Below are positions 1 through 64,000 of a stretch of DNA of 64,000 nt, piece after piece (within the stretch, counting starts at the first letter, position 1; each line of letters begins with the position of its first letter). Where the stretch lies: the NCBI GenBank assembly GCA_003220685.1, contig QHTE01000058.1, positions 62,001 through 126,000 of the forward strand, in the 5' to 3' direction. Origin of the DNA: Candidatus Rokuibacteriota bacterium. GTDB lineage: Bacteria; Methylomirabilota; Methylomirabilia; Rokubacteriales; CSP1-6. The translations under genes were made by a program, and so were the position numbers. Under the pieces are notes generated by a model. That model saw nothing but the letters and a program-made list of their open reading frames with translations, made no database searches and was not told the DNA's origin.

Positions 1-1
1 T

Positions 2-1456
2 TACGACGGCCCGGGCGTGTTCGTGTTCGGCTCGGAGCTTCGAGCGCTGCTGGAGCATCCCGATGTGCCGCGCGCGCTCGATCTTCGGAGCCTCTCGCGA
101 TATCTGCTGTTCGACGCCGTCCCCGCCCCGCACTCCATTCTCGACGGAATCGCCAAGCTCGCTCCCGCCCATACGCTCGTCGTGTCCCCCGGCGCCAAGC
201 CCCACGTGACACCGTACTGGACCCTGTCGTTCGCCCCGGACGACTCCCTCAGTGAGGCGCAATGGTGCGATCGGCTGATCGGCCGGCTCGAAGGATCGGT
301 GCGCAGCCGGCTCGTCAGCGACGTGCCCGTCGGGGTGTTCGTGAGCGGGGGGATCGACTCCGGTGCGGTCGCGGCCTTCGCGGCGCGCCACGCGAACCCC
401 AGCCCGCTGCGAACGTTCGCGATCGGGTTCGACGCGCCCAGCTACGACGAACGGGGCTTCGCCAGAATCGTCGCCGATCGGTTCGGCACCGAGCACTGCG
501 AGATCGTCTTCGGGGCGACGGACGCGTTGTCATTGATGGAACGCGTGGGCGGGCTCCTGGATGAGCCGCTCGTCGACGCCTCGTTCTTGCCGAAATACGC
601 GCTCGCCAGGGCCGCCCGCGGATCGGTCAAGGTCGCGCTCAGCGGCGACGGCGGAGACGAAATCTTCTGCGGGTATCCGACCTTTGTCGCGGATGCGCCG
701 GCCCGATGGCTTCGAGCCGCGCTCCCACCGTCGGTCCGGTGTCTGGTCACTCGCCTCGTCGATGGCCTCCCCGCGTCGTCGAAGTACGGCAGCGTCGACT
801 TTCTGCTGAAGCAGTTCATGCGGGCGCTGCCCTACCCCTCCGAAGTGCGGACGCAGCTGCTGCTGGGCGGCATCACCGCGACGGAGCAAGCGGGTCTCTT
901 GTCGGCGAGCGTGCGGCAGGCCCTCACGAGCTTCGATCCCTATGCGGAGCTGAGCACGGCGCTGGAACCGCGCCCGGTTCAGGACGAGGTGGAGAGTCTG
1001 ATCTACCACCATGCTCGGTTCTACCTCGCGGATCAGACGCTGGTCGCCATGGATCGGGCCAGCATGGCCGCCGGTCTCGAGGTCCGCGCTCCCTTTCTCG
1101 ACCCGGCGCTCGTCGAGCTCGCGGCGACGGTGCCGAGCCGGCTGAAGCTCCATGGATGGAGGACGAAGCACATCCTCAAGCGCGCATTGACGGAGATCTT
1201 GCCGCCGACGGTGGTGTGGCGGCGCAAGCAAGGCCTCGGCGTTCCCCTGGCGGCCTGGCTGCGCGGCCCCTTGCGTGACGTGATGGAATCGCAGCTGGCG
1301 AGGCTGAGTCGCCGCGGTCTCGTCGACGCCGCGGCGGTCGCGCGGCTGGCCTCGGCGCACGTGGGCGGTCGGCGCGATCATCGCAAGATCCTGTGGTCGC
1401 TGCTGATGCTCGACGCGTGGCTCGATCACTACCTGCCCCGTGACCGCTGGACGTAA
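2..1456 (+). CDS. asnB: Asparagine synthase (glutamine-hydrolysing), 5' end outside window
   Basis: Makes asparagine (or an amide on a related acceptor) from aspartate, glutamine and ATP in the cytoplasm. The frame is open from base 2, so the N-terminal glutaminase domain with its catalytic Cys2 lies mostly outside the window. What remains starts at the end of that domain (FVFGSELRALL) and includes the whole synthetase domain: the ATP-pyrophosphatase PP-loop SGGIDSGAVAA, the second signature LSGDGGDEIFCGY, and RASMAAGLEVRAPFLD. The 3' end overlaps the next gene by 17 bases. Next to a polyprenyl-sugar glycosyltransferase it may serve surface-polysaccharide synthesis rather than bulk asparagine supply; that is inference from context. 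Confidence 0.93.
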   Translation, partial: YDGPGVFVFGSELRALLEHPDVPRALDLRSLSRYLLFDAVPAPHSILDGIAKLAPAHTLVVSPGAKPHVTPYWTLSFAPDDSLSEAQWCDRLIGRLEGSVRSRLVSDVPVGVFVSGGIDSGAVAAFAARHANPSPLRTFAIGFDAPSYDERGFARIVADRFGTEHCEIVFGATDALSLMERVGGLLDEPLVDASFLPKYALARAARGSVKVALSGDGGDEIFCGYPTFVADAPARWLRAALPPSVRCLVTRLVDGLPASSKYGSVDFLLKQFMRALPYPSEVRTQLLLGGITATEQAGLLSASVRQALTSFDPYAELSTALEPRPVQDEVESLIYHHARFYLADQTLVAMDRASMAAGLEVRAPFLDPALVELAATVPSRLKLHGWRTKHILKRALTEILPPTVVWRRKQGLGVPLAAWLRGPLRDVMESQLARLSRRGLVDAAAVARLASAHVGGRRDHRKILWSLLMLDAWLDHYLPRDRWT

Positions 1457-2825
1457 CGCCCGCCGGCTCTTCGCCGGGTGGGCGCCGTATGCCGTCGCCG
1501 TCGCCCTGAGTGCGGCGATCCTCGGCTTCGACCTCGGCGAGCGCATGCTCACCACGAACGACGAAGCGAGGTTTCCGGTGATGGCCCGGGACATCCTGTC
1601 GCATGGCCACTGGCTCTTCCCCGAGACGTCCGGGGTGCCGATGCTCAACAAGCCGCCGCTTCACGCGTGGTTGATCGCGCTCGCGGGATGGCCGACCGGC
1701 GTGGTGAGCCAGCGCGTGGCCGCATTGCCGTCATGGCTCGGCGCCCTGGGCGTGGTGGCGGTGACGTGCTGGATCGCCCGGCGCCTGTTCGGCGCCGATG
1801 CGGGGCTCGCGGCGGCGTTGATCGTGGCGACGACCGCCGGGATGTTCGCGATGGCGCGCTCGGCGGTGCCCGACATGACGCTCTCGTTCGGCATCGTGGC
1901 CGCCATGGCGGCGTTCGTGGCGGCGGAGCTCGACGGCTCTCGCGGCGCGTGGGTCGGGTTCTACGCGCTCGTGGCGATGGCGTTTTGGGCAAAAGGCCCG
2001 GCCGGGCTCCTGCCCATCGTCATCGTGATCGTCTACGAGTGGGCGATCCGCGGCTGGCGGGGCTTGGCACGGATGCGACCGGGCGTGGGCGCCGTCATCG
2101 TGGTGCTCCTGGTGGCGCCGTGGTGGCTGCTCGCGGCCCACGTGGGCCGCGAGCAGTTCTTACGGGACGTCGTCCGGAACGACATGATGCAGGGCTATAG
2201 CCCGCTCCGCGCGCTGACCTGGGATCGCGCGATCCAGCCCTTCAATGCGGCGGTGACCATCGTCTTGCCGTGGTCCCTCGTCTTGCCGTTCGCCGTGTGC
2301 TGGGCGGTACGCCGCTGGAAGAGCGCGTCCGCAACCGGCGAGCGGCTGGCACTGGTGTGGTCGCTCACCGTTTTCATCCTGGTCGCAGCGTCGTCTCGCC
2401 AGCGATGGCGGTACTACCTTCCGCTGTGTGTCCCCGCGGCGCTCCTGGTCGCGGGCTGGTCACGGTCTCGTCGGGTAGGCCGCGACACGATGACCGTCGT
2501 GGCGGCCTGCGCGGTGGCGGCGGGCATCCTGATCGTCGGGGACGCCTCCCGCCTCACACGCGACAATCGCAGCACCGAATGGCGGACGATGGCCCGGGCT
2601 CTCGAACGAGCCCCGGCGCCGCTCTTTGCGCTCGACGCGCCGGAGCTCGTCTTCGCCTTCTATCTCGACAGGCCGATCAAAGCGATCTCCAGCGCGGCCG
2701 AGCTCAATGGGATCGATCCTCCTTTCTACGTGATCGCGAGAAGTCCACCCGAAGCCGCGTCATTCGCCGCCGCCTCCGAGGGCCTCGTGAACGGCCGGCG
2801 TTTCGTCCTGTGGGCGAAGCGGTAG
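1440..2825 (+). CDS. Membrane glycosyltransferase, GT39/GT83 (ArnT/PMT) class
   Basis: Integral-membrane enzyme expected to transfer a sugar from a polyprenyl-phosphate donor on the outer face of the inner membrane. After a first hydrophobic helix (residues about 13-31) comes an acidic loop with NDEARFPV and then NKPPLHAWL, matching the conserved acidic and KPP elements of the family. Many further hydrophobic segments follow to about residue 375, then a soluble tail of about 85 residues. At 461 residues it is shorter than typical ArnT (about 550). The start is a GTG inside the end of asnB, so the two genes are probably translationally coupled. The acceptor cannot be told from sequence. Confidence 0.82.
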   Translation: MTAGRNARRLFAGWAPYAVAVALSAAILGFDLGERMLTTNDEARFPVMARDILSHGHWLFPETSGVPMLNKPPLHAWLIALAGWPTGVVSQRVAALPSWLGALGVVAVTCWIARRLFGADAGLAAALIVATTAGMFAMARSAVPDMTLSFGIVAAMAAFVAAELDGSRGAWVGFYALVAMAFWAKGPAGLLPIVIVIVYEWAIRGWRGLARMRPGVGAVIVVLLVAPWWLLAAHVGREQFLRDVVRNDMMQGYSPLRALTWDRAIQPFNAAVTIVLPWSLVLPFAVCWAVRRWKSASATGERLALVWSLTVFILVAASSRQRWRYYLPLCVPAALLVAGWSRSRRVGRDTMTVVAACAVAAGILIVGDASRLTRDNRSTEWRTMARALERAPAPLFALDAPELVFAFYLDRPIKAISSAAELNGIDPPFYVIARSPPEAASFAAASEGLVNGRRFVLWAKR

Positions 2826-2984
2826 ATCCCCTTCGGCGGCGACGGGATTCTGAGTGTGCAGCGCGCGCCGTGAACGAGACGTCTGTGACCAGGGGGGCGC
2901 TGCCGACCGAAGGCGGAGGCATCGGTGGCTCCGCGCGCCGAGCGGCGGTTGACGTGCCCGGCGCGGGAGCCCGTTGCAGGAGTT

Positions 2985-4205
2985 CTAGACGACTTCTTTG
3001 GCCTTGAGCTCTTCCAGGTCCTTCGCGGTGAGGCCCAGCCACTCGGCATAGATCGCGGTGTTGTGCTCGCCGAGCAGCGGTGAGCGGTCCACCGCGACGT
3101 GCGAGTCGGACATCTTCACCGGCCATCCTGGTAGGGTGAACTTTCCGCGCTTGGGGTGGTCGACGGTCACGATCATCTCGCGCTTCTGGAGCGCGGGATC
3201 CTGCGTGATCTCCATCGTGTCGTAGACGGCCCCGGCGGGGACGCCGGCGTCGCCCAGGACCTGCATGACCTCGGCCTTGCTGCGGCTCTGAGTGAACTCG
3301 TTCAGGATGCGGTCCACCTCGTCGTGGTTGGCCCAGCGCCGCTCCGGCGAGTTGAAGCGCTCGTCGCCGATCAGGTCGGCCCGGCCGATGGCCTTCAACA
3401 GCCGGTCCCAGTGGCGGTTGCCCGCGCGGGTGGTATAGATGAAGCAGTAGTCGTTGAGGCCTCCGCCCTTGCACTTGTAGAGACCGCTGGGCGCGGTCGT
3501 GCCCAGCGCGCTGCGATTACCCGAGCGCACCGCGGCCTTGCCGCTGACGGCCTGGCGCGCGAAGGCGATGCGGCTGAAGTTGATCACGGCGTCCTGCATG
3601 GCCACCTTGATGTGCTGGCCCCGGCCGGTGCGCTCGCGCTGGTGCAGCGCGGCCAGGATGCCGATGGCGCAGTGCAGGCCCGTGCCCGTGTCGCCGATGG
3701 TCGGTCCGGGCTTGAGGGGCTCGGTCTCCGTCGTCCCGGTCAAGCTCAGGGCCCCGCCCACGGATTGAGCGATCATGTCGAAGCTCACGAAGTTCTCGTA
3801 GGGACCGTCGCCAAACCCCTTGACCTGCGCATAGATGAGCCGAGGATTGATCTGCCGGACGACGTCGTAGCCGAAGCCCAGGCGCTCGATGGCGCCGGGG
3901 GCGAAATTCTCGATCATGACGTCGGCCTTCTTCAACATCTCCGTGAAGATCTCACGACCGCGCGGGCTCGAGAGGTTCAGGGTGACGCTGCGCTTGTTGG
4001 CGTTGAGCAGCATGAAGTAGTGCGAATCCACCCCAGGCTTGTCGGTGGACGCCCCGCGCCCCTGGTCGCCGCCCTTGGGATTCTCGATCTTGATGACGTT
4101 GGCGCCCAGCCATGCGAGCGCCTCGGTGCACGAGGTTCCGGCCTCGAACTGGGTCAGGTCGAGGACCTTCACATCCTCTAGCGCAGTCTTCTGTGACTGT
4201 GACAT
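2985..4205 (-). CDS. CaiB/BaiF class III CoA-transferase, formyl-CoA:oxalate CoA-transferase-like
   Basis: Moves CoA between carboxylic acids through an aspartyl-CoA anhydride. The 406-residue length is normal for class III enzymes. Visible motifs are FEAGTSCTEALAWLGANVIK near the N-terminus, NKRSVTLNL, the segment GPTIGDTGTGLHCAIGILAA carrying the expected catalytic Asp, and TGRGQHIKVAMQDA. The C-terminus (LEELKAKEVV) and NDYCFIYTTRAGNRHWD resemble Frc of oxalate degraders, so oxalate/formate is a reasonable first guess, but no oxalyl-CoA decarboxylase gene is present in the window and other dicarboxylates or aromatic acids are possible. It stands alone, with a GGAG-type ribosome site before the ATG. 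Confidence 0.9.
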   Translation of the reverse strand: MSQSQKTALEDVKVLDLTQFEAGTSCTEALAWLGANVIKIENPKGGDQGRGASTDKPGVDSHYFMLLNANKRSVTLNLSSPRGREIFTEMLKKADVMIENFAPGAIERLGFGYDVVRQINPRLIYAQVKGFGDGPYENFVSFDMIAQSVGGALSLTGTTETEPLKPGPTIGDTGTGLHCAIGILAALHQRERTGRGQHIKVAMQDAVINFSRIAFARQAVSGKAAVRSGNRSALGTTAPSGLYKCKGGGLNDYCFIYTTRAGNRHWDRLLKAIGRADLIGDERFNSPERRWANHDEVDRILNEFTQSRSKAEVMQVLGDAGVPAGAVYDTMEITQDPALQKREMIVTVDHPKRGKFTLPGWPVKMSDSHVAVDRSPLLGEHNTAIYAEWLGLTAKDLEELKAKEVV

Positions 4206-4407
4206 GGTGTGGGCTCTCCTGTTCGCGCGAGCGGTTCAGTGCGTCACGCGACGCCGATCGTACCACGACAGAACACTCTGGAGGTGAATCGCCTCGCGGG
4301 GTTTCATCGGGGTCCTCGGCTTCTCCGCAGACGCCGTCCCGAACGAAGTAATCCGCAGACAACCGGGGCCGGACGCGCTAGACTTCGGTTGGTCGCGTTG
4401 GGCAGGG

Positions 4408-4830
4408 TCACTCTTGGACCAATGTCGATGTCGTATCGGGAGGCGGGGGGAACACCATCTCTAACCACAGCTCGTGACATCGAGAATGGAAGTGCAGCTC
4501 TCTTCCGTCCGCGCGTGCAGGATCGGATGGATAAACCGGGTGAACATCGAGAGTTCGCCTGCTGCACGCGGCGCATAGGCAACCTGGCCGTTTACACAGC
4601 TGCTGGGTCGGCTTCGCGATTGTCCGGCGGATGGCGTCGGGGAAGCGCGACTGGAGCTGCGCCTTGATCCAGACGCACTCGGCGCACAGTCTATCGCTCT
4701 TCAGCTCGGCAATCTCGTGGCAGACTCTGCAGACCTGTTTGATCTTCCGTCTGTCGAGGAAACTCAGCCGTACTGTGGGCACTACGGTCCCTCCCAGTGA
4801 AAAAGTTGCGGACGAGAGACCGCCCTTCAA
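4408..4830 (-). CDS. Small Cys-rich putative zinc-binding protein, unknown function
   Basis: A 140-residue protein I do not recognise. It has three clusters of likely metal ligands: CRVCHE with a following CAEC about 20 residues later, then CKRPGCLCAAC, then HFHSRCHELW near the C-terminus. The first pair looks like a treble-clef or zinc-ribbon knuckle. The conserved-looking metal sites and the absence of any competing gene on the other strand make it likely to be real, but no signal peptide or membrane segment is seen. It is divergent from the secreted propeller gene that begins 322 bases away. DNA or RNA binding is possible; nothing proves it. Confidence 0.6.
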   Translation of the reverse strand: MKGGLSSATFSLGGTVVPTVRLSFLDRRKIKQVCRVCHEIAELKSDRLCAECVWIKAQLQSRFPDAIRRTIAKPTQQLCKRPGCLCAACSRRTLDVHPVYPSDPARADGRELHFHSRCHELWLEMVFPPPPDTTSTLVQE

Positions 4831-5152
4831 TCCGAATGCCGTCAGCCAGTGGTTCGAAGAATCAACCGCTTACACTGGGAATCGCCTCGATATGTCGAGA
4901 CAGTCTGGCCAATCGGAGCGGTCCTCGAGCGGGCGTGTTTTGAGGGTAACTCGCCTGGTTGGCCCGCTCGTTGGTCACCCTGTCCCGGCGATCCGCATGC
5001 AACTCTTTGATTCTTCTGACCGCTGGCCACCGGCATCCGGTTTGCCTCGTCAACCTGAGACCCGTCGTCATCATTGGCCTGCCCGCCCGAGCTCTTCCGG
5101 GAACGGAGACGGGCACACCGTCAGACACCGCCGACGATAAGAGGAGACCACA
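4831..5152. other. Intergenic region between divergent genes
   Basis: About 320 bases between the Cys-rich gene (minus) and the secreted propeller gene (plus). It must hold both promoters. I see no recognisable operator, RNA gene or coding sequence, only a GAGGAGACCACA ribosome site immediately before the ATG at 5153. Confidence 0.5.
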
Positions 5153-6646
5153 ATGAGCCGCCCGTGGATTCGAGGCTGTTTGCTTAGTCAGGTTCTCGCT
5201 TTCTTCTTTGCAACGAACCTGTACGCGCAGACCAATTTCGTGTACACGAACGACGACGTGTCGGGCCAAAACACCGTGTCAGGGTTCGCCGTGGCGGGGA
5301 ACGGCGCCTTGACGCCGGTACCCGGCTCGCCGTTCCTGACCGGGGGGACGGGCACCGGTGGCGGGCTTCTCGCGGTAAACCGCGCCGCGACCTGTTCGAC
5401 GCAGAAGCTCATCTACGTCTCCAACGCCGGGAGCAATAATGTCAGCGGCTTCTCCGTGGACCCATCCACGGGTCGCCTCACCCTCGTCCCCGGCTCTCCA
5501 TTTCCGACGGGCGGTCTCAGCCTTGGTGGAATCGCGCTGGCGTGCACACCCGATGGGCGATTCCTCATGGCCGCCTCGGGCGGCTCGAGCGACATCACGG
5601 TGTTCAGCATCGCCGGCGACGGCGCCCTCACACCCGCCGGCTCTCCGTTCGCTACCACGGTCGCCCCGGAGGGTATCAAGATCTCGCCCGACGGAAAGTT
5701 CTTGGCAGCGGCTCTCACGGGCATCAACTCGATGGAGATGTTCAGCATCGCGCTTAATGGGTCGCTCGCACTGGTTCCAGACTCACCGTTCCTAGGGGCT
5801 TCGACGGATGGAGCTCTTGCCGGCGTCGACATCAATTGCGCCAGCACTGTGATGTTTGGAGGTTCCGTAGTCGGTACGACCACCATCGTCGACGTCTTCG
5901 ACATCGCGACCACCGGGGCGTTGACACCCCGCTCGCCGTTCACTCCTGGCGTGGGAGTTAGCTCGGGCGTTGTGCTGCTCAGTCCGAACGAGCGCCTGCT
6001 GTTTGTCAGCAACCAACTAAGCAATTCGGTCACCGTGGCTTCTGTCGCGCCCAACGCAAGCCTCTCGTTGGTTACGGGTTCGCCCTTCGCCGCGCCTGGA
6101 AGCAACTTGCCGAGTGGGATGGCGATGGACCAGGCCGGGAACTTTCTGTATGTCGCAGACGGCGGCAAAGTCTACGGCTATACCGTCGCGAACAATGGCG
6201 TGCTGGCGCCTGTTCCCGGTTCTCCTTTCCTCCCGAATCCTCCGGCGAGCCGCGTGCTGTCGCTCACGGCGTTTCCGGGCAAGACGTGCAATCAGCCTCC
6301 GGACTGCTCCGCGGCGATCGCCAGCCCGTCAACGGTCTGGCCGCCGACTGGCGAGATGGTCCCTATCAGCCTGTCCGGCGTGACCGATCCCGACGGCGAT
6401 CCCGTGACGATCACGGCGACCAGCGTCTCCAATAGCGAGCAACGGTACCGCGGGTGCTCGGGGGACGCGACGTGCTCTCCCCTGGCCGTCCGTGCGGAGC
6501 GTGACGGGGATGGCGACGGCCGTGTCTACAAGATCCAGTTCACGGCGTCGGACGGGCGAGGCGGTGCTTGCACCGGTGAGGTGAATGTGTGCGTGCCGCA
6601 TGACCAGGGACACGACAGTCCATGTGGCGACGGCGACGACGACTGA
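5153..6646 (+). CDS. Secreted lactonase-like seven-bladed beta-propeller protein
   Basis: Exported protein with an N-terminal signal peptide (hydrophobic core about residues 9-22, probable cleavage after YAQ). Residues about 27-385 form repeated blades, each with a near-identical phrase of the type GALTPVPGSPF, NVSGFSVDPSTG or FLYVADGGK, which is the pattern of the YncE / 6-phosphogluconolactonase-like propeller family. A C-terminal domain of about 115 residues (from PPDCSAAIASPSTV) contains DPDGDPVTITATSV, as in cadherin/Ig-like extracellular modules, and several cysteines that could form disulfides; it ends in an Asp-rich tail. Catalytic activity is not implied; many such proteins are surface or binding proteins. 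Confidence 0.8.
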   Translation: MSRPWIRGCLLSQVLAFFFATNLYAQTNFVYTNDDVSGQNTVSGFAVAGNGALTPVPGSPFLTGGTGTGGGLLAVNRAATCSTQKLIYVSNAGSNNVSGFSVDPSTGRLTLVPGSPFPTGGLSLGGIALACTPDGRFLMAASGGSSDITVFSIAGDGALTPAGSPFATTVAPEGIKISPDGKFLAAALTGINSMEMFSIALNGSLALVPDSPFLGASTDGALAGVDINCASTVMFGGSVVGTTTIVDVFDIATTGALTPRSPFTPGVGVSSGVVLLSPNERLLFVSNQLSNSVTVASVAPNASLSLVTGSPFAAPGSNLPSGMAMDQAGNFLYVADGGKVYGYTVANNGVLAPVPGSPFLPNPPASRVLSLTAFPGKTCNQPPDCSAAIASPSTVWPPTGEMVPISLSGVTDPDGDPVTITATSVSNSEQRYRGCSGDATCSPLAVRAERDGDGDGRVYKIQFTASDGRGGACTGEVNVCVPHDQGHDSPCGDGDDD

Positions 6647-6679
6647 CCACTGTTCGATTCGCTCCAATAGACGGGCGGA

Positions 6680-7861
6680 TCAGACGGGCCGAGTAGCCGA
6701 GCCCGCCACGGCCCGAACGAAGCGCTCTACCTCGGACTCGTCGTTGTAGTAGTGCAAGCTGGCGCGGACGAGCGCGTCGACGCCGCGCGCGGGCATATCG
6801 ATTTGCGACAGGCGCGCCTCGTGGACGTTGATGTTCACGGCGCGCAGCCGGTCGCGCGTCCGGCGCGCGGCTTCGCCGTCCTTGAGAAAGCTGACGATCC
6901 CGCACTGCTCCACGCCGCGATCGTGCACGCTCACGCCGGGTCGCTTGACGAGCTCGCGCCGCAGCAGCGCGCCGAGCGCCTTGACCCGGGCTTCGATCGC
7001 GTCGATGCCCACCCGCAGCGTGTAGCGGGCAGCGACACCCAGGCCGATCTGGCCGGCGATGAATCGCTCCCAGTTTTCGAACCGCCGCGCGTCGTCACGG
7101 ACGACGTAGGTGTCGGCGTCGGTCAAGGTGGCGGCGTGGAGATCGATGAACGGCGGCTCGAGCCTCTCGATGGTGTCGCGCCGCACGTAAAGGAAGCCCG
7201 TGCCGCGGGGCCCGCGCAGGTACTTGCGGCCCGTGGCCGAGAGCATGTGGCAGCCGATCCGCCGCACGTCGACCGCGAGCTGGCCGACCGACTGGCAGGC
7301 ATCGAGCAGATAGAGGATTCCGTGGCGCGCTGCGATGCGGCCGACGTCGGCCGCCGGATTGACGAGCCCGCCTCGCCCCGGCACGTGCGTGATCGCGATC
7401 AGCTTCGTGCGCGGACCGATCGCGTGCTCCAGCGCGGCGACGTCGAGCTGCCCAGACGCGTCGCTGTCGACCACGTCGATCTCGATCCCCGCGCGCGCCT
7501 TGATCTGCAAGAAAGCGAGGTAGTTCGACAGGTACTCGGCCCGCGCGGTGACGACGCGGTCGCCCGCCCGGAACGGTACCGCGTAGAACGCCATGTCCCA
7601 CGCGCGTGTGGCATTTTCGACGACCGCGATCTCGTCCGGGTGCGCTCCGATCAGCGTGGCGACGGCGTCGTAGACGTCCGCGAGGCGATCGGCCGCTTCG
7701 GCCGCCGCTTCGTAGCCGCCGATGGCGGCCTCGCGCGCCAGGTGACTGGTCACCGCCTCGAGGATCGGACGCGGCGGCAAGGCGGCGCCCGCGTTGTTGA
7801 AGTGGATCACGTTGGCCACGCCGGGTGTGTCCGATCTGAGCCGCGGGACGTCGAGCGTCAT
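6680..7861 (-). CDS. Class V aminotransferase family protein (PLP enzyme)
   Basis: Fold-type I PLP enzyme of the cysteine-desulfurase / isopenicillin-epimerase group, 393 residues. The substrate-side NNAGAALPP motif, the PLP-stacking region [12 protein letters not shown], the cofactor aspartate in [10 protein letters not shown] and the Schiff-base lysine in [13 protein letters not shown] are all present. Without the active-site Cys loop of IscS it is more likely a C-S lyase, epimerase or aminotransferase acting on a small amino acid. It is last in a minus-strand operon; only 6 bases separate it from the solute-binding protein upstream, so the imported compound and this enzyme may be linked. 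Confidence 0.85.
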
Positions 7862-7867
7862 CGTTTC

Positions 7868-9433
7868 CTAGTCCTTCACCTTCAAGTCCTCCCACGGATA
7901 TGCGTACCCGGTGGTGATGGTCGGGAAGACGTCCTGCCATTTCTGCGCCGCGACCCGAGGGCCGATCGCGTTGATGAACGCGTGGCGGAACACCGGGACC
8001 ACGTAGTAATTCTCGAGGATCCCGCGCTGGATCTCCTCGGCCAGTTTCTTTCGCTCCGCCGGATTGATCGACCGCTCGTACTGGTCGAACTTCCCGTCGA
8101 GATCCGTCACGCAAATGCGGTCACGAGAGTTGAAGCCGCCGCACTTGAAGAAGGCTTCGTACCAGAATGACCAGCTCCCGGCGATTCTGGTGGCCTGAAA
8201 GATGATCTGGGTGCCGGGCCAGTCTTTGAGCCCGCCCTGCAGGCGCTGTAGGAAAATGCCGCGCTCCATGGTCTGCAGCCTGGCCCGGATGCCGATTTCG
8301 CGAAGCTGCGCGATGACTCGCTCGCCCCGGGAATAGAACGGGGGTACGGGCGTCACCCAGTCCACGTCGAACCCGTTGGGAAATCCCGCCTCGCGCATCA
8401 GCTGCTTCGCTCGCTCGACGTTGCGCTCGAACTCGGGCCACTCGATCGCGTACTGCACGTCGTTGTTGATCCAGTTGCCGGTCGGCTTGCCCAGCCCCCC
8501 CGACTCTGCCTGGTTGATGGCCCGCCGGTCGATGGCCAGGCTCACCGCTTCGCGCACCCGCTTGTCACGAAACGGATTCTTGGGATCCTGGAATCCGGGG
8601 AACTCCAGCCACCAGGATCCGGAGAGCACCGGCGCCAGCATGACGCCCGGAAGCTTTCCGACCTTGTTGATCAGCTCGCCGGGAACGAAGTAGATGATAT
8701 CCGCCTCGCCGCGCTCCAGCATGGCGACACGGGTGGCCGCCTCTGGCACCGAGATCATCACCAGCTGCTTCACGTTCACCTTGACGCCCGGCTCCTGGCG
8801 GACGAGCCTGTAAGGACCCGCTCCGATCGGCTTCTGCTTGAAGGCGTCAGCCCCCACCTGCTTGTAGTACTTCTCGGGCACCACCCAGCCGGCCCCGGCG
8901 ACATTCGCGGTCCCGAAGAGGACGGCGAAATCGAGGAAGGGCTCCTTGAAGAGGAAGCGGATCGTGCGGTCGTCCACGATCTCGACACGGTCCGTCTTTC
9001 TTTTGAACACGTCGGCCTTGGCCCCGCGGTAGCTCTCATAGCTGAACTTGACATCTTGCGGAGTGACGGGCTCGCCGTTCTGGAACTTGATCCCTTTGCG
9101 CAGCGTGAACGTGGCGCTCTTCGAATCCGCGGCGAGCGTGAAGTGCTCGGCCAGCGCGAGGTGGTTGTAGAGCTCGGTGCCCTGATTCTTGATGAGGGCG
9201 TCGTGGATCGCAGTGATGAAGTTGTCCGGCGTGGCGGTGCCGTCGTGATCCTGGGGGTCCAGCCAGCGGGTTGCGAGGCCGGCATGCCAGGCGAGGACGA
9301 TCTTGCCCTTGGCCGCGGCCAGGGCCGGTGGCGAGGAGGATACGGTCACCGAGGTGGCCGCGGTCAGAGTCAGGCCGACGGCCAGCAGCCAGAACAGCGG
9401 CCGTGCCGTGAGTCGCGAGCGCTTGGGGCCCAT
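7868..9433 (-). CDS. ABC transporter substrate-binding protein, family 5 (peptide/nickel type)
   Basis: Periplasmic binding protein of the SBP_5 / DppA-OppA class, 521 residues. It has a long N-terminal signal peptide ending in ALAAAKG. The family landmarks are present: the opening strand with the DPQDHDG loop, FTLRKGIKFQNGEPVTPQDVKFSYE, IGAGPYRLVRQEPGV, and the C-terminal VREAVSLAIDRRAINQ followed by AKQLMREAGFPNGFDVDW. No permease or ATPase gene lies next to it, so it must borrow a membrane partner encoded elsewhere. It sits in a tight operon between two PLP enzymes, which suggests an amino-acid-like or peptide ligand. Confidence 0.9.
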   Translation of the reverse strand: MGPKRSRLTARPLFWLLAVGLTLTAATSVTVSSSPPALAAAKGKIVLAWHAGLATRWLDPQDHDGTATPDNFITAIHDALIKNQGTELYNHLALAEHFTLAADSKSATFTLRKGIKFQNGEPVTPQDVKFSYESYRGAKADVFKRKTDRVEIVDDRTIRFLFKEPFLDFAVLFGTANVAGAGWVVPEKYYKQVGADAFKQKPIGAGPYRLVRQEPGVKVNVKQLVMISVPEAATRVAMLERGEADIIYFVPGELINKVGKLPGVMLAPVLSGSWWLEFPGFQDPKNPFRDKRVREAVSLAIDRRAINQAESGGLGKPTGNWINNDVQYAIEWPEFERNVERAKQLMREAGFPNGFDVDWVTPVPPFYSRGERVIAQLREIGIRARLQTMERGIFLQRLQGGLKDWPGTQIIFQATRIAGSWSFWYEAFFKCGGFNSRDRICVTDLDGKFDQYERSINPAERKKLAEEIQRGILENYYVVPVFRHAFINAIGPRVAAQKWQDVFPTITTGYAYPWEDLKVKD

Positions 9434-9487
9434 TTTCGCTCTCCCCCTCTCTGGCCGTGCCCGAAGGAATGGAGCCGCCGGCGCGGT

Positions 9488-10408
9488 CTACCCGAGCCGC
9501 TTCAGGTATTGCCCGACAAAGTCGAAGTCGACGAGCCGGCAGTAGGCGTCGCTGAGCTGCCGCGTGATCGGCCCTGGGATCGCGGAGCCGACGCGGACGT
9601 CGTTCACACTCTGCACGGGACAGATACAGAGGCTGGTCGACGTGAGAAACGCCTCGTCAGCATTGTAGGCGTCGTAGAGGTCGAGGTCCTTCTCCACAAC
9701 CGGAACACCGAGTCCTCGTGCGAGCTCGATCACCGTTTCGCGGCTGATGCCGGCGAGCACGTGTTGCTCACGGGGCGTGCACACCGTTCCGCCGCGTATC
9801 AGGAAGATGTTGCTGCCCATGCCCTCGGCCAGATTGCCGTGCGTGTCGAGCAGTACCGCCCACGCTTCGGGGTCGCGGGCCTTCACCTCGAGATTCGCCG
9901 CGATCACGTTCAGATAGTTGTGCGTCTTCACGCGCGGGGACAGTGCTTCCGGCGGAGCGCGACGGATCGAGGGCGTCAGCACGCGAATTCCGTCGCGATA
10001 GAGCGCCGCCCGCTCGCCGAGCGGGAGCGGCACGCATTCCACGATGACGGTCGGTCCCTCGTGGCCGAAGATCTTCTGGTCGGACGGATCGAGGCCGCGC
10101 GAGACACGCTGCGTGACCCAGTAATCGTCGTCCGGCTCGAGGAGCGGAAGGTTGCGCCGCAGCACCTCCTCGGTGACGTCGGCCATCGTCGCCGGCGCAA
10201 GGCCGGGATCGATGCGAAGATAGCGGAGCGACCGGTAGAGCCGGTCGATGTGCTCTCGCACCTTGAAAATTCGATGGCCAAACGTGCGAGTGGTGTCGAA
10301 CACGGCGTCGCCGTACTTGAAGCCACGGTCCCGGAACGGGACGCGGACTTCCGGCTCGGGCAGGAAGCGTCCGTTGAAGTACGCGATGCGTGCGCGCGCC
10401 GTCGTCAT
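9488..10408 (-). CDS. Class IV aminotransferase (branched-chain / D-amino-acid transaminase family)
   Basis: Fold-type IV PLP aminotransferase, 306 residues, the usual size. Motifs in order are YGDAVFDTTRTF near the start, the Arg-rich HIDRLYRSLRYLRI, the PLP lysine in SPRVKTHNYLNVIAANLE, and EGMGSNIFLIR plus GISRETVIELA, which bind the cofactor phosphate. Substrate choice (branched-chain L-, D- or omega-amino acids) cannot be read reliably. A good GAGGAGGTCC ribosome site precedes the ATG. It follows the VOC gene by 20 bases and precedes the solute-binding protein, in a probable amino-acid uptake and conversion operon. Confidence 0.88.
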   Translation of the reverse strand: MTTARARIAYFNGRFLPEPEVRVPFRDRGFKYGDAVFDTTRTFGHRIFKVREHIDRLYRSLRYLRIDPGLAPATMADVTEEVLRRNLPLLEPDDDYWVTQRVSRGLDPSDQKIFGHEGPTVIVECVPLPLGERAALYRDGIRVLTPSIRRAPPEALSPRVKTHNYLNVIAANLEVKARDPEAWAVLLDTHGNLAEGMGSNIFLIRGGTVCTPREQHVLAGISRETVIELARGLGVPVVEKDLDLYDAYNADEAFLTSTSLCICPVQSVNDVRVGSAIPGPITRQLSDAYCRLVDFDFVGQYLKRLG

Positions 10409-10428
10409 GGCGTGGACCTCCTCGACAC

Positions 10429-10806
10429 CTACGCCGGGTCGGTGGAGAGCTCGATACGGTTGCCAGAAGGATCGTAGCAGTATACGGAATAGCCCGGCCC
10501 ACTGCCGTGCATGCGGACGTTCTCGACCTTGACGCCTTTGGCTTCGAGCTCCTGGACCATGACGTTGGGATCCCGCGGGCCCTCGAAGTCGAAGGTATGG
10601 TGGGGCACACCCGGCCGGGGACCCCCTTTGGCGTCGAACACGCCCAGGCCCGTCCGACCGATCTTGAGCCGCACCACGTCGGCACCGGCCACCTGGTGAC
10701 GTGTCGTCTCCTCCGCGCCCAGCGCGTCCCGGTAGAAGCGGACGACCGACTCGAACGATTCAGCATTCATGTTCCACGACCGGAGACCGCTCACCTTGTA
10801 CGGCAT
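10429..10806 (-). CDS. VOC family protein (glyoxalase/dioxygenase fold)
   Basis: A 125-residue single-module vicinal-oxygen-chelate protein. It opens with the beta strand SWNMNAESFESVVRFYRDAL and closes with GYSVYCYDPSGNRIELSTDP, where the terminal Glu is the usual metal ligand of the second half. The ATG at 10806 was chosen over longer upstream readings because AAGGAGG sits 6-8 bases before it and the family begins here. It is the first gene of the four-gene minus-strand operon and is divergent from the LivK-like gene. Ligand or reaction is unknown. Confidence 0.85.
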   Translation of the reverse strand: MPYKVSGLRSWNMNAESFESVVRFYRDALGAEETTRHQVAGADVVRLKIGRTGLGVFDAKGGPRPGVPHHTFDFEGPRDPNVMVQELEAKGVKVENVRMHGSGPGYSVYCYDPSGNRIELSTDPA

Positions 10807-10927
10807 GGGTTCGCCTCCTTCTTGTCCCTTCCCCGTCCTGAACGCGAGCATCTCACGTATGCTCCAGCCAGCTCGTGGCGGACCGATCGCCGCACGAGCA
10901 GGCGCTGCGAGCCCAAGAGGTACTGAC

Positions 10928-12013
10928 GTGCGCACATGGCACACACACGAGCCCGTCGTCGCCGGAGTCTCGGTATCGGTGAGCGGCCCGTTGCGTCGCC
11001 AGGGACAGGACGCCTACGACGGCATCCGGCTCTGGGTGGACCACGTCGTGTCCGCGGGCGGCCGACTCCGCCTCGTGGCCCTCGATGACGTCAGCAGCGC
11101 GTCGCGCGCGCGGGCGAACGTGACGCGATTGCTGACCGAGGAGCGCGTGGATCTCCTCCTCGGACCGTATGGGAGCGGCTCGACGCTCGCCGTCGCGCAC
11201 CTCGCCGCGGCGCACGGGAAGATCCTCTGGAACCACGGCGGCGCGTCCGACGCGGTCATCGCGGTCGGCTCCGCGGGTGTCGTCAGCGTGCTGAGCCCGG
11301 CCAGCGACTATCTTCGAGACCTGCCGAGACTCGCCCGCCATCGGACAGGTGCGCAGCGGGTCGTGATCCTCTACGCCGAGCGAGGCACGTTCGCTTCCAG
11401 CGTCCGGCGCGGTGTCGAGGAAGGAGCCCGCACGGCCGGCTTCGATCGTGTGCGCGCCGTCGCCTTCGACACCCCGATTCACGACGCGAAGGCGTTCCTG
11501 GACGCCGCGCTTGCCGACAGTCCCGACCTCCTCGTGGTCGCCGGGCGCTTCGAGGACGACGCCGCCATCATTCGGGAGCGACGGATGCTGGAAACGGTCG
11601 GGACCGTCGCGTGTGTCGCGGCCGGGGCCGAGGCGTTCCACCGGGAGCTCGGCGTGCTGGCCGAAGGCGTCATCGGACCGAGCCAGTGGGAGCCTCATCT
11701 GTACGAGCGACCTTCGATAGGGCCGCCCTCGGCCTGGTTCGGCTCTGAGTTCCAGCGAGTGTTCCAGCGCGATCCCGGCTACGTCGCCGCGCAGGCATAC
11801 GCGATGGGTCTCATCGTCGGCGAATGCATGCGGCGCGCGGATAGTCTCGAGGACCGAGCGCTACTGGCCGCCGCTCGCGAGCTCGACACCACAACGCTCT
11901 ACGGTGGATTCCGGCTCGACCCAGGCACCCTGCGCCAGGTCGGCCACAAAATCCTCCTCGTCGAGTGGCGAGACGGCCGGAAGCATCCACTGCCGCCGAC
12001 CGGCATCGCGTGA
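10928..12013 (+). CDS. LivK-fold (Peripla_BP_6) protein without signal peptide
   Basis: Type I periplasmic-binding fold of the branched-chain amino-acid receptor family, 361 residues from a GTG that has AAGAGG seven bases upstream. Motifs are VVAGVSVSVSGPLRRQGQDA (family: G..pLTG.....G), LLTEERVDLLLGPYGSGSTL and NHGGASDAV. An earlier ATG at 10859 would add about 23 residues but still no convincing export signal, so the protein is probably cytoplasmic. It might therefore be a ligand sensor in the AmiC manner rather than a transporter subunit; that is inference. No permease genes adjoin it. Confidence 0.75.
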   Translation: MRTWHTHEPVVAGVSVSVSGPLRRQGQDAYDGIRLWVDHVVSAGGRLRLVALDDVSSASRARANVTRLLTEERVDLLLGPYGSGSTLAVAHLAAAHGKILWNHGGASDAVIAVGSAGVVSVLSPASDYLRDLPRLARHRTGAQRVVILYAERGTFASSVRRGVEEGARTAGFDRVRAVAFDTPIHDAKAFLDAALADSPDLLVVAGRFEDDAAIIRERRMLETVGTVACVAAGAEAFHRELGVLAEGVIGPSQWEPHLYERPSIGPPSAWFGSEFQRVFQRDPGYVAAQAYAMGLIVGECMRRADSLEDRALLAAARELDTTTLYGGFRLDPGTLRQVGHKILLVEWRDGRKHPLPPTGIA

Positions 12014-12034
12014 GCGTGAGCCGCCTCGCTCACT

Positions 12035-12071
12035 CCGGCCACCCGCCTGGAAGGCCAAGGCGGGTGGCCGG
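12035..12071. terminator. Strong bidirectional hairpin between convergent genes
   Basis: CCGGCCACCCGCC (12035-12047) and its exact reverse complement (12059-12071) form a 13-base-pair stem with an 11-base loop, between the stop codons of two converging genes. Flanking TGAGCC and GGCTCA extend partial pairing. There is no T tract, so it is not a classical intrinsic terminator, but position and strength fit a shared transcription end. Confidence 0.65.
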
Positions 12072-12093
12072 AACGAACGGCGAGGCTCATCCT

Positions 12094-13194
12094 CTAGAGA
12101 TTCGCCTGGAAATCGACGTAGTCGCGGACCTTGCGATATATCTGCAAGCGATTCCGCTGGCTGTCGGCGACGATGATGCGATCGGTTTCCGGATCGAAAT
12201 CCACCGCCGTCGGGAAGCAGAAGCGATATTCAGGCTCCAGACTGCGCACCCGACGACGAGCTTTCATCATGTCGGGGTTGGCGTCGATGCTCATCTGGCC
12301 CCACTTGGACATCACCTGGGCATCGCCGATGAGATTGGCGATGGGGCTGCCCTCGGCGTCGAAGACGCAGATCCGATGATTCCCCCAGTCGGCCACGTAG
12401 ATATCGCCGTCGGGATCCACGGCGACGTCGGTGGGATGATTGAGCAAGCCGGCCTTGGGATAGCCAGGCGTACCCGAAGGCGAGATGTACGGACCCATGT
12501 AGGAGACGGCGTAGGCGTCCGACGCGGCGGGGACCGCCCCGTATTCGCCGATCTTCATCATGAACTTGCCCTGAGGGGACAGCTTCTGGATGCGATGATT
12601 CTTCCAGTCCGCGACGTAGATGTTGCCCGCCTGATCGAGAGTGATCCCCCAGGGCTGGTTGAACTCTCCGTCCCCGCTCCCGGCCTTACCGCACTTCGCC
12701 ACGAACTTCCCCTCGCCCGTGAATACTTGAAGTCGATTGTTCCCGCTGTCGACGACGAGGACGTTGCCGTTCTTCTCGCACACCAGGCCCGCGGGTCGCA
12801 GGAGCTCACCGTCGCCGCTGCCCGGCTTGCCCCACTTCCGTTGAAACTTGCCTTTGCTGTCGAACACGGAAATGGTGTTGTTCCACTCATCCGAGACGTA
12901 GACATGGTCCTGCCCATCGACGGCGACGCCGAACGGCCAGGTCGAACGGGCGTCACCTTCGCCCCACTGGAAGAACTCGGCGAGCAGCTCCTCTTCGCCG
13001 GGACCGCCGATCTTCACCTCGTTGACACGCATCCCGAAGTTGTTCTCGTTGCCGCGGTTGGCGACGTAGGCGACGCCGCCCTTCGCGAGGCACATCGTCT
13101 GGGGATAGTTGAACCCCGTGCCCGACTGCGCGCCACGCCCCACGGCGTGACTCCACTCGTAGACCCTTCCGCGCGCGACCGTTGTAAGCGGCAT
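12094..13194 (-). CDS. NHL-repeat beta-propeller protein
   Basis: A 366-residue six-bladed propeller built of NHL repeats: successive phrases of the type WPFGVAVDGQDHVYVSDEWN, PAGLVCEKNGNVLVVDSGNN, PWGITLDQAGNIYVADWKN and PTDVAVDPDGDIYVADWGN each end in an N/H-R-I/L-Q-x-F turn. No signal peptide or membrane anchor is visible. It is the last gene of Fur-DUF1800-DUF1501-NHL on the minus strand, 18 bases after DUF1501. Such propellers bind proteins or polysaccharide; a scaffold for the DUF1501/DUF1800 pair is plausible but unproven. Confidence 0.85.
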   Translation of the reverse strand: MPLTTVARGRVYEWSHAVGRGAQSGTGFNYPQTMCLAKGGVAYVANRGNENNFGMRVNEVKIGGPGEEELLAEFFQWGEGDARSTWPFGVAVDGQDHVYVSDEWNNTISVFDSKGKFQRKWGKPGSGDGELLRPAGLVCEKNGNVLVVDSGNNRLQVFTGEGKFVAKCGKAGSGDGEFNQPWGITLDQAGNIYVADWKNHRIQKLSPQGKFMMKIGEYGAVPAASDAYAVSYMGPYISPSGTPGYPKAGLLNHPTDVAVDPDGDIYVADWGNHRICVFDAEGSPIANLIGDAQVMSKWGQMSIDANPDMMKARRRVRSLEPEYRFCFPTAVDFDPETDRIIVADSQRNRLQIYRKVRDYVDFQANL

Positions 13195-13212
13195 GGTTTG
13201 TCCCTATCTCCC

Positions 13213-14343
13213 CTAGTTCAGGAAGGCCAGTTGCTCGAACCTGCCACCGGTGATCGGTCTGGACTCCAACTTCAGCCACTTCTCGAGAATCGTCGAGTAG
13301 ATGCTGCGGAAGTCGGTACTCGGGTTCAGGTCGCCTTGAACCAGCTTTTCTGCCTTGAGGGAGGGGTACTCGCCGTAGTGACCGCCTTTGACCTTCTCGC
13401 CGAGGATGAAGGCCGGCCCCGCTGCGCCGTGGTCCGTCCCCGAGCCGTTGTCGTGGACGCGTCGGCCGAACTCCGAGAACAGCAGGATGATGACGTTGTC
13501 GGCGTGATCGTGCTCGCGGAGGTCCGCAATGAAGGCCTGGAGACCCTCGGTCACGTCTTTCCACAGGCCTCCGTGACCCGGGTTCTGGCCGGCATGAGTG
13601 TCGAAGCTTCCGTGATCGCAGTAGAAGATCCGGCTGCCCAGATCGGCGAAGTGGACCTGGGCGATCCCGCGAAGCTTGCGGGCGATCGAGGTATCGGGAT
13701 ATTTGACGGTGGACGCGTAATTCTGCGGCGCCACCTTCAGGATATCGGCGCCCTTCAACGAATCCAGGCCGGTGGTGCCGAGGTACTCCATCACCCCGCT
13801 CCCGGCAACGGGGGCGTACATCTTCGCGAAGCGATCGAGCACTTGCAGGCGCTGCTCCCGTTCCTGAATGTTGGGCAGGAACCCGTACTTCTCCAGCGGG
13901 CCGGACACGCACGCCACGGGAACTCCCGGCGCCACCAGCGCCCGGAACAGGCACTGCCCGAAGCTCACGACCGTGACCACGTTCTCCTTTTTGGGATCGT
14001 ATTCGCGCGCCACCTGGCCCAGCCAGCCCTGGGTCCCCACCTTCTCGGGCTCGCAGGTGTGCCAGATGTCCATCGAACGGAAGTGGGAGCGTGGCGAGTT
14101 GGCGTAGCCCACGCCGTGGACGATGGCCAGCTTGCCCTCGTCCCAGACCTTCTTCAGCGGGGCCATCGCCGGATGGAAGCCGTAGTTCTTGTCGAAGCGC
14201 AGGACCTGATCGTCGGGGATCCCGACCGCCGGCCGGTTGTCGCGGTACAGCGGATCATTGAACGGGATCACCGTGTTGAGGTAGTCGTTGCCGCCCGAGA
14301 GCTGCAACGTGACGAGTACGGGATCTTTCTGTGTTGCGGGCAT
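13213..14343 (-). CDS. DUF1501 family protein (sulfatase-like fold)
   Basis: A 376-residue member of the DUF1501 family, distantly related to alkaline-phosphatase-type enzymes. It has the family N-terminus VTLQLSGGNDYLNTVIPF, GFHPAMAPLKKVWDEGKLA, the central CDHGSFDTHAGQ and the C-terminal SEFGRRVHDNGSGTDHGAAG, whose Asp/His residues correspond to the metal-site region. Most DUF1501 proteins have a Tat signal; none is seen here, so the protein may be cytosolic or ride with a partner. DUF1501 and DUF1800 genes are typically adjacent, as here. The biochemical role of the pair is not established. Confidence 0.88.
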   Translation of the reverse strand: MPATQKDPVLVTLQLSGGNDYLNTVIPFNDPLYRDNRPAVGIPDDQVLRFDKNYGFHPAMAPLKKVWDEGKLAIVHGVGYANSPRSHFRSMDIWHTCEPEKVGTQGWLGQVAREYDPKKENVVTVVSFGQCLFRALVAPGVPVACVSGPLEKYGFLPNIQEREQRLQVLDRFAKMYAPVAGSGVMEYLGTTGLDSLKGADILKVAPQNYASTVKYPDTSIARKLRGIAQVHFADLGSRIFYCDHGSFDTHAGQNPGHGGLWKDVTEGLQAFIADLREHDHADNVIILLFSEFGRRVHDNGSGTDHGAAGPAFILGEKVKGGHYGEYPSLKAEKLVQGDLNPSTDFRSIYSTILEKWLKLESRPITGGRFEQLAFLN

Positions 14344-14377
14344 GCCTAATCCTCCTCACCCGATGAGGCTCATGACG

Positions 14378-15723
14378 TTAGGCGAACTGGTACTCTCTGG
14401 TCGCCACAATCAGTTGCAGCATCTCGCCAACCCGCTTGTCGGCCGTCTTGGCGCTCGTCTCGCTGGCCCAGCCCGTCTGGCCCCACTCCTTGGCTTGTGC
14501 GACGAGCTCCTTGCGCGTCTCGGGGCTCACCTGCACCGGGCCCAGCAGGTCCAGACATCCGTCGACCAGCTGCTCGGGGCTGAGCGAGCCCTTGGTCTTC
14601 AGTCGATCGATGATGGCGCGGACGCCGGGCAGTGACGGATCACCGACCAGTCCCGCCACGAAGTTGATGCGGGCCATCAGCGAGCCGCTGTTGATCCACT
14701 CCGGCCCCGTGTGCCATCCCTCGACGCTCGGCGGATTGAGCAGGTCCTGCCCCATGTAGGCGGGCTGCATCGACAGATCGCCGTACCCGGGTCGCGGCAG
14801 CTCATACCCACCCACTAGACGCAAGCTGCCCACCACCACCTCGGCGGGCGATTTCAAGTGCTGGAAGCGGGCGTTCTTGAAGAAGCTCGAGTTGAACAGC
14901 ACCCGGAGAACGGAGCGAATGTCGAAGCGCGACTGCCGGAAGGCCGCGGTCAGCGTGTCGATCGCCTTTTGCTCTCGAGGCGGCTCGATCGACCAGGCGG
15001 GCACCTGAGGCTCGTCGGCGACGAAGAAGTTGTACAGGTGTCGGCACACGAAGCGCGCACAGGCCGGTTGTTCCACGACGATGTCGATGATGTCTTCGCC
15101 GTTGAAGCGGCCGCGGTGGCCGAGAAACTCCTTCTCGCCATCGTCGTGATCTTCGGGCCGGTACTGGAACTTCCACGGGAACCGCCCGTAGGGCAGCCGC
15201 GGAATCTTGGTCTCGAAGGTCCAGCGAACAGCTCGAGCAGCTCCCGACCCCAGTTCTCGTTGACGGCCGTCCCGTGGTTCTGGTTGTTGTCGAGCCAGAA
15301 GATCATCGTGGGGTTTCGGGCGATCGTCACGAGCAGGTCCCGGTAGTTGCCCATGCCGTGCCGGCGGAAGAGGCCGATCTGCTCCAGCAGCTGGTCGTAG
15401 TTGTCGACCTTCGAGTTGCCGGTGGCGAACACGTGGTGCCAGAAGAGCGCCATTTTCTCTTCCAGCGGCCGCTTGGTGTTCACCAGGTGATACATGAAAT
15501 TCACATTTCCCATCGGGGGCTGCCCGCCCGGCAGCAATGAGGCCGGCTGATAGCGGAGCAGGGTGTACATGTCGACCGCCGGCTGGGTCTCGGGGTGGAG
15601 CAACTCCTCGACGGTCGCTTCGTACCCCTTGGCCACGCGCGCTTCGAGCTCGTCGCGGCCTGCGCCGAAGCTCGCACGGCGCATCAGGTGAGCCATCAAC
15701 TCGATGTCCTCTTGGTATGCCAT
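14378..15723 (-). pseudogene. DUF1800 family gene with an internal deletion and frameshift
   Basis: The partner of DUF1501. The N-terminal part reads from ATG 15723 (MAYQEDIELMAHLMRRASFG, with AAAGGAG before it) through VNENWGRELLELF in one frame. The C-terminal part reads WTFETKIPRLPYG to the stop at 14378 in another. The break is at about 15221-15226. In intact DUF1800 proteins the motif GRELLELF is followed by about 20 conserved residues (GxYTExDVxEaARAFTGW type) before this WTF; those residues are missing, so roughly 61 bases have been lost, not merely one. Either the gene is dead or the assembly has dropped bases; both flanks are otherwise undamaged. Confidence 0.85.
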
Positions 15724-15780
15724 AGGGCGACTCCTTTAGTTGTGAAGCTCCCGCACTGCTGTCGTCGACATCGGCTCTTG

Positions 15781-16218
15781 CTAGGCCTTTCGTGCCGCCG
15801 GGCGTTGGGGCTTGGAAGTCCGACGTCGCGCGACACAGGCCTGACATGTCCCGTGGACCGTCAGGTTGTGCGTCGTGACGACGTAGCCCTGCTTCGCGAG
15901 CGGACTCAGGTCGATCCGTCGAGCTTGCCGCAGGAACAGGTCGACCACTCGACCGCATCTCACGCAGACGAAATGGTCGTGCTGGCTGGTCTCGGGATCG
16001 AATCGAGCCCCCTGCTCGTCCAGGAGGAGCGTACGGATCTTGCCCTCCTCGACGAGGTTGTGAAGGTTGCGGTACACCGTGGCGAGGCTGATCCGACGCA
16101 GCTTCTTGTGCACCCGCCGGTAGATCTCGTGGGCGAACGGATGGGTGTGATCGCCCTGGAGAGCTTTAAACACCTCCTCCAGCTGACGCGTCGTACGTTT
16201 GCGGGCGGCCCGCCGCAT
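15781..16218 (-). CDS. Fur family metalloregulator
   Basis: A 145-residue ferric-uptake-regulator-type repressor. An N-terminal winged helix contains HPFAHEIYRRVHK and the recognition segment ISLATVYRNLHNLVEEGKI. The dimer/metal domain has HDHFVCVRCGRVVDL and a second pair CQAC, the structural Zn(Cys4) site; the HxHF sequence is the regulatory metal site. A basic C-terminal tail follows. It lies 57 bases upstream of the DUF1800 gene in the same direction, so it may control that operon. Whether it senses iron, zinc or peroxide cannot be decided from these motifs. Confidence 0.92.
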   Translation of the reverse strand: MRRAARKRTTRQLEEVFKALQGDHTHPFAHEIYRRVHKKLRRISLATVYRNLHNLVEEGKIRTLLLDEQGARFDPETSQHDHFVCVRCGRVVDLFLRQARRIDLSPLAKQGYVVTTHNLTVHGTCQACVARRRTSKPQRPAARKA

Positions 16219-16296
16219 CGCCTACCTCGAATTCTGGCTGTCGGAACGATCGGGGTCGAACGTTAATGCAAGCGGTTATCAAATCGGCGGTGCTCT

Positions 16297-16320
16297 GTCA
16301 AGGGGTAGCTTCCCCTTGAC
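16297..16320. repeat. Perfect 9-bp inverted repeat upstream of the dehydrogenase remnant
   Basis: GTCAAGGGG (16297-16305) and CCCCTTGAC (16312-16320) form a perfect stem with a 6-base loop between the Fur gene and the truncated dehydrogenase. It could be a transcription end, an operator, or a hairpin that promoted the deletion whose edge lies just beyond it. Confidence 0.5.
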
Positions 16321-16326
16321 TCCCCC

Positions 16327-16791
16327 ATGCTCGGCCGCGGCTTCTCATACACCGAGCGCAACGGCACAATCGTCGCCATGGTGGCCGAAGTCGAGGTGGA
16401 CCGTCGCAGCGGACGCGTGTGGGCCAAGCGCTTCACGGTGGCCCACGACTGCGGGCTGATCATCAACCCGCGGGGGCTCGAGCTGACCATCGAAGGCAAC
16501 GTCGTGATGGCGCTGTCACGCACGCTGTTCGAGGAAGTGAAGTTCGATCGGGACCAGGTGCTGAGTGTGGACTGGACGAGCTATCCGATCTTGGAAGTCC
16601 AGGACGCGCCGGAGCGGATCGACATCGTGCTCATCAATCGGCCCGATCTGCCCGCCACCGGCGCCGGCGAGCCGTCCACGCGCACGGTGCCGGCCGCGAT
16701 CGCCAACGCGCTCTTCGACGCGACCGGCGCGCGCATCCGCCGCGTACCGATCACGCCGGAGCGGGTAAGAACCGCGCTCGCGCGCGGGTGA
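16327..16791 (+). pseudogene. C-terminal remnant of a xanthine-dehydrogenase-family molybdopterin subunit
   Basis: Only the last 154 residues of a large molybdenum hydroxylase subunit, which is normally about 700-780 residues. The remnant contains GRGFSYTERNGTIVAMVAEV, FTVAHDCGLIINPRG, IEGNVVMALSRTLFEE and the near-terminal PATGAGEPSTRTVPAAIANA with the conserved catalytic-region Glu. All Mo-cofactor contacts from the N-terminal three quarters are absent, as are the FAD and iron-sulfur subunits. It begins right after the inverted repeat at 16297-16320. It cannot be an active enzyme and is best read as the leftover of a deletion. Confidence 0.85.
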
Positions 16792-16835
16792 TGGACGTCC
16801 CCCGGTAGGCCAGCGGGCGCGATCGGATTCGGCGC

Positions 16836-17498
16836 TCAGTGCCCGCCCGTCTCCAGGACGGAGAAGGCGGCCTGGCAGCACAGGACATCGTGGTCGGTCG
16901 CGCTCCCGCCCGCGACGCCGACGGCGCCGATGATCGTGATGCCGTCGAAGATCACGAGACCGCCCGCTGCGGGCAAGAGGCGCCCGCGATGCGCGACGAC
17001 GAGGCTCCTGAGCCAGGGCTGACGCGCTTGAGCCGCTAGATCGGCGGTGGCGAGGTGGAAGGCCGCCGCCGTGTAGGCCTTGCTGACGGCGAGCTCCGCG
17101 GTCCGCGGGGCGGCGCCGTCCATCCGCCCGACGGCGATGGGAACGCCGGCTTCGTCGACCACCGCGGCGGTCACGGCGATCCCTACACTCGCTGCGTACG
17201 CGTGTGCCCGCTGCACCATCTGCCAGGCCGTCTCGAAGGCGACCGGACCGACCACGGCTTTGTTCTGCCGGAAGAAGCTGGCGTTGATATCGATGGCCTC
17301 CGCGTGCTCGGCCGGGACGTCGACATCCTTGAAGATCGCGTCGACGGGGCAGACGATCTCGCACTGCTCGCAGTCGATACACACGTCGGGATCGATGTAG
17401 AACTGCGGGGCGCCAGGCCTGGTGTGGATGCATGCGACCGGGCAAACCTCGACGCAGGCTCCATCGTTGGTGCACAGGCGCGTGATGACGTAAGGCAC
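16836..17498 (-). CDS. Ferredoxin fused to a GlcG/HbpS-type domain
   Basis: A 220-residue two-domain protein. Residues 1-60 are a bacterial ferredoxin: cysteines at 9, 15, 19 and 23 and a second set CIDCEQCEIVCP at 40-50, as in 7Fe/8Fe ferredoxins. Residues about 82-220 are a GlcG/HbpS (DUF336) domain with AVTAAVVDEAGVPIAVGRMDG and SKAYTAAAF. HbpS-type domains bind haem or cobalamin-like cofactors. The gene follows a reductive-dehalogenase-like gene that lacks exactly a ferredoxin domain, so this ORF may supply the missing clusters in trans. The upstream ribosome site is poor. Confidence 0.85.
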   Translation of the reverse strand: MPYVITRLCTNDGACVEVCPVACIHTRPGAPQFYIDPDVCIDCEQCEIVCPVDAIFKDVDVPAEHAEAIDINASFFRQNKAVVGPVAFETAWQMVQRAHAYAASVGIAVTAAVVDEAGVPIAVGRMDGAAPRTAELAVSKAYTAAAFHLATADLAAQARQPWLRSLVVAHRGRLLPAAGGLVIFDGITIIGAVGVAGGSATDHDVLCCQAAFSVLETGGH

Positions 17499-17519
17499 GG
17501 CCGCCGGGGGACGCGCGCG

Positions 17520-18089
17520 CTACGCGGGGACGAGGGGCAGGTCGGTACGGATCACGTCCGCCACGTGGACCCGGGTGCCGTACTCCGCGGTCACCAGCTT
17601 CCCGGTACGATCGAGCGTGCCGAGCTTCGCCGCGAAGGCCAGGCGCGCAGCGTCGGCTGACACCGCCGCGCTCGCACGAAATCCCAGCTCGCGGATCCAC
17701 GCGCTCAGCACGAACGTGACGAACAACCCGTTCTGCACCGGCACCTGACCACCGATACCGGGTGCCTCGCGCGGGTCATCGTCGGCGCGCACGGCGCAGA
17801 CGACGGCGAAGGGATGGCCCGCATCGTCGTTGTCGAGCCTCGTGATACCCACGAGGTCGGCGCCAAGGTAACGCGCCATCTCCTTGACGTGGGTCGTGGT
17901 GACCTCCGGCGTGTGGAGATCGGCCCTGGTCGGGAAGACGTTGCCCTCCGGCGCCTTTCGGATCACGTCGAGCACCGAGTTCGCCCGATCTGCCGGAGGA
18001 GTGTTGATGAAGAAGTCCCAGTAGGGATCGTGGCGCCGCCGCTCGGCCCGTCGCCACGGGACCTTGAGCCAGCTGGATCGCAACGCCAC
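17520..18089 (-). CDS. Reductive-dehalogenase-like protein lacking the 4Fe-4S domain
   Basis: A 189-residue relative of the larger protein encoded just upstream. Shared landmarks are HVKEMARYLGADLVGITRLD, WIRELGFRASAAVSADAARLA and the terminal YGTRVHVADVIRTDLPLVPA. It stops precisely where the larger copy continues into its cysteine clusters (TDLPLVPD then FCKICRKC). It starts at a GTG that overlaps the stop codon of the larger gene by one base. It may form a complex with the next product, a free-standing ferredoxin-GlcG fusion. A cobalamin-dependent activity is possible by family but not shown. Confidence 0.75.
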   Translation of the reverse strand: MALRSSWLKVPWRRAERRRHDPYWDFFINTPPADRANSVLDVIRKAPEGNVFPTRADLHTPEVTTTHVKEMARYLGADLVGITRLDNDDAGHPFAVVCAVRADDDPREAPGIGGQVPVQNGLFVTFVLSAWIRELGFRASAAVSADAARLAFAAKLGTLDRTGKLVTAEYGTRVHVADVIRTDLPLVPA

Positions 18090-19396
18090 TAGACGTCCCG
18101 CTTCACGAAGCGGTTGGTGTTCTCCTTCAGCGGTGCGTAGTAGCCCAGGTTCCCCACCGGCTCGGCCGCGTGAGCCGTGCCGTGGACGGCAGTGCAGCCG
18201 GCTACCGTGCAGGCCTGCTCGCCCGGCTTGACGCCCGAGTCATACCCAAGCCAGCGTACTCGTGTCTGCCGCGTGGTGCCCCAGAACCGATCGTCGATCG
18301 CCTTCAGCGCTCGCACGAGCAGGGGGCGCGCGGGGATGGGGCACGTGCTGAGCGCCCACACGGTGAGGCTCCGCCACCAGACGTTCGGCTTGGTGAACGG
18401 GCAGACGGTCGCGCAGGTGAGGCAGCTTCCCCAGTGCGCGTCGACGTAGGGCCGGATCTTGTAGCACGTGAGCCAGTTGATCTTGTACTTCTCGACCCCG
18501 TTGAAGACCACCTTGTCGCCGAAGGGCACGCTGTTGGTGGGACAGTTGATCGCGCACTTGCGACAGATCTTGCAGAAGTCCTCGACGCCATTGTCGACGG
18601 GCTGATCCGGGACGAGCGGCAGATCGGTCATGATCGGGTCGGGCATGTGGATGCGGGCGCCGAATTTTCTGTGGATGAGGAGCCCGTTGCGCCCGAGCTC
18701 TCCGACGCCGGAAGCGAGCCCCGCCGCCTGAGGGTTCGACATGCCCCTGAGCGCCGAGTAGCCCAGCTCCTTGATGTAGCCCTCCAGGGCCTTGAGGATC
18801 ATCTGGGCCTTCATCTGCGAGACGTGGTAGGCGGCGTCTCCGATGTAGTGCCGGTGGGCCTGCAGCTTGTCGTAGTCCCACGCCGTGGTCGCCACGATGA
18901 TGTACGGGTACTGCTCCGCCATCTGCTCCGGAGTGCGACCCTGGTATACGTCACCGGACCGGTTCTGGTACACGTCACGCGCCGCGCTGTCCTTGGGCGG
19001 AGCGGAGGCGGCGTAGAGAAACGACGGGTGCGCCCGGGCCACGGTGACGACGTCGGCGCCCATGTGATGAGCCACGGCCTTGATGTGGCGCGTCATGGCG
19101 GCCGGGTCCGATACGGCGACCCGTTGGTGATTGACCTTGCCCTTGGGGGCCTGATTCACCAGCGCGGCCAGGAAATTCCGCTGGTCGGCGAAATGATTCG
19201 GCGCCGACACCCGCGTGAGTGGGTCCCTCGAGATCGTGTTGCGATACCAGTTGAAGAGCGCCTTGCCCAGCTCACCGCGTGAGTTCCTTGGGTGCGGCGT
19301 CTGGTTCATGTCGACATTGGAGACCGGTCCGACGATGCGAACGGAGCGGCCCAGGTACGGCGGGGGCGGAGTCTCGGTTTGAGGCGTCATGGCCAT
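18089..19396 (-). CDS. Reductive-dehalogenase-like (RdhA family) iron-sulfur protein
   Basis: A 435-residue protein with the RdhA / epoxyqueuosine-reductase-type cobalamin fold. Key stretches are IKAVAHHMGADVVTVARAHP, YIKELGYSAL, GVGELGRNGLLIHRKFGARI and TDLPLVPDQPVDNG. Two 4Fe-4S motifs follow: Cys 275-278-281-285 (CKICRKCAINCP) and Cys 311 with CLTCATVCP at 325-332. There is no Tat signal, so unlike respiratory dehalogenases it is cytoplasmic. The ATG at 19396 with AAGGGGGA upstream was chosen over a longer reading that adds 60 unlikely residues. Its substrate is unknown; catabolic dehalogenation or ring-type reduction is a guess. Confidence 0.85.
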   Translation of the reverse strand: MAMTPQTETPPPPYLGRSVRIVGPVSNVDMNQTPHPRNSRGELGKALFNWYRNTISRDPLTRVSAPNHFADQRNFLAALVNQAPKGKVNHQRVAVSDPAAMTRHIKAVAHHMGADVVTVARAHPSFLYAASAPPKDSAARDVYQNRSGDVYQGRTPEQMAEQYPYIIVATTAWDYDKLQAHRHYIGDAAYHVSQMKAQMILKALEGYIKELGYSALRGMSNPQAAGLASGVGELGRNGLLIHRKFGARIHMPDPIMTDLPLVPDQPVDNGVEDFCKICRKCAINCPTNSVPFGDKVVFNGVEKYKINWLTCYKIRPYVDAHWGSCLTCATVCPFTKPNVWWRSLTVWALSTCPIPARPLLVRALKAIDDRFWGTTRQTRVRWLGYDSGVKPGEQACTVAGCTAVHGTAHAAEPVGNLGYYAPLKENTNRFVKRDV

Positions 19397-19439
19397 CGAG
19401 CATCCCCCTTCGATGCGGTGAGTCTGGCCACCTATGTTG

Positions 19440-19838
19440 TCACACGTAGGAAGCCAGCGCCACTTCGGCGCAACGCTGATCCTGCTCCTCGGTGCCGCCC
19501 GCCACGGCGATGGCGCCCACCACACTGCCGCCCTCCACGATGGGTAACGCCCCCGCCCCCGGCATGATTCGGCCATTGCTCGACACCACCAGGCTTTGAA
19601 ACCAGGTCTGCCCGGCGACGCCCGCCAGCTCCTTCGTCGGTTGCTGGAAGCTGGCCGCCGTATAGGCCTTGTTCAGCGCGATCTCCACGGTGATCGGACG
19701 AGCGCGGTCCATGCGTCCGAGCGCGATCATCCGGCCGCTCTGGTCGACCACCACCGCGGTCACCGCAATGTCCAGCTGCGCGGCGTGGGCGTGCGCGCTG
19801 CGCACCATCTGGATCGCCTTCTCCCCGGGGATGGCCAT
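19440..19838 (-). CDS. GlcG/HbpS family (DUF336) protein
   Basis: A 132-residue stand-alone GlcG/HbpS domain: KAIQMVRSAHAHAAQLDIAV, VVVDQSGRMIALGRMDRARP, ALNKAYTAASFQQPT and GGSVVGAIAVAGGTEEQDQ. It is clearly related to the C-terminal half of the ferredoxin fusion at 16836-17498. HbpS homologues bind haem and others are reported near cobalamin- or flavin-dependent catabolic enzymes, so a cofactor-binding accessory role for the iron-sulfur protein is reasonable. It is three bases downstream of the NMT1-type binding-protein gene. Confidence 0.9.
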   Translation of the reverse strand: MAIPGEKAIQMVRSAHAHAAQLDIAVTAVVVDQSGRMIALGRMDRARPITVEIALNKAYTAASFQQPTKELAGVAGQTWFQSLVVSSNGRIMPGAGALPIVEGGSVVGAIAVAGGTEEQDQRCAEVALASYV

Positions 19839-19841
19839 CGG

Positions 19842-20753
19842 CTACGTCCATGCCCGGTTGTCGACGGTGTTCTCGTAGGTGGCGCCGGGGACCGTCATGT
19901 TCCATTTCACGGTCCAGTCGTAGGTGTCCTCGAAGCGCTCACGGGTGTAGGGCTGCGGGGCAGCATGCAAGAGGCGCCAGGTCTGGAGCTCATGCGGCTC
20001 GAGCAATCCGCCCGTCTCGTGCACCAGGTAGTGAACGAAGGGCCTCGGATCCCGATCGAGCAGCTCGACGGCTCTCGCCTGGGCGCGGAACATCTTGGCG
20101 AGCGTGGGGCCGTCGAGATCGTCGCCCGCGGCCTCGCTGCGCGTCGAATGCGACTCGATCAGGATGCGCAGACCCCACTTCTGCGCCACGCTGATCCACG
20201 GCTCCGTCACGCTCGCCGCCGCGATCCGGTCATCACGGACCGCTTCGAGCCGCTTGAGCATCGACCCGACGGTGGTCCGCTTCACGTGCTCCGGCGTGAG
20301 GAAGCCTTCCATCATCTTCAGCGTGGTGAACTCCGAGCCGTTGTTGGGCGTCACCGCGATCGGCTTGTCCTTCAGCATCTCGGGCTCGTAGATCTTGGAG
20401 TGGCCGGACACGACGATGGCGAACTTCGACATGGAGGCGCCCAGCGCGACGATCTTGCGCCCACGCAGCCCCTGGGCGCACGCCTCGACGGCGCGCTTCA
20501 TGATGCCCCACTCGCACATCCGGTACTGGTCGATGCCGCCCTCGTTGTAGGCGGAGTCGAGCGGGCGATCGAAGACCGAATCGAATTTGACGGAGTGCGA
20601 TGTCGTGACCTGGGCCATTCCCGGCGTGGTCACGAACTCGAGGTCGAGGCCTTCATCCCTGAAGAACCCCTTGTCGCGGGCCACCAGCACGGGCAAGTCG
20701 TGGACCGCGTTCATGATCGCGATCTGGGGCTTCGACTTGATCTCGGAAGTCAC
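19842..20753 (-). CDS. NMT1/SsuA-type solute-binding fold protein, no signal peptide
   Basis: A 303-residue type II periplasmic-binding fold of the NMT1/THI5/SsuA group: MNAVHDLPVLVARDKGFFRD, FDRPLDSAYNEGGIDQY and a domain with LKDKPIAVTPNNGSEF are visible. The GTG at 20753, preceded by GAGGAG, is the likely start; a longer reading overlaps the upstream gene and adds no export signal. Lacking a signal peptide and any permease gene nearby, it may act in the cytoplasm as an enzyme or ligand-binding protein. Its place between a family-5 binding protein and the RdhA-like cluster suggests it handles the same compound. Confidence 0.8.
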   Translation of the reverse strand: MTSEIKSKPQIAIMNAVHDLPVLVARDKGFFRDEGLDLEFVTTPGMAQVTTSHSVKFDSVFDRPLDSAYNEGGIDQYRMCEWGIMKRAVEACAQGLRGRKIVALGASMSKFAIVVSGHSKIYEPEMLKDKPIAVTPNNGSEFTTLKMMEGFLTPEHVKRTTVGSMLKRLEAVRDDRIAAASVTEPWISVAQKWGLRILIESHSTRSEAAGDDLDGPTLAKMFRAQARAVELLDRDPRPFVHYLVHETGGLLEPHELQTWRLLHAAPQPYTRERFEDTYDWTVKWNMTVPGATYENTVDNRAWT

Positions 20754-20773
20754 CGCGGCTCCTCGCTCTCTGC

Positions 20774-22486
20774 CTACTTGCAAGGCTTCTCCTGCTTGCA
20801 CGCACTGATGAGAAACGTGTGGCCGATGTCCCCACCGTCCCACCCGGAGAAGGGCCAGTCCTTGATGATCTTGGGGTTCACCACCACCTCGATGTGCACG
20901 TCGAAGAGCGGGATGATCTCGAAGTTCTCGAACTTGTAGTTGCCAATTCTACGTAACTGGGCATCGTACGCCTTGGGATCGGAGATCTGCAGCAGCTCTT
21001 CCCACATCCCGTAGATCGTGTCGTCCTCGAACCAGTGCCCTACACCCTTCCCGGCGTTGAACAAGGCGATCTGCGGCTCCACCGCCTTCTTCGACGGGAC
21101 GCCGCCCCTGATGTACCAGTTCGCTCGCCGCTCCCGCACCTTGGGCTGGACCACCGCGACCAGGTCTGCCTCCTCCAGCTCCAGCTCGACGCCCACTTCG
21201 CGCAGCTGAGTGGCCACCGCTTCCATCAACTGGACGAGCTCCGGCGCCCCGGCAAACGGAAACAGCCACGCCTTCGCCTTGAAGCCCTTGGGGTATCCGG
21301 CCTCGGCGAGCAGTTGTTTGGCCTTCTTCGGATCGTAGCCGTACATCTCCGGGAAGCGCTTCGCCCAGGTGGGGTCCCAGCCCGGCAGGTCGGGATAGAA
21401 GCCCGCCACCAAGGTGGGCGTCGCCCGGCCCTTGTACAGCACCTTGAGCAGCTCCTCGCGGTTGACCGCCTTGTTCATGGCCTGCCGCACCTTCTTGTTG
21501 GTCCACGGCACCTTGGGGTCGAGTCGTCCCGTGATCCCCCCGTATTCGGTGTAGCGCTTCGAGGCCTTGTCCTCGGTGCCGAAGTACAGTCCACCGAAAG
21601 CAATGACGGTCTGTTGCGCCACCTGCCGGCTGCGGATGAGTCTGAACCCCTTGGCGATCGCCTCCTCGGTGAGGTCCCGGTTGATCTCGGTCAGGTGGCT
21701 TTCTGCCGTCAGCAGCTGGGCAAAGCGCGGCGGCTCCTCGACGTTCCAGGTCATCTGGATCTCTTTCCAGTCCACCACACCCCACTTCCAGTGCGGCGTC
21801 GGGGCGCGCTCGTACAGGACATACCGGCCGAGCTGCCGCTCCTTGAAGATGTACGGCCCCGTGCCGGCCGGCCGCGTCTCGTAGCCCATCTCCCCTTCTT
21901 TGTCCCACTGCGCCTTGCTGAAGATGATCATGCTCGACGCGCTCGAGTAATAAAAAAGCAAGTCGAGGCACACGACCTTGCAGTGCATGACGACCTCGTG
22001 GTCGCTGATCACCTCTACCCGCTGGACCGCGCACATGCCCTGCTTGTAGCCCACGACCGTTGGGTCTTTACGGCCTGGGTAGTTGGGGTCACACCACAGG
22101 GCGTGGTTGTGCACCACGTCCCTGGCCGTGAACTCGCCGTACCCGTGGTGGAACTGCACGCCCTTCTGCAGCTTGATCCGCCACGACCGGCCGTCCTTCG
22201 CCATTTCCGAGCTCTTGGCCAGCCAGGGATTGTATCCGCCCGACGAGACATCGACCTCGAACAGCCACTCGAATGCGGGATCATGCTGGATGTTGTGGTC
22301 AGGGGTGCCGTTGATCCAGGGGCGCATGTAATCCCGATACGGGTTGATCAGACCCATCACCAGACGGTCCACCTTGGCCTTGCCGGTGGCGGGTTGGGTC
22401 TGCGGGGTCGCGCCCGTCGGCATCAGGAGTAGCACCGCCACGAGGCCGAGCAATCCGTGGAGTTTCGAGAATCGCTTCTGCACCAT
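20774..22486 (-). CDS. ABC transporter substrate-binding protein, family 5
   Basis: Periplasmic SBP_5 protein of 570 residues with a clear signal peptide (MVQKRFSKLHGLLGLVAVLL, cleavage near TPQ). Family marks include WRIKLQKGVQFHHGYGEFTA, RPAGTGPYIFKERQLGRYVL, VRQAMNKAVNREELLKVLYK and KKAKQLLAEAGYPKGFKAKA. It heads the minus-strand cluster (AAGGAGG before the ATG) that continues through the NMT1-type protein, GlcG and the RdhA-like genes, so it probably imports their substrate. No permease or ATPase gene is adjacent. Confidence 0.9.
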   Translation of the reverse strand: MVQKRFSKLHGLLGLVAVLLLMPTGATPQTQPATGKAKVDRLVMGLINPYRDYMRPWINGTPDHNIQHDPAFEWLFEVDVSSGGYNPWLAKSSEMAKDGRSWRIKLQKGVQFHHGYGEFTARDVVHNHALWCDPNYPGRKDPTVVGYKQGMCAVQRVEVISDHEVVMHCKVVCLDLLFYYSSASSMIIFSKAQWDKEGEMGYETRPAGTGPYIFKERQLGRYVLYERAPTPHWKWGVVDWKEIQMTWNVEEPPRFAQLLTAESHLTEINRDLTEEAIAKGFRLIRSRQVAQQTVIAFGGLYFGTEDKASKRYTEYGGITGRLDPKVPWTNKKVRQAMNKAVNREELLKVLYKGRATPTLVAGFYPDLPGWDPTWAKRFPEMYGYDPKKAKQLLAEAGYPKGFKAKAWLFPFAGAPELVQLMEAVATQLREVGVELELEEADLVAVVQPKVRERRANWYIRGGVPSKKAVEPQIALFNAGKGVGHWFEDDTIYGMWEELLQISDPKAYDAQLRRIGNYKFENFEIIPLFDVHIEVVVNPKIIKDWPFSGWDGGDIGHTFLISACKQEKPCK

Positions 22487-22675
22487 CGTCGCCCCTCCTT
22501 ACGGAAAGTCAGGTGGTGCGGATCCCTGGGAAAAGCCGAGCCAGAACCTACGCGTCGACGGCGGTCGCCGTCAAGGGCAATTCGTTTCGGGTGCCAAGGC
22601 TTGCCTTCTCTCCTTCGATGCGGCTAGAGTCCCCGCATTGCTGCCGCACCGCGGCGGGCACAGGAGGGAACCAGA

Positions 22676-23185
22676 ATGAGCGTCCCCAAAGAGATCGGGC
22701 ATATCGTCCTCAACGTCACCGACGTTGAACGGTCCACCAGGTTCTATCGGGATGTGGTCGGGTTCCAGGTGTCCCGGTATCGCCCCGACGGAACGGGTGC
22801 GTTTTTGACCTGCGGCGTGGTGCATCACAACCTCGCCCTGTTCAAAGCGCCCGCGGGGGCCCGACCGCCGGAGAAGGGAGCGATCGGCCTCAATCACTTT
22901 GCGTTCAAGGTGGAAAGCTACCGCGCCCTGCAGGCAGCTCACACGCGGTTGGTGGAGGCCCGGGCCACCATCGACCACATCGTGGACCACGGCATGACCC
23001 GCAGCGTTTACTTCCTGGATCCTGACGGGATCATGATAGAGCTCTTTTCAGATACGTATGCCACCGAGGAGGAAGGACTGGCCTACATGAAATCCACCCG
23101 TGGAGGGGCTGTCCCGATGGACATCGGAGCGGCGGAACCCCCACGAGCGGAGATCCCGCAAGCTGACTTCACTCGGGTCGGCTGA
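22676..23185 (+). CDS. VOC family protein, extradiol-dioxygenase-like
   Basis: A 169-residue VOC protein: GHIVLNVTDVERSTRFYRDV at the start, a central HHNLALF, GLNHFAFKV with a likely metal-ligand His, and DPDGIMIELFSDT with the terminal Glu ligand. The arrangement H...H...E resembles the metal site of type I extradiol dioxygenases and glyoxalases. AGGAGGG lies 6-8 bases upstream of the ATG. Eight bases separate it from the LLM flavoenzyme gene, so they form an operon that may oxidise an aromatic or similar compound; the substrate is unknown. Confidence 0.88.
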   Translation: MSVPKEIGHIVLNVTDVERSTRFYRDVVGFQVSRYRPDGTGAFLTCGVVHHNLALFKAPAGARPPEKGAIGLNHFAFKVESYRALQAAHTRLVEARATIDHIVDHGMTRSVYFLDPDGIMIELFSDTYATEEEGLAYMKSTRGGAVPMDIGAAEPPRAEIPQADFTRVG

Positions 23186-23193
23186 CTGGTCTC

Positions 23194-24237
23194 ATGGACT
23201 GCGGGCTCTTCATCGAGTTCCCCTGCCGTGAGGGGATGACGGACCATGAGGCCTTTGCCGAGTGCTTTGCGCTGGTCGATGCCGCGGAGGCCCTCGGCGT
23301 CAACTCGGTGTGGCTAGCGGAGTACCATTTCGCCCCGATCAGCGTCCTGTCCTCCCCGATCACGGTCGCCAGCGCCATCGCCGCCCGGACCCAACGGATC
23401 CGCATCGGCCTGGCGGTGGTGCTCTTACCCCTGGCTCACCCGATCCATATCGCCGAGGACATCGCCACTCTGGACCACATCAGTCAGGGCCGGGTCGAGT
23501 TCGGCGTGGGGCGGGGCACGTTTCCTGACACGCATGATGGCTTCAACTCCCCCTTCGCCGAGAGCCGAGAGCGGTTCGACGAATACCTGGAGATCGTCGT
23601 CAAGGCGTGGACGCAGGAGCGCTTCTCCTTCGCGGGCAAGTACTATCGGTGCGAGAACCTGTGGGTCCGGCCCAAACCGGTGCAGCGCCCGCACCCGCCG
23701 ATCCGTGTCGGTATCACCTCGGAAGTCACCTTTCCGCTCGTCGGACGCCTGGGGTTTCCGATCATCATCAACCCCTCCAGGGTGTTTGCCCTCTCCCAAC
23801 TGGCGCCGTACATCCGGCAGTACCGCGAGGCATGGCACACGGCGGGCCATGCGGGCGTTCCCCAGGTGGGGCTCAGGGTGCCGCTCTACGTGGCTAAGAC
23901 GGCCGAGCGGGCCTACGCGGAGCCGAGGGTCAGCACCTTGGCAGCCGTACAAAGCCTGGGCAATCGCGTGGCGGACAGCGCCTCCCGCGTGGGCACGACC
24001 GGCGACTGGAGCGCTCAGGCAGAACGGGTGCGAAGCATGAGTTACGAGGAGTGGCTGCGGGACAAGGTGGTGTATGGCGTCCCGGAGGCTGTGGTCGACC
24101 GACTCCAGCAGCTCCGCGAGGAGCTGGACCTGACGCAGATTCTGTACGAGGTCAACTACGGGCGCCAGATTCCCTACCCGCTGCAGTTGGAAAACCTCAG
24201 GCTGATCAACGAGTACGTCATTCCCCAGCTCAAGTAG
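23194..24237 (+). CDS. LLM class flavin-dependent oxidoreductase
   Basis: A 347-residue bacterial-luciferase-like TIM-barrel flavoenzyme. Typical elements are ECFALVDAAEALGVNSVWLA near the N-terminus, RTQRIRIGLAVVLLPLAHPI, the flavin-binding RVEFGVGRGTF and, later, YRCENLWVRPKPVQRPHPPI. These enzymes use reduced FMN from a separate reductase for monooxygenation. It is co-transcribed with the VOC gene. Monooxygenase followed by VOC-type ring cleavage would be a coherent short pathway, which is inference. Confidence 0.92.
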   Translation: MDCGLFIEFPCREGMTDHEAFAECFALVDAAEALGVNSVWLAEYHFAPISVLSSPITVASAIAARTQRIRIGLAVVLLPLAHPIHIAEDIATLDHISQGRVEFGVGRGTFPDTHDGFNSPFAESRERFDEYLEIVVKAWTQERFSFAGKYYRCENLWVRPKPVQRPHPPIRVGITSEVTFPLVGRLGFPIIINPSRVFALSQLAPYIRQYREAWHTAGHAGVPQVGLRVPLYVAKTAERAYAEPRVSTLAAVQSLGNRVADSASRVGTTGDWSAQAERVRSMSYEEWLRDKVVYGVPEAVVDRLQQLREELDLTQILYEVNYGRQIPYPLQLENLRLINEYVIPQLK

Positions 24238-24246
24238 CCCTCCCTG

Positions 24247-25902
24247 ATGTCCGAGCGGACGTCTGATCCCGGTGGTGGAGAGCGGCCGGCTCCGCGAGGG
24301 AGCCCGGACAGCGGCTCGGCGGCGGAACGACTGTGGTGGTTCCGCGACGCGCGCGAGCCACTGCGGGCTCTCCCCGCCCGACGCCTGCGATGGCCGCGCC
24401 GGGAGCACACACTCGACGCCATCGCATGTCTCTCGCTGTCGACTCTCTGCTTCAGTCAGGCCCGCAGCGAGATGTTGTTCCGGCCCGGCTCGGACTTCTA
24501 CAACCTGACGCCGCTTCGGGCGCCGGCGCTCGCGGCATTCGTGCTCAACATCGTCGGGCTCGCTGCCTTCGGCTTCCTGGGTGTGCAATGGATCCGGCGC
24601 ATCCGGCGACCGGCGTGGCGTCGCCTCGCCGCGGTCGCGGCCGGGACAATGCTCCTCGCCTCCTTGAACTTCGCGCGCATCACGCACGAGACGGTCAGCC
24701 GATGGACGGACGCGATTGGCGGTCCCGGACTGCTGGCCCTTGTCGTTCTGATGCTTGCCGCGTCGCTGAGCTGGCCGCAGCCGGCGCTGCGCGTAATGCG
24801 TGGCCTCGCAATGGTCGCCTCACCGCTGGCCGTCGTCACGATCGCCTTCGCCCTGTGGATGTTCCTCGAGCTGGCAGCGGGCCCGGAGTGGCGCTGGGTC
24901 GATCCAGCGCCCCTCAAGCGGACGGCACCAAGTCTCCGGCGCATCGTCTGGCTCGTGTTCGAAGAGCTCGACCAGCGCATCACGTTCGAGGCGCGACCGA
25001 CCGGTCTCGCGCTGCCGGAGCTCGATCGTCTGAGGCGCGAGTCGCTCTATGCCGACGCCGCGCGCCCGCCGGCGGGGCCCACTGAAGTGACGATCCCGGC
25101 GCTCATCACCGGGCGTCCGGTCGTCGCGGTTGCGCCGATGAACAAGGGGGATCTCGAGCTCACGTTCAGGGACGGCAAGACGGCGCCATGGAGCGCCCAG
25201 CCGAACGTCTTCTCACGCGCGCGAACGCTCGGCTACGACACGGCGCTGATCGGATGGCACCTGCCGTATCCGCGGGTCCTCGGCGGCTCCCTCGGGCTCG
25301 CGCACTGGCGACCGTCCGTCGACTACGAACAAGCGCGCGGCGTCACGTTCCGTGCGGCGCTCCGGAACCAGTGGGCGAGCCTGGTGCCCCCCGCCAATCG
25401 CCGTCGGCTGCTCTCCCAGAGGGTTGCCGAGCTCGCCGATCTGGCGATCCGCACCGCAGTCGACGGCCGCTTCGGGCTCGTCTTCCTCCACCTGCCGATT
25501 CCCGAGCCGCCGGGCATCTACGATCGGGCCACGGAACGTCTCACGCCATGGAACTTCAGCGGCGCGGGAGAGGGCTACTTCGACAATCTCGCGATCGCCG
25601 ATCGGATCGTCGGCGAGCTGCGACGCGGGCTCGACCGTGCGCGCCTCGGCGACCTCACGTGGATCGTGGTGAGCTCCACTCGACCGTGGCGCGCGTCGAA
25701 GCAGTACGATGGGCGGACCGATCCGCGCGTGCCGTTTCTCCTGCGGCCTCCGGACGGCGGTCGCGCTCGGCACGTGGACGTTTCGTTCAGTACGCTCGCG
25801 ACACACGATCTGCTGCTGGCGATCCTGCGCGGCTCCATCAGCGACACGAGCGACGCCGCCATCTGGCTGGCGCGCCAGACTTCGGCGTCGGCGCGGGACT
25901 GA
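24247..25902 (+). CDS. Membrane-anchored sulfatase-like protein with altered metal ligands
   Basis: A 551-residue protein: four or five transmembrane helices within residues 58-210, then an extracytoplasmic domain of the alkaline-phosphatase/sulfatase superfamily. The core strand IVWLVFEELDQRITFEARP and the nucleophile region PAGPTEVTIPALITGRPV are visible. The usual first metal Asp is Glu (FEELD), and the usual Asp-His near the C-terminus (VVSSDH type) reads VVSSTRPW. These changes suggest weak or no hydrolase activity. It begins nine bases after the LLM gene but is unrelated in function. Role unknown. Confidence 0.7.
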   Translation: MSERTSDPGGGERPAPRGSPDSGSAAERLWWFRDAREPLRALPARRLRWPRREHTLDAIACLSLSTLCFSQARSEMLFRPGSDFYNLTPLRAPALAAFVLNIVGLAAFGFLGVQWIRRIRRPAWRRLAAVAAGTMLLASLNFARITHETVSRWTDAIGGPGLLALVVLMLAASLSWPQPALRVMRGLAMVASPLAVVTIAFALWMFLELAAGPEWRWVDPAPLKRTAPSLRRIVWLVFEELDQRITFEARPTGLALPELDRLRRESLYADAARPPAGPTEVTIPALITGRPVVAVAPMNKGDLELTFRDGKTAPWSAQPNVFSRARTLGYDTALIGWHLPYPRVLGGSLGLAHWRPSVDYEQARGVTFRAALRNQWASLVPPANRRRLLSQRVAELADLAIRTAVDGRFGLVFLHLPIPEPPGIYDRATERLTPWNFSGAGEGYFDNLAIADRIVGELRRGLDRARLGDLTWIVVSSTRPWRASKQYDGRTDPRVPFLLRPPDGGRARHVDVSFSTLATHDLLLAILRGSISDTSDAAIWLARQTSASARD

Positions 25903-25941
25903 CGATTGCGCGTCAGCGCGGCCGTTGGTAGTGCTGGGCAG

Positions 25942-26697
25942 TCAGCGGGAACCGGCCTTCTGCCGGCGCGTGAGCAAAGCGCAGGCGAGCTCGCCGACGG
26001 TCTCCAGGCCCTTTTCGATCCGCGCATGCCAGGCCGAGCCGCAGCTCACGCGCAGACAGTTGGCGTAGCGGTCGCCCGCCGAAAACACGTCGCCCGGCAC
26101 GAAGCAGATCCCCTTTTTCAGCGCGGCCTCGAAGAGCTCGCGGCTCGCAAGAGGCTTGGGTAGCTGCAGCCACAGCACGAAACCGCCATCCGGGCGGCTC
26201 ACTCTCGTGCCCCTCGGGAACGCACGGTCGATGGCGCGAATCATCCGGTCGATGTTGTCTCTGAACGTTCGGCGAACCCGGCGCAGCTGACTGTCGTATC
26301 CGCCGCTGGACAGGAATTCGGCCAGCGCCGCCTGCGGCAGCGCCGGGCCGCACAGGGTGAGCGCGAGCTTCTCGTCCAGGACCTTGGCCATGTGACGTCC
26401 GGTCGCGATCCAGCCGACGCGATACCCGGGCGCAATCGTCTTGGAAAAGGAGCTGCAGTAGATCGTGCTGCCGTGCGGGTCCAGGGCCATGAACGGCCTG
26501 GGACGTTCGTCACCGAAATAGATGTCGCCATAGATGTCGTCCTCGATCAGGGGGATCCGGTGCTTGGCGAGCAATTCCAGCACGGCCTTCTTCTTCTCGT
26601 CGGACATGGTGCAGCCCAGCGGGTTGTTGAAGCTCGATGACAACAGACATGCCTTGACCGACGTCGCGCCGAGCCGGGCCGCTTCAAGAGAGCGCCT
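25942..26697 (-). pseudogene. C-terminal half of a MocR-type PLP aminotransferase
   Basis: The remaining 250 or so residues of a GntR/MocR-family protein (normally about 470-490 with an N-terminal wHTH). Preserved are FNNPLGCTMSDEKKKAVLEL, LIEDDIYGDIYF with the cofactor Asp, the Schiff-base lysine in YCSSFSKTIAPGYRVGW and the C-terminal RVSCGSAWHARIEKGL. The wHTH and the first half of the aminotransferase domain are missing. Homology begins at SLEAARLGATSVKACLL (about 26690), directly abutting the truncated cupin gene, so a deletion has joined the two. Confidence 0.82.
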
Positions 26698-27060
26698 CGA
26701 CGTAGCCGCCGGCGGCGGCCGGGGTGTAGAGAAACAAGACGCGGCCGGTTTCGCTGCCGGTACTCTTCCAGGCATGCGGGACGTTGCGCGGGAAGAACGC
26801 GCAGGTGCCGGGCCCGCCGACGCTCACCTCGTCGCCGATCTTGAAGGTGATCTCGCCCGCGAGCACCCAAGCGACCTCGTCGCTGTCGCGGTGTAGATGT
26901 AGAGACTCTTAGTGCCGACGGGCACGGTCTCCTCGAACAGCATGATGCTCTCATTGGTCTCGTGGCCGAGGAGCTTCAGGGCCGAGAAGCGGCCGGGCGC
27001 GTTCATGTCGAGATGCGTTCCGCCGCCCGCGGGTATGACAAAGCCCTTTGCTGCGGTCAT
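26684..27060 (-). pseudogene. Cupin-domain gene, frameshifted and 3'-truncated
   Basis: A small cupin reading from ATG 27060 (MTAAKGFVIPAGGGTHLDM, AAGGAG upstream). After VPVGTKSLY one base has been lost between 26898 and 26899: inserting a C restores HLHRDSDEVAWVLAGE, the classic cupin metal-binding H-x-H stretch, and the frame continues through FFPRNVPHAWKSTG to TPAAAGGYVEAL. A stop at 26684 follows abruptly where intact homologues carry about 25-30 more residues. The gene is therefore damaged twice: a one-base deletion and a junction with the MocR remnant. Confidence 0.8.
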
Positions 27061-27237
27061 ATTGGTCTCCTTCCTGTGGGGGGAGTGAGGACAACCGCCG
27101 GGCCATGAGCATCTACGTCCACGAGGCGATTGGCGCGGCTCGGCATCAGGCGGATGTGCTCATGGACCTGGAGGCGGCGGAGCGCCTCTGGTCGACTTCT
27201 GTCGCGAGGCGAGGTCCCCGGTCGTATGCTCTGGGGC

Positions 27238-27927
27238 ATGACCGCCGACGAGCTGAAATCCTGGAGGAAGACCGAGCGCAATCGGCTGATCGCGGCGCGT
27301 GAGAGTCTCGAGGCGGCGGCGCTCGAGCTCTTGCGCCAACGCATGGACGCCCATATCTGGCGCTCGTTTCCGGGCCTCGCCGCCGCGAAGCTCGCCTTCT
27401 GCTGGCCGATCCGCGGTGAATACGACGCACGAGGCCTCGCAGAGAAGCTGCGAGAGCGCGGCGCGGTGACCGCCCTGCCGGTGGTCGTCGCACCCGGGCA
27501 GCCCCTCGTATTCCGCGAATGGCATCCCGGCGTGGCCCTCGCCTTCGGCCCGCTCGGCATTCCCTATCCAGTGGACTCCGATCCCGTCGTTCCCACCGCC
27601 GCGCTGTTGCCGATGGTCGGGTGGGATGAAGGCGGCCATCGCCTCGGCTACGGGGGCGGCTTCTTCGACCGAACCCTGGCGAGTCTGGCGAAAAAACCTG
27701 TCCTCATCGGCGTCAGCTACGAGATGGCGAGGATGAAGACCATCCGGCCTCAAAGCTGGGATATCCCGATGGACTGGGTCGTGACCGAGCGCGGCATCTA
27801 CCGGCGCGATCCAGAAGGATTGGTCTTTCTCGGCGAACCCGTCGCGGGCGAGCCCGGCGCACTCGCCTCCCCCGTCTGCTACGCAGCCGAGGTCGATCCG
27901 GGACATTTCGGCGAGCGGAGCCAATAG
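27238..27927 (+). CDS. 5-formyltetrahydrofolate cyclo-ligase
   Basis: Converts 5-formyl-THF plus ATP to 5,10-methenyl-THF. The N-terminal helix (MTADELKSWRKTERNRLIAA), the middle GEYDARGLAEKL, PLVFREWHP and the ATP-site LGYGGGFFDRTLA are typical of the YgfA/MTHFS family. The final 35 residues extend beyond the usual length. The start is either ATG 27238 or ATG 27226 four codons earlier; the former matches family N-termini. It is divergent from the broken cupin gene and stands alone. Confidence 0.88.
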   Translation: MTADELKSWRKTERNRLIAARESLEAAALELLRQRMDAHIWRSFPGLAAAKLAFCWPIRGEYDARGLAEKLRERGAVTALPVVVAPGQPLVFREWHPGVALAFGPLGIPYPVDSDPVVPTAALLPMVGWDEGGHRLGYGGGFFDRTLASLAKKPVLIGVSYEMARMKTIRPQSWDIPMDWVVTERGIYRRDPEGLVFLGEPVAGEPGALASPVCYAAEVDPGHFGERSQ

Positions 27928-27940
27928 GCGCGGCGCCGGG

Positions 27941-28801
27941 TCAAGCTTCGAGCGCACTCGCGCTGGCCACGATGATCTTCGTTCCGTCAGCCTTCTCGCA
28001 GAAGACCGTGACCTCGGCGCGAGTCTGGCCGCCCTCGGCGCGACGGCCCGTGATGATCCCTCGCGTGGTGAAGGGCTCGTTCGGCCACAGCACGTTGGTG
28101 AACTTCACGTCCAAACGGCCGCCCAGATAGAAGCCGCGGCCGAAATGCTGCGTCAGAAGCTCGGTGACGCACGAGAGCGTCATGCGGCCCCCGATCACCG
28201 TGTCTCCGAAGCCGAGCTCTTTCGACGCGGTCTTGTCGTTGTGATAGTTCCGGCTGCGGAAGAAGAACTCATCGCACATCGCGTCGGTGAACGTCTTTCG
28301 GATCTCGAGCGACAGCGGCTCCCCGGCAGGCTCGCCCCCGTGCCGGGCACCCTCCTTGCTCGCCGGATCGCGCAAGGTGACCTCGCCACTGGTCTGCTCC
28401 GCCAGGAAGCTCTGGTGATGCACGCTCCGCGCGATCAAGTGCCCGGTCTCGTCTCGCACCCACATCTCCTGCGCGACGACGTCGCGATCGCGCCGCCGGT
28501 AGCGATCGGCCACCCGCGCGCTGCAGCGCAGGACCTGTCCGACCCGCGTCGGCGCATAGATCTCCCATTCCTGACGCCGCCACAGGTTGCCGAAGAGGTT
28601 GTCGAGGTACCAGCCCTTGAACTGGGTGTCGGCCTGCTGGTAGACGATCACCGGAGCCACCGGTCCGCCGAAGGGCGATGCCGTCGTGTACCAGGGGTTC
28701 GGCTCGTCGAGTCCCTTGATGTAGTGCTCGACCATCTCGTCGGTGACCGCGAGCTCGAGCGTGCCGAGATCCTTGCCCGGGTACACGTCCGTCGTCATCA
28801 T
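27941..28801 (-). CDS. MaoC-like double-hotdog protein (acyl dehydratase family)
   Basis: A 286-residue protein with two tandem hotdog domains. The first contains VTDEMVEHYIKGLDEPNPWY and GGPVAPVIV; the second has DTVIGGRMTLSCVTELLTQH and GRLDVKFTNVLWPNEPFT, the (R)-hydratase-like part. In MaoC enzymes the second domain carries Asp/His catalytic residues; an Asp in FGDTVIGG and a nearby YHND are candidates. It could hydrate enoyl-CoA or a mesaconyl-type thioester, or be a binding protein. The upstream GGAGGATCGC fits a ribosome site. Confidence 0.8.
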   Translation of the reverse strand: MMTTDVYPGKDLGTLELAVTDEMVEHYIKGLDEPNPWYTTASPFGGPVAPVIVYQQADTQFKGWYLDNLFGNLWRRQEWEIYAPTRVGQVLRCSARVADRYRRRDRDVVAQEMWVRDETGHLIARSVHHQSFLAEQTSGEVTLRDPASKEGARHGGEPAGEPLSLEIRKTFTDAMCDEFFFRSRNYHNDKTASKELGFGDTVIGGRMTLSCVTELLTQHFGRGFYLGGRLDVKFTNVLWPNEPFTTRGIITGRRAEGGQTRAEVTVFCEKADGTKIIVASASALEA

Positions 28802-28949
28802 GCGTGCGATCCTCCTGATCGTGCTCCTGTTGCTGCTTCGTTGGCCTCCTGATACAGCAAACGCGTGGCATCGGCAAGCCTGTCGCGGCAGCCAGAATCG
28901 TCAACGGCGACTGGAGCAGTCACTTCGCCTGCACACACAGGGCTTCCAG

Positions 28950-29150
28950 GGAATGCCCCGCGACGAAGCCTGGACTCTCATCGAAGAGCTCGCTGACCAT
29001 TCGACCCAGGATCGGTTCACCTACTATCACCAATGGTGGGTTGGGGACGTGCTGATGTGGGACGAGCTGTCAACGATGCACCGCGGCGCCGGCGACTATC
29101 GACCTGATGAGCGCCGTGTCTTGCTGCGCACGATCGTCTACCCGAGCTAG
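28950..29150 (+). pseudogene. C-terminal remnant of a TauD/TfdA-family dioxygenase
   Basis: The last 65 or so residues of an Fe(II)/2-oxoglutarate dioxygenase: GMPRDEAWTLIEEL, YYHQWWVGDVLMWDEL, then STMHRGAGDY with the distal His ligand and RRVLLRTIVYPS with the 2-oxoglutarate Arg. The HxD half of the facial triad and about 200 residues before it are missing. Upstream sequence in the same frame reads as a hydrophobic leader that is probably only the MaoC promoter region. It is a remnant and cannot be active. Confidence 0.78.
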
Positions 29151-29205
29151 GACCCGCGCGGGCATTTCAAGCGCGGCCGCACCGTTGGTCGTCGGGCTGG
29201 TTGAG

Positions 29206-30105
29206 CTACCCGCCGAGATCCTGCGGCGTGATGGTCTTCAGGAGCTGCAGCACCCCTTCCCGGGCTGGCGCATCGATCTGTACCGGCTGCGGCAGCTGCA
29301 TGGGTTCCGTCTGAACGGGCAGCGAAGAGATCGTCGCGGGCTCTCGGAGCTCGGGGACGGCTGTCGCTGTCTGCTCCCGGGCGGTCGGGTCGATCCGGCT
29401 CAGAGTGTCTTCCCAGGAGGACCACGGGGCGAGCAGCCGAATATCCACCCGCCGGGCCCTGGCAAGGGCGTCCGGGCTTGCCTTCTCGCCGGCGACGAGC
29501 GCCACCTTGCCCATGGAGATCGCTCTCAGCTGACGCAGCTCGATGCCGTGATGTTGCACGAGATGGCGCATCACGGCCTCGACGCGCTCGCGGGCCAGTT
29601 CGCGATTGTATCGGTCGCTCCCGCGCGCATCGGCGAAGCCCTGTAGCTCGAGGATCGCGTTGGGGTCCGCTGTCAGGGCCTTGGCCACGGCCGCAAGCTC
29701 ATCGATGTCCTGGCTTCGGACTTCAGTGTGACCGGAGTCGAAGTAGACGGATTTCGTCTCCAGTAGCCTGTAGTTGTTGCGACCGGCGAAGCGTTGTGAG
29801 AGCCGGGCCTCGACATCACGCGCCCGGGTCTCGGCGCCGCTCGCGCGGGCCCCCACCTCACCCACCCGCAAGTCGAGGCCGTTGAGCCGCTGGTCAGCAA
29901 CGTCGATCGCCTGGCGGGCTTCCCCGACGCGATCCGTCGTTTCACGCAGCCTGGTCTCCTGGAGGGTCTCCGTCGCGGTCATCTGCTGACTGAGCTTGCT
30001 TTCCGTCACACTGACCTGCTCCTGTACAAAGTTCTTCGTTGCACAGGCGAAGCCGAGCAGGGCAACACCGCCGCAGAGGATCAGGGAAACTGGTCGTCGC
30101 GTCAT
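29206..30105 (-). CDS. OmpA-family outer-membrane lipoprotein with coiled coil
   Basis: A 299-residue exported protein. Residues 1-21 form a lipoprotein-type signal ending LLGFACATKN (lipobox not perfect). Residues about 28-105 are a long coiled coil with heptad-like ETLQETRLRETTDRVGEARQ. Residues about 113-220 are an OmpA peptidoglycan-binding domain: SVYFDSGHTEVRSQDIDELA, LELQGFADARGSDRYNRELA and RARRVDIRLL, with the Asp and Arg that hold diaminopimelate. A Pro/Gln-rich tail follows. It probably anchors the outer membrane to the cell wall, and implies a diderm cell. Start supported by AAGGAGAG. Confidence 0.88.
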   Translation of the reverse strand: MTRRPVSLILCGGVALLGFACATKNFVQEQVSVTESKLSQQMTATETLQETRLRETTDRVGEARQAIDVADQRLNGLDLRVGEVGARASGAETRARDVEARLSQRFAGRNNYRLLETKSVYFDSGHTEVRSQDIDELAAVAKALTADPNAILELQGFADARGSDRYNRELARERVEAVMRHLVQHHGIELRQLRAISMGKVALVAGEKASPDALARARRVDIRLLAPWSSWEDTLSRIDPTAREQTATAVPELREPATISSLPVQTEPMQLPQPVQIDAPAREGVLQLLKTITPQDLGG

Positions 30106-30214
30106 GATCCGCTCTCCTTGGTCAAGGGTCTCCGTCGATCAGACGCAAGCCTGATGGTTGCCGCTCCAGGATTTCTATGAGGTTTTCACCCCAATCGGGA
30201 CAGAGGGCATTCAT

Positions 30215-30550
30215 CTACGGCCAGGGTAGCCCGTAGATCCTGGCGGCGTTGCCCCCGAGCACCCGCCGTCCGACCGCAAGCGCTTCGCCATCGTCGAGCG
30301 CGCCGAGGGCGATCAGCTCGTCCAGCACCGTCCCGAGCCCGCGCCGTCCCCAGCGCGCGGCGAGCCAGAACAGCTCGGGGAGCCCGATGCCGTCGGTCAG
30401 CCGATGCGCGAGCCCGTCCACGTGCGTGGCCTTCCCGCGCGTGATGTCGCCGTTGTCGGTATAGAGGAAGCGCACGAGGCGGACGCCCGCCCGCCGGGCC
30501 TGCTCGGCCAAGTCTGAACCGGGGCGTCGGGGATGCCGGGTGGCCATGGC
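30215..30550 (-). pseudogene. Fusion scar: glutamine-synthetase N-terminus joined to amidohydrolase C-terminus
   Basis: A 111-residue frame whose first 55 residues (QARRAGVRLVRFLYTDNGDI then RGKATHVDGLAHRL) are the N-terminal beta-grasp of a glutamine-synthetase family protein. The last 55 (LDELIALGALDDGEALAVG, VLGGNAARIYGLPW) are the C-terminal helices of an amidohydrolase_2 TIM-barrel. The join is at about 30386. The GS catalytic domain and the amidohydrolase barrel are both gone, so no enzyme can result. FluG-like systems couple these two families, which supports that the genes were once neighbours. Confidence 0.72.
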
Positions 30551-30567
30551 CACGCGTAGGATAGCGA

Positions 30568-31310
30568 TCAGCAGACGGATCCATTTCCGGTCTCGCCGAC
30601 GGGCGATGGAATCCCGTACAGTTGCCGCGCCCGCTCCTGCCCCAGGGCCCGCCAAAAGATCGACTGCCAGAGATTGGCCGTGTCGTTGACGGCCTGATCC
30701 GAGGCAATCTCAGTTATTCGCTTGATCGCGCGGTCGAAGAAGAGTGCTCGCTCATGCTGCGAGGATTCCGAGCAATCTCATACCCGAAGCAGGAATAGCT
30801 CTTGACGAGCACAAAGCCGCGGTACTTGCGGTCTGCCGGCCAGGAGTAGTACAGCATCTGGGCCTCGAGCTCGTCGTGCTCGGCGCGGGTCTCGCCCCAC
30901 GCGGCGTGGAGCGGCTGGTTGAGGTCCTGCACGAAGTGGGTCGCTTGGCCGACTACGAAGAGCGCCTCATCCAGGCCCCGTCCGAGGCGAAGCATCTCTT
31001 GGGCGTTCGCGGACAGCCGCTTGAGCTCCTGGGCCGCCTCGCCGCTCGGGGGTGGCGGAGTCCCCCGCAGCGAGACGATGCGAATCTTGTGACTCACCAA
31101 TCGATTGAAATCGGGCTCGAGCGCGCCCGCGAGGATCATCGAGACATGGGGCGTGAGGGCCTCCCGCATCGGTGGCGGCAGCACCGTCAAGGCATCGACT
31201 GCGATCAAGCGGTGTCCTTCGAGAGTCCAGGGCCATGACATGCCGCTCCAGCTCAACTGGACCAACACGACGATGCCAAACGCGACACGCGATGCTCCAG
31301 CGCGTCTCAT
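30568..31310 (-). pseudogene. Zinc-dependent phospholipase C / P1-nuclease-like gene with a frameshift
   Basis: The reading frame from 31310 has an N-terminal signal-like helix, then WTLEGHRLIAVDALTVLP and GQATHFVQDLNQPLHAAWGE, the Trp-1 and HxxxD zinc motif of the phospholipase C / S1-P1 nuclease fold. After SCFGYEIARN the frame runs into a stop at 30714, but a shift at about 30765-30775 restores SSQHERALFFDRAIKRITEI and LWQSIFWRALGQERARQLYG to a stop at 30568. The total would be about 247 residues. The two halves are plainly one damaged gene, or one with a sequencing error. Confidence 0.72.
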
Positions 31311-31342
31311 TTTTCAGCGGCTAGCCTGCCTCGTGGCTCTCC

Positions 31343-32944
31343 TCAGTCCTCGCTGAGCCACACGTCCTGGAGCTTCTGGTTCGAGTAATGATTCGGCGGC
31401 GCCACGTAATTCTTGACCTTCGCCCAGTGCACCACGGCCCGCGCCCACCAGATGCCCGGGATGTAGTACACGTGCCCGAGCACGATCCTCTCGATCTCGT
31501 TGATGAGCTTCTTGCGTTCGGTGGGATCCAGAGTCCTCGCCTGGCGCGTGAAGAGGTCGTCGATCCGTGGATCGGAGAAGCGCCCCCAGTTGTTGCTGTC
31601 GCCCGTCGTATACCGCTCGAGGAACTGGTCGGGGTCGTCCATGAAGTTGAACGAGGGGCTGACGATCAGCTCGAAGCTGCCGGTGTCACGGCCATCCGCG
31701 AACCAGGACGCCGACTCGAGCGGCCGATGCTCGACCTCGACGCCGATCTTGCGCCACTCCTGGATCACGAACGTGCCGAAGTCGATGTACGGAACCCGGA
31801 CGTTGCGGTTTTTCAGGACCACCTTGAGTCCGTTGGGGTAGCCGGCCTCGGCCAGGAGCCGTTTGGCCTCGGCGCGATTCTTCTCCATGTCCTTCCCGAA
31901 GCCCGGAAACTTCTGAAGCTCGGCGTCCGACATGGCCCACATCGTCCCAGGACGCATCAGCCCGCCGACGTCCTTGAGGCTCGCGATGGGGTAGAGCACG
32001 CGGCTGGCGGTGTACCGATCGAGACCGAGCGTCAGCGCCTTCCGGACGCGTTCGTCGTTGAAGGGCTTGATCGTCTGGTTCACCGCGATGCCGAAGATGC
32101 CGGTGGCCGGTGTATCCTGCACGACCACCTTGTCGCCGAGCTGCTTCCGGATCGCCTCGACCTCGGACAGCGGCAGGGTGCGGAACTCGACGTACGCGCG
32201 TCCGGAGCGAATGGCCGCCGCGCGCGCCGACGTCTCGGTGCTGACGAAGAACTTGTAGCCGTCGAGGTACGGTCGGTCCTTGATGAAGTAGTCGGGGTTC
32301 CGCTCGCCCTCGAACGTGGATCCGCGCGTGTGGCTCTTGAACTTGAAGGGTCCGGACCCGACGATGTTGGCCTTGAAGTAGTTCGGATCACGGTCGAGGT
32401 ACTTCTTGGGATAGATCACGTTCCAGGGCGAAGCCAGGTTGTCCAGGAGTGACGCCGAGGGGTGCTTGAGCTTGAACACGATGGTGCTCGCATCGGGCGT
32501 CTCGATGCTCGTGATCGCGGCGTAGGCGTTCTTTCGGATGCTGCGAACGCCCGCCGGCGGAAACACGATCTTCTCGTAGGTCGCCTTGACGTCCGCCCCG
32601 GTCAACGGCGAGCCGTCGTGAAACCGTATCCCCTGCCGGAGCTTGAACGTGTACGTGAGTCCATCAGCCGCGATCTTCCACTCGGTCGCCACGTCGCCGA
32701 TGACCTTGGGGTAGTTGTAGGGATCGATCTGCAGCAAGGTGCTGTAGCACGGCGCCACGAGCTGAAGAGTGGCGAACGTCTCCTCCTGGTGCGGATCGAG
32801 ACTGGGCGCGTCCGCGGCGATCGCGGCGAGCAGGACACCGCCGCGCCGTGGCGTCTCCGCGGGGCGCGCGAGAGGCGCCAGCGCGACAAGGACAGCGATC
32901 GAGACCGCGGCCGAAAAGACGACGCGCGTGCGATGACTCTTCAT
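31343..32944 (-). CDS. ABC transporter substrate-binding protein, family 5
   Basis: A 533-residue SBP_5 protein with a signal peptide ending near ARPAETP. It has SLDPHQEETFATLQLVAP, YTFKLRQGIRFHDGSPLTGA, NIVGSGPFKFKSHTRGSTFE, VRKALTLGLDRYTASRVLYP and EAKRLLAEAGYPNGLKVVLK. It is the third protein of this type in the window, and again has no permease or ATPase neighbour. Its own gene is divergent from a protease gene 229 bases away. The ligand is unknown; di- or oligopeptides, metals or opines are usual for the family. Confidence 0.92.
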   Translation of the reverse strand: MKSHRTRVVFSAAVSIAVLVALAPLARPAETPRRGGVLLAAIAADAPSLDPHQEETFATLQLVAPCYSTLLQIDPYNYPKVIGDVATEWKIAADGLTYTFKLRQGIRFHDGSPLTGADVKATYEKIVFPPAGVRSIRKNAYAAITSIETPDASTIVFKLKHPSASLLDNLASPWNVIYPKKYLDRDPNYFKANIVGSGPFKFKSHTRGSTFEGERNPDYFIKDRPYLDGYKFFVSTETSARAAAIRSGRAYVEFRTLPLSEVEAIRKQLGDKVVVQDTPATGIFGIAVNQTIKPFNDERVRKALTLGLDRYTASRVLYPIASLKDVGGLMRPGTMWAMSDAELQKFPGFGKDMEKNRAEAKRLLAEAGYPNGLKVVLKNRNVRVPYIDFGTFVIQEWRKIGVEVEHRPLESASWFADGRDTGSFELIVSPSFNFMDDPDQFLERYTTGDSNNWGRFSDPRIDDLFTRQARTLDPTERKKLINEIERIVLGHVYYIPGIWWARAVVHWAKVKNYVAPPNHYSNQKLQDVWLSED

Positions 32945-33173
32945 GATCTCAGACCTCGCTGTAATAGGCGTTCTCGAGAACGGCCTCTCGAAGCTCGATG
33001 AGGGTCGGGCGCCACAATCGCTTCCCCCGCGGCCGAAGTCAAGCGCGCCGGACGAACGAGATTGGAATCTCAGCGGCAGAGCCGCTCGCCGGTTACAATC
33101 GGGCCCGATATCCCTGCGGACAAACAGGTCTCAAGAGTTTCTTCGACATCGGCGGACCGGCACGGGAGGGCAC

Positions 33174-34199
33174 ATGCGACCACTACTGCTCGGCGCTCTC
33201 GTCGGCGTTGTCTTCGGGTGGTCTTCGGCCGGCGCCGAGGCCCAGGATCCGGAGGAGCTGTTCCGGAAGATCAGCCCCTCGGTGGTGGTGATCAGAGCCA
33301 AGGGCAGAGCCGTCGACAGCACGCGGGGCCTCGTGACCTTCAGTGAGATCGGCTCCGGCGTCCTGATCTCCGCCGACGGCAAGGTCATGACGGCCGCGCA
33401 CGTCGTGCATGCGATGGACGAGATCGTCGTGGAGCTGCCGGGCGGCGAAACGGTCCCGGCGCGTGTCGTCGCGTCCGAGCCCGCGGCCGACCTGGGCCTG
33501 CTCCAGCTCGCCCGTATCCCGAAAGGCGCGCAGCCGGCTCGACTCGGCGACTCCTACAAAGTTCGTGTGGGGCAGCAGGTGCTGGTGATCGGCGCCCCCT
33601 ACGGCCTCTCGCACTCTTTCAGCGCGGGCTGGATCAGCGCCAAGTGGCTGCCCAACACGGCCTACCGCGCGATGCCGCTCGCCGAGTTCTTCCAGACGAC
33701 GGCCACGATCAACACCGGGAACTCGGGCGGCCCGATGTTCAACATGGCCGGTGAGGTCATCGGCGTCGTCAGCCACAACATCTCCAGGAGCGGTGGCAGC
33801 GAGGGCCTCGGCTTCGTCGTGACGATGAAGAGCGCGCGCTACTTCCTGATGGAACGTGAATGGGCCTGGATCGGGCTCGAAGGCAAGGTCGTGACCGGCG
33901 AGTTGGCCGAGATCTTCAACGTCCCCGGCGGCAGCGGGCTTCTGGTGAGCGTCGTCCCGATGGGCTCGCCCGCCTGGGACATGGGGCTCGCGGGCGGCGA
34001 CCGGACCGCGACCATCGGCGGACAGCAGATCGTGGTTCGCGGGGACATCGTCCTGTCCATGGCCGGCATCGCGATCAAGAGCGAGGCGGACATTCCCAAG
34101 ATCCGCGAGAGGATCGGCGCGATGTCGACGGGGCAGCCGTTCAAGGCCTCGGTCCTGAGAGCGGGGAAGTTGATCGAGCTCATGGGGAAAGCGCCGTGA
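33174..34199 (+). CDS. S1C-family serine protease with PDZ domain (DegP/HtrA-like)
   Basis: A 341-residue exported protease. The start ATG 33174 has GGGAGGG before it and gives a signal peptide (about residues 1-23, cleavage near AEAQ). The trypsin-fold triad is visible: His in VMTAAHVVHAMDE, Asp in AADLGLLQL and Ser in NTGNSGGPMFN. A PDZ domain spans about residues 235-340 (GSGLLVSVVPMGSPAWDMGL). HtrA proteins degrade or chaperone misfolded envelope proteins. A single PDZ and short linker make it more like DegS. Confidence 0.92.
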   Translation: MRPLLLGALVGVVFGWSSAGAEAQDPEELFRKISPSVVVIRAKGRAVDSTRGLVTFSEIGSGVLISADGKVMTAAHVVHAMDEIVVELPGGETVPARVVASEPAADLGLLQLARIPKGAQPARLGDSYKVRVGQQVLVIGAPYGLSHSFSAGWISAKWLPNTAYRAMPLAEFFQTTATINTGNSGGPMFNMAGEVIGVVSHNISRSGGSEGLGFVVTMKSARYFLMEREWAWIGLEGKVVTGELAEIFNVPGGSGLLVSVVPMGSPAWDMGLAGGDRTATIGGQQIVVRGDIVLSMAGIAIKSEADIPKIRERIGAMSTGQPFKASVLRAGKLIELMGKAP

Positions 34200-34249
34200 G
34201 CCCGAGGTTTGGCGTTCGCGACGTCCGGCCTCAATCTGCTGACGGCGAG

Positions 34250-35587
34250 CTATACGGCGTGGACCCGCATCGTGAGGGTGGTTCCCGGGAACAGGCTCAG
34301 GTGCGGCTGAGGCCTGGGACGAGCGCGGCCAGCCGGCGTGAGACGAAATCGTTGCGCGAGCGCGGCGACTGCGAACACCACTTCTATCACGGCCGTTTGA
34401 CTTCCGATGCAGGACCGCGGGCCCGCCCCAAAGGGCAGAAAGGCGCATGGCGTGCGCGGTTGAAGCCGGTCTGCGAGAAACCTCTCCGGCCAAAAAGCCT
34501 CGGGATCGGACCATAGGTCCGGTCGTCGATGAATCAAGTACGGGGAGATCAAGACTTCCGTTCCCTGCGGTATGGGGAAACCAGAGACAGTATCGGCGTG
34601 TATCGCCGTGCGCGGCAAGACCCAGACGGGCGGGAAGAGCCGCAACGCCTCCAGGACGACGGCGCGCGTGTACGCCAAGCGCCCGACATCGGTGAGCGTC
34701 GGTACCCTGCCCCCGAGCTCGACCTGAAGTTCCCGGCGCACTTTCAGGGCCGTCTTCGGGTGTCGGTCGAGCAGGACCCATACCCATGCGAGGGCTGCTG
34801 CCGTCGTTTCATAACCTGCGAGAATGAGTGTCGCCACCTGGCTTCGAAGAGCGTCGTCGTCCGGCGTCGGCGACCACTCACGTCTCAGGGACGTAACGAC
34901 GTTGTCTCCGCCGACCGCGCCGCAGTGCTCGATCACTTCGTCGATGATTCGGTGAAGGTCGGCAACGACGTTCCGCAAGCGAGCCGACCGACTGAAGGGG
35001 ACGTAGGGCGCCGACGGCCATGGGCTGAGCACCTCCGCGGTTACCAGATGCTCGAATTGTCGGAGCTTGGAGATCGTCACGGAGATACGCGACGCTAAAC
35101 CGCCCGCCAACAAGAAGTTGTCTATGATGCGGAGTGCGACTTCCTTGACATCACGGATCAGCTCCGTTGTCTTTCCCTCGCTGGCACACGCTGCCCAGGT
35201 GGAACTCAGCTGTTCGACGGCAGGAATGGCGCCCCGTATGAGATCAGCCATCCTCGCCGGATTGAACAACGTCTCGAGGGCTCGGCGCTGCGGCGGCCAC
35301 GCGGCACCGTCGGCGGTGAGCAACCCCGTTCCGAGCAGCGAGGTCGCCTCACGCTGACCCAGGCCTTTCGAGTAATTGCCGGCATTCGTGGCCAGGATGT
35401 GCCGCGCGGCCAGCGGCTCGCTGACCAGATAGATCGTGCGCCCCGGGACAGTGAACCGGACGACTCCGCCAAAGTCATGTGCCATTTGGCTGAGAAATGC
35501 CAGCCGGCTCGTCTTCATGCGCCAAAGCCCACGAACGAGGCCGAAGCCACGAGGTCCGGGGGGAGTGCTCAACGCGGGTTCAATCAC
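34250..35587 (-). CDS. Cytochrome P450
   Basis: A soluble 445-residue haem monooxygenase. The N-terminal PPGPRGFGLV, the I-helix oxygen-activation motif LAGYETTAAAL, the K-helix ExxR in LEALRLFPP, and the haem-ligand loop FLPFGAGPRSCIGSQTAVIE with its Cys are all intact. It starts at a GTG (35587) with a weak ribosome site. No ferredoxin or reductase gene adjoins, so redox partners come from elsewhere. The substrate is unknown; the FGAGPRSCIG form resembles fatty-acid or sterol-type bacterial P450s, a weak guide. Confidence 0.95.
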   Translation of the reverse strand: MIEPALSTPPGPRGFGLVRGLWRMKTSRLAFLSQMAHDFGGVVRFTVPGRTIYLVSEPLAARHILATNAGNYSKGLGQREATSLLGTGLLTADGAAWPPQRRALETLFNPARMADLIRGAIPAVEQLSSTWAACASEGKTTELIRDVKEVALRIIDNFLLAGGLASRISVTISKLRQFEHLVTAEVLSPWPSAPYVPFSRSARLRNVVADLHRIIDEVIEHCGAVGGDNVVTSLRREWSPTPDDDALRSQVATLILAGYETTAAALAWVWVLLDRHPKTALKVRRELQVELGGRVPTLTDVGRLAYTRAVVLEALRLFPPVWVLPRTAIHADTVSGFPIPQGTEVLISPYLIHRRPDLWSDPEAFWPERFLADRLQPRTPCAFLPFGAGPRSCIGSQTAVIEVVFAVAALAQRFRLTPAGRARPRPQPHLSLFPGTTLTMRVHAV

Positions 35588-35737
35588 GGGGACAGACTAC
35601 CTCGTTCCGGTTCACCCTTCCGCTCGCATCGTGAGGCGCACACGCCATCGTCCTGATGGGCATGACGGACTGGTTGCAGAAGCTCGAAAAGGGCGTGTAA
35701 CGTCGTGGCGGAAGTTCATCGCGTGGAGGGGCTCCCC

Positions 35738-37066
35738 ATGATCCGACGCTACATCCTCGTCACCGCCCTTGTGCTGGGTACTGTCGATGCCGCCGGCGCC
35801 GTTGACAAGCAGGTCGTCCGTCTCTGGCAGACCGAGACGGAGCCCCAGACCCTCGCGGTCCTGAACCAGACCGCCGCGGAGTACGAGAAGACGCACCCTA
35901 ACGTCTCGATCAAAATCGAGGGGCTGGCGTGGGGTGATCTGGAAAGGAAGCTGACGGCCGCGCTCGCCGCCGGCGCGCCGCCGGACGCCGCGCACGGCCA
36001 GCCGATCACATGCGTCTCGTTCGCGGCCAAGGGGCTCCTGCGTCCCGTCGACGATCTCGCGGACTCGATGCCCAAGAACGATCTGGTCGACGCGTTCCGC
36101 AACCTCTGCCGCTGGGACGGCAAGACCTACGGCGTCGGCCATTCTCCCGCGTCATCGGTCTTCGTCTACCGCAAAGACCTGCTGGCGCAGAAGGGTCTCA
36201 AGGTGCCGAGGACATGGGACGACCTCGTCCAGGTTGCCGACGCACTCCGCGAGGTGAAGGACGGGCAGGTCGTGCGCTACGGGCTGACCATGACAGGGCA
36301 GCCTCTCTTCATCAACATCGGGGTCGGTGAGCTGCTGAAGACGAACGGCGGCCGGCTGTTCGACGCCGACGGGCGACCGACGCTGACCGAAAAGCCCGTA
36401 ATCGAGCTCCTCGAGTTCTACAAGAAGCTCAACCGCGTGCTGCCGCCGGGCTGGACGGGCCACGCCTACCTCGATACGTTCGCCAACCTCGCGAACGGCA
36501 AAGCGGCGATGCTGTACCAGGCGTACGGGCGCGGCGTGGGGTACATCGAGAAGTACGCACCCAAAGATATCGCCGATCCCGAGCACTTCGCGGTCGCCGA
36601 CAAGGTGATCGGCCCATCGGGCAAGACTCCGGCGGCGCAGCTCGACTGCGAGCCATGGATGGTCTTCAAGGACGCCCAGGGCGCCAACGAGGCCGTGGAT
36701 TTCCTCAAGTTCTTCTTCAAAGACGAGAACTACATCCCGTATCTGCATTCGGTGCCCATTCATCTCCTCTCGATCAAGAAGTCCACCTCGCGCAACCCGA
36801 AGTACGCCGACAACGCGATGATCGGAAAGTGGCGATCATGGATCGATATGCAGGAGAAGTATTTCAAGAACGACTGGATCAAGCCCGTCCTGGTCACCGA
36901 CTGGGATGACATGAGGAAGCCCTACCTCCTCGAGGTCATGGGCTCGGGCATCCTCGTCGACATGGTGCTCGATGCCGTCAAGGGCATGCCGTCCGCCGAA
37001 GCCGCCGCCAAGGCTCAGAGGCGAGTCGAGGAGCTGCTGGCGAGCGCCGGCTACCTGAAGAAGTAA
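35738..37066 (+). CDS. Sugar ABC transporter substrate-binding protein (family 1)
   Basis: A 442-residue extracellular solute-binding protein from ATG 35738, preceded by GGAGGGG, with signal peptide MIRRYILVTALVLGTVDAAG. Type-1 sugar-binding motifs include VVRLWQTETEPQTLAVLNQT, DLERKLTAALAAGAPPDAAH and NLANGKAAMLYQAYG. It is followed after two bases by two MalF/MalG-type permease genes, forming a carbohydrate uptake system. No ATPase gene follows; a shared MsiK-type ATPase is presumed. Confidence 0.92.
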   Translation: MIRRYILVTALVLGTVDAAGAVDKQVVRLWQTETEPQTLAVLNQTAAEYEKTHPNVSIKIEGLAWGDLERKLTAALAAGAPPDAAHGQPITCVSFAAKGLLRPVDDLADSMPKNDLVDAFRNLCRWDGKTYGVGHSPASSVFVYRKDLLAQKGLKVPRTWDDLVQVADALREVKDGQVVRYGLTMTGQPLFINIGVGELLKTNGGRLFDADGRPTLTEKPVIELLEFYKKLNRVLPPGWTGHAYLDTFANLANGKAAMLYQAYGRGVGYIEKYAPKDIADPEHFAVADKVIGPSGKTPAAQLDCEPWMVFKDAQGANEAVDFLKFFFKDENYIPYLHSVPIHLLSIKKSTSRNPKYADNAMIGKWRSWIDMQEKYFKNDWIKPVLVTDWDDMRKPYLLEVMGSGILVDMVLDAVKGMPSAEAAAKAQRRVEELLASAGYLKK

Positions 37067-37068
37067 CG

Positions 37069-37956
37069 TTGCGCGTCCGCGCCGGCGCGGCCGTCCTGGG
37101 CGTGCTCTGGATCCTGCCCGCCCTGGTTCTGATCGGTGCGCTCATCCTGTATCCGGTCGGTTACGCGATCTGGCTCTCATTCCTCGACAAGCATTCCTTC
37201 TTCCCCGCCGAACGCTGGGTCGGACTCGGTAACTACCTGAAGATCGCGCGGGATGTCGAGTTCTGGGACAGCCTGTGGAAGAGCGCGGTCTACGCGGCGG
37301 CCACGACCGGGCTCCAGCTCGTGCTGGGCGTCGCCGCCGCGCTCGTCCTGCACGCGCCGTTCCGAGGGCGCACCGCGATCCGCGCCCTCGTGCTCTTCCC
37401 CTACATGATTCCGACGATCGTCGCCGTCATCGTATGGCGCTGGCTCCTGAACGAGACGTACGGCGTCGTGGACCACCTGCTCCTGCGCGCGGGCCTGGTC
37501 CGAGAGCCGATCGTCTGGCTCGGCGTGGACCACATGATGACCTCGCTGATCGCGGTGAGCGTCTGGCAGTTCACGCCGTTCGTGGTCGTGAGCGTGCTGG
37601 CGCGGCTCCAGACGATCCCGCTCGAGCTCTACGAGGCCGCCCGCGTCGACGGCGCCGCGGCGTGGGCGCGGTTCCGTCACATCACGCTGCCCCAGCTCCG
37701 GGCGGTGCTCTTCGTCGTCGTGCTGCTGCGCTCCATCTGGATGTTCACGAAGTTCGACACGGTGTGGCTCTGGGGCGAGGGGGCGGGGGCCGGACGCGAG
37801 ATCCGGACCCTGCCGATCTACGCCTATATGCGGACCTTCACGTACTACCAGGCGGGATTCGGCGCGGCGCTCGCGGTGATCATGTTCGTCATGCTCATGG
37901 CTGCCACGCTCGTCTATTTTCGGCTTTACTGGCGGGAGGAGGAGGTGGTCGCGTGA
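37069..37956 (+). CDS. Sugar ABC transporter permease (MalF type)
   Basis: A 295-residue inner-membrane permease with six predicted transmembrane helices, starting at a TTG two bases after the binding-protein stop. The cytoplasmic EAA loop that contacts the ATPase is YEAARVDGAAAWARFRHITL. N-terminal features (LDKHSFFPAERWVGLGNYLK) match the MalF/UgpA group. The last codons overlap the next permease start by four bases (GTGA). Confidence 0.93.
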   Translation: MRVRAGAAVLGVLWILPALVLIGALILYPVGYAIWLSFLDKHSFFPAERWVGLGNYLKIARDVEFWDSLWKSAVYAAATTGLQLVLGVAAALVLHAPFRGRTAIRALVLFPYMIPTIVAVIVWRWLLNETYGVVDHLLLRAGLVREPIVWLGVDHMMTSLIAVSVWQFTPFVVVSVLARLQTIPLELYEAARVDGAAAWARFRHITLPQLRAVLFVVVLLRSIWMFTKFDTVWLWGEGAGAGREIRTLPIYAYMRTFTYYQAGFGAALAVIMFVMLMAATLVYFRLYWREEEVVA

Positions 37957-38780
37957 GGCGCGCTCTCATCCGGACGCTGCTGTACGCGGCGGCGCTCGGG
38001 CTGGCCGCTCAGGCGGTCCTGCCGCTCCTCTGGATGCTCTCGACGTCGTTGAAGCCGGCGCGCGAAGTGTTCGCGACGCCCCCGGCCTTCGTGCCTGCTG
38101 CGCCGACGCTCGAGAACTTCGTCCGCCTCGTGCGAGACACGGCATTCCTCACCTACTTCTGGAACAGCGTCGCGGTCGCCGGGCTGACCGTGCTCCTCAC
38201 GATGGCGGTGGGCGCGCTCGGCGCGTACAGCCTCACGCGCTTCGCCTTCCCGGGGCGCGAGCTGGTCGCCAAACTCATCCTGTGCACCTACATGTTCGCG
38301 CCGATCATGATCGTGATCCCGGTCTACATCCTCGCCCGCCGGCTCGGCATCGTGAACACACACACGGCCCTCGTCCTGTCATATGCGTCGTTCTGCCTGC
38401 CGTTCTCGCTATGGCTCCTGCGCGCGTTCTTCCTGTCGATCCCGATCGAGCTGGAGGAGGCGGCACACGTCGACGGCGCCGGCCGCGGGCGCGCCGTGCT
38501 CTACATCGTGCTCCCGCTCGCGCTACCGGGCCTGATCGCGACGTCCATCTTCACGTTCACGCTCGCCTGGAACGACTACATCTTCACCCGCATCCTGATC
38601 GCATCGGACGAGCTCAAGACGCTGCCGGTCGGAGTCCAGGACCTCTTCGCGGCAGCGGTCGTGGACTGGGGGCTCGTCATGGCCGCCGGCATGCTGATCA
38701 CCATCCCGGCGCTCGCCTGTTTCATGGCGGTGCAGCGACATCTCGTCGCCGGCTGGGGGACCGGAGGGCTCAAGGGATGA
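37953..38780 (+). CDS. Sugar ABC transporter permease (MalG type)
   Basis: A 275-residue permease, GTG start overlapping the upstream stop. Six hydrophobic segments and the EAA motif EEAAHVDGAGRGRAVLYIVL are present, with the MalG-type opening WMLSTSLKPAREVFATPPAF and the SLTRFAFPGRELVAKLIL loop. It pairs with the MalF-type protein to form the channel for the sugar bound by the family-1 protein. Confidence 0.93.
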   Translation: MRRALIRTLLYAAALGLAAQAVLPLLWMLSTSLKPAREVFATPPAFVPAAPTLENFVRLVRDTAFLTYFWNSVAVAGLTVLLTMAVGALGAYSLTRFAFPGRELVAKLILCTYMFAPIMIVIPVYILARRLGIVNTHTALVLSYASFCLPFSLWLLRAFFLSIPIELEEAAHVDGAGRGRAVLYIVLPLALPGLIATSIFTFTLAWNDYIFTRILIASDELKTLPVGVQDLFAAAVVDWGLVMAAGMLITIPALACFMAVQRHLVAGWGTGGLKG

Positions 38781-38869
38781 CAGGACAGTGCCCCCGGTGT
38801 CAGCAAGAAAACCCGCCCGAAGCGGCAACCTCGACGCCACGGATCGAGGCGTCCTCCCTCGGCATGTAA
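38777..38869 (+). pseudogene. N-terminal zinc-ribbon remnant of an adenylate/guanylate cyclase-type protein
   Basis: A 30-codon frame overlapping the permease stop (ATGA). It reads TGQCPRCQQENPPEA, the first knuckle of the zinc ribbon that starts many multidomain class III cyclases (CPRCQ.ENP...FC..C). The second Cys pair and everything after it are missing. It is more likely a deletion remnant than a gene. Confidence 0.5.
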
Positions 38870-38889
38870 GGCGAAGTCTAGCTGAACGA

Positions 38890-38922
38890 GAGGGTTAGCG
38901 GCTTCGACGTCCGCTAACCCTC
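38890..38922. repeat. Hairpin repeat, copy 1
   Basis: GAGGGTTAGCGG (38890-38901) pairs perfectly with CCGCTAACCCTC (38911-38922), 9-base loop. The core GGTTAGCGGCTTC and the following TCGTCGT recur at 50679-50708. It lies downstream of the permease operon, so it may end transcription, though no T tract follows. Confidence 0.65.
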
Positions 38923-38947
38923 GTCGTCGATGGTTGCGGGGGCTAAA

Positions 38948-39766
38948 CTAGCGCCGCGGACGTTGCGGTCCTCGGCCGCCGCGAATGGCGTCGTCATCGT
39001 CCCGCGGCTGGACCAGGGTGGAAAATACTAGCCGCAAGATCTCATCTTCGGCCTGCACCTTCACCACGCCGACGCCGGGCGCATACCATTTGGTTTCCGT
39101 GCCCGGGTCAAGAAGCGTGGTTTCTTTGACCGCAATCGCGTCTTCGTACTTTCCTGCGGGGACGTGCACTTCCAAATCAACGCCCACGACCTCGTCCGTC
39201 TCGTCCACGATCGGGAACAGGTCTTCCTGCTTGAACACGTCGCCCAGCTTCGGGTTGGCGGGCATGAACAGGCCGGGTTTGAGTGCCTTGCCTGTCTCGG
39301 GCGGGTCGGAGGGGAGCGTCGGGCCTCCCACGAGCCAGCTTCCTTCGTGGCTGACGATGACGCCGTCCTCGATGATGTTCACGACCTCGCCGAAATAATA
39401 GACCGTGCCGTCATCGGCCTGGGCGAAGTAGTTGAAGGACCTTTCAACCAGCGCGCCATCTTCGTAGGCCTCTTCAACCAAGATGCGGCAGCGCACGTTT
39501 TGGCCGTTCAAGCTGAACGTTCGTGTTGCGGTGAGGTAGTGCTCGATGGCCTTGGTCTTCGTCCCCCCGGCGCGACCCGCATAGACCTTCAGTCCGCCTG
39601 GCTGGAACGGAAAGAATGGGTTGTTGATGTTCAACGGGTGGCTGAAGGTCGGCGGCCCGCTGGGCACTTCCGCCTGCGCCGTCTTGAGCGAGATCACCAA
39701 CCCCGCGACGAGCGTCGCCATGAGAACCAACCATAGACGGGTATGAACTCTGCGGGAACGTGTCAC
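38948..39766 (-). CDS. Exported protein of unknown function
   Basis: A 272-residue protein I do not recognise. The GTG at 39766 has AAAGGAGGACCAC before it and gives a signal peptide (RLWLVLMATLVAGLVISL, cleavage near TAQAE). The mature part is rich in beta strands: HPLNINNPFFPFQPGGLKVY, YFAQADDGTVYYFGEVVNII, and ETKWYAPGVGVVKVQAEDEI near the end, patterns seen in secreted propeptide- or lipocalin-like folds. It ends in an Arg/Gly-rich tail. It is convergent with the sugar permease operon. A periplasmic or surface role is likely. Confidence 0.75.
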   Translation of the reverse strand: MTRSRRVHTRLWLVLMATLVAGLVISLKTAQAEVPSGPPTFSHPLNINNPFFPFQPGGLKVYAGRAGGTKTKAIEHYLTATRTFSLNGQNVRCRILVEEAYEDGALVERSFNYFAQADDGTVYYFGEVVNIIEDGVIVSHEGSWLVGGPTLPSDPPETGKALKPGLFMPANPKLGDVFKQEDLFPIVDETDEVVGVDLEVHVPAGKYEDAIAVKETTLLDPGTETKWYAPGVGVVKVQAEDEILRLVFSTLVQPRDDDDAIRGGRGPQRPRR

Positions 39767-40089
39767 GTGGTCCTCCTTTCCCTGCCGACGGAACTCGGGC
39801 CTAACGCCCGCGAGGCAGCGCGAGCCTCGATACCCCTCGGTGTCGGCTCGTGAAGAGGTCGTCAGATTCTGGTGCACCGAAGATGCCATCGCATCCCGCG
39901 CTCTGGGTCGATTGCCGTTAAGTGTCTGGAACAATGGGTATTGGGTTCCTTAAACAATATTCAGGAGAGGCCATCGGCGCATCCACGAGTGCCATCCTGG
40001 AACCACGTAGGACGGGCGAGCGTTCTCATGCTGACATTCGCATTTCTGAGAAACGGCGCGATGCGGGATCCCCAAGGGAGGACTACCCC
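39767..40089. other. Intergenic region
   Basis: About 320 bases upstream of the exported-protein gene and downstream of livF. A locally AT-rich part (around 39910-39965) contains an imperfect dyad GGAAC-N12-GTTCC (39928-39949) that could be a promoter operator. I see no gene or RNA. Confidence 0.4.
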
Positions 40090-40794
40090 TCAGGTCCTCA
40101 GGTAGGCGTGCCGCACGAGCTCCGATCGCCGCAGGCTCTCGGCGCTACCGGCCCCGACGACCTCACCCTTCTGGAGGAGAAAGCCGTGGTGGGCGATCTC
40201 GAGGGTCTTTCGCGCGTTCTGCTCGACGAGGAAGACGGTCGTGCCGCTTTGATTGATCGCCTGCACCATCGCGAACAGCTGCTCGACGAGCACGGGCGCC
40301 AGACCGAGCGAGGGCTCGTCGAGCAGCAAGAGCCGGGGCCGACTCATGAGCGCGCGGCCCATCGCGAGCATGGCCTGCTCGCCGCCCGACATCGTCGCAG
40401 CGCTCTGCCGACGTCGCTCGGCCAGCCGCGGGAAGAGCGAGAAGACATGGTCGCGACGCGCCGCGAAGTCGGCGGGCGCCCACTCGATGAACGCGCCCAT
40501 GCGCAGATTCTCCTCCACGGTCATCTTCGGGAACAGGCGCCTGCCCTCCGGCACGACCGCAACGCCGCGCGCCACGATCTGGTGAGGGCGGAGTCGATCG
40601 ATGCGGGCGCCGTCGAGCCAGATCGAGCCGGACACGGGCCGCACGATCCCGAGGATCGTCCTGATCAGGGTGGTCTTCCCGGCGCCGTTCGGGCCGAGCA
40701 GGCACGCGAGCTGGCCGGCCCCGACCGCCAGCGACACGCTGCGGAGCACCGTGATCGGGCCGTAGCGGGTCGAGACCTCGCGCAGCTCAAGCAC
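40090..40794 (-). CDS. livF: Branched-chain amino-acid ABC transporter ATPase LivF
   Basis: A 234-residue ATP-binding subunit. Walker A GPNGAGKTTLIRT, signature MSGGEQAMLAMGRAL, Walker B LLLLDEPSLGLAP, and the H-loop region with VFLVEQNARKTLEIAHHGF identify the LivF group. It overlaps livG by 8 bases and is the last gene of a K-H-M-G-F cassette on the minus strand. It powers uptake of branched-chain amino acids, amides or aromatic acids in this broad family. Confidence 0.95.
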   Translation of the reverse strand: MLELREVSTRYGPITVLRSVSLAVGAGQLACLLGPNGAGKTTLIRTILGIVRPVSGSIWLDGARIDRLRPHQIVARGVAVVPEGRRLFPKMTVEENLRMGAFIEWAPADFAARRDHVFSLFPRLAERRRQSAATMSGGEQAMLAMGRALMSRPRLLLLDEPSLGLAPVLVEQLFAMVQAINQSGTTVFLVEQNARKTLEIAHHGFLLQKGEVVGAGSAESLRRSELVRHAYLRT

Positions 40795-41569
40795 GGGCGG
40801 CTTCCCCGCCGAGGTAGGCCTCGCGGACCTCGTCCCGGGCCGAAACGGCCGCGAAGGAGCCTTCGGCGATCTTCCGGCCGTAGCTGAGCGCCACGACGCG
40901 CTGGCTCACGCCCTCGATGACGAACATGTCGTGCTCGATGACCATCACGGATAGTCCCGGCATCTCTTCTCGAACGATCTGCAGATCCTTCATCAGCTGA
41001 GCGGTCTCCTCCGGGCTCATGCCCGCGGACGGCTCGTCCAGCAGCACGAGCCGCGGCTGCGAGGCGAGGGCCCGGCAGATCTCCACGCGCCGCCGGTCGA
41101 TCTGCGGAAGCTGGCCCACGCGCTCGAGGCCGCGACGCGGGAGGGCCGGGTTGAAGAGGCTCAAGAGATGGGCGGCGCGCTCGATCGCCTGGCTCATCTC
41201 CGAGCGCAGGCGGTCCCGGCGGAGCAGGGAATCCAGGAGCCCCGTGCGGCGGTGGGCGTGCATCCCGATCAGGATATTGTCGAACACCGAGAGCTCGAGG
41301 CAGAGCCGGCTGGACTGGAAGGTCCGGGCGATCCCGCGTCGGGCGATGGCGTGGGTCTCGAGGCCCGAGAGCCGTTGCCCGAGGAACAGGACCTCGCCCG
41401 CCGCGGCGGCATACAGCCCGGTGAGGGTGTTAAAGAGAGTTGTCTTCCCGGAGCCGTTCGGTCCGATGACCCCGAGGGTTTCTCCCTCGCCCAGGGCGAC
41501 GTCGACGCCGTCGAGGGCCACGAGGCCGCCGAACCTGACCGTCAATCCCTTGACCTCGAGCAAGCTCAT
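40787..41569 (-). CDS. livG: Branched-chain amino-acid ABC transporter ATPase LivG, unusual signature loop
   Basis: A 260-residue ATPase with Walker A GPNGSGKTTLFNT and Walker B LVLLDEPSAGMSP. The usual LSYGxQ signature reads GQLPQIDRRRVEICRALA, so the glycine of the C-loop is missing. The same substitution occurs in a subset of LivG proteins by memory, so it is a family variant rather than decay. The long insert FQSSRLCLELSVFDNILIGM is typical of LivG. It is co-expressed with livF and livM. Confidence 0.93.
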   Translation of the reverse strand: MSLLEVKGLTVRFGGLVALDGVDVALGEGETLGVIGPNGSGKTTLFNTLTGLYAAAAGEVLFLGQRLSGLETHAIARRGIARTFQSSRLCLELSVFDNILIGMHAHRRTGLLDSLLRRDRLRSEMSQAIERAAHLLSLFNPALPRRGLERVGQLPQIDRRRVEICRALASQPRLVLLDEPSAGMSPEETAQLMKDLQIVREEMPGLSVMVIEHDMFVIEGVSQRVVALSYGRKIAEGSFAAVSARDEVREAYLGGEAARA

Positions 41570-41582
41570 CGGATCTCGGCGC

Positions 41583-42704
41583 TCACCGGTAGCGCCGTAT
41601 TCCCGCGGGCCAGAGTCCGCGGGGCCTGAAGAGCAGCATGACCACGATGACGAGGCCGTAGAGCAAGAGGCGGTACTCGTGCAGAAACCTGAACCGCTCG
41701 GGGAGCGGCACCAGCAGGCAGGCCCCGAGGACCACCCCGCCGATCGAGTCGACGCCGCCGATGATGATCACCGAGAGCATGATCAGCGAGTAGCCGAAGT
41801 CGAAGTCGGGCGGCGAGACGAAGCCGACCATGACGGCGTACAGGGCGCCGCCCAGGCCGATGAAGAAGTTGCCGATGGAGAACGCAATCAGCTTCTCGCG
41901 AGCAATCGAGACGCCGCAGCAGCGCGCCGCGATCTCGTCGTCGCGCAGGGTGTTGAGCGCGAGGCCAAGCCAGGAGTCGTGCAGGCGCCGGAGGATCCCG
42001 GTCGCGAGGAAGGCGGTCGCCAGCGCGGCGTAGTAGAAGTTCGCGTGCGCCGGCAGCTCGACCACGCCGAGGGTCGGCCGCGCGGTGAACGCGTACCCTC
42101 CGAGCCGCAGCGTCGGGATGTTCTTGATCCCCTGCGGGCCGCCCGTGAACTCGAGGTTGTTCATGAGAATGTTGAAGATGAACACGAATGCGATCGTCAC
42201 CAGGGCCAGGTAGTGGCCGCGCGTCTTGAGGATCGGTACGAAGAGCAGCGCCCCGACGGCGACCGCCACCCACGGGGCGGCCGCCACCGCGAGCCACGAA
42301 GGCCACCCGGCCCCGACCGTGAGGAGCCCGACGGAATACCCGCCGAGTCCGGCGAACGCCGCGCCGGCCAGGTTGATCACGCCCGCGGTGCCGATCTGGA
42401 GGTTCAGCCCTTGGCCGATGGTGACGTAGAGAAGGGCCAACGTGGCGACGAACGTCCAGTACGGGCTCGAGCGCAGCGCCAGCGGGAGCACGAGAGCCAG
42501 CGCCGCGCCGCCCAGTAGCGCCGCCGTGGGGTGGAGCGCGAAGGCGCAAACCAGCGCAGAGCGGAGCGGCGCCACGAAACGCAGGAGCGCGCCGGCCACG
42601 ACGATCGCCACCCCGGCCGCCGCGAGCGCCAGTGGGCGTTCGGCGAGAATGCCGGCCACGATCAGCGCGAACACGACCGCCTCGGCGAGCCAGACTAAGA
42701 GCAT
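41583..42704 (-). CDS. livM: Branched-chain amino-acid ABC transporter permease LivM
   Basis: A 373-residue permease with about ten hydrophobic segments. Conserved landmarks are IGQGLNLQIGTAGVINLAGA, KTRGHYLALVTIAFVFIFNI and the late GGVDSIGGVVLGACLLVPLP. The N-terminus has about 90 extra hydrophobic residues over the shortest LivM. It starts at ATG 42704, 17 bases after the livH stop, and is followed by livG after 13 bases. Confidence 0.92.
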   Translation of the reverse strand: MLLVWLAEAVVFALIVAGILAERPLALAAAGVAIVVAGALLRFVAPLRSALVCAFALHPTAALLGGAALALVLPLALRSSPYWTFVATLALLYVTIGQGLNLQIGTAGVINLAGAAFAGLGGYSVGLLTVGAGWPSWLAVAAAPWVAVAVGALLFVPILKTRGHYLALVTIAFVFIFNILMNNLEFTGGPQGIKNIPTLRLGGYAFTARPTLGVVELPAHANFYYAALATAFLATGILRRLHDSWLGLALNTLRDDEIAARCCGVSIAREKLIAFSIGNFFIGLGGALYAVMVGFVSPPDFDFGYSLIMLSVIIIGGVDSIGGVVLGACLLVPLPERFRFLHEYRLLLYGLVIVVMLLFRPRGLWPAGIRRYR

Positions 42705-42721
42705 TTGAAGGGCTCGCAATG

Positions 42722-43645
42722 TCAGACGCGCTCGACGCTCTTCTCGCCGAGGATGCCGCTCGGCTTGAAGATCAAGAACAGCATCACGACCGCGAACGCG
42801 ACGACGTCGCGGAACTCCGAGCCGCGCGGAATGAGCGCCGCCGCCGTGGTCTGGAGCACGCCGAAGAGCAGGCCGCCCACGATCGCTCCGTAGACGTTGC
42901 CGAGACCGCCGATCGCCGCCGCCGAGAATCCGATGACGCCGCCAGTGATCCCCATGATGAAGTGAATCTCGCCGTAGTAGAAGCCGCTGAGCATCCCGGC
43001 GACCGCGGCGAGCCCCGAGCCCAGGAAGAACGTGGCGTCCACGGTGCGGTCGAGGTTCACCCCCATCATCTGCGCCGCCTCGGGGTCCTGGGCGACGGCG
43101 CGGATCGCCGCGCCCATCCTCGTGCGTCTGATGACGAGGTCGACGCCGATCATCGCCGCGAACCCGATCGCGAGGATGGTCAGGTTCTCGTAGCGGACGG
43201 CGACGCCACCGACCTCGAAGCCGCCGGCGGGCAAGAGCTGCGGGAAGGGCTTCGGGTCGGCGCCGCGCGGGTAGAAGATCAGAACGGACTCGCGGAGCAC
43301 CAGCCCGAGCGAGAGCGTCGCCAGCAAGGTCATCAGCGGTGACGAGCGCGCCAGGGGCTTCACGCATACGCGCTCCGCCCCGACCCCGACGAGCCCCGTG
43401 ACGAGCACCGCGACCGCGAACGCGGGCGGCAGCGCCAGCAGCGGCGTCCTCAGGCCGACCACGGCGAGGCCGAGAAGGGTGGACAGGCCCACGAAGGCGC
43501 CCAGCATGAAGATGTCGCCGTGCGAGAAGTGGATCACGTCGAGGACGCCGAAGAACAGCGTGAAGCCAACCGCGATCAGCGCGTACATCACCCCGAGCAT
43601 CACGCCGTTGAGCGTCTGCTGGAGGAGGAGCTCGAGCGGCGGCAA
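42722..43645 (-). CDS. livH: Branched-chain amino-acid ABC transporter permease LivH
   Basis: A 307-residue permease starting at a TTG two bases after the livK stop. It has the typical N-terminus QQTLNGVMLGVMYALIAVGF, VIHFSHGDIFMLGAFVGL and the EAA-like RAVAQDPEAAQMMGVNLDRT; several transmembrane segments follow, ending FLIFKPSGILGEKSVERV. Longer upstream readings in this frame overlap livK and are not real. Confidence 0.9.
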   Translation of the reverse strand: MPPLELLLQQTLNGVMLGVMYALIAVGFTLFFGVLDVIHFSHGDIFMLGAFVGLSTLLGLAVVGLRTPLLALPPAFAVAVLVTGLVGVGAERVCVKPLARSSPLMTLLATLSLGLVLRESVLIFYPRGADPKPFPQLLPAGGFEVGGVAVRYENLTILAIGFAAMIGVDLVIRRTRMGAAIRAVAQDPEAAQMMGVNLDRTVDATFFLGSGLAAVAGMLSGFYYGEIHFIMGITGGVIGFSAAAIGGLGNVYGAIVGGLLFGVLQTTAAALIPRGSEFRDVVAFAVVMLFLIFKPSGILGEKSVERV

Positions 43646-43647
43646 GC

Positions 43648-44841
43648 CTAGAGCTTCTTGAATCTGAGCCCCGGCAGCGTCCGCTTGCCCGAGGCGTACT
43701 CCGAGTCCTCCCAGAGGACCCACTTGCCGTCCTGGCTCACGTACTTGGAGATGAGCGGGACGGTGTTCTGGCCGTGCTCGTCGAACTCGACGGGCCCGAT
43801 GATCGTGTTCGCGTTCCGGGTGCGCTTGAGCCGCTCGGCCACCTTCGCGCGGTCGGGTCCGACCGACTCGATCGCGTCGATGACGAGGTTCGCCGCCACG
43901 TACGCAAAGGGGCCGTACGCCTCCGAGGGCTCCTTGAAGCCGGCCCGGGCGTACGCATCGAGGAACTTCTTGCCGCCGGGCAGCTTTTCGGTCGGCGCGC
44001 CCTCGACGAACGCGAGCGTCCCCTCGGCCGAGGTCCCCGCCGTCTCGTTGAACGTGTCGGACTTGATGCCGCTCGTCCCCTGGAACTGCGCCCGTAGGCC
44101 GAGCTTGTCCATCTGCACCTTGACCCGCACGCCGTCGGGCGTGAGCCCGCCGTACCAGATGACCTCCGGCCGGTCGCCCTTCGCACGCGTGAGCTCCGCG
44201 GTGTAGTCCTTCTGATCCTTGGCCGTCCCCTGAGTCGAGAGGATCTTGCCGCCCGCCTTCTCCACGTACTCGCCGAAATACTTGGCGTGGGCGCGACCGT
44301 AGTCCGTGGTGTCGTGGATGAGCGCGAAGGTCTTGAAGCCGAGCGTCTTCACCGCGAAGTCGGCCGCGATGTTGTTCTGGTTGATCATCGTGCCGTTGAC
44401 ACGGGTGATCTCGACGTACGTGTGGCTGTACGTGATCTCCGGGAGCACTGCGCCCCACACCATCGCCGGCATGCCAGCCTTGTGGTACGTGTCGACCGTC
44501 GCGATCGCCGTCACCGAGCAGTAGTGCGTGACGCCGGCGACGATGGCCGGATCGGACGTCGCTTTGAGGGCCGCCTGGACGGCGACCGTCGGCTTGCACT
44601 CGTCGTCCAGCACCTCGGTCTCGTACCGGTACTTCGACTTGGAGTCGGCATTACGCTCCTGGACGGCGAGCAGGAACGAGTTCCGGCCCCCGAGGCCGTT
44701 CGAGGCGGTGCCGCCCGTCAGCGGGCCGATGAAGGCGAGCTTCACGGTCGTCTTCTGGCCCCAGGCACGCCCCGGCGCCAGGAGCAGCCCCGTGCCGAGG
44801 ATCGACGCGCCCTGCAAAAGGTCTCGGCGACTCAGCGACAT
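43648..44841 (-). CDS. livK: Branched-chain amino-acid-type substrate-binding protein (LivK), Tat-type signal
   Basis: A 397-residue periplasmic binding protein heading the Liv cassette (GAAGGAGG before the ATG). The signal MSLSRRDLLQGASILGTGLL has twin arginines, so export may be by Tat. The mature part has KTTVKLAFIGPLTGGTASNG, a hinge region VAGVTHYCSVTAIATVDTYH and QPTKE-free loops of the Peripla_BP_6 family. The ligand cannot be read; amides, aromatic acids and amino acids are all known for the family. Confidence 0.92.
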   Translation of the reverse strand: MSLSRRDLLQGASILGTGLLLAPGRAWGQKTTVKLAFIGPLTGGTASNGLGGRNSFLLAVQERNADSKSKYRYETEVLDDECKPTVAVQAALKATSDPAIVAGVTHYCSVTAIATVDTYHKAGMPAMVWGAVLPEITYSHTYVEITRVNGTMINQNNIAADFAVKTLGFKTFALIHDTTDYGRAHAKYFGEYVEKAGGKILSTQGTAKDQKDYTAELTRAKGDRPEVIWYGGLTPDGVRVKVQMDKLGLRAQFQGTSGIKSDTFNETAGTSAEGTLAFVEGAPTEKLPGGKKFLDAYARAGFKEPSEAYGPFAYVAANLVIDAIESVGPDRAKVAERLKRTRNANTIIGPVEFDEHGQNTVPLISKYVSQDGKWVLWEDSEYASGKRTLPGLRFKKL

Positions 44842-44923
44842 GGTGGTCCTCCTTCGCCCTGCCGAGGTGCCGGGATTCTACATCGACGCGGCGGCCGGGC
44901 GAGCCCAGGAATTTTCCCCGGGG

Positions 44924-44980
44924 CTTGTCCAGCACTTCGCGGGTGGGGGATGATGCCTGCGGGCGAGAGAGGATACGATG
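44924..44980 (+). repeat. 57-bp leader repeat, copy A
   Basis: From CTTGTCCAGCACTTCG through GGGATGATGCC to GCGGGCGAGAGAGGATACG and the ATG of the following gene. It matches 48399-48455 with six substitutions in 57 bases and no gaps. It includes the ribosome site GAGAGAGGA, so it is a duplicated 5' leader or promoter-proximal region. Confidence 0.8.
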
Positions 44981-45889
44981 CGGCTCACCGTTGCTGACGC
45001 GATCTCTCCTTCTTACTTCGTGGCCATCGCCGCCATAGAGCTCGGGTTCTTCCGCGAGGAAGGCGTCGACGTGGAGTTCGTCTTCTCGCCGTCGAATCCA
45101 TCGCAGGCCCTGAAGGACGGGACTGTCGACTTCTTCGGGGGCTCCCCCTTCACTGGACTGCGAGCCTTCCCCGGCTGGCGGGGCGGCGTCCTCCTGTGCG
45201 CCCTCTCTCACTACAACTACTGGTTTCTGGCGGTCCGCGCCGACATCAAATGCGAGCGGGGAGACGTCAGTGCGGTGAAAGGGTTGCGCCTGAGCGCATC
45301 GGCCGACCCCGGCCTGACGATGAAACGGTTGCTCGAGGAAGCTGGTATCGATCTCCAGAGGGACAACGTCCGGATCGTTCCCAGTCCCCGCCGCACCAGC
45401 CCCAACTGGGCCTGGGATGGGGTCGATGCCATCGAACAGGGTGTCTCCGACGGCTACTGGGGCAACGGCCTGCGGGCGGACCTGGGAGTGAAGCGCGGCA
45501 TCGCCAAGATCCTGCTCGACGTGCGCCGAGGCGACGGGCCGCCCGCGGCCCGCCACTGGACCTTCCCGGCGCTCGCGACCACGGAGCGACTCCTCAAGGA
45601 GCATCCGGACGTCGCCGCAGGGGCCGTGCGGGCTATCGTGAAAACGCAGCGGGCGCTCCGGGCCAACCCGCAGCTGGCGGTAAAGGCCGCGCAACGCCTG
45701 TTTCCCGCCGAGGAGGCGAGCCTCATCGCGTACGAGGTTGCGCGTGACGCTCCCTTCTACAACCCGACCATTACCGAGGAGATGGTCGCCCACATCAGCC
45801 GGTTCGCCCGCGAGATCGGCGCCCTGGAAGGGGAAGTCAGGTACGACGGGCTGGTCGCGACCCAGTTCGCCGCTCTCTGGCAAGGGTAA
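44978..45889 (+). CDS. NMT1-type solute-binding fold protein, no signal peptide
   Basis: A 303-residue type II binding fold: MRLTVADAISPSYFVAIAAI, ELGFFREEGVDVEFVFSPSN, DFFGGSPFTGLRAFPGWRGG and GVDAIEQGVSDGYWGNGLRA. It opens directly with the first beta strand, so there is no export signal, and no permease gene is near. The start codon lies at the end of the 57-bp leader repeat, with GAGAGAGGA as ribosome site. It is comparable to the protein at 19842-20753. It may be a cytoplasmic enzyme or sensor for a thiamin-pyrimidine, sulfonate or phthalate-like ligand. Confidence 0.82.
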   Translation: MRLTVADAISPSYFVAIAAIELGFFREEGVDVEFVFSPSNPSQALKDGTVDFFGGSPFTGLRAFPGWRGGVLLCALSHYNYWFLAVRADIKCERGDVSAVKGLRLSASADPGLTMKRLLEEAGIDLQRDNVRIVPSPRRTSPNWAWDGVDAIEQGVSDGYWGNGLRADLGVKRGIAKILLDVRRGDGPPAARHWTFPALATTERLLKEHPDVAAGAVRAIVKTQRALRANPQLAVKAAQRLFPAEEASLIAYEVARDAPFYNPTITEEMVAHISRFAREIGALEGEVRYDGLVATQFAALWQG

Positions 45890-45930
45890 GGTCCGCGAAC
45901 CCAACCCCGCGATCGGGGAAAGAGAAGAAG

Positions 45931-46467
45931 ATGAGCTCTCCCTCGGACGCGGAGGTGATCCGCCGCTCGCTGGGCGAGCCCGAGGCCTTCGGGCTGATCT
46001 ACGACCGCCACGCGGCCACCCTGCTGCGCTTCCTGGGCCGCCGGGCGGGCGCCAAGGTCTCGGAGGGGCTGGTCGGCGAGCTGTTCCGGATCGCGTTCGA
46101 GCGGCGCAAGACGTTCGACGGCTCGCGCCCGACCGCGCTCCCGTGGCTGTACGGGATCGGCGCGAATCGGTGGTTGCGCGCGAGCGCCCGGATGGCCCCG
46201 GGTCGCGACGCGGCGGACGGGCGCGCGGGCGCCGCAGCGCTCGACGCGCGCCTGCTCTTCCCGCGGGTCGCCGATGCGATCGAGTCACTGCCGGACGATG
46301 AGCGCGAGGCGCTCCTGCTCTTCGCGTGGGAGGCGCTCTCTTACCAGAGCATGGCCGAGGCACTCGAGCTGCCGATCGGCACGGTGCGCTCGCGGCTCAA
46401 CCGCGCCCGCGCGCGCCTCCGCGAACTGCTCGCGACGAACGGGAAAAATAGGGTGAGGCGGCGATGA
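45931..46467 (+). CDS. ECF-type sigma-70 family RNA polymerase sigma factor
   Basis: A 178-residue extracytoplasmic-function sigma factor. Region 2 (about residues 15-80) contains AFGLIYDRHAATLLRFLGRR and a weak -10 recognition helix with TALPWLYGIGANRWLR. Region 4 (about residues 110-165) has VADAIESLPDDEREALLLFA and the -35 helix-turn-helix MAEALELPIGTVRSRLNRAR. The next gene overlaps by four bases (ATGA), the position normally taken by an anti-sigma factor. Its stimulus is unknown. Confidence 0.92.
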   Translation: MSSPSDAEVIRRSLGEPEAFGLIYDRHAATLLRFLGRRAGAKVSEGLVGELFRIAFERRKTFDGSRPTALPWLYGIGANRWLRASARMAPGRDAADGRAGAAALDARLLFPRVADAIESLPDDEREALLLFAWEALSYQSMAEALELPIGTVRSRLNRARARLRELLATNGKNRVRRR

Positions 46468-46982
46468 AGCCGGTGGACCTGGCGAAGAAGCTCCGGCGCG
46501 AGGCCGCGTTCGGGCCCGCGGCGCTCGATAGGGGAAAGGCAGTGCTCATGGCGGCAATACGGCAGGAGGCCGAGCGCACGCGCCGACCAGCGATCATGCC
46601 GCAGCTTCCATATGAGGACATCCGCGCCGCGCTCTCGTTCCTCGAGCGCGCGTTCGGGTTCCACGAGATTCCGGCCTCGCGGATCGTGGGCGGGGACGGC
46701 GAGCTCCTCCACGCACTCGTCGAGTTCGGCGACGGGGTGATCGGAATCGGCGGGCAGGGCGCGCACGGCGCGGTCAGCCCCAAGAGCGCGGGCGTCGAGA
46801 GCCAGTACATCAGCGTGTACATCGCTGACCTCGATGCGCACCACCAGCGCGCGCTCGCCGCGGGGGCACGGATCGCGAACGGACCGCGCGACCATGCCAC
46901 GGGTTATCGCAGCTACGAGGCGCTCGACCTCGAGGGCCACCGCTGGCGCTTCCTCCAGCCGATGCCCGAGGTGTCGCCCTAG
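46464..46982 (+). CDS. VOC domain with an anti-sigma-like N-terminus
   Basis: A 172-residue protein whose first 40 residues (PVDLAKKLRREAAFGPAALD, RGKAVLMAAIRQEAERTRRP) resemble the cytoplasmic start of proteins encoded after ECF sigma genes. The rest is a PhnB-like VOC domain (PYEDIRAALSFLERAFGFHE to YRSYEALDLEGHRWRFLQP). It overlaps the sigma gene by four bases. The VOC part could sense a small molecule and release the sigma factor, but the join could equally be a deletion scar. No transmembrane helix is present. Confidence 0.78.
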   Translation: MKPVDLAKKLRREAAFGPAALDRGKAVLMAAIRQEAERTRRPAIMPQLPYEDIRAALSFLERAFGFHEIPASRIVGGDGELLHALVEFGDGVIGIGGQGAHGAVSPKSAGVESQYISVYIADLDAHHQRALAAGARIANGPRDHATGYRSYEALDLEGHRWRFLQPMPEVSP

Positions 46983-47020
46983 AGCCGCGATGCGTCTGCC
47001 CGAAGCCTTCCGCTCTCTGC

Positions 47021-47188
47021 GCTCTCGAGAAGTGGTCGTACGCGATCTCGGCCATTCTTCCGCAAAACACGCGCTCGCGGCGCGTCGCCGAACGGTCCGG
47101 CGCGCGCGCCGAGGGCCAAAAGGACGTGGGCGGTCTCACCTGGGATCGCTGGGTGTGGCCGCTCGCGACAGGCGGCAAGACCCCGTGA
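47021..47188 (+). pseudogene. C-terminal remnant of a GNAT acetyltransferase
   Basis: In a frame without its own start, residues ALEKWSYAISAILPQNTRSR, RVAERSGARAEGQ and TWDRWVWPLATGGK match the final third of a GNAT (RimJ-like) N-acetyltransferase, including the N.rSrrVAER.GA acetyl-CoA-side motif. Its TGA overlaps the GTG of the MFS gene, as in a former operon. The N-terminal two thirds are missing. Confidence 0.65.
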
Positions 47189-48378
47189 ACACGAACATCA
47201 GGCTCCTCTACGGCTTCTCGTTCTTCGATCCGTTCATGATCGTGATCCCCGTGTGGGTGCCCTATCTTTTAACGCAGGGGATCACCATGCGGCAGTTCAT
47301 GGAGCTGCAAGCCGTGTTCGCGATCGTGATCCTCTGCGGCGAAGTGCCTTCGGGACTGCTCTCGGACCTGTGGGGAAGAAAGAAGACGCTGCTGCTGGGT
47401 GCGGCGCTCAAGGCGGTCAGCTTTTCGCTCCTGCCGCTGTGGAGCAGTTACGAAGGTTTTCTCTTCTACCACCTCACGATGGGGATCGCCCTCAGCATGA
47501 TCTCGGGAGGTGATGTGGCGCTCCTCTATGAGTGGCACCTCGCGGCCGGCGGCGAGAGGTCGCGGGGAACGGCGGTCCTCGGAAACATGAAGCTCGCGGG
47601 ACAAACAGGGGCAGCGGTCAGCGCGCTACTGGGCAGCGCGATCGTCACCCTCTCCTATGGGCACCTGCTGTGGGCGAACGCGATCCTGAGCTGGATCCCG
47701 ATGCTGCTCGTGCTGGGCGTCACCGAGCCGCCCGCGGCCCCGGAGACTGGGAAAGAGCGCTCCGAAAACTTCAAGGAGGTACTCTCCACCACCCTGGTAA
47801 GCGACGGCACGACGCGGCTCGTGTTCCTCAATCTGGTCGCGTCGGGGACCGCCGGGCTCGTGATGGTCTGGACGCACCAGAAATACTGGCAGGACAGCGG
47901 CGTGCCCCTGGCCTATTTCGGAGTGCTGTTCGCGAGCTACAACCTGATCTTCGGATTCGCCGGGAGATCCGCCGCGCTCGCGAGCGCGAGATATGGCCGG
48001 CGATCCTTGTTTGCCGCGATCGGCGTCTTGCCCATCATCGCGTGTTTCGGGATGGCGTCGTTCTTCGGTTGGGGCGGGATATTGCTCGGGACCCTGGGCC
48101 AGATAGGTCGGGGCCTGGGCTCAGTGCTCTTTCTGAACGAGCTGAACGAAAAGATTTCGTCCGCGTTCCGCGCGACCGTGATCTCCATGGCGCAGCTGGG
48201 GACCCGCGCATCCTTCGCGCTCCTGGGCCCCCTCGTCGGCTATGGGATCGACGCCTGGGGCTTGCCGTCCGTCTTGTCGGCGCTCGGACTCCTGTTCTCG
48301 ATCGCCTTCGTACTCTTGCTCCTTCCGCTGGTTCTGCGGGCAATGCCTCTGAGCCCGGCCGACGCGCCCGGAGGGTGA
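47185..48378 (+). CDS. MFS transporter
   Basis: A 397-residue, twelve-helix major facilitator. The family A motif between helices 2 and 3 reads GEVPSGLLSDLWGRKKTLLL. The start GTG 47185 overlaps the GNAT remnant stop. Helices 1-6 and 7-12 are separated by a loop containing PPAAPETGKERSENFKEVLS. Substrate unknown; the first helix (LLYGFSFFDPFMIVIPVWVP) is similar to drug-efflux and sugar-efflux groups. Confidence 0.9.
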   Translation: MNTNIRLLYGFSFFDPFMIVIPVWVPYLLTQGITMRQFMELQAVFAIVILCGEVPSGLLSDLWGRKKTLLLGAALKAVSFSLLPLWSSYEGFLFYHLTMGIALSMISGGDVALLYEWHLAAGGERSRGTAVLGNMKLAGQTGAAVSALLGSAIVTLSYGHLLWANAILSWIPMLLVLGVTEPPAAPETGKERSENFKEVLSTTLVSDGTTRLVFLNLVASGTAGLVMVWTHQKYWQDSGVPLAYFGVLFASYNLIFGFAGRSAALASARYGRRSLFAAIGVLPIIACFGMASFFGWGGILLGTLGQIGRGLGSVLFLNELNEKISSAFRATVISMAQLGTRASFALLGPLVGYGIDAWGLPSVLSALGLLFSIAFVLLLLPLVLRAMPLSPADAPGG

Positions 48379-48398
48379 CCCAATACCGCCTCCCTGGA

Positions 48399-48455
48399 CT
48401 TGTCCATCACTTCGAGGTTGAGGGATGATGCCCGCGGGCGAGAGAGGACACGATG
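48399..48455 (+). repeat. 57-bp leader repeat, copy B
   Basis: Second copy of the sequence at 44924-44980 (CTTGTCCATCACTTCG ... GGGATGATGCC ... GAGAGAGGACACGATG). Here the ATG opens only a 32-codon frame that overlaps the oxidoreductase start, so the gene it once served has been lost or replaced. Confidence 0.8.
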
Positions 48456-48746
48456 GAGCAGCTGAAGGCGGTGAGGGAGGAAGAGGTCCGTGAAACACAG
48501 GCGCATCGCCGTCACCCACTACGGCGGGCCCGAAGCACTTCAAGTGGTTGAAGAAGAGTGCCCGAGCCGAAGGACGGTGAAGTGCGGGTGAGAGTGCTGG
48601 CCGCAGGTGTCGCGTTGCCCGACCTGATGATGCGCGAGGGCATTCATCCCGAGACGCCCCGGCTGCCCTTCACGCCGGGGTGGGATCTGATTGGCATGGC
48701 GGATCGGCTCGGCAGCGGTGTCTCTGGAATCGAACGAGGCCAGCTA

Positions 48747-48772
48747 ATGATAGATGCGTAAGTAATGTCCTA
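48747..48772 (+). repeat. IS630-type left terminal inverted repeat
   Basis: Begins ATGATAGATGCG and ends with TAAGTAATGTCCTA; complementary to 49824-49849 at about 20 of 26 positions, perfectly in the inner 14. Confidence 0.85.
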
Positions 48773-48774
48773 CT

Positions 48775-49342
48775 CTAGACACGAAAAGGCAAGGCCGAGT
48801 GGCGAAAGAAGCTCCTCAGCAACCGCGGACGGCGGCCCAGGCGCCGGCGCTCGCGGCACACGTGTCGTTGGATCTCGTCGACGGTGTCCGGAGCGAAGTT
48901 CGCGAGTCGGCCGTACTTGAGGTAGCTCCAGACCAGCTCCACGGGGTTGAGGTCGGGCGCATAGGGCGGAAACCAGACGATCTCCCAGCGCGGATGCCTG
49001 GCCAGCCAGGCGCGCACGAGCTGGTGCTTGTGCGGGTTGCCGCGATCCCAGACGAGGATCACGGGCCCTCGCACGTGGCGCGCGAGATGGCGGAGAAACC
49101 GCAGGACTTGCGGCCCCCGGATGTTGAGTCGTGGGTACAAGGCCAAGGCCAGGGTGATCTGCTGACGGTGCGGCGACACGACGAGCGCGCCAATGCCGGA
49201 CACCTTTTCATGCGAACGGGCGCGTACCGAGAACGTCGGCGTGGTACCGCACGGCGCCCATGTCCGGCGGAGCACCGGCATCATCAGGAAGCCGGTCTCA
49301 TCGAGACAGATCAGGTGAGCGCCCCGCCTGGCGAGTTTTTTT
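48775..49342 (-). CDS. IS630 transposase, C-terminal DDE frame (orfB)
   Basis: Catalytic half of the transposase. From the A8 tract it reads HLICLDETGFLMMPVLRRTW (first Asp-Glu), VILVWDRGNPHKHQLVRAW (second Asp) and WFPPYAPDLNPVELVWSYLK (third acidic residue), a complete DDE set. A standalone ATG at 49284 would lose the first Asp, so expression must come from a shift out of orfA. Its stop lies just inside the left inverted repeat. Confidence 0.85.
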
Positions 49343-49831
49343 TACCCGGGCCCAGTCGTGCTGGATCCACTCGCGCACGCGGCGATCGTCGCGCTCTTTG
49401 GCGCGGGGCTGAGGCCGCTGCGGACTGAACCCGCAGGCGCGCAGCAGCCGCCCGACATGATCGGGATGGTAGATGACCTTGAACTGTCGTCGGATGACAT
49501 CGACGATCCGCCGGCACGTCCACAGGCTCGTGGCGTAGCCGGCGGCTTCCGGTCCCGCCACGACGAGGCGCGCCAACTGCGTGCGCTGCGCAGCGGTCAG
49601 CTTCGGTGGTCGGCCCGACGCCGGGCGTGCCCGCAGGCCAGCGCGGCCGCGCCCTCGGTGCGCCCGCTTCCATCGGCGCACGGAACGCCGATCCACGCCA
49701 AGGCGGTCAGCCACGACATGCACGGGGACATCACGCTGGAGCAGATCGATCGCGCGTAGCCGCCGCCGCTCGAGCTCCGCCGGGCTCCCCTGTGGGCGCA
49801 TGCGCACCTCCCACAGCGGAGTATAGGACAT
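49298..49831 (-). CDS. IS630 transposase, N-terminal DNA-binding frame (orfA)
   Basis: Helix-turn-helix half: ELERRRLRAIDLLQRDVPVH, VVADRLGVDRRSVRRWKRAH, and a second domain GYATSLWTCRRIVDVIRRQF to HVGRLLRACGFSPQRPQPRA. The likely start is ATG 49801 (MRPQGSPAE) although a frame is open from an ATG inside the right inverted repeat. It ends shortly after GTAAAAAAAACTC, where a shift of one base joins orfB. Confidence 0.85.
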   Translation of the reverse strand: MSYTPLWEVRMRPQGSPAELERRRLRAIDLLQRDVPVHVVADRLGVDRRSVRRWKRAHRGRGRAGLRARPASGRPPKLTAAQRTQLARLVVAGPEAAGYATSLWTCRRIVDVIRRQFKVIYHPDHVGRLLRACGFSPQRPQPRAKERDDRRVREWIQHDWARVKKTRQAGRSPDLSR

Positions 49832-49849
49832 TACTTATACAGAAGTCAT
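49824..49849 (-). repeat. IS630-type right terminal inverted repeat
   Basis: On the minus strand reads ATGACTTCTGTA then TAAGTAATGTCCTA, mirroring the left end. Confidence 0.85.
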
Positions 49850-50678
49850 TAGTTGCCGCTTTGCCGATCAGCGGTGCGTACGCGGAGTTCGTGTGCCTGC
49901 CGCAGCGTGACCTGGTTCCGGTGCCTTCTGGGCTGGACGCCGCCGAGGCTGTCAGCCTCGTGCTGAACTACGTCACGGCGTACCAGATGCTACATCGTTC
50001 CGCTCAGGTCAGATCAGGCCAGCGCGTGTTGATTCACGGCGCGGCCGGCGGGGTCGGCTCGGCACTATTGCAGCTTGGGCGCCTCGCCGGACTGCAGATG
50101 TACGGTACCTGTTCATCGCGAGGGGCGTCGGCCGTTTCCGACCTGGGCGCTATCCCAATTGACTATCAGTCATCTCGACTTCGTGGAAGAAACTCACCGC
50201 CTCACGAGTGAGGGCGTGGACGTCGTCTTTGACGGCATCGGTGGTGCTCACATCTGGCGTTCCCGCAGGGCTCTCCGTCCTGGCGGGAGGGTCGTGGCCT
50301 ATGGCCTTACTGCCTCGCTACGTGGGGGACGATTGGCTTCAGGTCGTCCAGGTCGTCGGCATCGCTTTCGTGCAATCGCGATCTTCGGGTTGTGCATCGC
50401 CGGCGGCTGGCTTCTCCCGGGCCGGAAGCGGGTGGTCCCCTACAGCATCCAGTGGCTCAAACGGCTGAGACCGGCATGGTTTCGACAGGATTTGATCGCC
50501 CTGCTCGACCTCCGTGAACAGCAGAAGATCAAGCCGCTCATCGCGCAGCGATTTCCTCTTGCCGAGGCAAGACACGCGCGCGAGTTGCTCGGGAAGGGCG
50601 GCGTGACAGGCAAGATCGTGCTCGTGCCCAACGGGTCATCGCTTGCCGCGCGGTGAACGCTCGCCCATGTCGTGAAAA

Positions 50679-50708
50679 GGGGTTAGCGGCTTCTGCGCCG
50701 CCAACCCC
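50679..50708. repeat. Hairpin repeat, copy 2
   Basis: GGGGTTAGCGGC (50679-50690) pairs with GCCGCCAACCCC (50697-50708), one mismatch, 6-base loop, followed by TCGTCGT as in copy 1 at 38890. It follows the broken dehydrogenase gene. Confidence 0.65.
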
Positions 50709-50739
50709 TCGTCGTTCGAGCCGGCTTGATGTTCTGGTT

Positions 50740-51085
50740 CTCTCGAGTGGATGGCACCAGTCGTTCGCGCGTCAGGTGGTCGAGGAGTCCCGGGCGCAAC
50801 GAGCGGGCGCCGACTCCGTGCTGACTCGCCTCGCCGAGCTCATGTTCGTCGAGGTGCTCCGACGCTACATCGCCCGTCCGTGGACCCTCGACGAGCTGGC
50901 GGGCGACAGGTTCACGGCCCTCGTCGGCCAGCCCCCGATGCAGTATCTCGCCCAGTGGCGAAAGCAGCTCGCGGCGCAACGCCTGGCGACGAGCAACGCC
51001 AGGGTGGCGACAATCGCGGAGGAGGTCGGGGCACCTCGCCGGCGGCCAGGCGACGAGGCACTGAGACGGCTTACGGCCGCTGGCT
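50740..51085 (+). pseudogene. AraC-family regulator remnant with internal deletions
   Basis: The frame preserves pieces of a cupin-type AraC activator: WHQSFARQVVEESRAQ, GADSVLTRLAELMFVEVLRR, PWTLDELAG, RFTALVGQPPMQYLAQWRKQ and ARVATIAEEVG. Between RRYI and ARPWTL about 35-40 residues typical of the family are missing. Between ELAG and RFTALVG about 11-12 residues are missing, including the core of the first helix-turn-helix. The end also departs from homology after AEEVG. The in-frame gaps leave the frame open but remove DNA-binding helices. Confidence 0.7.
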
Positions 51086-51445
51086 GGAAGGAGCGAAGAG
51101 CTCCAGCTCGTGGCCGTCGAGGTCTTCGAAGTAGAGGGACGCGCCCGGGATCCAATCGTGGACGATTGGACCTCGGGTGGACACTCCACGTTCGCGCAGC
51201 GTCGCGGCGGCCCGTTCGAGATCCGAGGCGCCGACCGTGAAGGCGAAATGGCAGCTCGGAAATTCACTGTCGCGCTCCTGCAGCACGACCATTCCGGCGG
51301 GACCGCCGGCTCGTAGGAACAACCAATTCCTACGATCGTCTCGAAGGCCGATCTCTAGACCGAGGACCTCGCGGTAGAACGTCTCGGCTCTCGGGAGTTG
51401 TCGTACCGGGATCGCGACCTCGTAGAGACCTCGGATCGGCAGCAT
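51071..51445 (-). CDS. VOC family protein
   Basis: A 124-residue single-module VOC protein from ATG 51445 with GGAGGGG before it. It opens LPIRGLYEVAIPVRQLPRAE and has FYREVLGLEIGLRD, FPSCHFAFTV and LYFEDLDGHELELFAPS, with an Asp-Gly-His-Glu-Leu-Glu end that supplies the metal ligand. It survives intact amid decayed genes and is antisense to the end of the AraC remnant. Bleomycin-resistance-like or lactoylglutathione-lyase-like roles are possible. Confidence 0.85.
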   Translation of the reverse strand: MLPIRGLYEVAIPVRQLPRAETFYREVLGLEIGLRDDRRNWLFLRAGGPAGMVVLQERDSEFPSCHFAFTVGASDLERAAATLRERGVSTRGPIVHDWIPGASLYFEDLDGHELELFAPSSQRP

Positions 51446-51570
51446 TGCGTCCCCTCCAGGAAACTGAGCACCCACCACCCGTTCAGATGCCACGAGCGCC
51501 GCGAGAGATTCGACGCCCGCACGCTGTCTCGCGCGGCCGGACGTCGGGCTAAGAACGGCGGACGACCGCG

Positions 51571-51666
51571 GACAACGTGTACGAGGTGGGCACGGACACC
51601 TTCATCGTCCGTAACGGCAAGATCGCGGCCCAGTCGTTCACCGGCAAGATTACGCCAAAGGGCTGA
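51571..51666 (+). pseudogene. C-terminal remnant of an NTF2/SnoaL-like protein
   Basis: Thirty-one codons read DNVYEVGTDTFIVRNGKIAA then QSFTGKITPKG before TGA, the last two strands of a SnoaL/NTF2-like (ester-cyclase-type) fold. Nothing upstream in frame continues the domain. It is a remnant. Confidence 0.55.
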
Positions 51667-51737
51667 AAGCAGGAGGGCCCTGGGGAAGCACTCGGTCCTC
51701 TACCGGCGGACGGCTGACACCGCGCAGGCGGGGGAAG

Positions 51738-52385
51738 TTATGGTCGCCGAGTGCTCACACCCCGGATCGCAGCCGCCACACGATGCCAGTAGTTGAATTC
51801 TGGACTGTCCGGTTCGTGGGCATTGGCATTGGCCAGTGCTGCTCGCCACGCCGGACCGGAGCCGAGCTGCGCAACGAGGAGGGTAACCATGACTTGCAAA
51901 TCGGCCTGAGAGCTCGACGGCGGCTCCACGATACGACGAGTCGGGTCATACGACTGAACCAACTTCGGTGGAATCTCGCCTGGCTGGGCTCGTGGCTGGC
52001 CGCTGACGTGCGTCGTGCCTTGAGGAACGGCAGCAGCGGCTCCTCCCAATTCAAGCGCGTCGGAGCGAGCGGGCGGGGGCTGGACGCGTGCCAAGCTGGT
52101 GGTCCCGACGGTGGGATTTTCCAACGAGCCTTCTTGCCAGGAGGCGATGATCGTATGCCAGCGCGGGTTACCCGCAACGATACCGGCGATGAGCGCGGCT
52201 CCCAGGAGCACGACGCTGACTGTAGCCGCGATATCCCTCACCCATGTAGGACGTCGCTTCGGTGGGAGGCGTCCGTTATAGGCGCGGAGGCCCGCCTGGG
52301 GCAGCAGCCGCGACAGAGGGCGGCCGCACCCTTCGCAGAACTTCGCCAGCGCGCGATTCTTGTGCAGGCAGCCAGCACAGATCAT
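51738..52385 (-). CDS. Zinc-ribbon, single-pass membrane protein of unknown function
   Basis: A 215-residue protein. The N-terminal zinc ribbon is CAGCLHKNRALAKFCEGCG. One transmembrane helix follows (about residues 50-70, DIAATVSVVLLGAALIAGIV), then a long low-complexity region rich in Pro, Ser and Ala, ending in PEFNYWHRVAAAIRG. The zinc ribbon faces the cytoplasm. The ATG at 52385 has GGAG eight bases upstream; a GTG three bases earlier is possible. It is 40 bases downstream of the di-haem oxidoreductase gene. Confidence 0.75.
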   Translation of the reverse strand: MICAGCLHKNRALAKFCEGCGRPLSRLLPQAGLRAYNGRLPPKRRPTWVRDIAATVSVVLLGAALIAGIVAGNPRWHTIIASWQEGSLENPTVGTTSLARVQPPPARSDALELGGAAAAVPQGTTHVSGQPRAQPGEIPPKLVQSYDPTRRIVEPPSSSQADLQVMVTLLVAQLGSGPAWRAALANANAHEPDSPEFNYWHRVAAAIRGVSTRRP

Positions 52386-52425
52386 CACGGAATCTCCACA
52401 GCCGGCCGGTGAAGGTCGGAAACTG

Positions 52426-53475
52426 TCACAGGCTCTTCAGGTATCGCAGGAGAGCGTACCGATCAAGGCGTGAGAGATTCATGAACGCCGCCGCGGACGC
52501 CGCCCCCTGTCCGCCATGCTGCGCGATCGCACTCTCGGGAGAGAGTGCCCGCCCATCGTGAAGAAAGCGCGTTCGATTCCGGAGCCCCATGAGGGGTTCG
52601 GTTCTGAATTCCGACCGTCCGGCGACACCCTTGCAGATATCAGCAAGTCCTTCGCCCATATCGTGGAGCAGCAAGTCGGAGTAGATGTAGACAATCTTCC
52701 GATTCAGGGCCTCTATCGGACTTCGGGTTATGAAAGCTGGGATATGGCAGGTTGCGCAGCCGGTAATGTGGAACATCCTCTCCCCATAGCGATCCACACC
52801 AGGGGCGGGTGGCGGGGCGAGGAACCGCACAAAGTCCACGGTGAGCGCGAGGTCGGCGCTACTCAGCTCACTGGGGACCAAGACGCCCTGTTCCTTGTCA
52901 AAAGCCCCCCTGATGAACGTGAGCAGGTCTGCGTCCGTGGCCTTCCGCCCGAACCGGCCGAGCTTCCCATCGGGGAGGAAGGCTGCTCGCCCACCGGCAC
53001 GGCCCTGGTTCGCGAGAATGGCCGAATTGGGGATCGCCGCGATCAGGCCGAACCCGAAGAGGGCTGGGGTGCTCCGAACCGCGACCCTGACATCAGCGAG
53101 GGCCGGGATCGGCGGAAGGGAAGGGCCAGTGCTCTGCTGTCGGAACACGGGGCCGCCAGAGGGTTCCAGCTCATCACAGGTAGGCTGCTCACCGGCCTCG
53201 TCCTCTCCGAATGCCCCTGCCCCGCCGACGACGGGCTCCTCGTGGCACGCCGCGCAGGAGCTGTTATTGAAGAATGGCCCGAGACCGGTCTCCGGGGTGA
53301 ACTCCCTGCTGAACACGGCCTTCCCCCGCGTAAACCGGGCAAGTTCATTCGGAGTCAAATCTGGTAGCGGTGCGCCGACTTGTGGCGAGGGGCTGGTGGT
53401 CGGCATCGCCGCACCTGCCATGATCAGAAAGAACAGTGCCACGACGAGCATCAATCGCCCGGTCATCCTCATCAT
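52426..53475 (-). CDS. Di-haem cytochrome, DUF1111 (di-haem oxidoreductase) family
   Basis: A 349-residue exported protein with signal peptide MMRMTGRLMLVVALFFLIMA. Two CxxCH haem-attachment sites occur: NNSSCAACHEEPVVGG near residue 75 and HITGCATCHIPAFI near residue 240. The conserved FNRTGLGPxFNNxSCxxCH-like start and the terminal ALSPESAIAQHGGQGA are typical of the DUF1111 / cytochrome-c-peroxidase-related group. Haem is attached in the periplasm. It may reduce peroxide or oxidise a small donor; the family has not been fully characterised. Confidence 0.9.
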   Translation of the reverse strand: MMRMTGRLMLVVALFFLIMAGAAMPTTSPSPQVGAPLPDLTPNELARFTRGKAVFSREFTPETGLGPFFNNSSCAACHEEPVVGGAGAFGEDEAGEQPTCDELEPSGGPVFRQQSTGPSLPPIPALADVRVAVRSTPALFGFGLIAAIPNSAILANQGRAGGRAAFLPDGKLGRFGRKATDADLLTFIRGAFDKEQGVLVPSELSSADLALTVDFVRFLAPPPAPGVDRYGERMFHITGCATCHIPAFITRSPIEALNRKIVYIYSDLLLHDMGEGLADICKGVAGRSEFRTEPLMGLRNRTRFLHDGRALSPESAIAQHGGQGAASAAAFMNLSRLDRYALLRYLKSL

Positions 53476-54018
53476 GTTCGTGCCCCTCGTCTCGTCTAAG
53501 GGTTCAGTGCGGCCATGCGGCGACTGTGGTCCCGGCTAGCAGCGCTCCATCCGACTACTGCTTGCTGACCTTCGGGCGAGCTGGAACTAAAGATGGGACT
53601 TACGTGAGCCTGTCCGAGCGGAGAATCTCGAAGCCTATGCCTGGCAGGTGCGAAAGAAGGGCCTCTTCTCGTGGCAGCATCCGCGAGGCCGCACCAGATC
53701 GTGCGATTCCGCGAATGTGGACATCTGTGAATTGGTGGATAACGTTTGAAGGACTCATCGGGCGTCGGAGAATCCGGGCCCCGTGATGAGTCCCGTTCTA
53801 CCAGGTGGACCCTATGTCTTTCTCTCTGCTGCTTTGATCACGCTGGGAAGACGATGACACCTTTACGAAGACCTAGCACAGTGCCCTAGCCTTCAGCAAG
53901 ACACACACCACATTCGCGCCTCGGCTAAATAGTCGCCATTGCGTCATCGAGTCTCCATAGCCAATCTGCAGGTGTTGGAAACACAAACAACGTGACGTCA
54001 GGCTTCCGACGTTTCGGA
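53476..54018. other. Intergenic region before the tRNA remnant
   Basis: About 540 bases without a convincing gene. A frame reading up to 53786 on the plus strand has no recognisable motif. The segment around 53800-54000 is richer in A and T than its surroundings, in keeping with foreign or integrated DNA, but nothing specific can be named. Confidence 0.4.
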
Positions 54019-54060
54019 CGGCGGGGGTCGGATTTGAACCGACGACCTTTGGGTTATGAG
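54019..54060 (-). pseudogene. 3' half of a tRNA-Met (anticodon CAT)
   Basis: On the minus strand CTCATAA is a seven-base anticodon loop with CAT, followed by the 3' anticodon stem CCCAA, variable loop, perfect T-arm GTCGG-TTCAAAT-CCGAC, and the acceptor strand CCCCGCC plus a G discriminator. The 5' partner of the anticodon stem (TTGGG expected) is absent; unrelated sequence starts immediately after the loop at 54061. There is no D-arm. The 3' half alone is typical of an attachment-site copy left by a tRNA-targeting integrase. Confidence 0.75.
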
Positions 54061-54157
54061 GGTCCGCAGGATGGATCCAGTTGGTCGGGAAAGCAGAAGC
54101 AGAGCACACCTCGTCGAGAACCTCGCGGCGCGGCGAGCGCTGGTCCTGATGCTCGAG

Positions 54158-54315
54158 GATCGGGCGCGGGCCCTCGCGGAGCCCCGCGGCATGCGCCCGC
54201 TCATCGCCCACTGCCATCTCGGTCTCGGAAGGCTCTACCCACACTGGAAAGCGCGAGCCCGGCCGCGAGCACCTCACGACCGCGACGACGATGTACCGCG
54301 TGATGGGCGCCGCCG
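54158..54315 (+). pseudogene. TPR C-terminal remnant of a cyclase/ATPase-type multidomain protein
   Basis: Fragment reading GMRPLIAHCHLGLGRLY, then, after loss of about two bases near 54238, HTGKREPGREHLTTATTMYR. This is the terminal TPR pair of large adenylate-cyclase/AAA proteins. Everything before it is missing. It starts shortly after the tRNA-Met remnant. Confidence 0.65.
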
Positions 54316-54391
54316 TGAAATCGTGCGCGCCGGCAATGACCCAGTCGTGGCCGCTTACGCCACCTGGCAAACCGTGCGCAAGGAGGTAGCT

Positions 54392-54682
54392 ATGCCGCGG
54401 TACGTCGTCCTCTACAGGTTCACTGCCGAAGGCGCGAAGAACCTCCGTGAGACCGTCCAGCGCGCTCGGCAGACACGCGAGCAGACCGAGAAGCGAGGCT
54501 TCAAAGTGCAGACGCTCCTGTGGACGCAAGGCCCGTACGACCTCGTGTCCATCATCGACGCACCATCCGAGGAGGCGATGATGGGTGCGATGACCAACGT
54601 GGTGGCCGCGGGGAACGTCAGCAGCACCACGATGCGCGCGTTCGACGACAAGGAGATGGAAGGGATCCAGAGACAGGGCTGA
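54392..54682 (+). CDS. GYD domain protein
   Basis: A 96-residue GYD-family protein: PRYVVLYRFTAEGAKNLRET, FKVQTLLWTQGPYDLVSIID with the GPYD variant of the eponymous GxYD motif, then NVSSTTMRAFDDKEMEGI. AAGGAGG lies five to eight bases upstream. GYD proteins are small ferredoxin-like dimers of uncertain function. It is complete. Confidence 0.88.
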   Translation: MPRYVVLYRFTAEGAKNLRETVQRARQTREQTEKRGFKVQTLLWTQGPYDLVSIIDAPSEEAMMGAMTNVVAAGNVSSTTMRAFDDKEMEGIQRQG

Positions 54683-54788
54683 CCTCGCTCGGCGCGACGC
54701 TCCGGCGCGGCGCTGGGATGTCATTCCCTGTGCCGCGTCGGCTCCACGTCCACACGGGCCTGCATGCGGAGTGAGGTGCGCCGCGCCA

Positions 54789-55415
54789 TCACTGACCCTC
54801 AAGGCGCTCGAAGAAGATTCCCAGCCCGACGGATGATTCAAGCGTGCGGTATCTGACCCACTTGATCGTGGGGCAGCGAACCTGCCGGGCCGCGCGCCTC
54901 AGCGCGGGCGAGAACTGTGGCGCCACGAGCATCAACGCCGGCGGCAGACTGTAGTCGATCCTGTGGTTGGGATACAGACGCCGAACGATCAGCACATTCC
55001 GGGCGACCCAGTCCAAATGGCCCAGCCCGCGGATGAGCAGCCCTTCGTCGATGCTCGTGGTGAAGTCGATGACCGTCAATTGATTCGAGCGGCTGAGCCC
55101 GAGCAGATCGATCGGGCCGCACAGAGGGCACGCAATCTCCGAGTCGATAGAGGTCAAACCTTCCTCGAGAGCACCGTGGAACTCCTTCAGCAGGGGGGCG
55201 AACTGGTCCCTGGTTAGCGACAACTGCCGTCCCAGGAGGACCGCCCCGGCAGGCGAAGAGGCCGCAGGATGGTGGGTCGAACCGCCGGACGGATGCTCGT
55301 TCGCCGTCGCCTCGCCACGCCTTCCCAGCTGAAACAGATGGGAGATGTCCTCTAATCCGCGTCCAAGGGGCTTGTCCAGACGGCCACCGCCTTCCGGACT
55401 TGTGCCACCCGTCAT
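54789..55415 (-). CDS. ParA-CBM partner: ParB-like GRGL tag plus nuclease-fold-like domain
   Basis: A 208-residue protein starting at an ATG that overlaps the ParA-CBM stop (ATGA). The N-terminal RLDKPLGRGLEDISHLF resembles the ParB N-terminal tag (GRGLEALL type) that stimulates ParA ATPase. After a 40-residue low-complexity linker comes a domain with ACPLCGPIDLLGLSRSNQLT and VIDFTTSIDEGLLIRGLGHL, then YSLPPALMLVAPQFSPALRR. The order of an Asp, a second Asp-x-Thr and a WVARN helix looks like a PD-(D/E)XK fold, but the Lys is Thr, so it may bind without cutting. Function unknown. Confidence 0.72.
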   Translation of the reverse strand: MTGGTSPEGGGRLDKPLGRGLEDISHLFQLGRRGEATANEHPSGGSTHHPAASSPAGAVLLGRQLSLTRDQFAPLLKEFHGALEEGLTSIDSEIACPLCGPIDLLGLSRSNQLTVIDFTTSIDEGLLIRGLGHLDWVARNVLIVRRLYPNHRIDYSLPPALMLVAPQFSPALRRAARQVRCPTIKWVRYRTLESSVGLGIFFERLEGQ

Positions 55416-56575
55416 GCGCTGATCCGCGTCTTCTGTTCCCCTGTGGGATCCCACTCTGCCAACTGCTCGTCCACGACGAGGACGGAGTCGTGGCCGCCGT
55501 ATGAACTGGGTTCGACCACAGGGTTCCGGGGATCACGCTGCCAGACCCCGTCGACCACGTAGCGGTATCGGTAGCGCCCCGGCTGCAGCTTCACAACCTT
55601 CTCCCAGACGCGACCGACGGGATTCATATCGTTTCCATCCAGGACCCAGCCGTTGAAGTCGCCAGCCAGCTGGACTCGCGCCGCGTCCGGCGCTTCGAGG
55701 GTGAACATGACACCCGTCTGAGTCACCGCCGGCGTCAGCGGTCGTCCGGACTCGTCGTCGCGGGCGGTCCCGACGTCGGCGAGGGTGATCCGCTCTCGCT
55801 TCGGACTCTCGGCGTCTTGCTGCAGGACCTCTGCGGTGAGTGCCTGATAATCCTCATAGCCCGCGCAGTACCTGGCATAGTGGGCGATAGGCAAGCCATG
55901 GCTGGCGGCCTCAGCCAGCTTGACGCTGTATCTGATAACCGTTTCAAAGTACCGGCCGTCGAGGTGACTGCGGATCTCGTCCACGATCGCTCTCACAAAA
56001 GGCGTCCGGCCCGAGTACAACGTGAGGAGCGCTCGGGGGGTAATCCGATGCCCAGTCTGTTTCTCCAGTGCGTCAAATGTCTCCAGCTGCTTTCCGAGAC
56101 CATGGAGGGAGAAGAAGCTGGGATCCATGGGCACGATCGCTTCCAAGCAAGCCCTCAGCGCATTGAGGGTGAGCAGACCGATATTCGGCGGGCAGTCGAC
56201 GATCGCGAAGTCGTACCGCCCTCTGACTTCGGCCAGGTTGTCGGCGAGGACGGTCTCGCGCCCGGCGACCCCAGTCAGCCGCTCCGGGATCACGCTGAGG
56301 CGAATATCGGACGGAGCCACATCCAAGTTTTCCCGTGCCGAACGGGTGATGTCGCGAAGGCGAGTCGGTTGACCGCCGCGCTCGGTCACGAACACTTCGT
56401 ACATGGTCGGGGTCCCGACCGAACCGCTCAAGACCCCTAACGTCGCATGCCCCTGCGGGTCCATGTCCACGAGCAATACACGCTTCTGCTCCCTGGCAAG
56501 GAAAGCGGCCAGATTTATGGAGGTGATGGTCTTCCCGCAGCCGCCCTTCTGGTTCACCACGGCTATTGTGCGCAT
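55412..56575 (-). CDS. ParA-type ATPase fused to a C-terminal glycogen-binding (CBM48/AMPK-type) domain
   Basis: A 387-residue fusion. Residues 1-250 are a ParA/Soj ATPase: deviant Walker A KGGCGKT (10-16), Walker A' region VDMDPQGHATLG (36-47), Walker B FAIVDCPPNIGLL (123-135) and SFFSLHGLGKQLETF. Residues about 287-370 are a CBM48-type beta-sandwich: VQLAGDFNGWVLDGNDMNPV, WEKVVKLQPGRYRYRYVVDG, DPRNPVVEPSSYGGHDSVLV, with conserved Trp310 and Trp324/345. ParA proteins position plasmids, chromosomes or protein clusters; CBM48 binds alpha-glucan. The partner gene follows by a four-base overlap. The combination is unlike ordinary plasmid ParA. Confidence 0.93.
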   Translation of the reverse strand: MRTIAVVNQKGGCGKTITSINLAAFLAREQKRVLLVDMDPQGHATLGVLSGSVGTPTMYEVFVTERGGQPTRLRDITRSARENLDVAPSDIRLSVIPERLTGVAGRETVLADNLAEVRGRYDFAIVDCPPNIGLLTLNALRACLEAIVPMDPSFFSLHGLGKQLETFDALEKQTGHRITPRALLTLYSGRTPFVRAIVDEIRSHLDGRYFETVIRYSVKLAEAASHGLPIAHYARYCAGYEDYQALTAEVLQQDAESPKRERITLADVGTARDDESGRPLTPAVTQTGVMFTLEAPDAARVQLAGDFNGWVLDGNDMNPVGRVWEKVVKLQPGRYRYRYVVDGVWQRDPRNPVVEPSSYGGHDSVLVVDEQLAEWDPTGEQKTRISA

Positions 56576-56980
56576 GTGTGGCTCCTCGTGATCGCGGCAA
56601 AGGAGATGAGTTGAGTCTTATCCTGATGGAGACAGGCAGGGCCCCGACCGGCCACCGATTCAACGAGGCCATTCATGCCATCTTCCTCCAGACCTCGGAT
56701 GAAGAAGAGTAACGCCCCAGGGGTTGCACGTAGCCCAACGGTAGCAAATACCCCTGTTCGATTACAACTATTCCTGGTATATAAGGCGGGCGTTTACCAC
56801 CGGGTATCGTGTGCTCGGAACCCAGGCGGGATGGTGAAGCAGACACCACGAGACCGGCCAAGTGCCGTTCGATAAAGGGTTTCTCTCGATCCAGCAGGGC
56901 TTCGGTGGACCCCCGTACGTGGCATCCCGCGGCTTGCTCGAAGCGTGCGGTTGATGACACCGCCCGAGGCTTGAACCAAC
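56576..56980. other. Intergenic region upstream of the ParA fusion
   Basis: About 400 bases. Around 56735-56800 is an AT-richer pocket containing TTACAACTATTCC and GGTATATAAGG, the best candidate for a promoter or a ParA/partner binding site. I see no parS-like palindrome and no gene. Confidence 0.4.
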
Positions 56981-57298
56981 ATGAAGCGGACGAGAGCGAG
57001 GCGGCGTTCGAGGGCGGAGAGGCTCGCGCGGATAGGCACACGGCGTCTCGATGAAGCGACGGCGGCCGGCAAGACGGTTCCCCTTGATCCCGACGATGTG
57101 GTGGAGGTCGTCCGGCCACAGACCGTGTCAAGCATTGACCGGGCGACGTTCCGTCGGGGCGACTACGGCCGTATCGTCCGCCCTGACGGCAGCGAACAGT
57201 GGTGGGTACGGTCCGCGCGGGGTACCTGGATCGCCCTGGTGCATCAGCGGGTCGTGGAGAACGACGACGGCACGATCACGTTACTGTCGTTGATGTAA
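56981..57298 (+). CDS. Small basic protein of unknown function
   Basis: A 105-residue protein. The first 30 residues are very basic (KRTRARRRSRAERLARIGTR). The rest is a compact beta-type domain: PLDPDDVVEVVRPQTVSSID, DYGRIVRPDGSEQWWVRSAR and GTWIALVHQRVVENDDGTIT. No family is recognised. It could be a small nucleic-acid-binding protein. Its 3' end overlaps the truncated MFS gene on the other strand by 18 bases, where a deletion junction is suspected. Confidence 0.55.
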   Translation: MKRTRARRRSRAERLARIGTRRLDEATAAGKTVPLDPDDVVEVVRPQTVSSIDRATFRRGDYGRIVRPDGSEQWWVRSARGTWIALVHQRVVENDDGTITLLSLM

Positions 57299-58051
57299 CG
57301 AGAGGCGTGCCAGCGGCGTCCACGCGCCTGTCGTCTGGGCAGCCACGAACGTGAGGAACGTGACGACCCAGCCGCGGAGCGCGGACATTTCCCACGTATG
57401 CACGCAATAGGCGATCGAGTACGCGAGCGCCGATCGGTTGCGAAGGATCGGCCGAAAATCGAGCAATGCCCGGCGCGGGCCGGCTGCGGCACTGACGGGT
57501 CGTGGCGGCAGGCCGATTGAGACCAGCACGAACGCCAATGTGGCGCCGATCGCGCCGGGTACCAATGCCCAGTGCCAGCCGAGCCAGGCGTTGACGGCGC
57601 CGGCGACGCCGAAGGAAAGCGCGCCGCTCACGCCGACCGCCGCCGCGTGCGCCGCGACGGCCCTGGACTGCTGCTGGCCCTCCGCCAGGTCGCTCAACGC
57701 CTTCAGCCCCGGCATGTAGCTGCCCGCCCAGCCGGCGCCCATCAGCGCCCGGAACGCCAGGGCCGACCAGAAGCCGCTTGCGATCCATGCGAACCCGGCG
57801 AACGCGACGGCGGTCAGGGCAACGGAGCCGAGATAGATGCGCTTGGGGTCGATCCGATCCGTGAGCGACGACAGCAGCGGCACCGCCACCGTGTAGGCCG
57901 CATAGTAAATGCCGCTGATCCAGCCGGCCTCGGTGTTGGTGAGCGCCCAGACCGATATCAGTGTTGGGAGCACCACGGCGACGCTGAACGCGCCGAGCTG
58001 AGCGCACGCCTGCGCTGCACACATCGCGACGACGCCACGGGACAGCGTCAT
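57281..58051 (-). CDS. MFS transporter, C-terminally truncated
   Basis: A 256-residue fragment with six to seven transmembrane helices, where complete family members have about 400 and twelve. The A motif reads YYAAYTVAVPLLSSLTDRID and helices 4-6 include FAGFAWIASGFWSALAFRAL. Homology ends near HTWEMSALRGWVVTFLTFVA; the following 18 residues do not resemble a helix 8, so the C-terminal 130-150 residues have been lost. It lies 24 bases after the first MFS gene in the arsenic operon, in the same direction. Confidence 0.72.
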   Translation of the reverse strand: MTLSRGVVAMCAAQACAQLGAFSVAVVLPTLISVWALTNTEAGWISGIYYAAYTVAVPLLSSLTDRIDPKRIYLGSVALTAVAFAGFAWIASGFWSALAFRALMGAGWAGSYMPGLKALSDLAEGQQQSRAVAAHAAAVGVSGALSFGVAGAVNAWLGWHWALVPGAIGATLAFVLVSIGLPPRPVSAAAGPRRALLDFRPILRNRSALAYSIAYCVHTWEMSALRGWVVTFLTFVAAQTTGAWTPLARLSLHQRQ

Positions 58052-58075
58052 CTCGTCCCCGTCCCGTTCTTCGGG

Positions 58076-59377
58076 CTACGGGACGCGGGCAGCCTGAACG
58101 GAAGCGTCATGCCGATCGACCGTGGCGAGGGCGGCCCGCTGGCGCTCGTACCAGCGAGCCATCAACTCCATCGCGAGCCATGCCGCCGAGCAGCCGACCA
58201 GGAGCGATACCCGTCCGGTCCCCCAGCCCCATCGGTCTACGATCCAGGCGAACATCGCCGGGGCCGCCGCATTCACCACCAGCACGGGCGTGGCGATCAG
58301 GCCGAGCACGGCGCCATATTCCGTGGCGCCGAATAGCGCGAGTGGAACCGCGCCGCGGACAATCGTGAGCACGCCCTGGGACGCGCCCATGAGCAGCGTG
58401 AACGCGACGACCAGCGGCACGCTGCTGGTGCTTACCAGCAGCAGGACCAGCGAGGCCGGCAGGATGCCGATGGCGATGCGGCCGACGGTGATCGCGCGCA
58501 GGTTCCGCGCGAAGACGATCTCGACCACCCGCCCACCGAACTGCGCCACGCCTTTCAGTGAAGCGACCCAGACAGCGGCCGCAGTCGCCAAGCCCGCGGC
58601 CTCCAGCAAGGGAACGAGCTGTACCGAAATCACGCCGAAGACAAACCCGTTCAGCGACATGATGAGCGCGAAGAGCGCGATGGCGACCGAGCGGGTCGGC
58701 CCCTTGAGTGGAGGTCCGTCTGGAGTCGCGACAGGGCCGCCGTCCGGTCCCGCATGTCGGTCGGACTCGCGTCGCGCGAGACCTAACCAGTGCAGCGGCA
58801 AGCAGACCACCAGATTGATGAGCGCGAACACGACGAGGGTCTGTCGCCAGCCCAGCTGCTCGTTGAGCGCATGGCCGACTACCCAGAACACCGACGAGGC
58901 GAACGCCCCGAACAACGTCAGGTACGAGATGGCCGTCCGCCCGCGCGACGGCGCGACCTGCACTAGTGCGGCGAATGCCGCGTCGTACAGGCACAGCCGC
59001 ATCCCCAGACCCAGAACCGCCCAGACGACCAGGTAGACGGCTTCGCTGCGCGCCTGCGACAGCGCGAAGAGCCCGGCGGAGACAAGACCGGTGCCGAGCG
59101 TCATCACGGCGCGCGCGCCGTGGCGGTCGATCGCACGGCCAACGGTACTCGACACGGCACCCATCGCGAGCAGCGCGACGGTGAAGCCGAGGAACACGAA
59201 GCCGCGGCTCCAACCTGTGTCGCGACTGATCGGCCCCGCGAGGACTCCCAGGCAGTAGTAGCTGGTGCCCCAGGCGGTGATCTGCGTGATGCCCAGCGCG
59301 AGAACCGCGCCGACCATGGGGTCGCTGAGTCGCGTGCCCCATCCGGCGCGCTTGTCCGCGTGTGATGCGGCACTCAC
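58076..59377 (-). CDS. MFS transporter in the arsenic operon
   Basis: A twelve-helix MFS protein of about 430 residues. Start is uncertain: GTG 59377 is 20 bases after the arsI stop, while an ATG at 59440 would overlap arsI by 44 bases and an ATG at 59317 begins MVGAVLALGITQITAWGTSY. The A motif is AMGAVSSTVGRAIDRHGARA. Context next to arsI and arsR suggests export of an arsenical, as with ArsP, ArsK or ArsJ carriers, but it is not clearly one of those. A truncated paralogue follows downstream. Confidence 0.85.
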   Translation of the reverse strand: MSAASHADKRAGWGTRLSDPMVGAVLALGITQITAWGTSYYCLGVLAGPISRDTGWSRGFVFLGFTVALLAMGAVSSTVGRAIDRHGARAVMTLGTGLVSAGLFALSQARSEAVYLVVWAVLGLGMRLCLYDAAFAALVQVAPSRGRTAISYLTLFGAFASSVFWVVGHALNEQLGWRQTLVVFALINLVVCLPLHWLGLARRESDRHAGPDGGPVATPDGPPLKGPTRSVAIALFALIMSLNGFVFGVISVQLVPLLEAAGLATAAAVWVASLKGVAQFGGRVVEIVFARNLRAITVGRIAIGILPASLVLLLVSTSSVPLVVAFTLLMGASQGVLTIVRGAVPLALFGATEYGAVLGLIATPVLVVNAAAPAMFAWIVDRWGWGTGRVSLLVGCSAAWLAMELMARWYERQRAALATVDRHDASVQAARVP

Positions 59378-59396
59378 GAGGCGCGCGTCCGTGGCA

Positions 59397-59858
59397 TTAC
59401 GATGCGCAGCTGCTGGTGCCTCCGCAGCACGAGCTCGCACCGACCACCGCCAGGCTCGGCCGCGCCGCCACCCGCTCTTCCTCGCCCTCGAGGTCGTAGT
59501 TGAGGTGGTACACCTCCCACTCGACGCCGTCCGGATCCTTCACCCAGAACTTGTCCTGGTTGGCGTGGCAGCAGTTGACGCCCATCTCCTCCTTCACGGG
59601 AAGGCCGGCCGCCTTGACGCGGGCCAGCTGCGAGATCACGGTCTCCACGGAATCGACCTGGACGCCGACGTGGTCGATGGTCCCCGCGCCGATCGGGCCG
59701 CCGGTGGAGAGCGCGAGGTTGACGGGCGCCCACTCGGGCAGGAATTTGACGTAGCCTTGCTTGACCTTCACAGGGTCCCCGCCGAGGAACTTCTCGTAGA
59801 AGTCGCGGCTCCTGGAGAGATCCGACACGTGCATGTGGAGATGGACCTTGGCGCTCAT
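59397..59858 (-). CDS. arsI: ArsI/CadI family C-As lyase-type dioxygenase
   Basis: A 153-residue VOC enzyme of the ArsI group: MSAKVHLHMHVSDLSRSRDF with the first His ligand, GTIDHVGVQVDSVETV, EEMGVNCCHANQDKFWVKDP whose vicinal Cys pair binds trivalent arsenicals, and EWEVYHLNYDLE with the Glu ligand. ArsI uses Fe(II) and oxygen to cleave methyl- or phenyl-arsenite. The Cys-rich C-terminus (SSCCGGTSSC) may add arsenic binding. GGGGGAGCC precedes the ATG. It lies between arsR and the MFS gene. Confidence 0.95.
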   Translation of the reverse strand: MSAKVHLHMHVSDLSRSRDFYEKFLGGDPVKVKQGYVKFLPEWAPVNLALSTGGPIGAGTIDHVGVQVDSVETVISQLARVKAAGLPVKEEMGVNCCHANQDKFWVKDPDGVEWEVYHLNYDLEGEEERVAARPSLAVVGASSCCGGTSSCAS

Positions 59859-59867
59859 GGCTCCCCC

Positions 59868-60176
59868 TTAACAGCACGCGGTGAGCAGGCGCACCAACAC
59901 GGTGACCCGCTCCCGCTGCACAGAATAGTAGATGTACCGCTCTGCCTTCCGGCTCTCGAGAAGGCCCGCCCGTCGCAGGATGTCGAGGTGATGGGACAAG
60001 GTCGGCCCCGGGATCTCGACGGCCTCCTGGATCTCTCCCACCGACATCTCTCGGCCCGCCTTCACGAGAAGAAAAAAGACCTGTAAGCGGCTGAGGTGGG
60101 CGAGCGCCTTGAACGCCTCGACGTGCGTCGCATCGGCTGACAGCTGCGTCAGCGGCAGGCGAGCTATCGTCTTCAT
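59868..60176 (-). CDS. arsR: ArsR/SmtB family repressor
   Basis: A 102-residue winged-helix repressor from ATG 60176: FKALAHLSRLQVFFLLVKAG, MSVGEIQEAVEIPGPTLSHH with the recognition helix, and LDILRRAGLLESRKAERYIY. The C-terminal LLTACC supplies a vicinal cysteine pair likely to bind As(III)/MAs(III), a location seen in several ArsR subgroups. Longer upstream readings are not supported by family N-termini. It is first in the operon, nine bases before arsI. Confidence 0.93.
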   Translation of the reverse strand: MKTIARLPLTQLSADATHVEAFKALAHLSRLQVFFLLVKAGREMSVGEIQEAVEIPGPTLSHHLDILRRAGLLESRKAERYIYYSVQRERVTVLVRLLTACC

Positions 60177-60215
60177 GTTTCGAAGTCTATGGAACTGTCG
60201 AAGCTTTGTCAAGTC
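60177..60215 (-). promoter_or_regulatory. Candidate ArsR operator / promoter
   Basis: Immediately before the arsR start. Two CGAAG elements (about 60181-60185 and 60199-60203, plus strand) spaced about 18 bases lie in a locally AT-richer stretch, the first within TTCGAA. On the arsR strand this reads CTTCGACAGTTCC then ATAGACTTCGAA. It could be the repressor site; the pattern is weak. Confidence 0.35.
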
Positions 60216-60235
60216 TCCGCGTGCTGAACCATCGC

Positions 60236-60940
60236 TTACCGGCCGAGATACGATGCCAGTACGTCGCGATTGTCGATCAGGTCGCACGCCGGCCCCGAGT
60301 AGGCGATCACGCCGTCCCTCAGCACGTGGGCGTGATCGGCGACAGCCGCCGCCACCCCGACGTTCTGCTCGACTAGCAGAATCGTCAGCCCTCGCGCCCG
60401 AAGGTCTCGGACCGTCTGGATGATGGTCTCGACGACGAGCGGCGCCAGACCGACCGACGGCTCGTCCATCAGGAGAAGACGCGGACGCGCCATGAGCGCA
60501 CGCGCCATGGCCAGCTGGGTCTGTTCACCGCCGGAGAGTACCCCGGCTCGCGCCGACCGCCGGGCGCGGAGCGCGGGAAACAACTCGTAGATCTCGGCGA
60601 TGTCCTGCCTGATCGCCCTCTTGTTCTGCTGCACGGCGGCGCCCACTTCGAGGTTGTCCTGCACCGTCATGTCGGCGAACACCTCCCGTCCCTGCGGGAT
60701 CTGGACAACCCCACGCATGACCATGGAGTGCGGTGCTGCGCCGGTCGCATCCTCGCCGGCGACGCGCACGGTGCCTGCGCGCGGCGCGACGAGACCGCTG
60801 ACCGCGTTGAGCACGGTCGTCTTCCCGGAGCCATTGCCACCGAGAAGCGCGATGATGGCGTTCGCGGGCACCGTGAACGAGACATCCCGCAGCACCTCCG
60901 TCGGGCCGTACCAGACTTCAAGGTGCTGGACGTCGAGCAT
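60236..60940 (-). CDS. livF: Branched-chain amino-acid ABC transporter ATPase LivF (second cassette)
   Basis: A 234-residue ATPase from ATG 60940 (GGGAGGC upstream). Walker A LLGGNGSGKTTVLNA, signature LSGGEQTQLAMARAL, Walker B LLLMDEPSVGLAP. A longer frame from 61012 overlaps livG and is not needed. It is the last gene of the second Liv cassette, which follows the same H-M-G-F order. Confidence 0.94.
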   Translation of the reverse strand: MLDVQHLEVWYGPTEVLRDVSFTVPANAIIALLGGNGSGKTTVLNAVSGLVAPRAGTVRVAGEDATGAAPHSMVMRGVVQIPQGREVFADMTVQDNLEVGAAVQQNKRAIRQDIAEIYELFPALRARRSARAGVLSGGEQTQLAMARALMARPRLLLMDEPSVGLAPLVVETIIQTVRDLRARGLTILLVEQNVGVAAAVADHAHVLRDGVIAYSGPACDLIDNRDVLASYLGR

Positions 60941-61703
60941 CGCCCTGCCTCCCGAGATACGCTTCGATGACATCAGGATTGCGACGAATGTCGTCGGGTC
61001 GGCCCTCGGCAATCTTGCGTCCGGAGTTCATCACGATCACACGATCCGATACCCCCATCACGAGCCGGATCACGTGTTCGATCATCACGAGCGTGACGCC
61101 GCGCTCGTCACGGATGCGACGTAGCAGCGTGTCGAGCTCGGCGACCCGCGGCACGCTCAAACCGACCGCGGGCTCGTCGAGCAGCAGAATCTTGGGCTCG
61201 CCGATGAGCGTCCGTGCGATCTCGACGACGCGCTGCTGGCCGAACGACAAGGCGGTGCCCGAGCGGCCGGCGAACGCCCGCATGCCGACGAAATCGAGGG
61301 CGGCCAGCGCCCGCTCGCGCATCTCGGCTTCCTCGCGTTTCATCGAGGGCGTCCGGAACGCCGCGGCGATGAGACCGGTGTGCCCGCGCAGGTGAAGCCC
61401 CGTCATGAGGTTTTCGAGCACGGTCATGCCGGGGAAGAGTTGCGATGTTTGGAACGTGCGCCCAAGACCGAGGCCGGCGATGCGGCTCGGCTTCCAGCCG
61501 GTGATGATGGTGCCGTGGAGCGTCACATCGCCGCGATCGGGGCGGCTCACCCCGCAGATGACGTTCAGCAGCGTCGTCTTCCCCGCGCCGTTCGGGCCGA
61601 TTACGCCAACGATCTGGCCCGCGTCGACGGCCAGGGAGACGTCGCTCAGCGCGTGAACACCCCCGAATGCCACCGACACGTTCGTCACCGCCAGCGAGCT
61701 CAT
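60918..61703 (-). CDS. livG: Branched-chain amino-acid ABC transporter ATPase LivG (second cassette)
   Basis: A 261-residue ATPase with Walker A GPNGAGKTTLLNV, a regular signature LSFGQQRVVEIARTL, and Walker B ILLLDEPAVGLSV. Unlike the LivG at 40787-41569, its C-loop keeps the glycine. It overlaps livF by 23 bases and livM by 4. Confidence 0.94.
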   Translation of the reverse strand: MSSLAVTNVSVAFGGVHALSDVSLAVDAGQIVGVIGPNGAGKTTLLNVICGVSRPDRGDVTLHGTIITGWKPSRIAGLGLGRTFQTSQLFPGMTVLENLMTGLHLRGHTGLIAAAFRTPSMKREEAEMRERALAALDFVGMRAFAGRSGTALSFGQQRVVEIARTLIGEPKILLLDEPAVGLSVPRVAELDTLLRRIRDERGVTLVMIEHVIRLVMGVSDRVIVMNSGRKIAEGRPDDIRRNPDVIEAYLGRQGDARRPAP

Positions 61704-62728
61704 CGATCTGCGCCGCCACGCGAGCCCGTCACGAGCTCGTCCGCCACCGCGACATCGAACGCCGATTCACTGTCGGATGCATAGTGGAGCGGCTCAGACC
61801 AGCCGGGCACACTCCGTTTCAGGAAATCAACCAGCCCGCGCGGCTGGAACAGCACGAACGCGAGCAGCAACGCCCCGAATACGATCTCCTGCGTCGCTTT
61901 GAACTGGCGGAGCACTTCGAGCAGATACACGAGCAGGCTGGCGCCGATCACCGAGCCAGCGATCGATCCCATTCCCCCGACGACGATCATCGCCTTGTGC
62001 AGGACCATCTGAAAGAGGTCGAAGCCTTCCGGCGAGACGTACGCGAGCACCGCGGGGTAGAGCGCGCCCGCTGTACCAGCGTAGAAGCCGGACAGCGCGA
62101 ACGCCATGGCCTTGTATCGGAGCAAACCGACGCCGAGTGCCTGCGCGGCCATCTCGCGGTCGCGCATCGCGACGAACGCGCGGCCGACCCGTGAGCGGAC
62201 GACGCGCCACGCGAACGCGAGCAGGACGACAGTGACGACCCAGCTCACGTAGTAGATGCCGCGGTCCGGCGACATGCCGAGCGCGCTGAACTCCGGTTGC
62301 GGCACCGGAAAGCCGCCGGCGCCGAACGTGACCGAGTTCCAGTGCAGGAGGACCCATTGCGTGAACTGCGCGAACGCGAGCGTCGCGAGCGCGAGGTAGA
62401 TGCCCGACAGCCGGAGTGCGGGAAACGCCAGCAGGGTGCCGATCGCCATCGCCAGCACGGCGCCGCACGGCGCGGCGAGCCAGTAGGACAATCCGAGCCT
62501 TACCTGGAGCAGCGCGGCACCATAGGCCCCGATGCCGTACATCGCGGCGTTGGCGAATGCGAGCTGTCCGGCGAAGCCGACCAGGAGATTCAGGCCGAGT
62601 GCGAGGATCATATAGAGCATCAGCAGATTTCCGACGAACAGCGTGTACTGGTTCGCGACGACCGGCAGCACGGCCAGCACCGCAAAGAGCACGACCAGCA
62701 AGGCGCGGTGACTCACCACGGCGCGCAC
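61700..62728 (-). CDS. livM: Branched-chain amino-acid ABC transporter permease LivM (second cassette)
   Basis: A 342-residue permease starting at GTG 62728, overlapping or abutting the livH stop. Typical stretches are LGLNLLVGFAGQLAFANAAM, LRLSGIYLALATLAFAQFTQ and GGMGSIAGSVIGASLLVYLL. About ten transmembrane helices; a soluble Asp/Ser-rich tail ends the protein. Confidence 0.93.
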   Translation of the reverse strand: MRAVVSHRALLVVLFAVLAVLPVVANQYTLFVGNLLMLYMILALGLNLLVGFAGQLAFANAAMYGIGAYGAALLQVRLGLSYWLAAPCGAVLAMAIGTLLAFPALRLSGIYLALATLAFAQFTQWVLLHWNSVTFGAGGFPVPQPEFSALGMSPDRGIYYVSWVVTVVLLAFAWRVVRSRVGRAFVAMRDREMAAQALGVGLLRYKAMAFALSGFYAGTAGALYPAVLAYVSPEGFDLFQMVLHKAMIVVGGMGSIAGSVIGASLLVYLLEVLRQFKATQEIVFGALLLAFVLFQPRGLVDFLKRSVPGWSEPLHYASDSESAFDVAVADELVTGSRGGADR

Positions 62729-62729
62729 G

Positions 62730-63611
62730 TCAGATCTTTCGTGTCCCCCGCATGCCGAGAATCCCCGTTGGCAGGAAGATCAACGCGAACATGATGACGA
62801 TGAACGCGGAGACGTCCTGGATCGCCGTGCCGATGAACCCCGCAGCGAGCTGCTCGAGGATCCCGACGAGCAACCCGCCGATGATCGCGCCGGGCACGCT
62901 GGTGAGCCCGCCCAGCACGGCGGCCGCGAATCCCTTGATGAACAGGGGGAACCCAATGTCCGGATAGAGCAGAGTCAGCGGCGCCATCAGCACTGCAGAT
63001 GCGCCCGCGACCGCCGCGCCGACGCCGAACGTGTACATGTACACCCGGCTGACGTGGATGCCGACGAGCGCCGCCGCCTTCGGATTGCTGGCCGTGGCCT
63101 GCATGAACTTCCCCGCGCGCGTGGTCTTGAAGAAGGCGGCAAACACCAGCATGACCGCGAGCGCGGCGAGCAGCACGACGAGCTGCTGCGACATGATCAT
63201 CACGTTGCCGATGCGCATCGGCTCCGGTGACACGAGCGGCGGAAAGGCGAGGTAATCACCCTTCCCGCCCCAGAGCACCCGGGCGACCCCTTTCAGGATG
63301 AACGAGATGCCGATGGTCGCGAGCAGCACGCTGACGAGCCCCTCTTTCATCAGCGGGCGGAAGGCGACACGGTCGGTCAGGATGCCGATCGCGAACGAGC
63401 CCGCCACGGCCAGCAGCACCGACGGCACGTACGGCAGCTTGACCATCACGTGCAGGGTGTACGCGAGGAAGCCGCCCATCATGAAGAGCTCGCCATGCGC
63501 GAGGTTCACCACCTCGGTCGCCTTGTAGACGACGACGATGCCGAGCGCGACCAGCGCGTAGAGAGCGCCGGTCGTGATGCCGGTCACCAGCAGATAGCTC
63601 AGCACCAGCAT
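62730..63611 (-). CDS. livH: Branched-chain amino-acid ABC transporter permease LivH (second cassette)
   Basis: A 293-residue permease: TGITTGALYALVALGIVVVY, ATEVVNLAHGELFMMGGFLA and ATASNPKAAALVGIHVSRVY (the EAA-like loop), then LGGLTSVPGAIIGGLLVGIL. About eight hydrophobic helices. It starts at ATG 63611, ten bases after the livK stop. Confidence 0.94.
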   Translation of the reverse strand: MLVLSYLLVTGITTGALYALVALGIVVVYKATEVVNLAHGELFMMGGFLAYTLHVMVKLPYVPSVLLAVAGSFAIGILTDRVAFRPLMKEGLVSVLLATIGISFILKGVARVLWGGKGDYLAFPPLVSPEPMRIGNVMIMSQQLVVLLAALAVMLVFAAFFKTTRAGKFMQATASNPKAAALVGIHVSRVYMYTFGVGAAVAGASAVLMAPLTLLYPDIGFPLFIKGFAAAVLGGLTSVPGAIIGGLLVGILEQLAAGFIGTAIQDVSAFIVIMFALIFLPTGILGMRGTRKI

Positions 63612-63621
63612 TGTGCGCGCG

Positions 63622-64000
63622 TCAGTCGAGCGTGGTGACTCCCGCGCTCTTCGGCTTACCGTCGCCGAATTTGATCCAGCCGACGCTCTGGTTGCACTGG
63701 TTGCTCGCGGGTGGCTTGCACGTGATCGGGCCGGGATACATACCGGTCTTGAAGTTCTTGATGCTACCCATCGCTTTCAGAAACTTCTCCCGCGTCAAGT
63801 CCGCACCGGCTCGCTTCAGCGCTTCCACCACGACCATGCCGCTGCCGATGCCCATCAGGTTGAAGACGCTCAGCGCGTCGTTCGGGAAGAGCTTCTTGAT
63901 GCGCTCACGCCACTCCGCCATCTCGGGATCGTCGGGATGCGCCGGAATCGTCGCGATGCTCACGAACTTCTCGAGCGCGCCGGGGATGCCCACTTGCTCC
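63622..64000 (-). CDS. livK: Branched-chain amino-acid-type binding protein LivK, N-terminus outside window
   Basis: The last 125 or so residues of a periplasmic binding protein, cut by the window end. It reads MAEWRERIKKLFPNDALSVF, NLMGIGSGMVVVEALKRAGA and LTREKFLKAMGSIKNFKTGM, the C-terminal lobe of the Peripla_BP_6 family, and PPASNQCNQSVGWIKFGDGK near the end. It heads the second Liv cassette. Ligand unknown. Confidence 0.9.
   Translation of the reverse strand, partial: EQVGIPGALEKFVSIATIPAHPDDPEMAEWRERIKKLFPNDALSVFNLMGIGSGMVVVEALKRAGADLTREKFLKAMGSIKNFKTGMYPGPITCKPPASNQCNQSVGWIKFGDGKPKSAGVTTLD

Follow-up and report, generated by a model that had tools for sequence, protein, structure and literature searches.

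ParA/MinD ATPases position chromosomes, plasmids, carboxysomes, chemoreceptor clusters and division sites, and to our knowledge none of them reads a sugar polymer. A soil bacterium carries a gene for a ParA ATPase that ends in a putative glucan-binding domain, next to a small partner gene, both on the minus strand. The locus thus raises the question of what an ATPase of this family would do with a sugar polymer, and what its partner contributes. A sequence-only reading had proposed that the pair partitions glycogen granules or senses carbon, and knew of no described system of this layout. The second statement agrees with our own search, which returned no paper describing a ParA with a glucan-binding module in the open-access literature; the first needs to be weighed against rival explanations.

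A ParA-family ATPase with a C-terminal CBM48 domain

The window is the whole 64,000-nt stretch of DNA that was analysed, and all coordinates are window positions unless a locus is named. The ParA-CBM48 fusion gene (55412..56575, minus strand) is a complete ORF from ATG to TGA encoding 387 aa, with a GAGGAG Shine-Dalgarno sequence at 56582-56587, and is present as a single copy in its own genome (a 100% match to itself). The partner gene (54789..55415, minus strand) encodes 208 aa with no Pfam or NCBIfam match, and its ATG start codon at 55415 overlaps the ParA-CBM48 stop by 4 bp; on rereading, the coordinates, strand and overlap first reported for the two genes are exact. Neighbouring genes in the window, at 52426-53475 (minus strand), 54056-54682 (plus strand) and 57281-59440 (minus strand), encode a di-haem oxidoreductase, a GYD-domain protein and MFS transporters, and we saw no sign that the pair forms an operon with them.

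The ATPase domain spans residues 1-266 (55778..56575, minus strand), with Pfam AAA_31 matching residues 1-175 (2e-44) and Myxococcus xanthus ParA as the closest solved ParA (PDB 8ray, 9e-42). It has a deviant Walker A motif, KGGCGKT, with the signature Lys, a Walker B motif, VDCPP, and the signature Asp. The Cys-bearing Walker A is found in the window protein and in 72/75 members and is a signature of the group, and D58/D60 of the catalytic motif are kept in all family members. The basic residue for non-specific DNA binding (R238 in M. xanthus) is Lys or Arg in 69/77 aligned rows; in the window protein it is a Lys within SVKLAEAAS. By sequence criteria, the window ATPase is a member of the ParA/MinD deviant Walker A family.

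The C-terminal domain (residues 286-366; 55478..55720, minus strand) had been read as a CBM48/AMPK-type glycogen-binding domain, an assignment that would fail if the domain were not CBM48-like or had lost its glucan-contacting aromatics. Both CBM profiles match above their curated cut-offs (Pfam AMPK1_CBM, residues 297-366, 3.6e-10, 40.3 bits with a cut-off of 26.8; Pfam CBM_48, 1.4e-7, 32.2 bits with a cut-off of 22.4), and the solved CBMs that it matches are those of AMPK-beta1 (1z0n, 1.6e-5), pullulanase (5ot1) and plant glucan phosphatases, in agreement with an AMPK-beta fold. In the alignment, W310, W345 and R338 correspond to W100, W133 and K126 of AMPK-beta1. The first stacking tryptophan is present in 75/75 members and the second in 70/75, and the K126 position is Arg or Lys in 70/75 (Arg alone in 66/75); the L146 position, Tyr in the window, is Phe or Tyr in 61/75. 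Retention of the tryptophans and of the basic residue argues for selection on alpha-glucan binding, alpha-glucan being the putative ligand of the CBM of ParA-CBM48. The five exceptions at W133 form a single marine Planctomycete clade (the Phycisphaerales loci L101, L104, L106, L109 and L110), in which the ISHLFLS tag of the partner, described below, is lost as well.

The same alignment bears on an alternative that we consider rather unlikely, in which the C-terminal domain is an E-set domain that serves protein-protein contacts only, its sugar binding being vestigial. E-set domains are often protein modules, and not every AMPK contact is kept: T148 is Gly in the window and Glu or Gly among members, without conservation, and N150, Asn in 55/75 members, is Asp in the window protein. 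Moreover, most fusion loci have no glucan gene nearby. Against this, the persistence of both tryptophans and of the basic residue over deep divergence is hard to account for without selection by a ligand.

Spread of the fusion and its tagged partner

With the window protein as query we scanned 84,980 species genomes; of the best 80 loci among 220 relatives, 77 carry the CBM on ParA. They come from about ten phyla, comprising Rokubacteria, Methylomirabilota, Acidobacteriota, Myxococcota, Latescibacterota, Nitrospirota, Gemmatimonadota, Pseudomonadota, Actinomycetota, Margulisbacteria and very many Planctomycetota; taxa are as titled in the records, which are mostly metagenome-assembled genomes (MAGs), with genes called on MAG contigs by simple ORF finding; some of the Planctomycetes are finished genomes. 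In a quick tree of the ATPase domain alone, with five outgroups (the nearest CBM-less ParAs, the host's own ParA and Myxococcus ParA), the fusions fall on one side of a branch (SH-aLRT 100) from the plain ParAs. Judged from these comparisons of sequence, the fusion is old and widespread, neither a chance joining nor a local one. A PADLOC search for a defence system yielded weak partial matches only, and we rejected that candidate. We also set aside an acidobacterial gp18 MAG locus (L044:1277-3211) whose single 644-aa frame runs from ParA through half a CBM into the tagged partner; since the joint falls in the middle of the CBM, this fusion may have arisen naturally by a deletion or be an artefact of assembly, and it is not used as evidence.

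That the partner might not be conserved beside the fusion was a further way in which the sequence-only reading could have failed. A gene with the N-terminal tag lies directly downstream in at least 42 of 77 fusion loci, often with a 4-bp overlap. Of the 57 genomes of the window's family, nine have the fusion and ten have a close partner, and the two are always paired, the tenth partner sitting at a contig edge; an orthologue 83% identical to the window partner, and others about 50% identical, stand beside ParA-CBM48 in this family. Homologous fusions in at least 77 loci across phyla, together with perfect pairing within the window's family, amount to more than chance. None of the three refuting conditions set for the sequence-only reading (a domain unlike CBM48, loss of its aromatics, a pair that is not conserved) came true. 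About 30 Planctomycete fusion loci have no adjacent tagged partner, and in eight such genomes that were searched for one we found only ordinary Walker-A FlhG/MinD homologues or no match. One Planctomycete clade (L051, L054, L055, L057, L059, L060 and L068) has a 620-aa glycosyltransferase-like protein (PF13524) immediately upstream, and in this clade the tagged partner is mostly missing.

The tag of the window partner, KPLGRGLEDISHLF (residues 15-28; 55332..55373, minus strand), is a proposed ParA-docking helix, recognised by its conservation across lineages. Its versions are KRSLSEISHLFLS in Phycisphaerae, RSIEEISHLFLS in a Nitrospirota genome, RQQLRDISHLYIS in Latescibacterota, KQLEEIAHLYFS and RERLAGISQYFLS in Pseudomonadota and LGRGLEDVSHLFLS in Rokubacteria. 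We built a model from eleven Planctomycete tags only and ran it on 31 loci of other lineages, which together hold 885 ORFs; each of the top 11 ORFs was the gene directly after ParA-CBM48. What the versions have in common is an amphipathic helix, R-x-L-x-E-I-S-H-L-F-L-S in type, whose position and pattern recur across lineages, and a related tag is helical in the predicted model of a Planctomycete partner. In the Termititenax locus, 2 kb downstream of the fusion, a protein that by eye resembles an ExeA-like AAA ATPase (L094:8037-8981) has a tag-like N-terminus, SSLEDFADIFIS, which may be chance.

The tag had been described as ParB-like on account of its GRGL motif. LGRGL is indeed present in the window partner (residues 17-21), and it is identical in the host's chromosomal ParB, which begins MITKRGLGRGLGALL and contains LGRGLGALL; the label of a ParB-specific tag is nevertheless too narrow, since the cross-lineage search finds a broader helix of which GRGL is only the Rokubacterial version. 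The resemblance to ParB also invites the explanation that this ParA serves in the ordinary partition of a chromosome or plasmid and that its extra domain is decoration. A Soj-like ATPase and a GRGL tag shared with ParB would fit, whereas the genome of the window encodes a separate, chromosomal ParA-ParB pair (ParABS) elsewhere, the partner has no ParB domain, and no CBM-bearing copy was found on plasmids in PLSDB or phages in INPHARED. This explanation is largely refuted, and we regard it as very improbable.

An N-terminal ParB peptide with aliphatic residues and one basic residue binds the ParA dimer interface; peptide and DNA stimulate ParA hydrolysis, and the peptide suffices for activation (PMC12462528). 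The window partner's peptide, LGRGLEDISHLF, with its aliphatic and basic residues, is of this ParA-binding type by sequence. In M. xanthus ParA, the pocket for the ParB arginine is formed by Y81, E82, D110 and E117. Y81 and E82 are kept in the window protein; the acidic D110 and E117 are Arg and Arg, and these two positions vary across the family. With D110 and E117 lost or reversed in charge, the partner cannot dock exactly as ParB does on ParA, and it probably docks in a similar place with different detail. Such altered detail would keep the pair separate from the host ParB, whose tag is nearly identical. Position 110 of ParA seems at first to be coupled to the tag; phylogeny confounds this signal, and we make no claim from it.

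Behind the tag, the window partner has a domain (residues 66-206; 54798..55220, minus strand) that AlphaFold2 predicts as alpha-beta3-alpha-beta with an alpha-beta2 extension, in a model of low alignment depth with a mean pLDDT of 61 (mostly 65-83 in the domain). The earlier description of this domain as nuclease-like holds for its predicted PD-(D/E)XK fold, for which the best Foldseek matches in the PDB are EndoMS/NucS (5gke, 2e-5; 2vld, 2e-4), but does not extend to activity. D103 of the catalytic D...E-x-K is kept and E-x-K is replaced by D-F-T; E-x-K is missing from all 19 aligned relatives, which rules out an active nuclease. The match is one of fold only: a sequence profile against the PDB returned nothing significant (NucS at E 1.1), and the domain does not reach the threshold of Pfam NucS_C. 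The same domain is also free-standing, with long disordered tails, in most Rokubacteria (L020:1501-2871, L022-L034), and in L020 it is joined to a response-regulator receiver domain.

In other lineages the NucS-like domain is often joined or replaced by a Walker-less FlhG-like domain. Phycisphaerae partners consist of the tag, a Walker-less FlhG-like domain (4rz2, 1.3e-9) and a C-terminal domain with the same predicted topology as the window's, to which its sequence link is weak (P 0.01). In Pseudomonadota it is a degenerate MinD-like protein that bears the tag, and a third gene encodes the NucS-like domain (hmmsearch down to 7e-10). The partner bodies are therefore modular (Walker-less FlhG-like, dead NucS-like, or both), and a constant tag on varying bodies suggests that the bodies are interchangeable scaffolds.

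Glucan metabolism and gene neighbourhoods

A plausible link of ParA-CBM48 to glucan comes from the genomes of carriers. Within the window's family, GlgE is found in 10/10 carriers and 30/47 other genomes (p 0.025), and classical GlgA in 0/10 and 18/47 (Fisher p 0.02); these are among few tests, uncorrected and ignoring kinship. GH57-family proteins are present in 10/10 carriers, with a GH57 branching enzyme confirmed by BE_C in one (G034), and GlgB in 3/10; neither GlgB nor phosphorylase is associated with carriers within the 57-genome family. The Rokubacterial glucan would be made by GlgE and a GH57 branching enzyme, not by GlgA. In the Rokubacterial genome G034, a distance of about 3.6 kb separates the fusion gene from the TreZ-like GH13 gene, which it follows, of a cluster that encodes GlgE, GH13, a GH57 branching enzyme and the TreZ-like GH13 (L125; contig 132:62000-81999), and in the Planctomycete genome syqfu a GH57 branching enzyme is encoded about 4 kb away from the fusion. 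We found no conserved glucan operon beside the pair, the clustering of neighbours giving lineage-specific genes only; when we scanned five complete genomes over 20 kb to either side, 4/5 had none of the glucan genes tested, and there was one GH57 gene overall.

These results weigh on glycogen-granule partitioning proper, in which an alpha-glucan particle is the cargo shared between daughter cells. The conserved sugar platform of the CBM, GlgE and GH57-family proteins in every carrier of the window's family, and the glucan clusters that adjoin the gene in two unrelated genomes are all consistent with it. Nonetheless, known ParA systems have their cargo on the partner, whereas here the glucan reader sits on the ATPase; GlgA is lacking from the carriers, GlgB is found in few of them, and no glucan neighbour is conserved. 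We therefore do not retain this proposal of the sequence-only reading as it stood, and think it improbable in its strict form; carbon sensing or anchoring is equally compatible with the data.

Upstream genes bear on a third explanation. In eight loci, a MerR-type HTH gene lies directly upstream of ParA-CBM48 (L061:4440-4916, L069:4347-4940, L073:4356-4940, L075:4380-4910 and L113:517-1023, and also L062, L065 and L070), and these genes share a C-terminal domain, LVATGDxxxVFxxxxAFEAxTGQxW; their products could be regulators or DNA adaptors. They would belong, in some lineages, to a carbon-state switch, in which glucan or maltooligosaccharide on the CBM alters ATPase activity or DNA binding and the pair regulates transcription or division, with no body being moved. 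AMPK-type CBMs are sensors of energy stores, Rokubacteria have a receiver-fused paralogue of the partner domain, and the window ATPase is a single gene without a cargo operon, all of which would suit a switch. Loci in Rokubacteria and Planctomycetes have no MerR-type gene, however, and the pairing of tag and ATPase resembles the ATPase activation that is typical of positioning systems, and we consider such a switch unlikely.

A model for the pair and its relation to known systems

The reading that we favour, with somewhat short of even confidence, is that the pair is a two-component spatial-organisation module of the ParA/MinD family, with its CBM on alpha-glucan. ParA-CBM48, whose relevant residues are kept, would dimerise with ATP and bind the nucleoid non-specifically. 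Docking of the partner's amphipathic tag helix on the dimer would resemble that of the ParB, PomX and MinE peptides on their own ATPases and would trigger hydrolysis and release, as the conserved tag and the gene order suggest. The folded part of the partner, dead NucS-like and/or Walker-less FlhG-like, would act as a scaffold and not as an enzyme. The CBM48 would tie the ATPase to intracellular alpha-glucan, either as a bridge between nucleoid and glucan or as a switch set by glucan supply. MinD has a membrane-targeting tail at its C-terminus, and since the CBM occupies the corresponding place on the ATPase, the simplest model would have the ATPase anchored or switched on alpha-glucan. Glucan as cargo, with glycogen as the presumed cargo, would be one version of this model.

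If this is correct, bacteria may use the pair to position or to sense storage sugar in a manner so far unrecognised, and a polysaccharide store, not DNA or membrane alone, would be the anchoring surface or the cargo of a ParA/MinD cycle. It is possible, and we put it forward tentatively, that a ParA system not described before, and spread over about ten phyla, uses the CBM48 on its own ATPase to read alpha-glucan, which would make it the first partition-type machinery for a carbohydrate granule. With a fusion of one clade and a co-conserved partner in about ten phyla, including finished Planctomycete genomes, positioning or sensing of sugar is directly testable. The pair also offers a natural variant of the ParA-activating peptide, with the charge of the ParA-side pocket and the sequence of the tag both changed, which bears on insulation from the chromosomal ParABS of the same cell.

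The pair shares with chromosomal ParABS the ParA fold, the Walker motifs, the DNA-binding basic residue and an LGRGL-type peptide on an adjacent partner; it differs in the CBM48 on the ATPase, in the changed acidic pocket for the ParB arginine, in a partner without a ParB/CTPase (ParB/Srx) or HTH domain, and in a host that has its own ParABS. The CBM48 has the fold of that of AMPK beta, with the stacking tryptophans W100/W133 and a basic residue at K126, but here it is fused to a bacterial ParA ATPase, with no kinase, and has Phe/Tyr at L146, Glu/Gly at T148 and, in the window, Asp at N150. The partner domain resembles the C-terminal domain of NucS/EndoMS in its predicted PD-(D/E)XK fold, yet its relatives lack the catalytic E-x-K and the partner lacks the NucS N-terminal domain. 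The middle domain of Planctomycete, Nitrospira and Proteobacterial partners has the fold of FlhG/FleN (4rz2, E 1.3e-9) without its Walker A, and is absent from the window partner. McdAB, PomXYZ, PpfA-TlpT, MinDE and FlhFG are like the pair in their adjacent gene, short N-terminal ATPase-facing element and non-ParB body, and in being chromosomal and not tied to DNA segregation; what sets the pair apart is a sugar-binding module on the ATPase, a cargo that is only inferred, and partner bodies made of dead FlhG-like and NucS-like domains. By kind, the pair is thus a ParA/MinD two-component system and not a new category.
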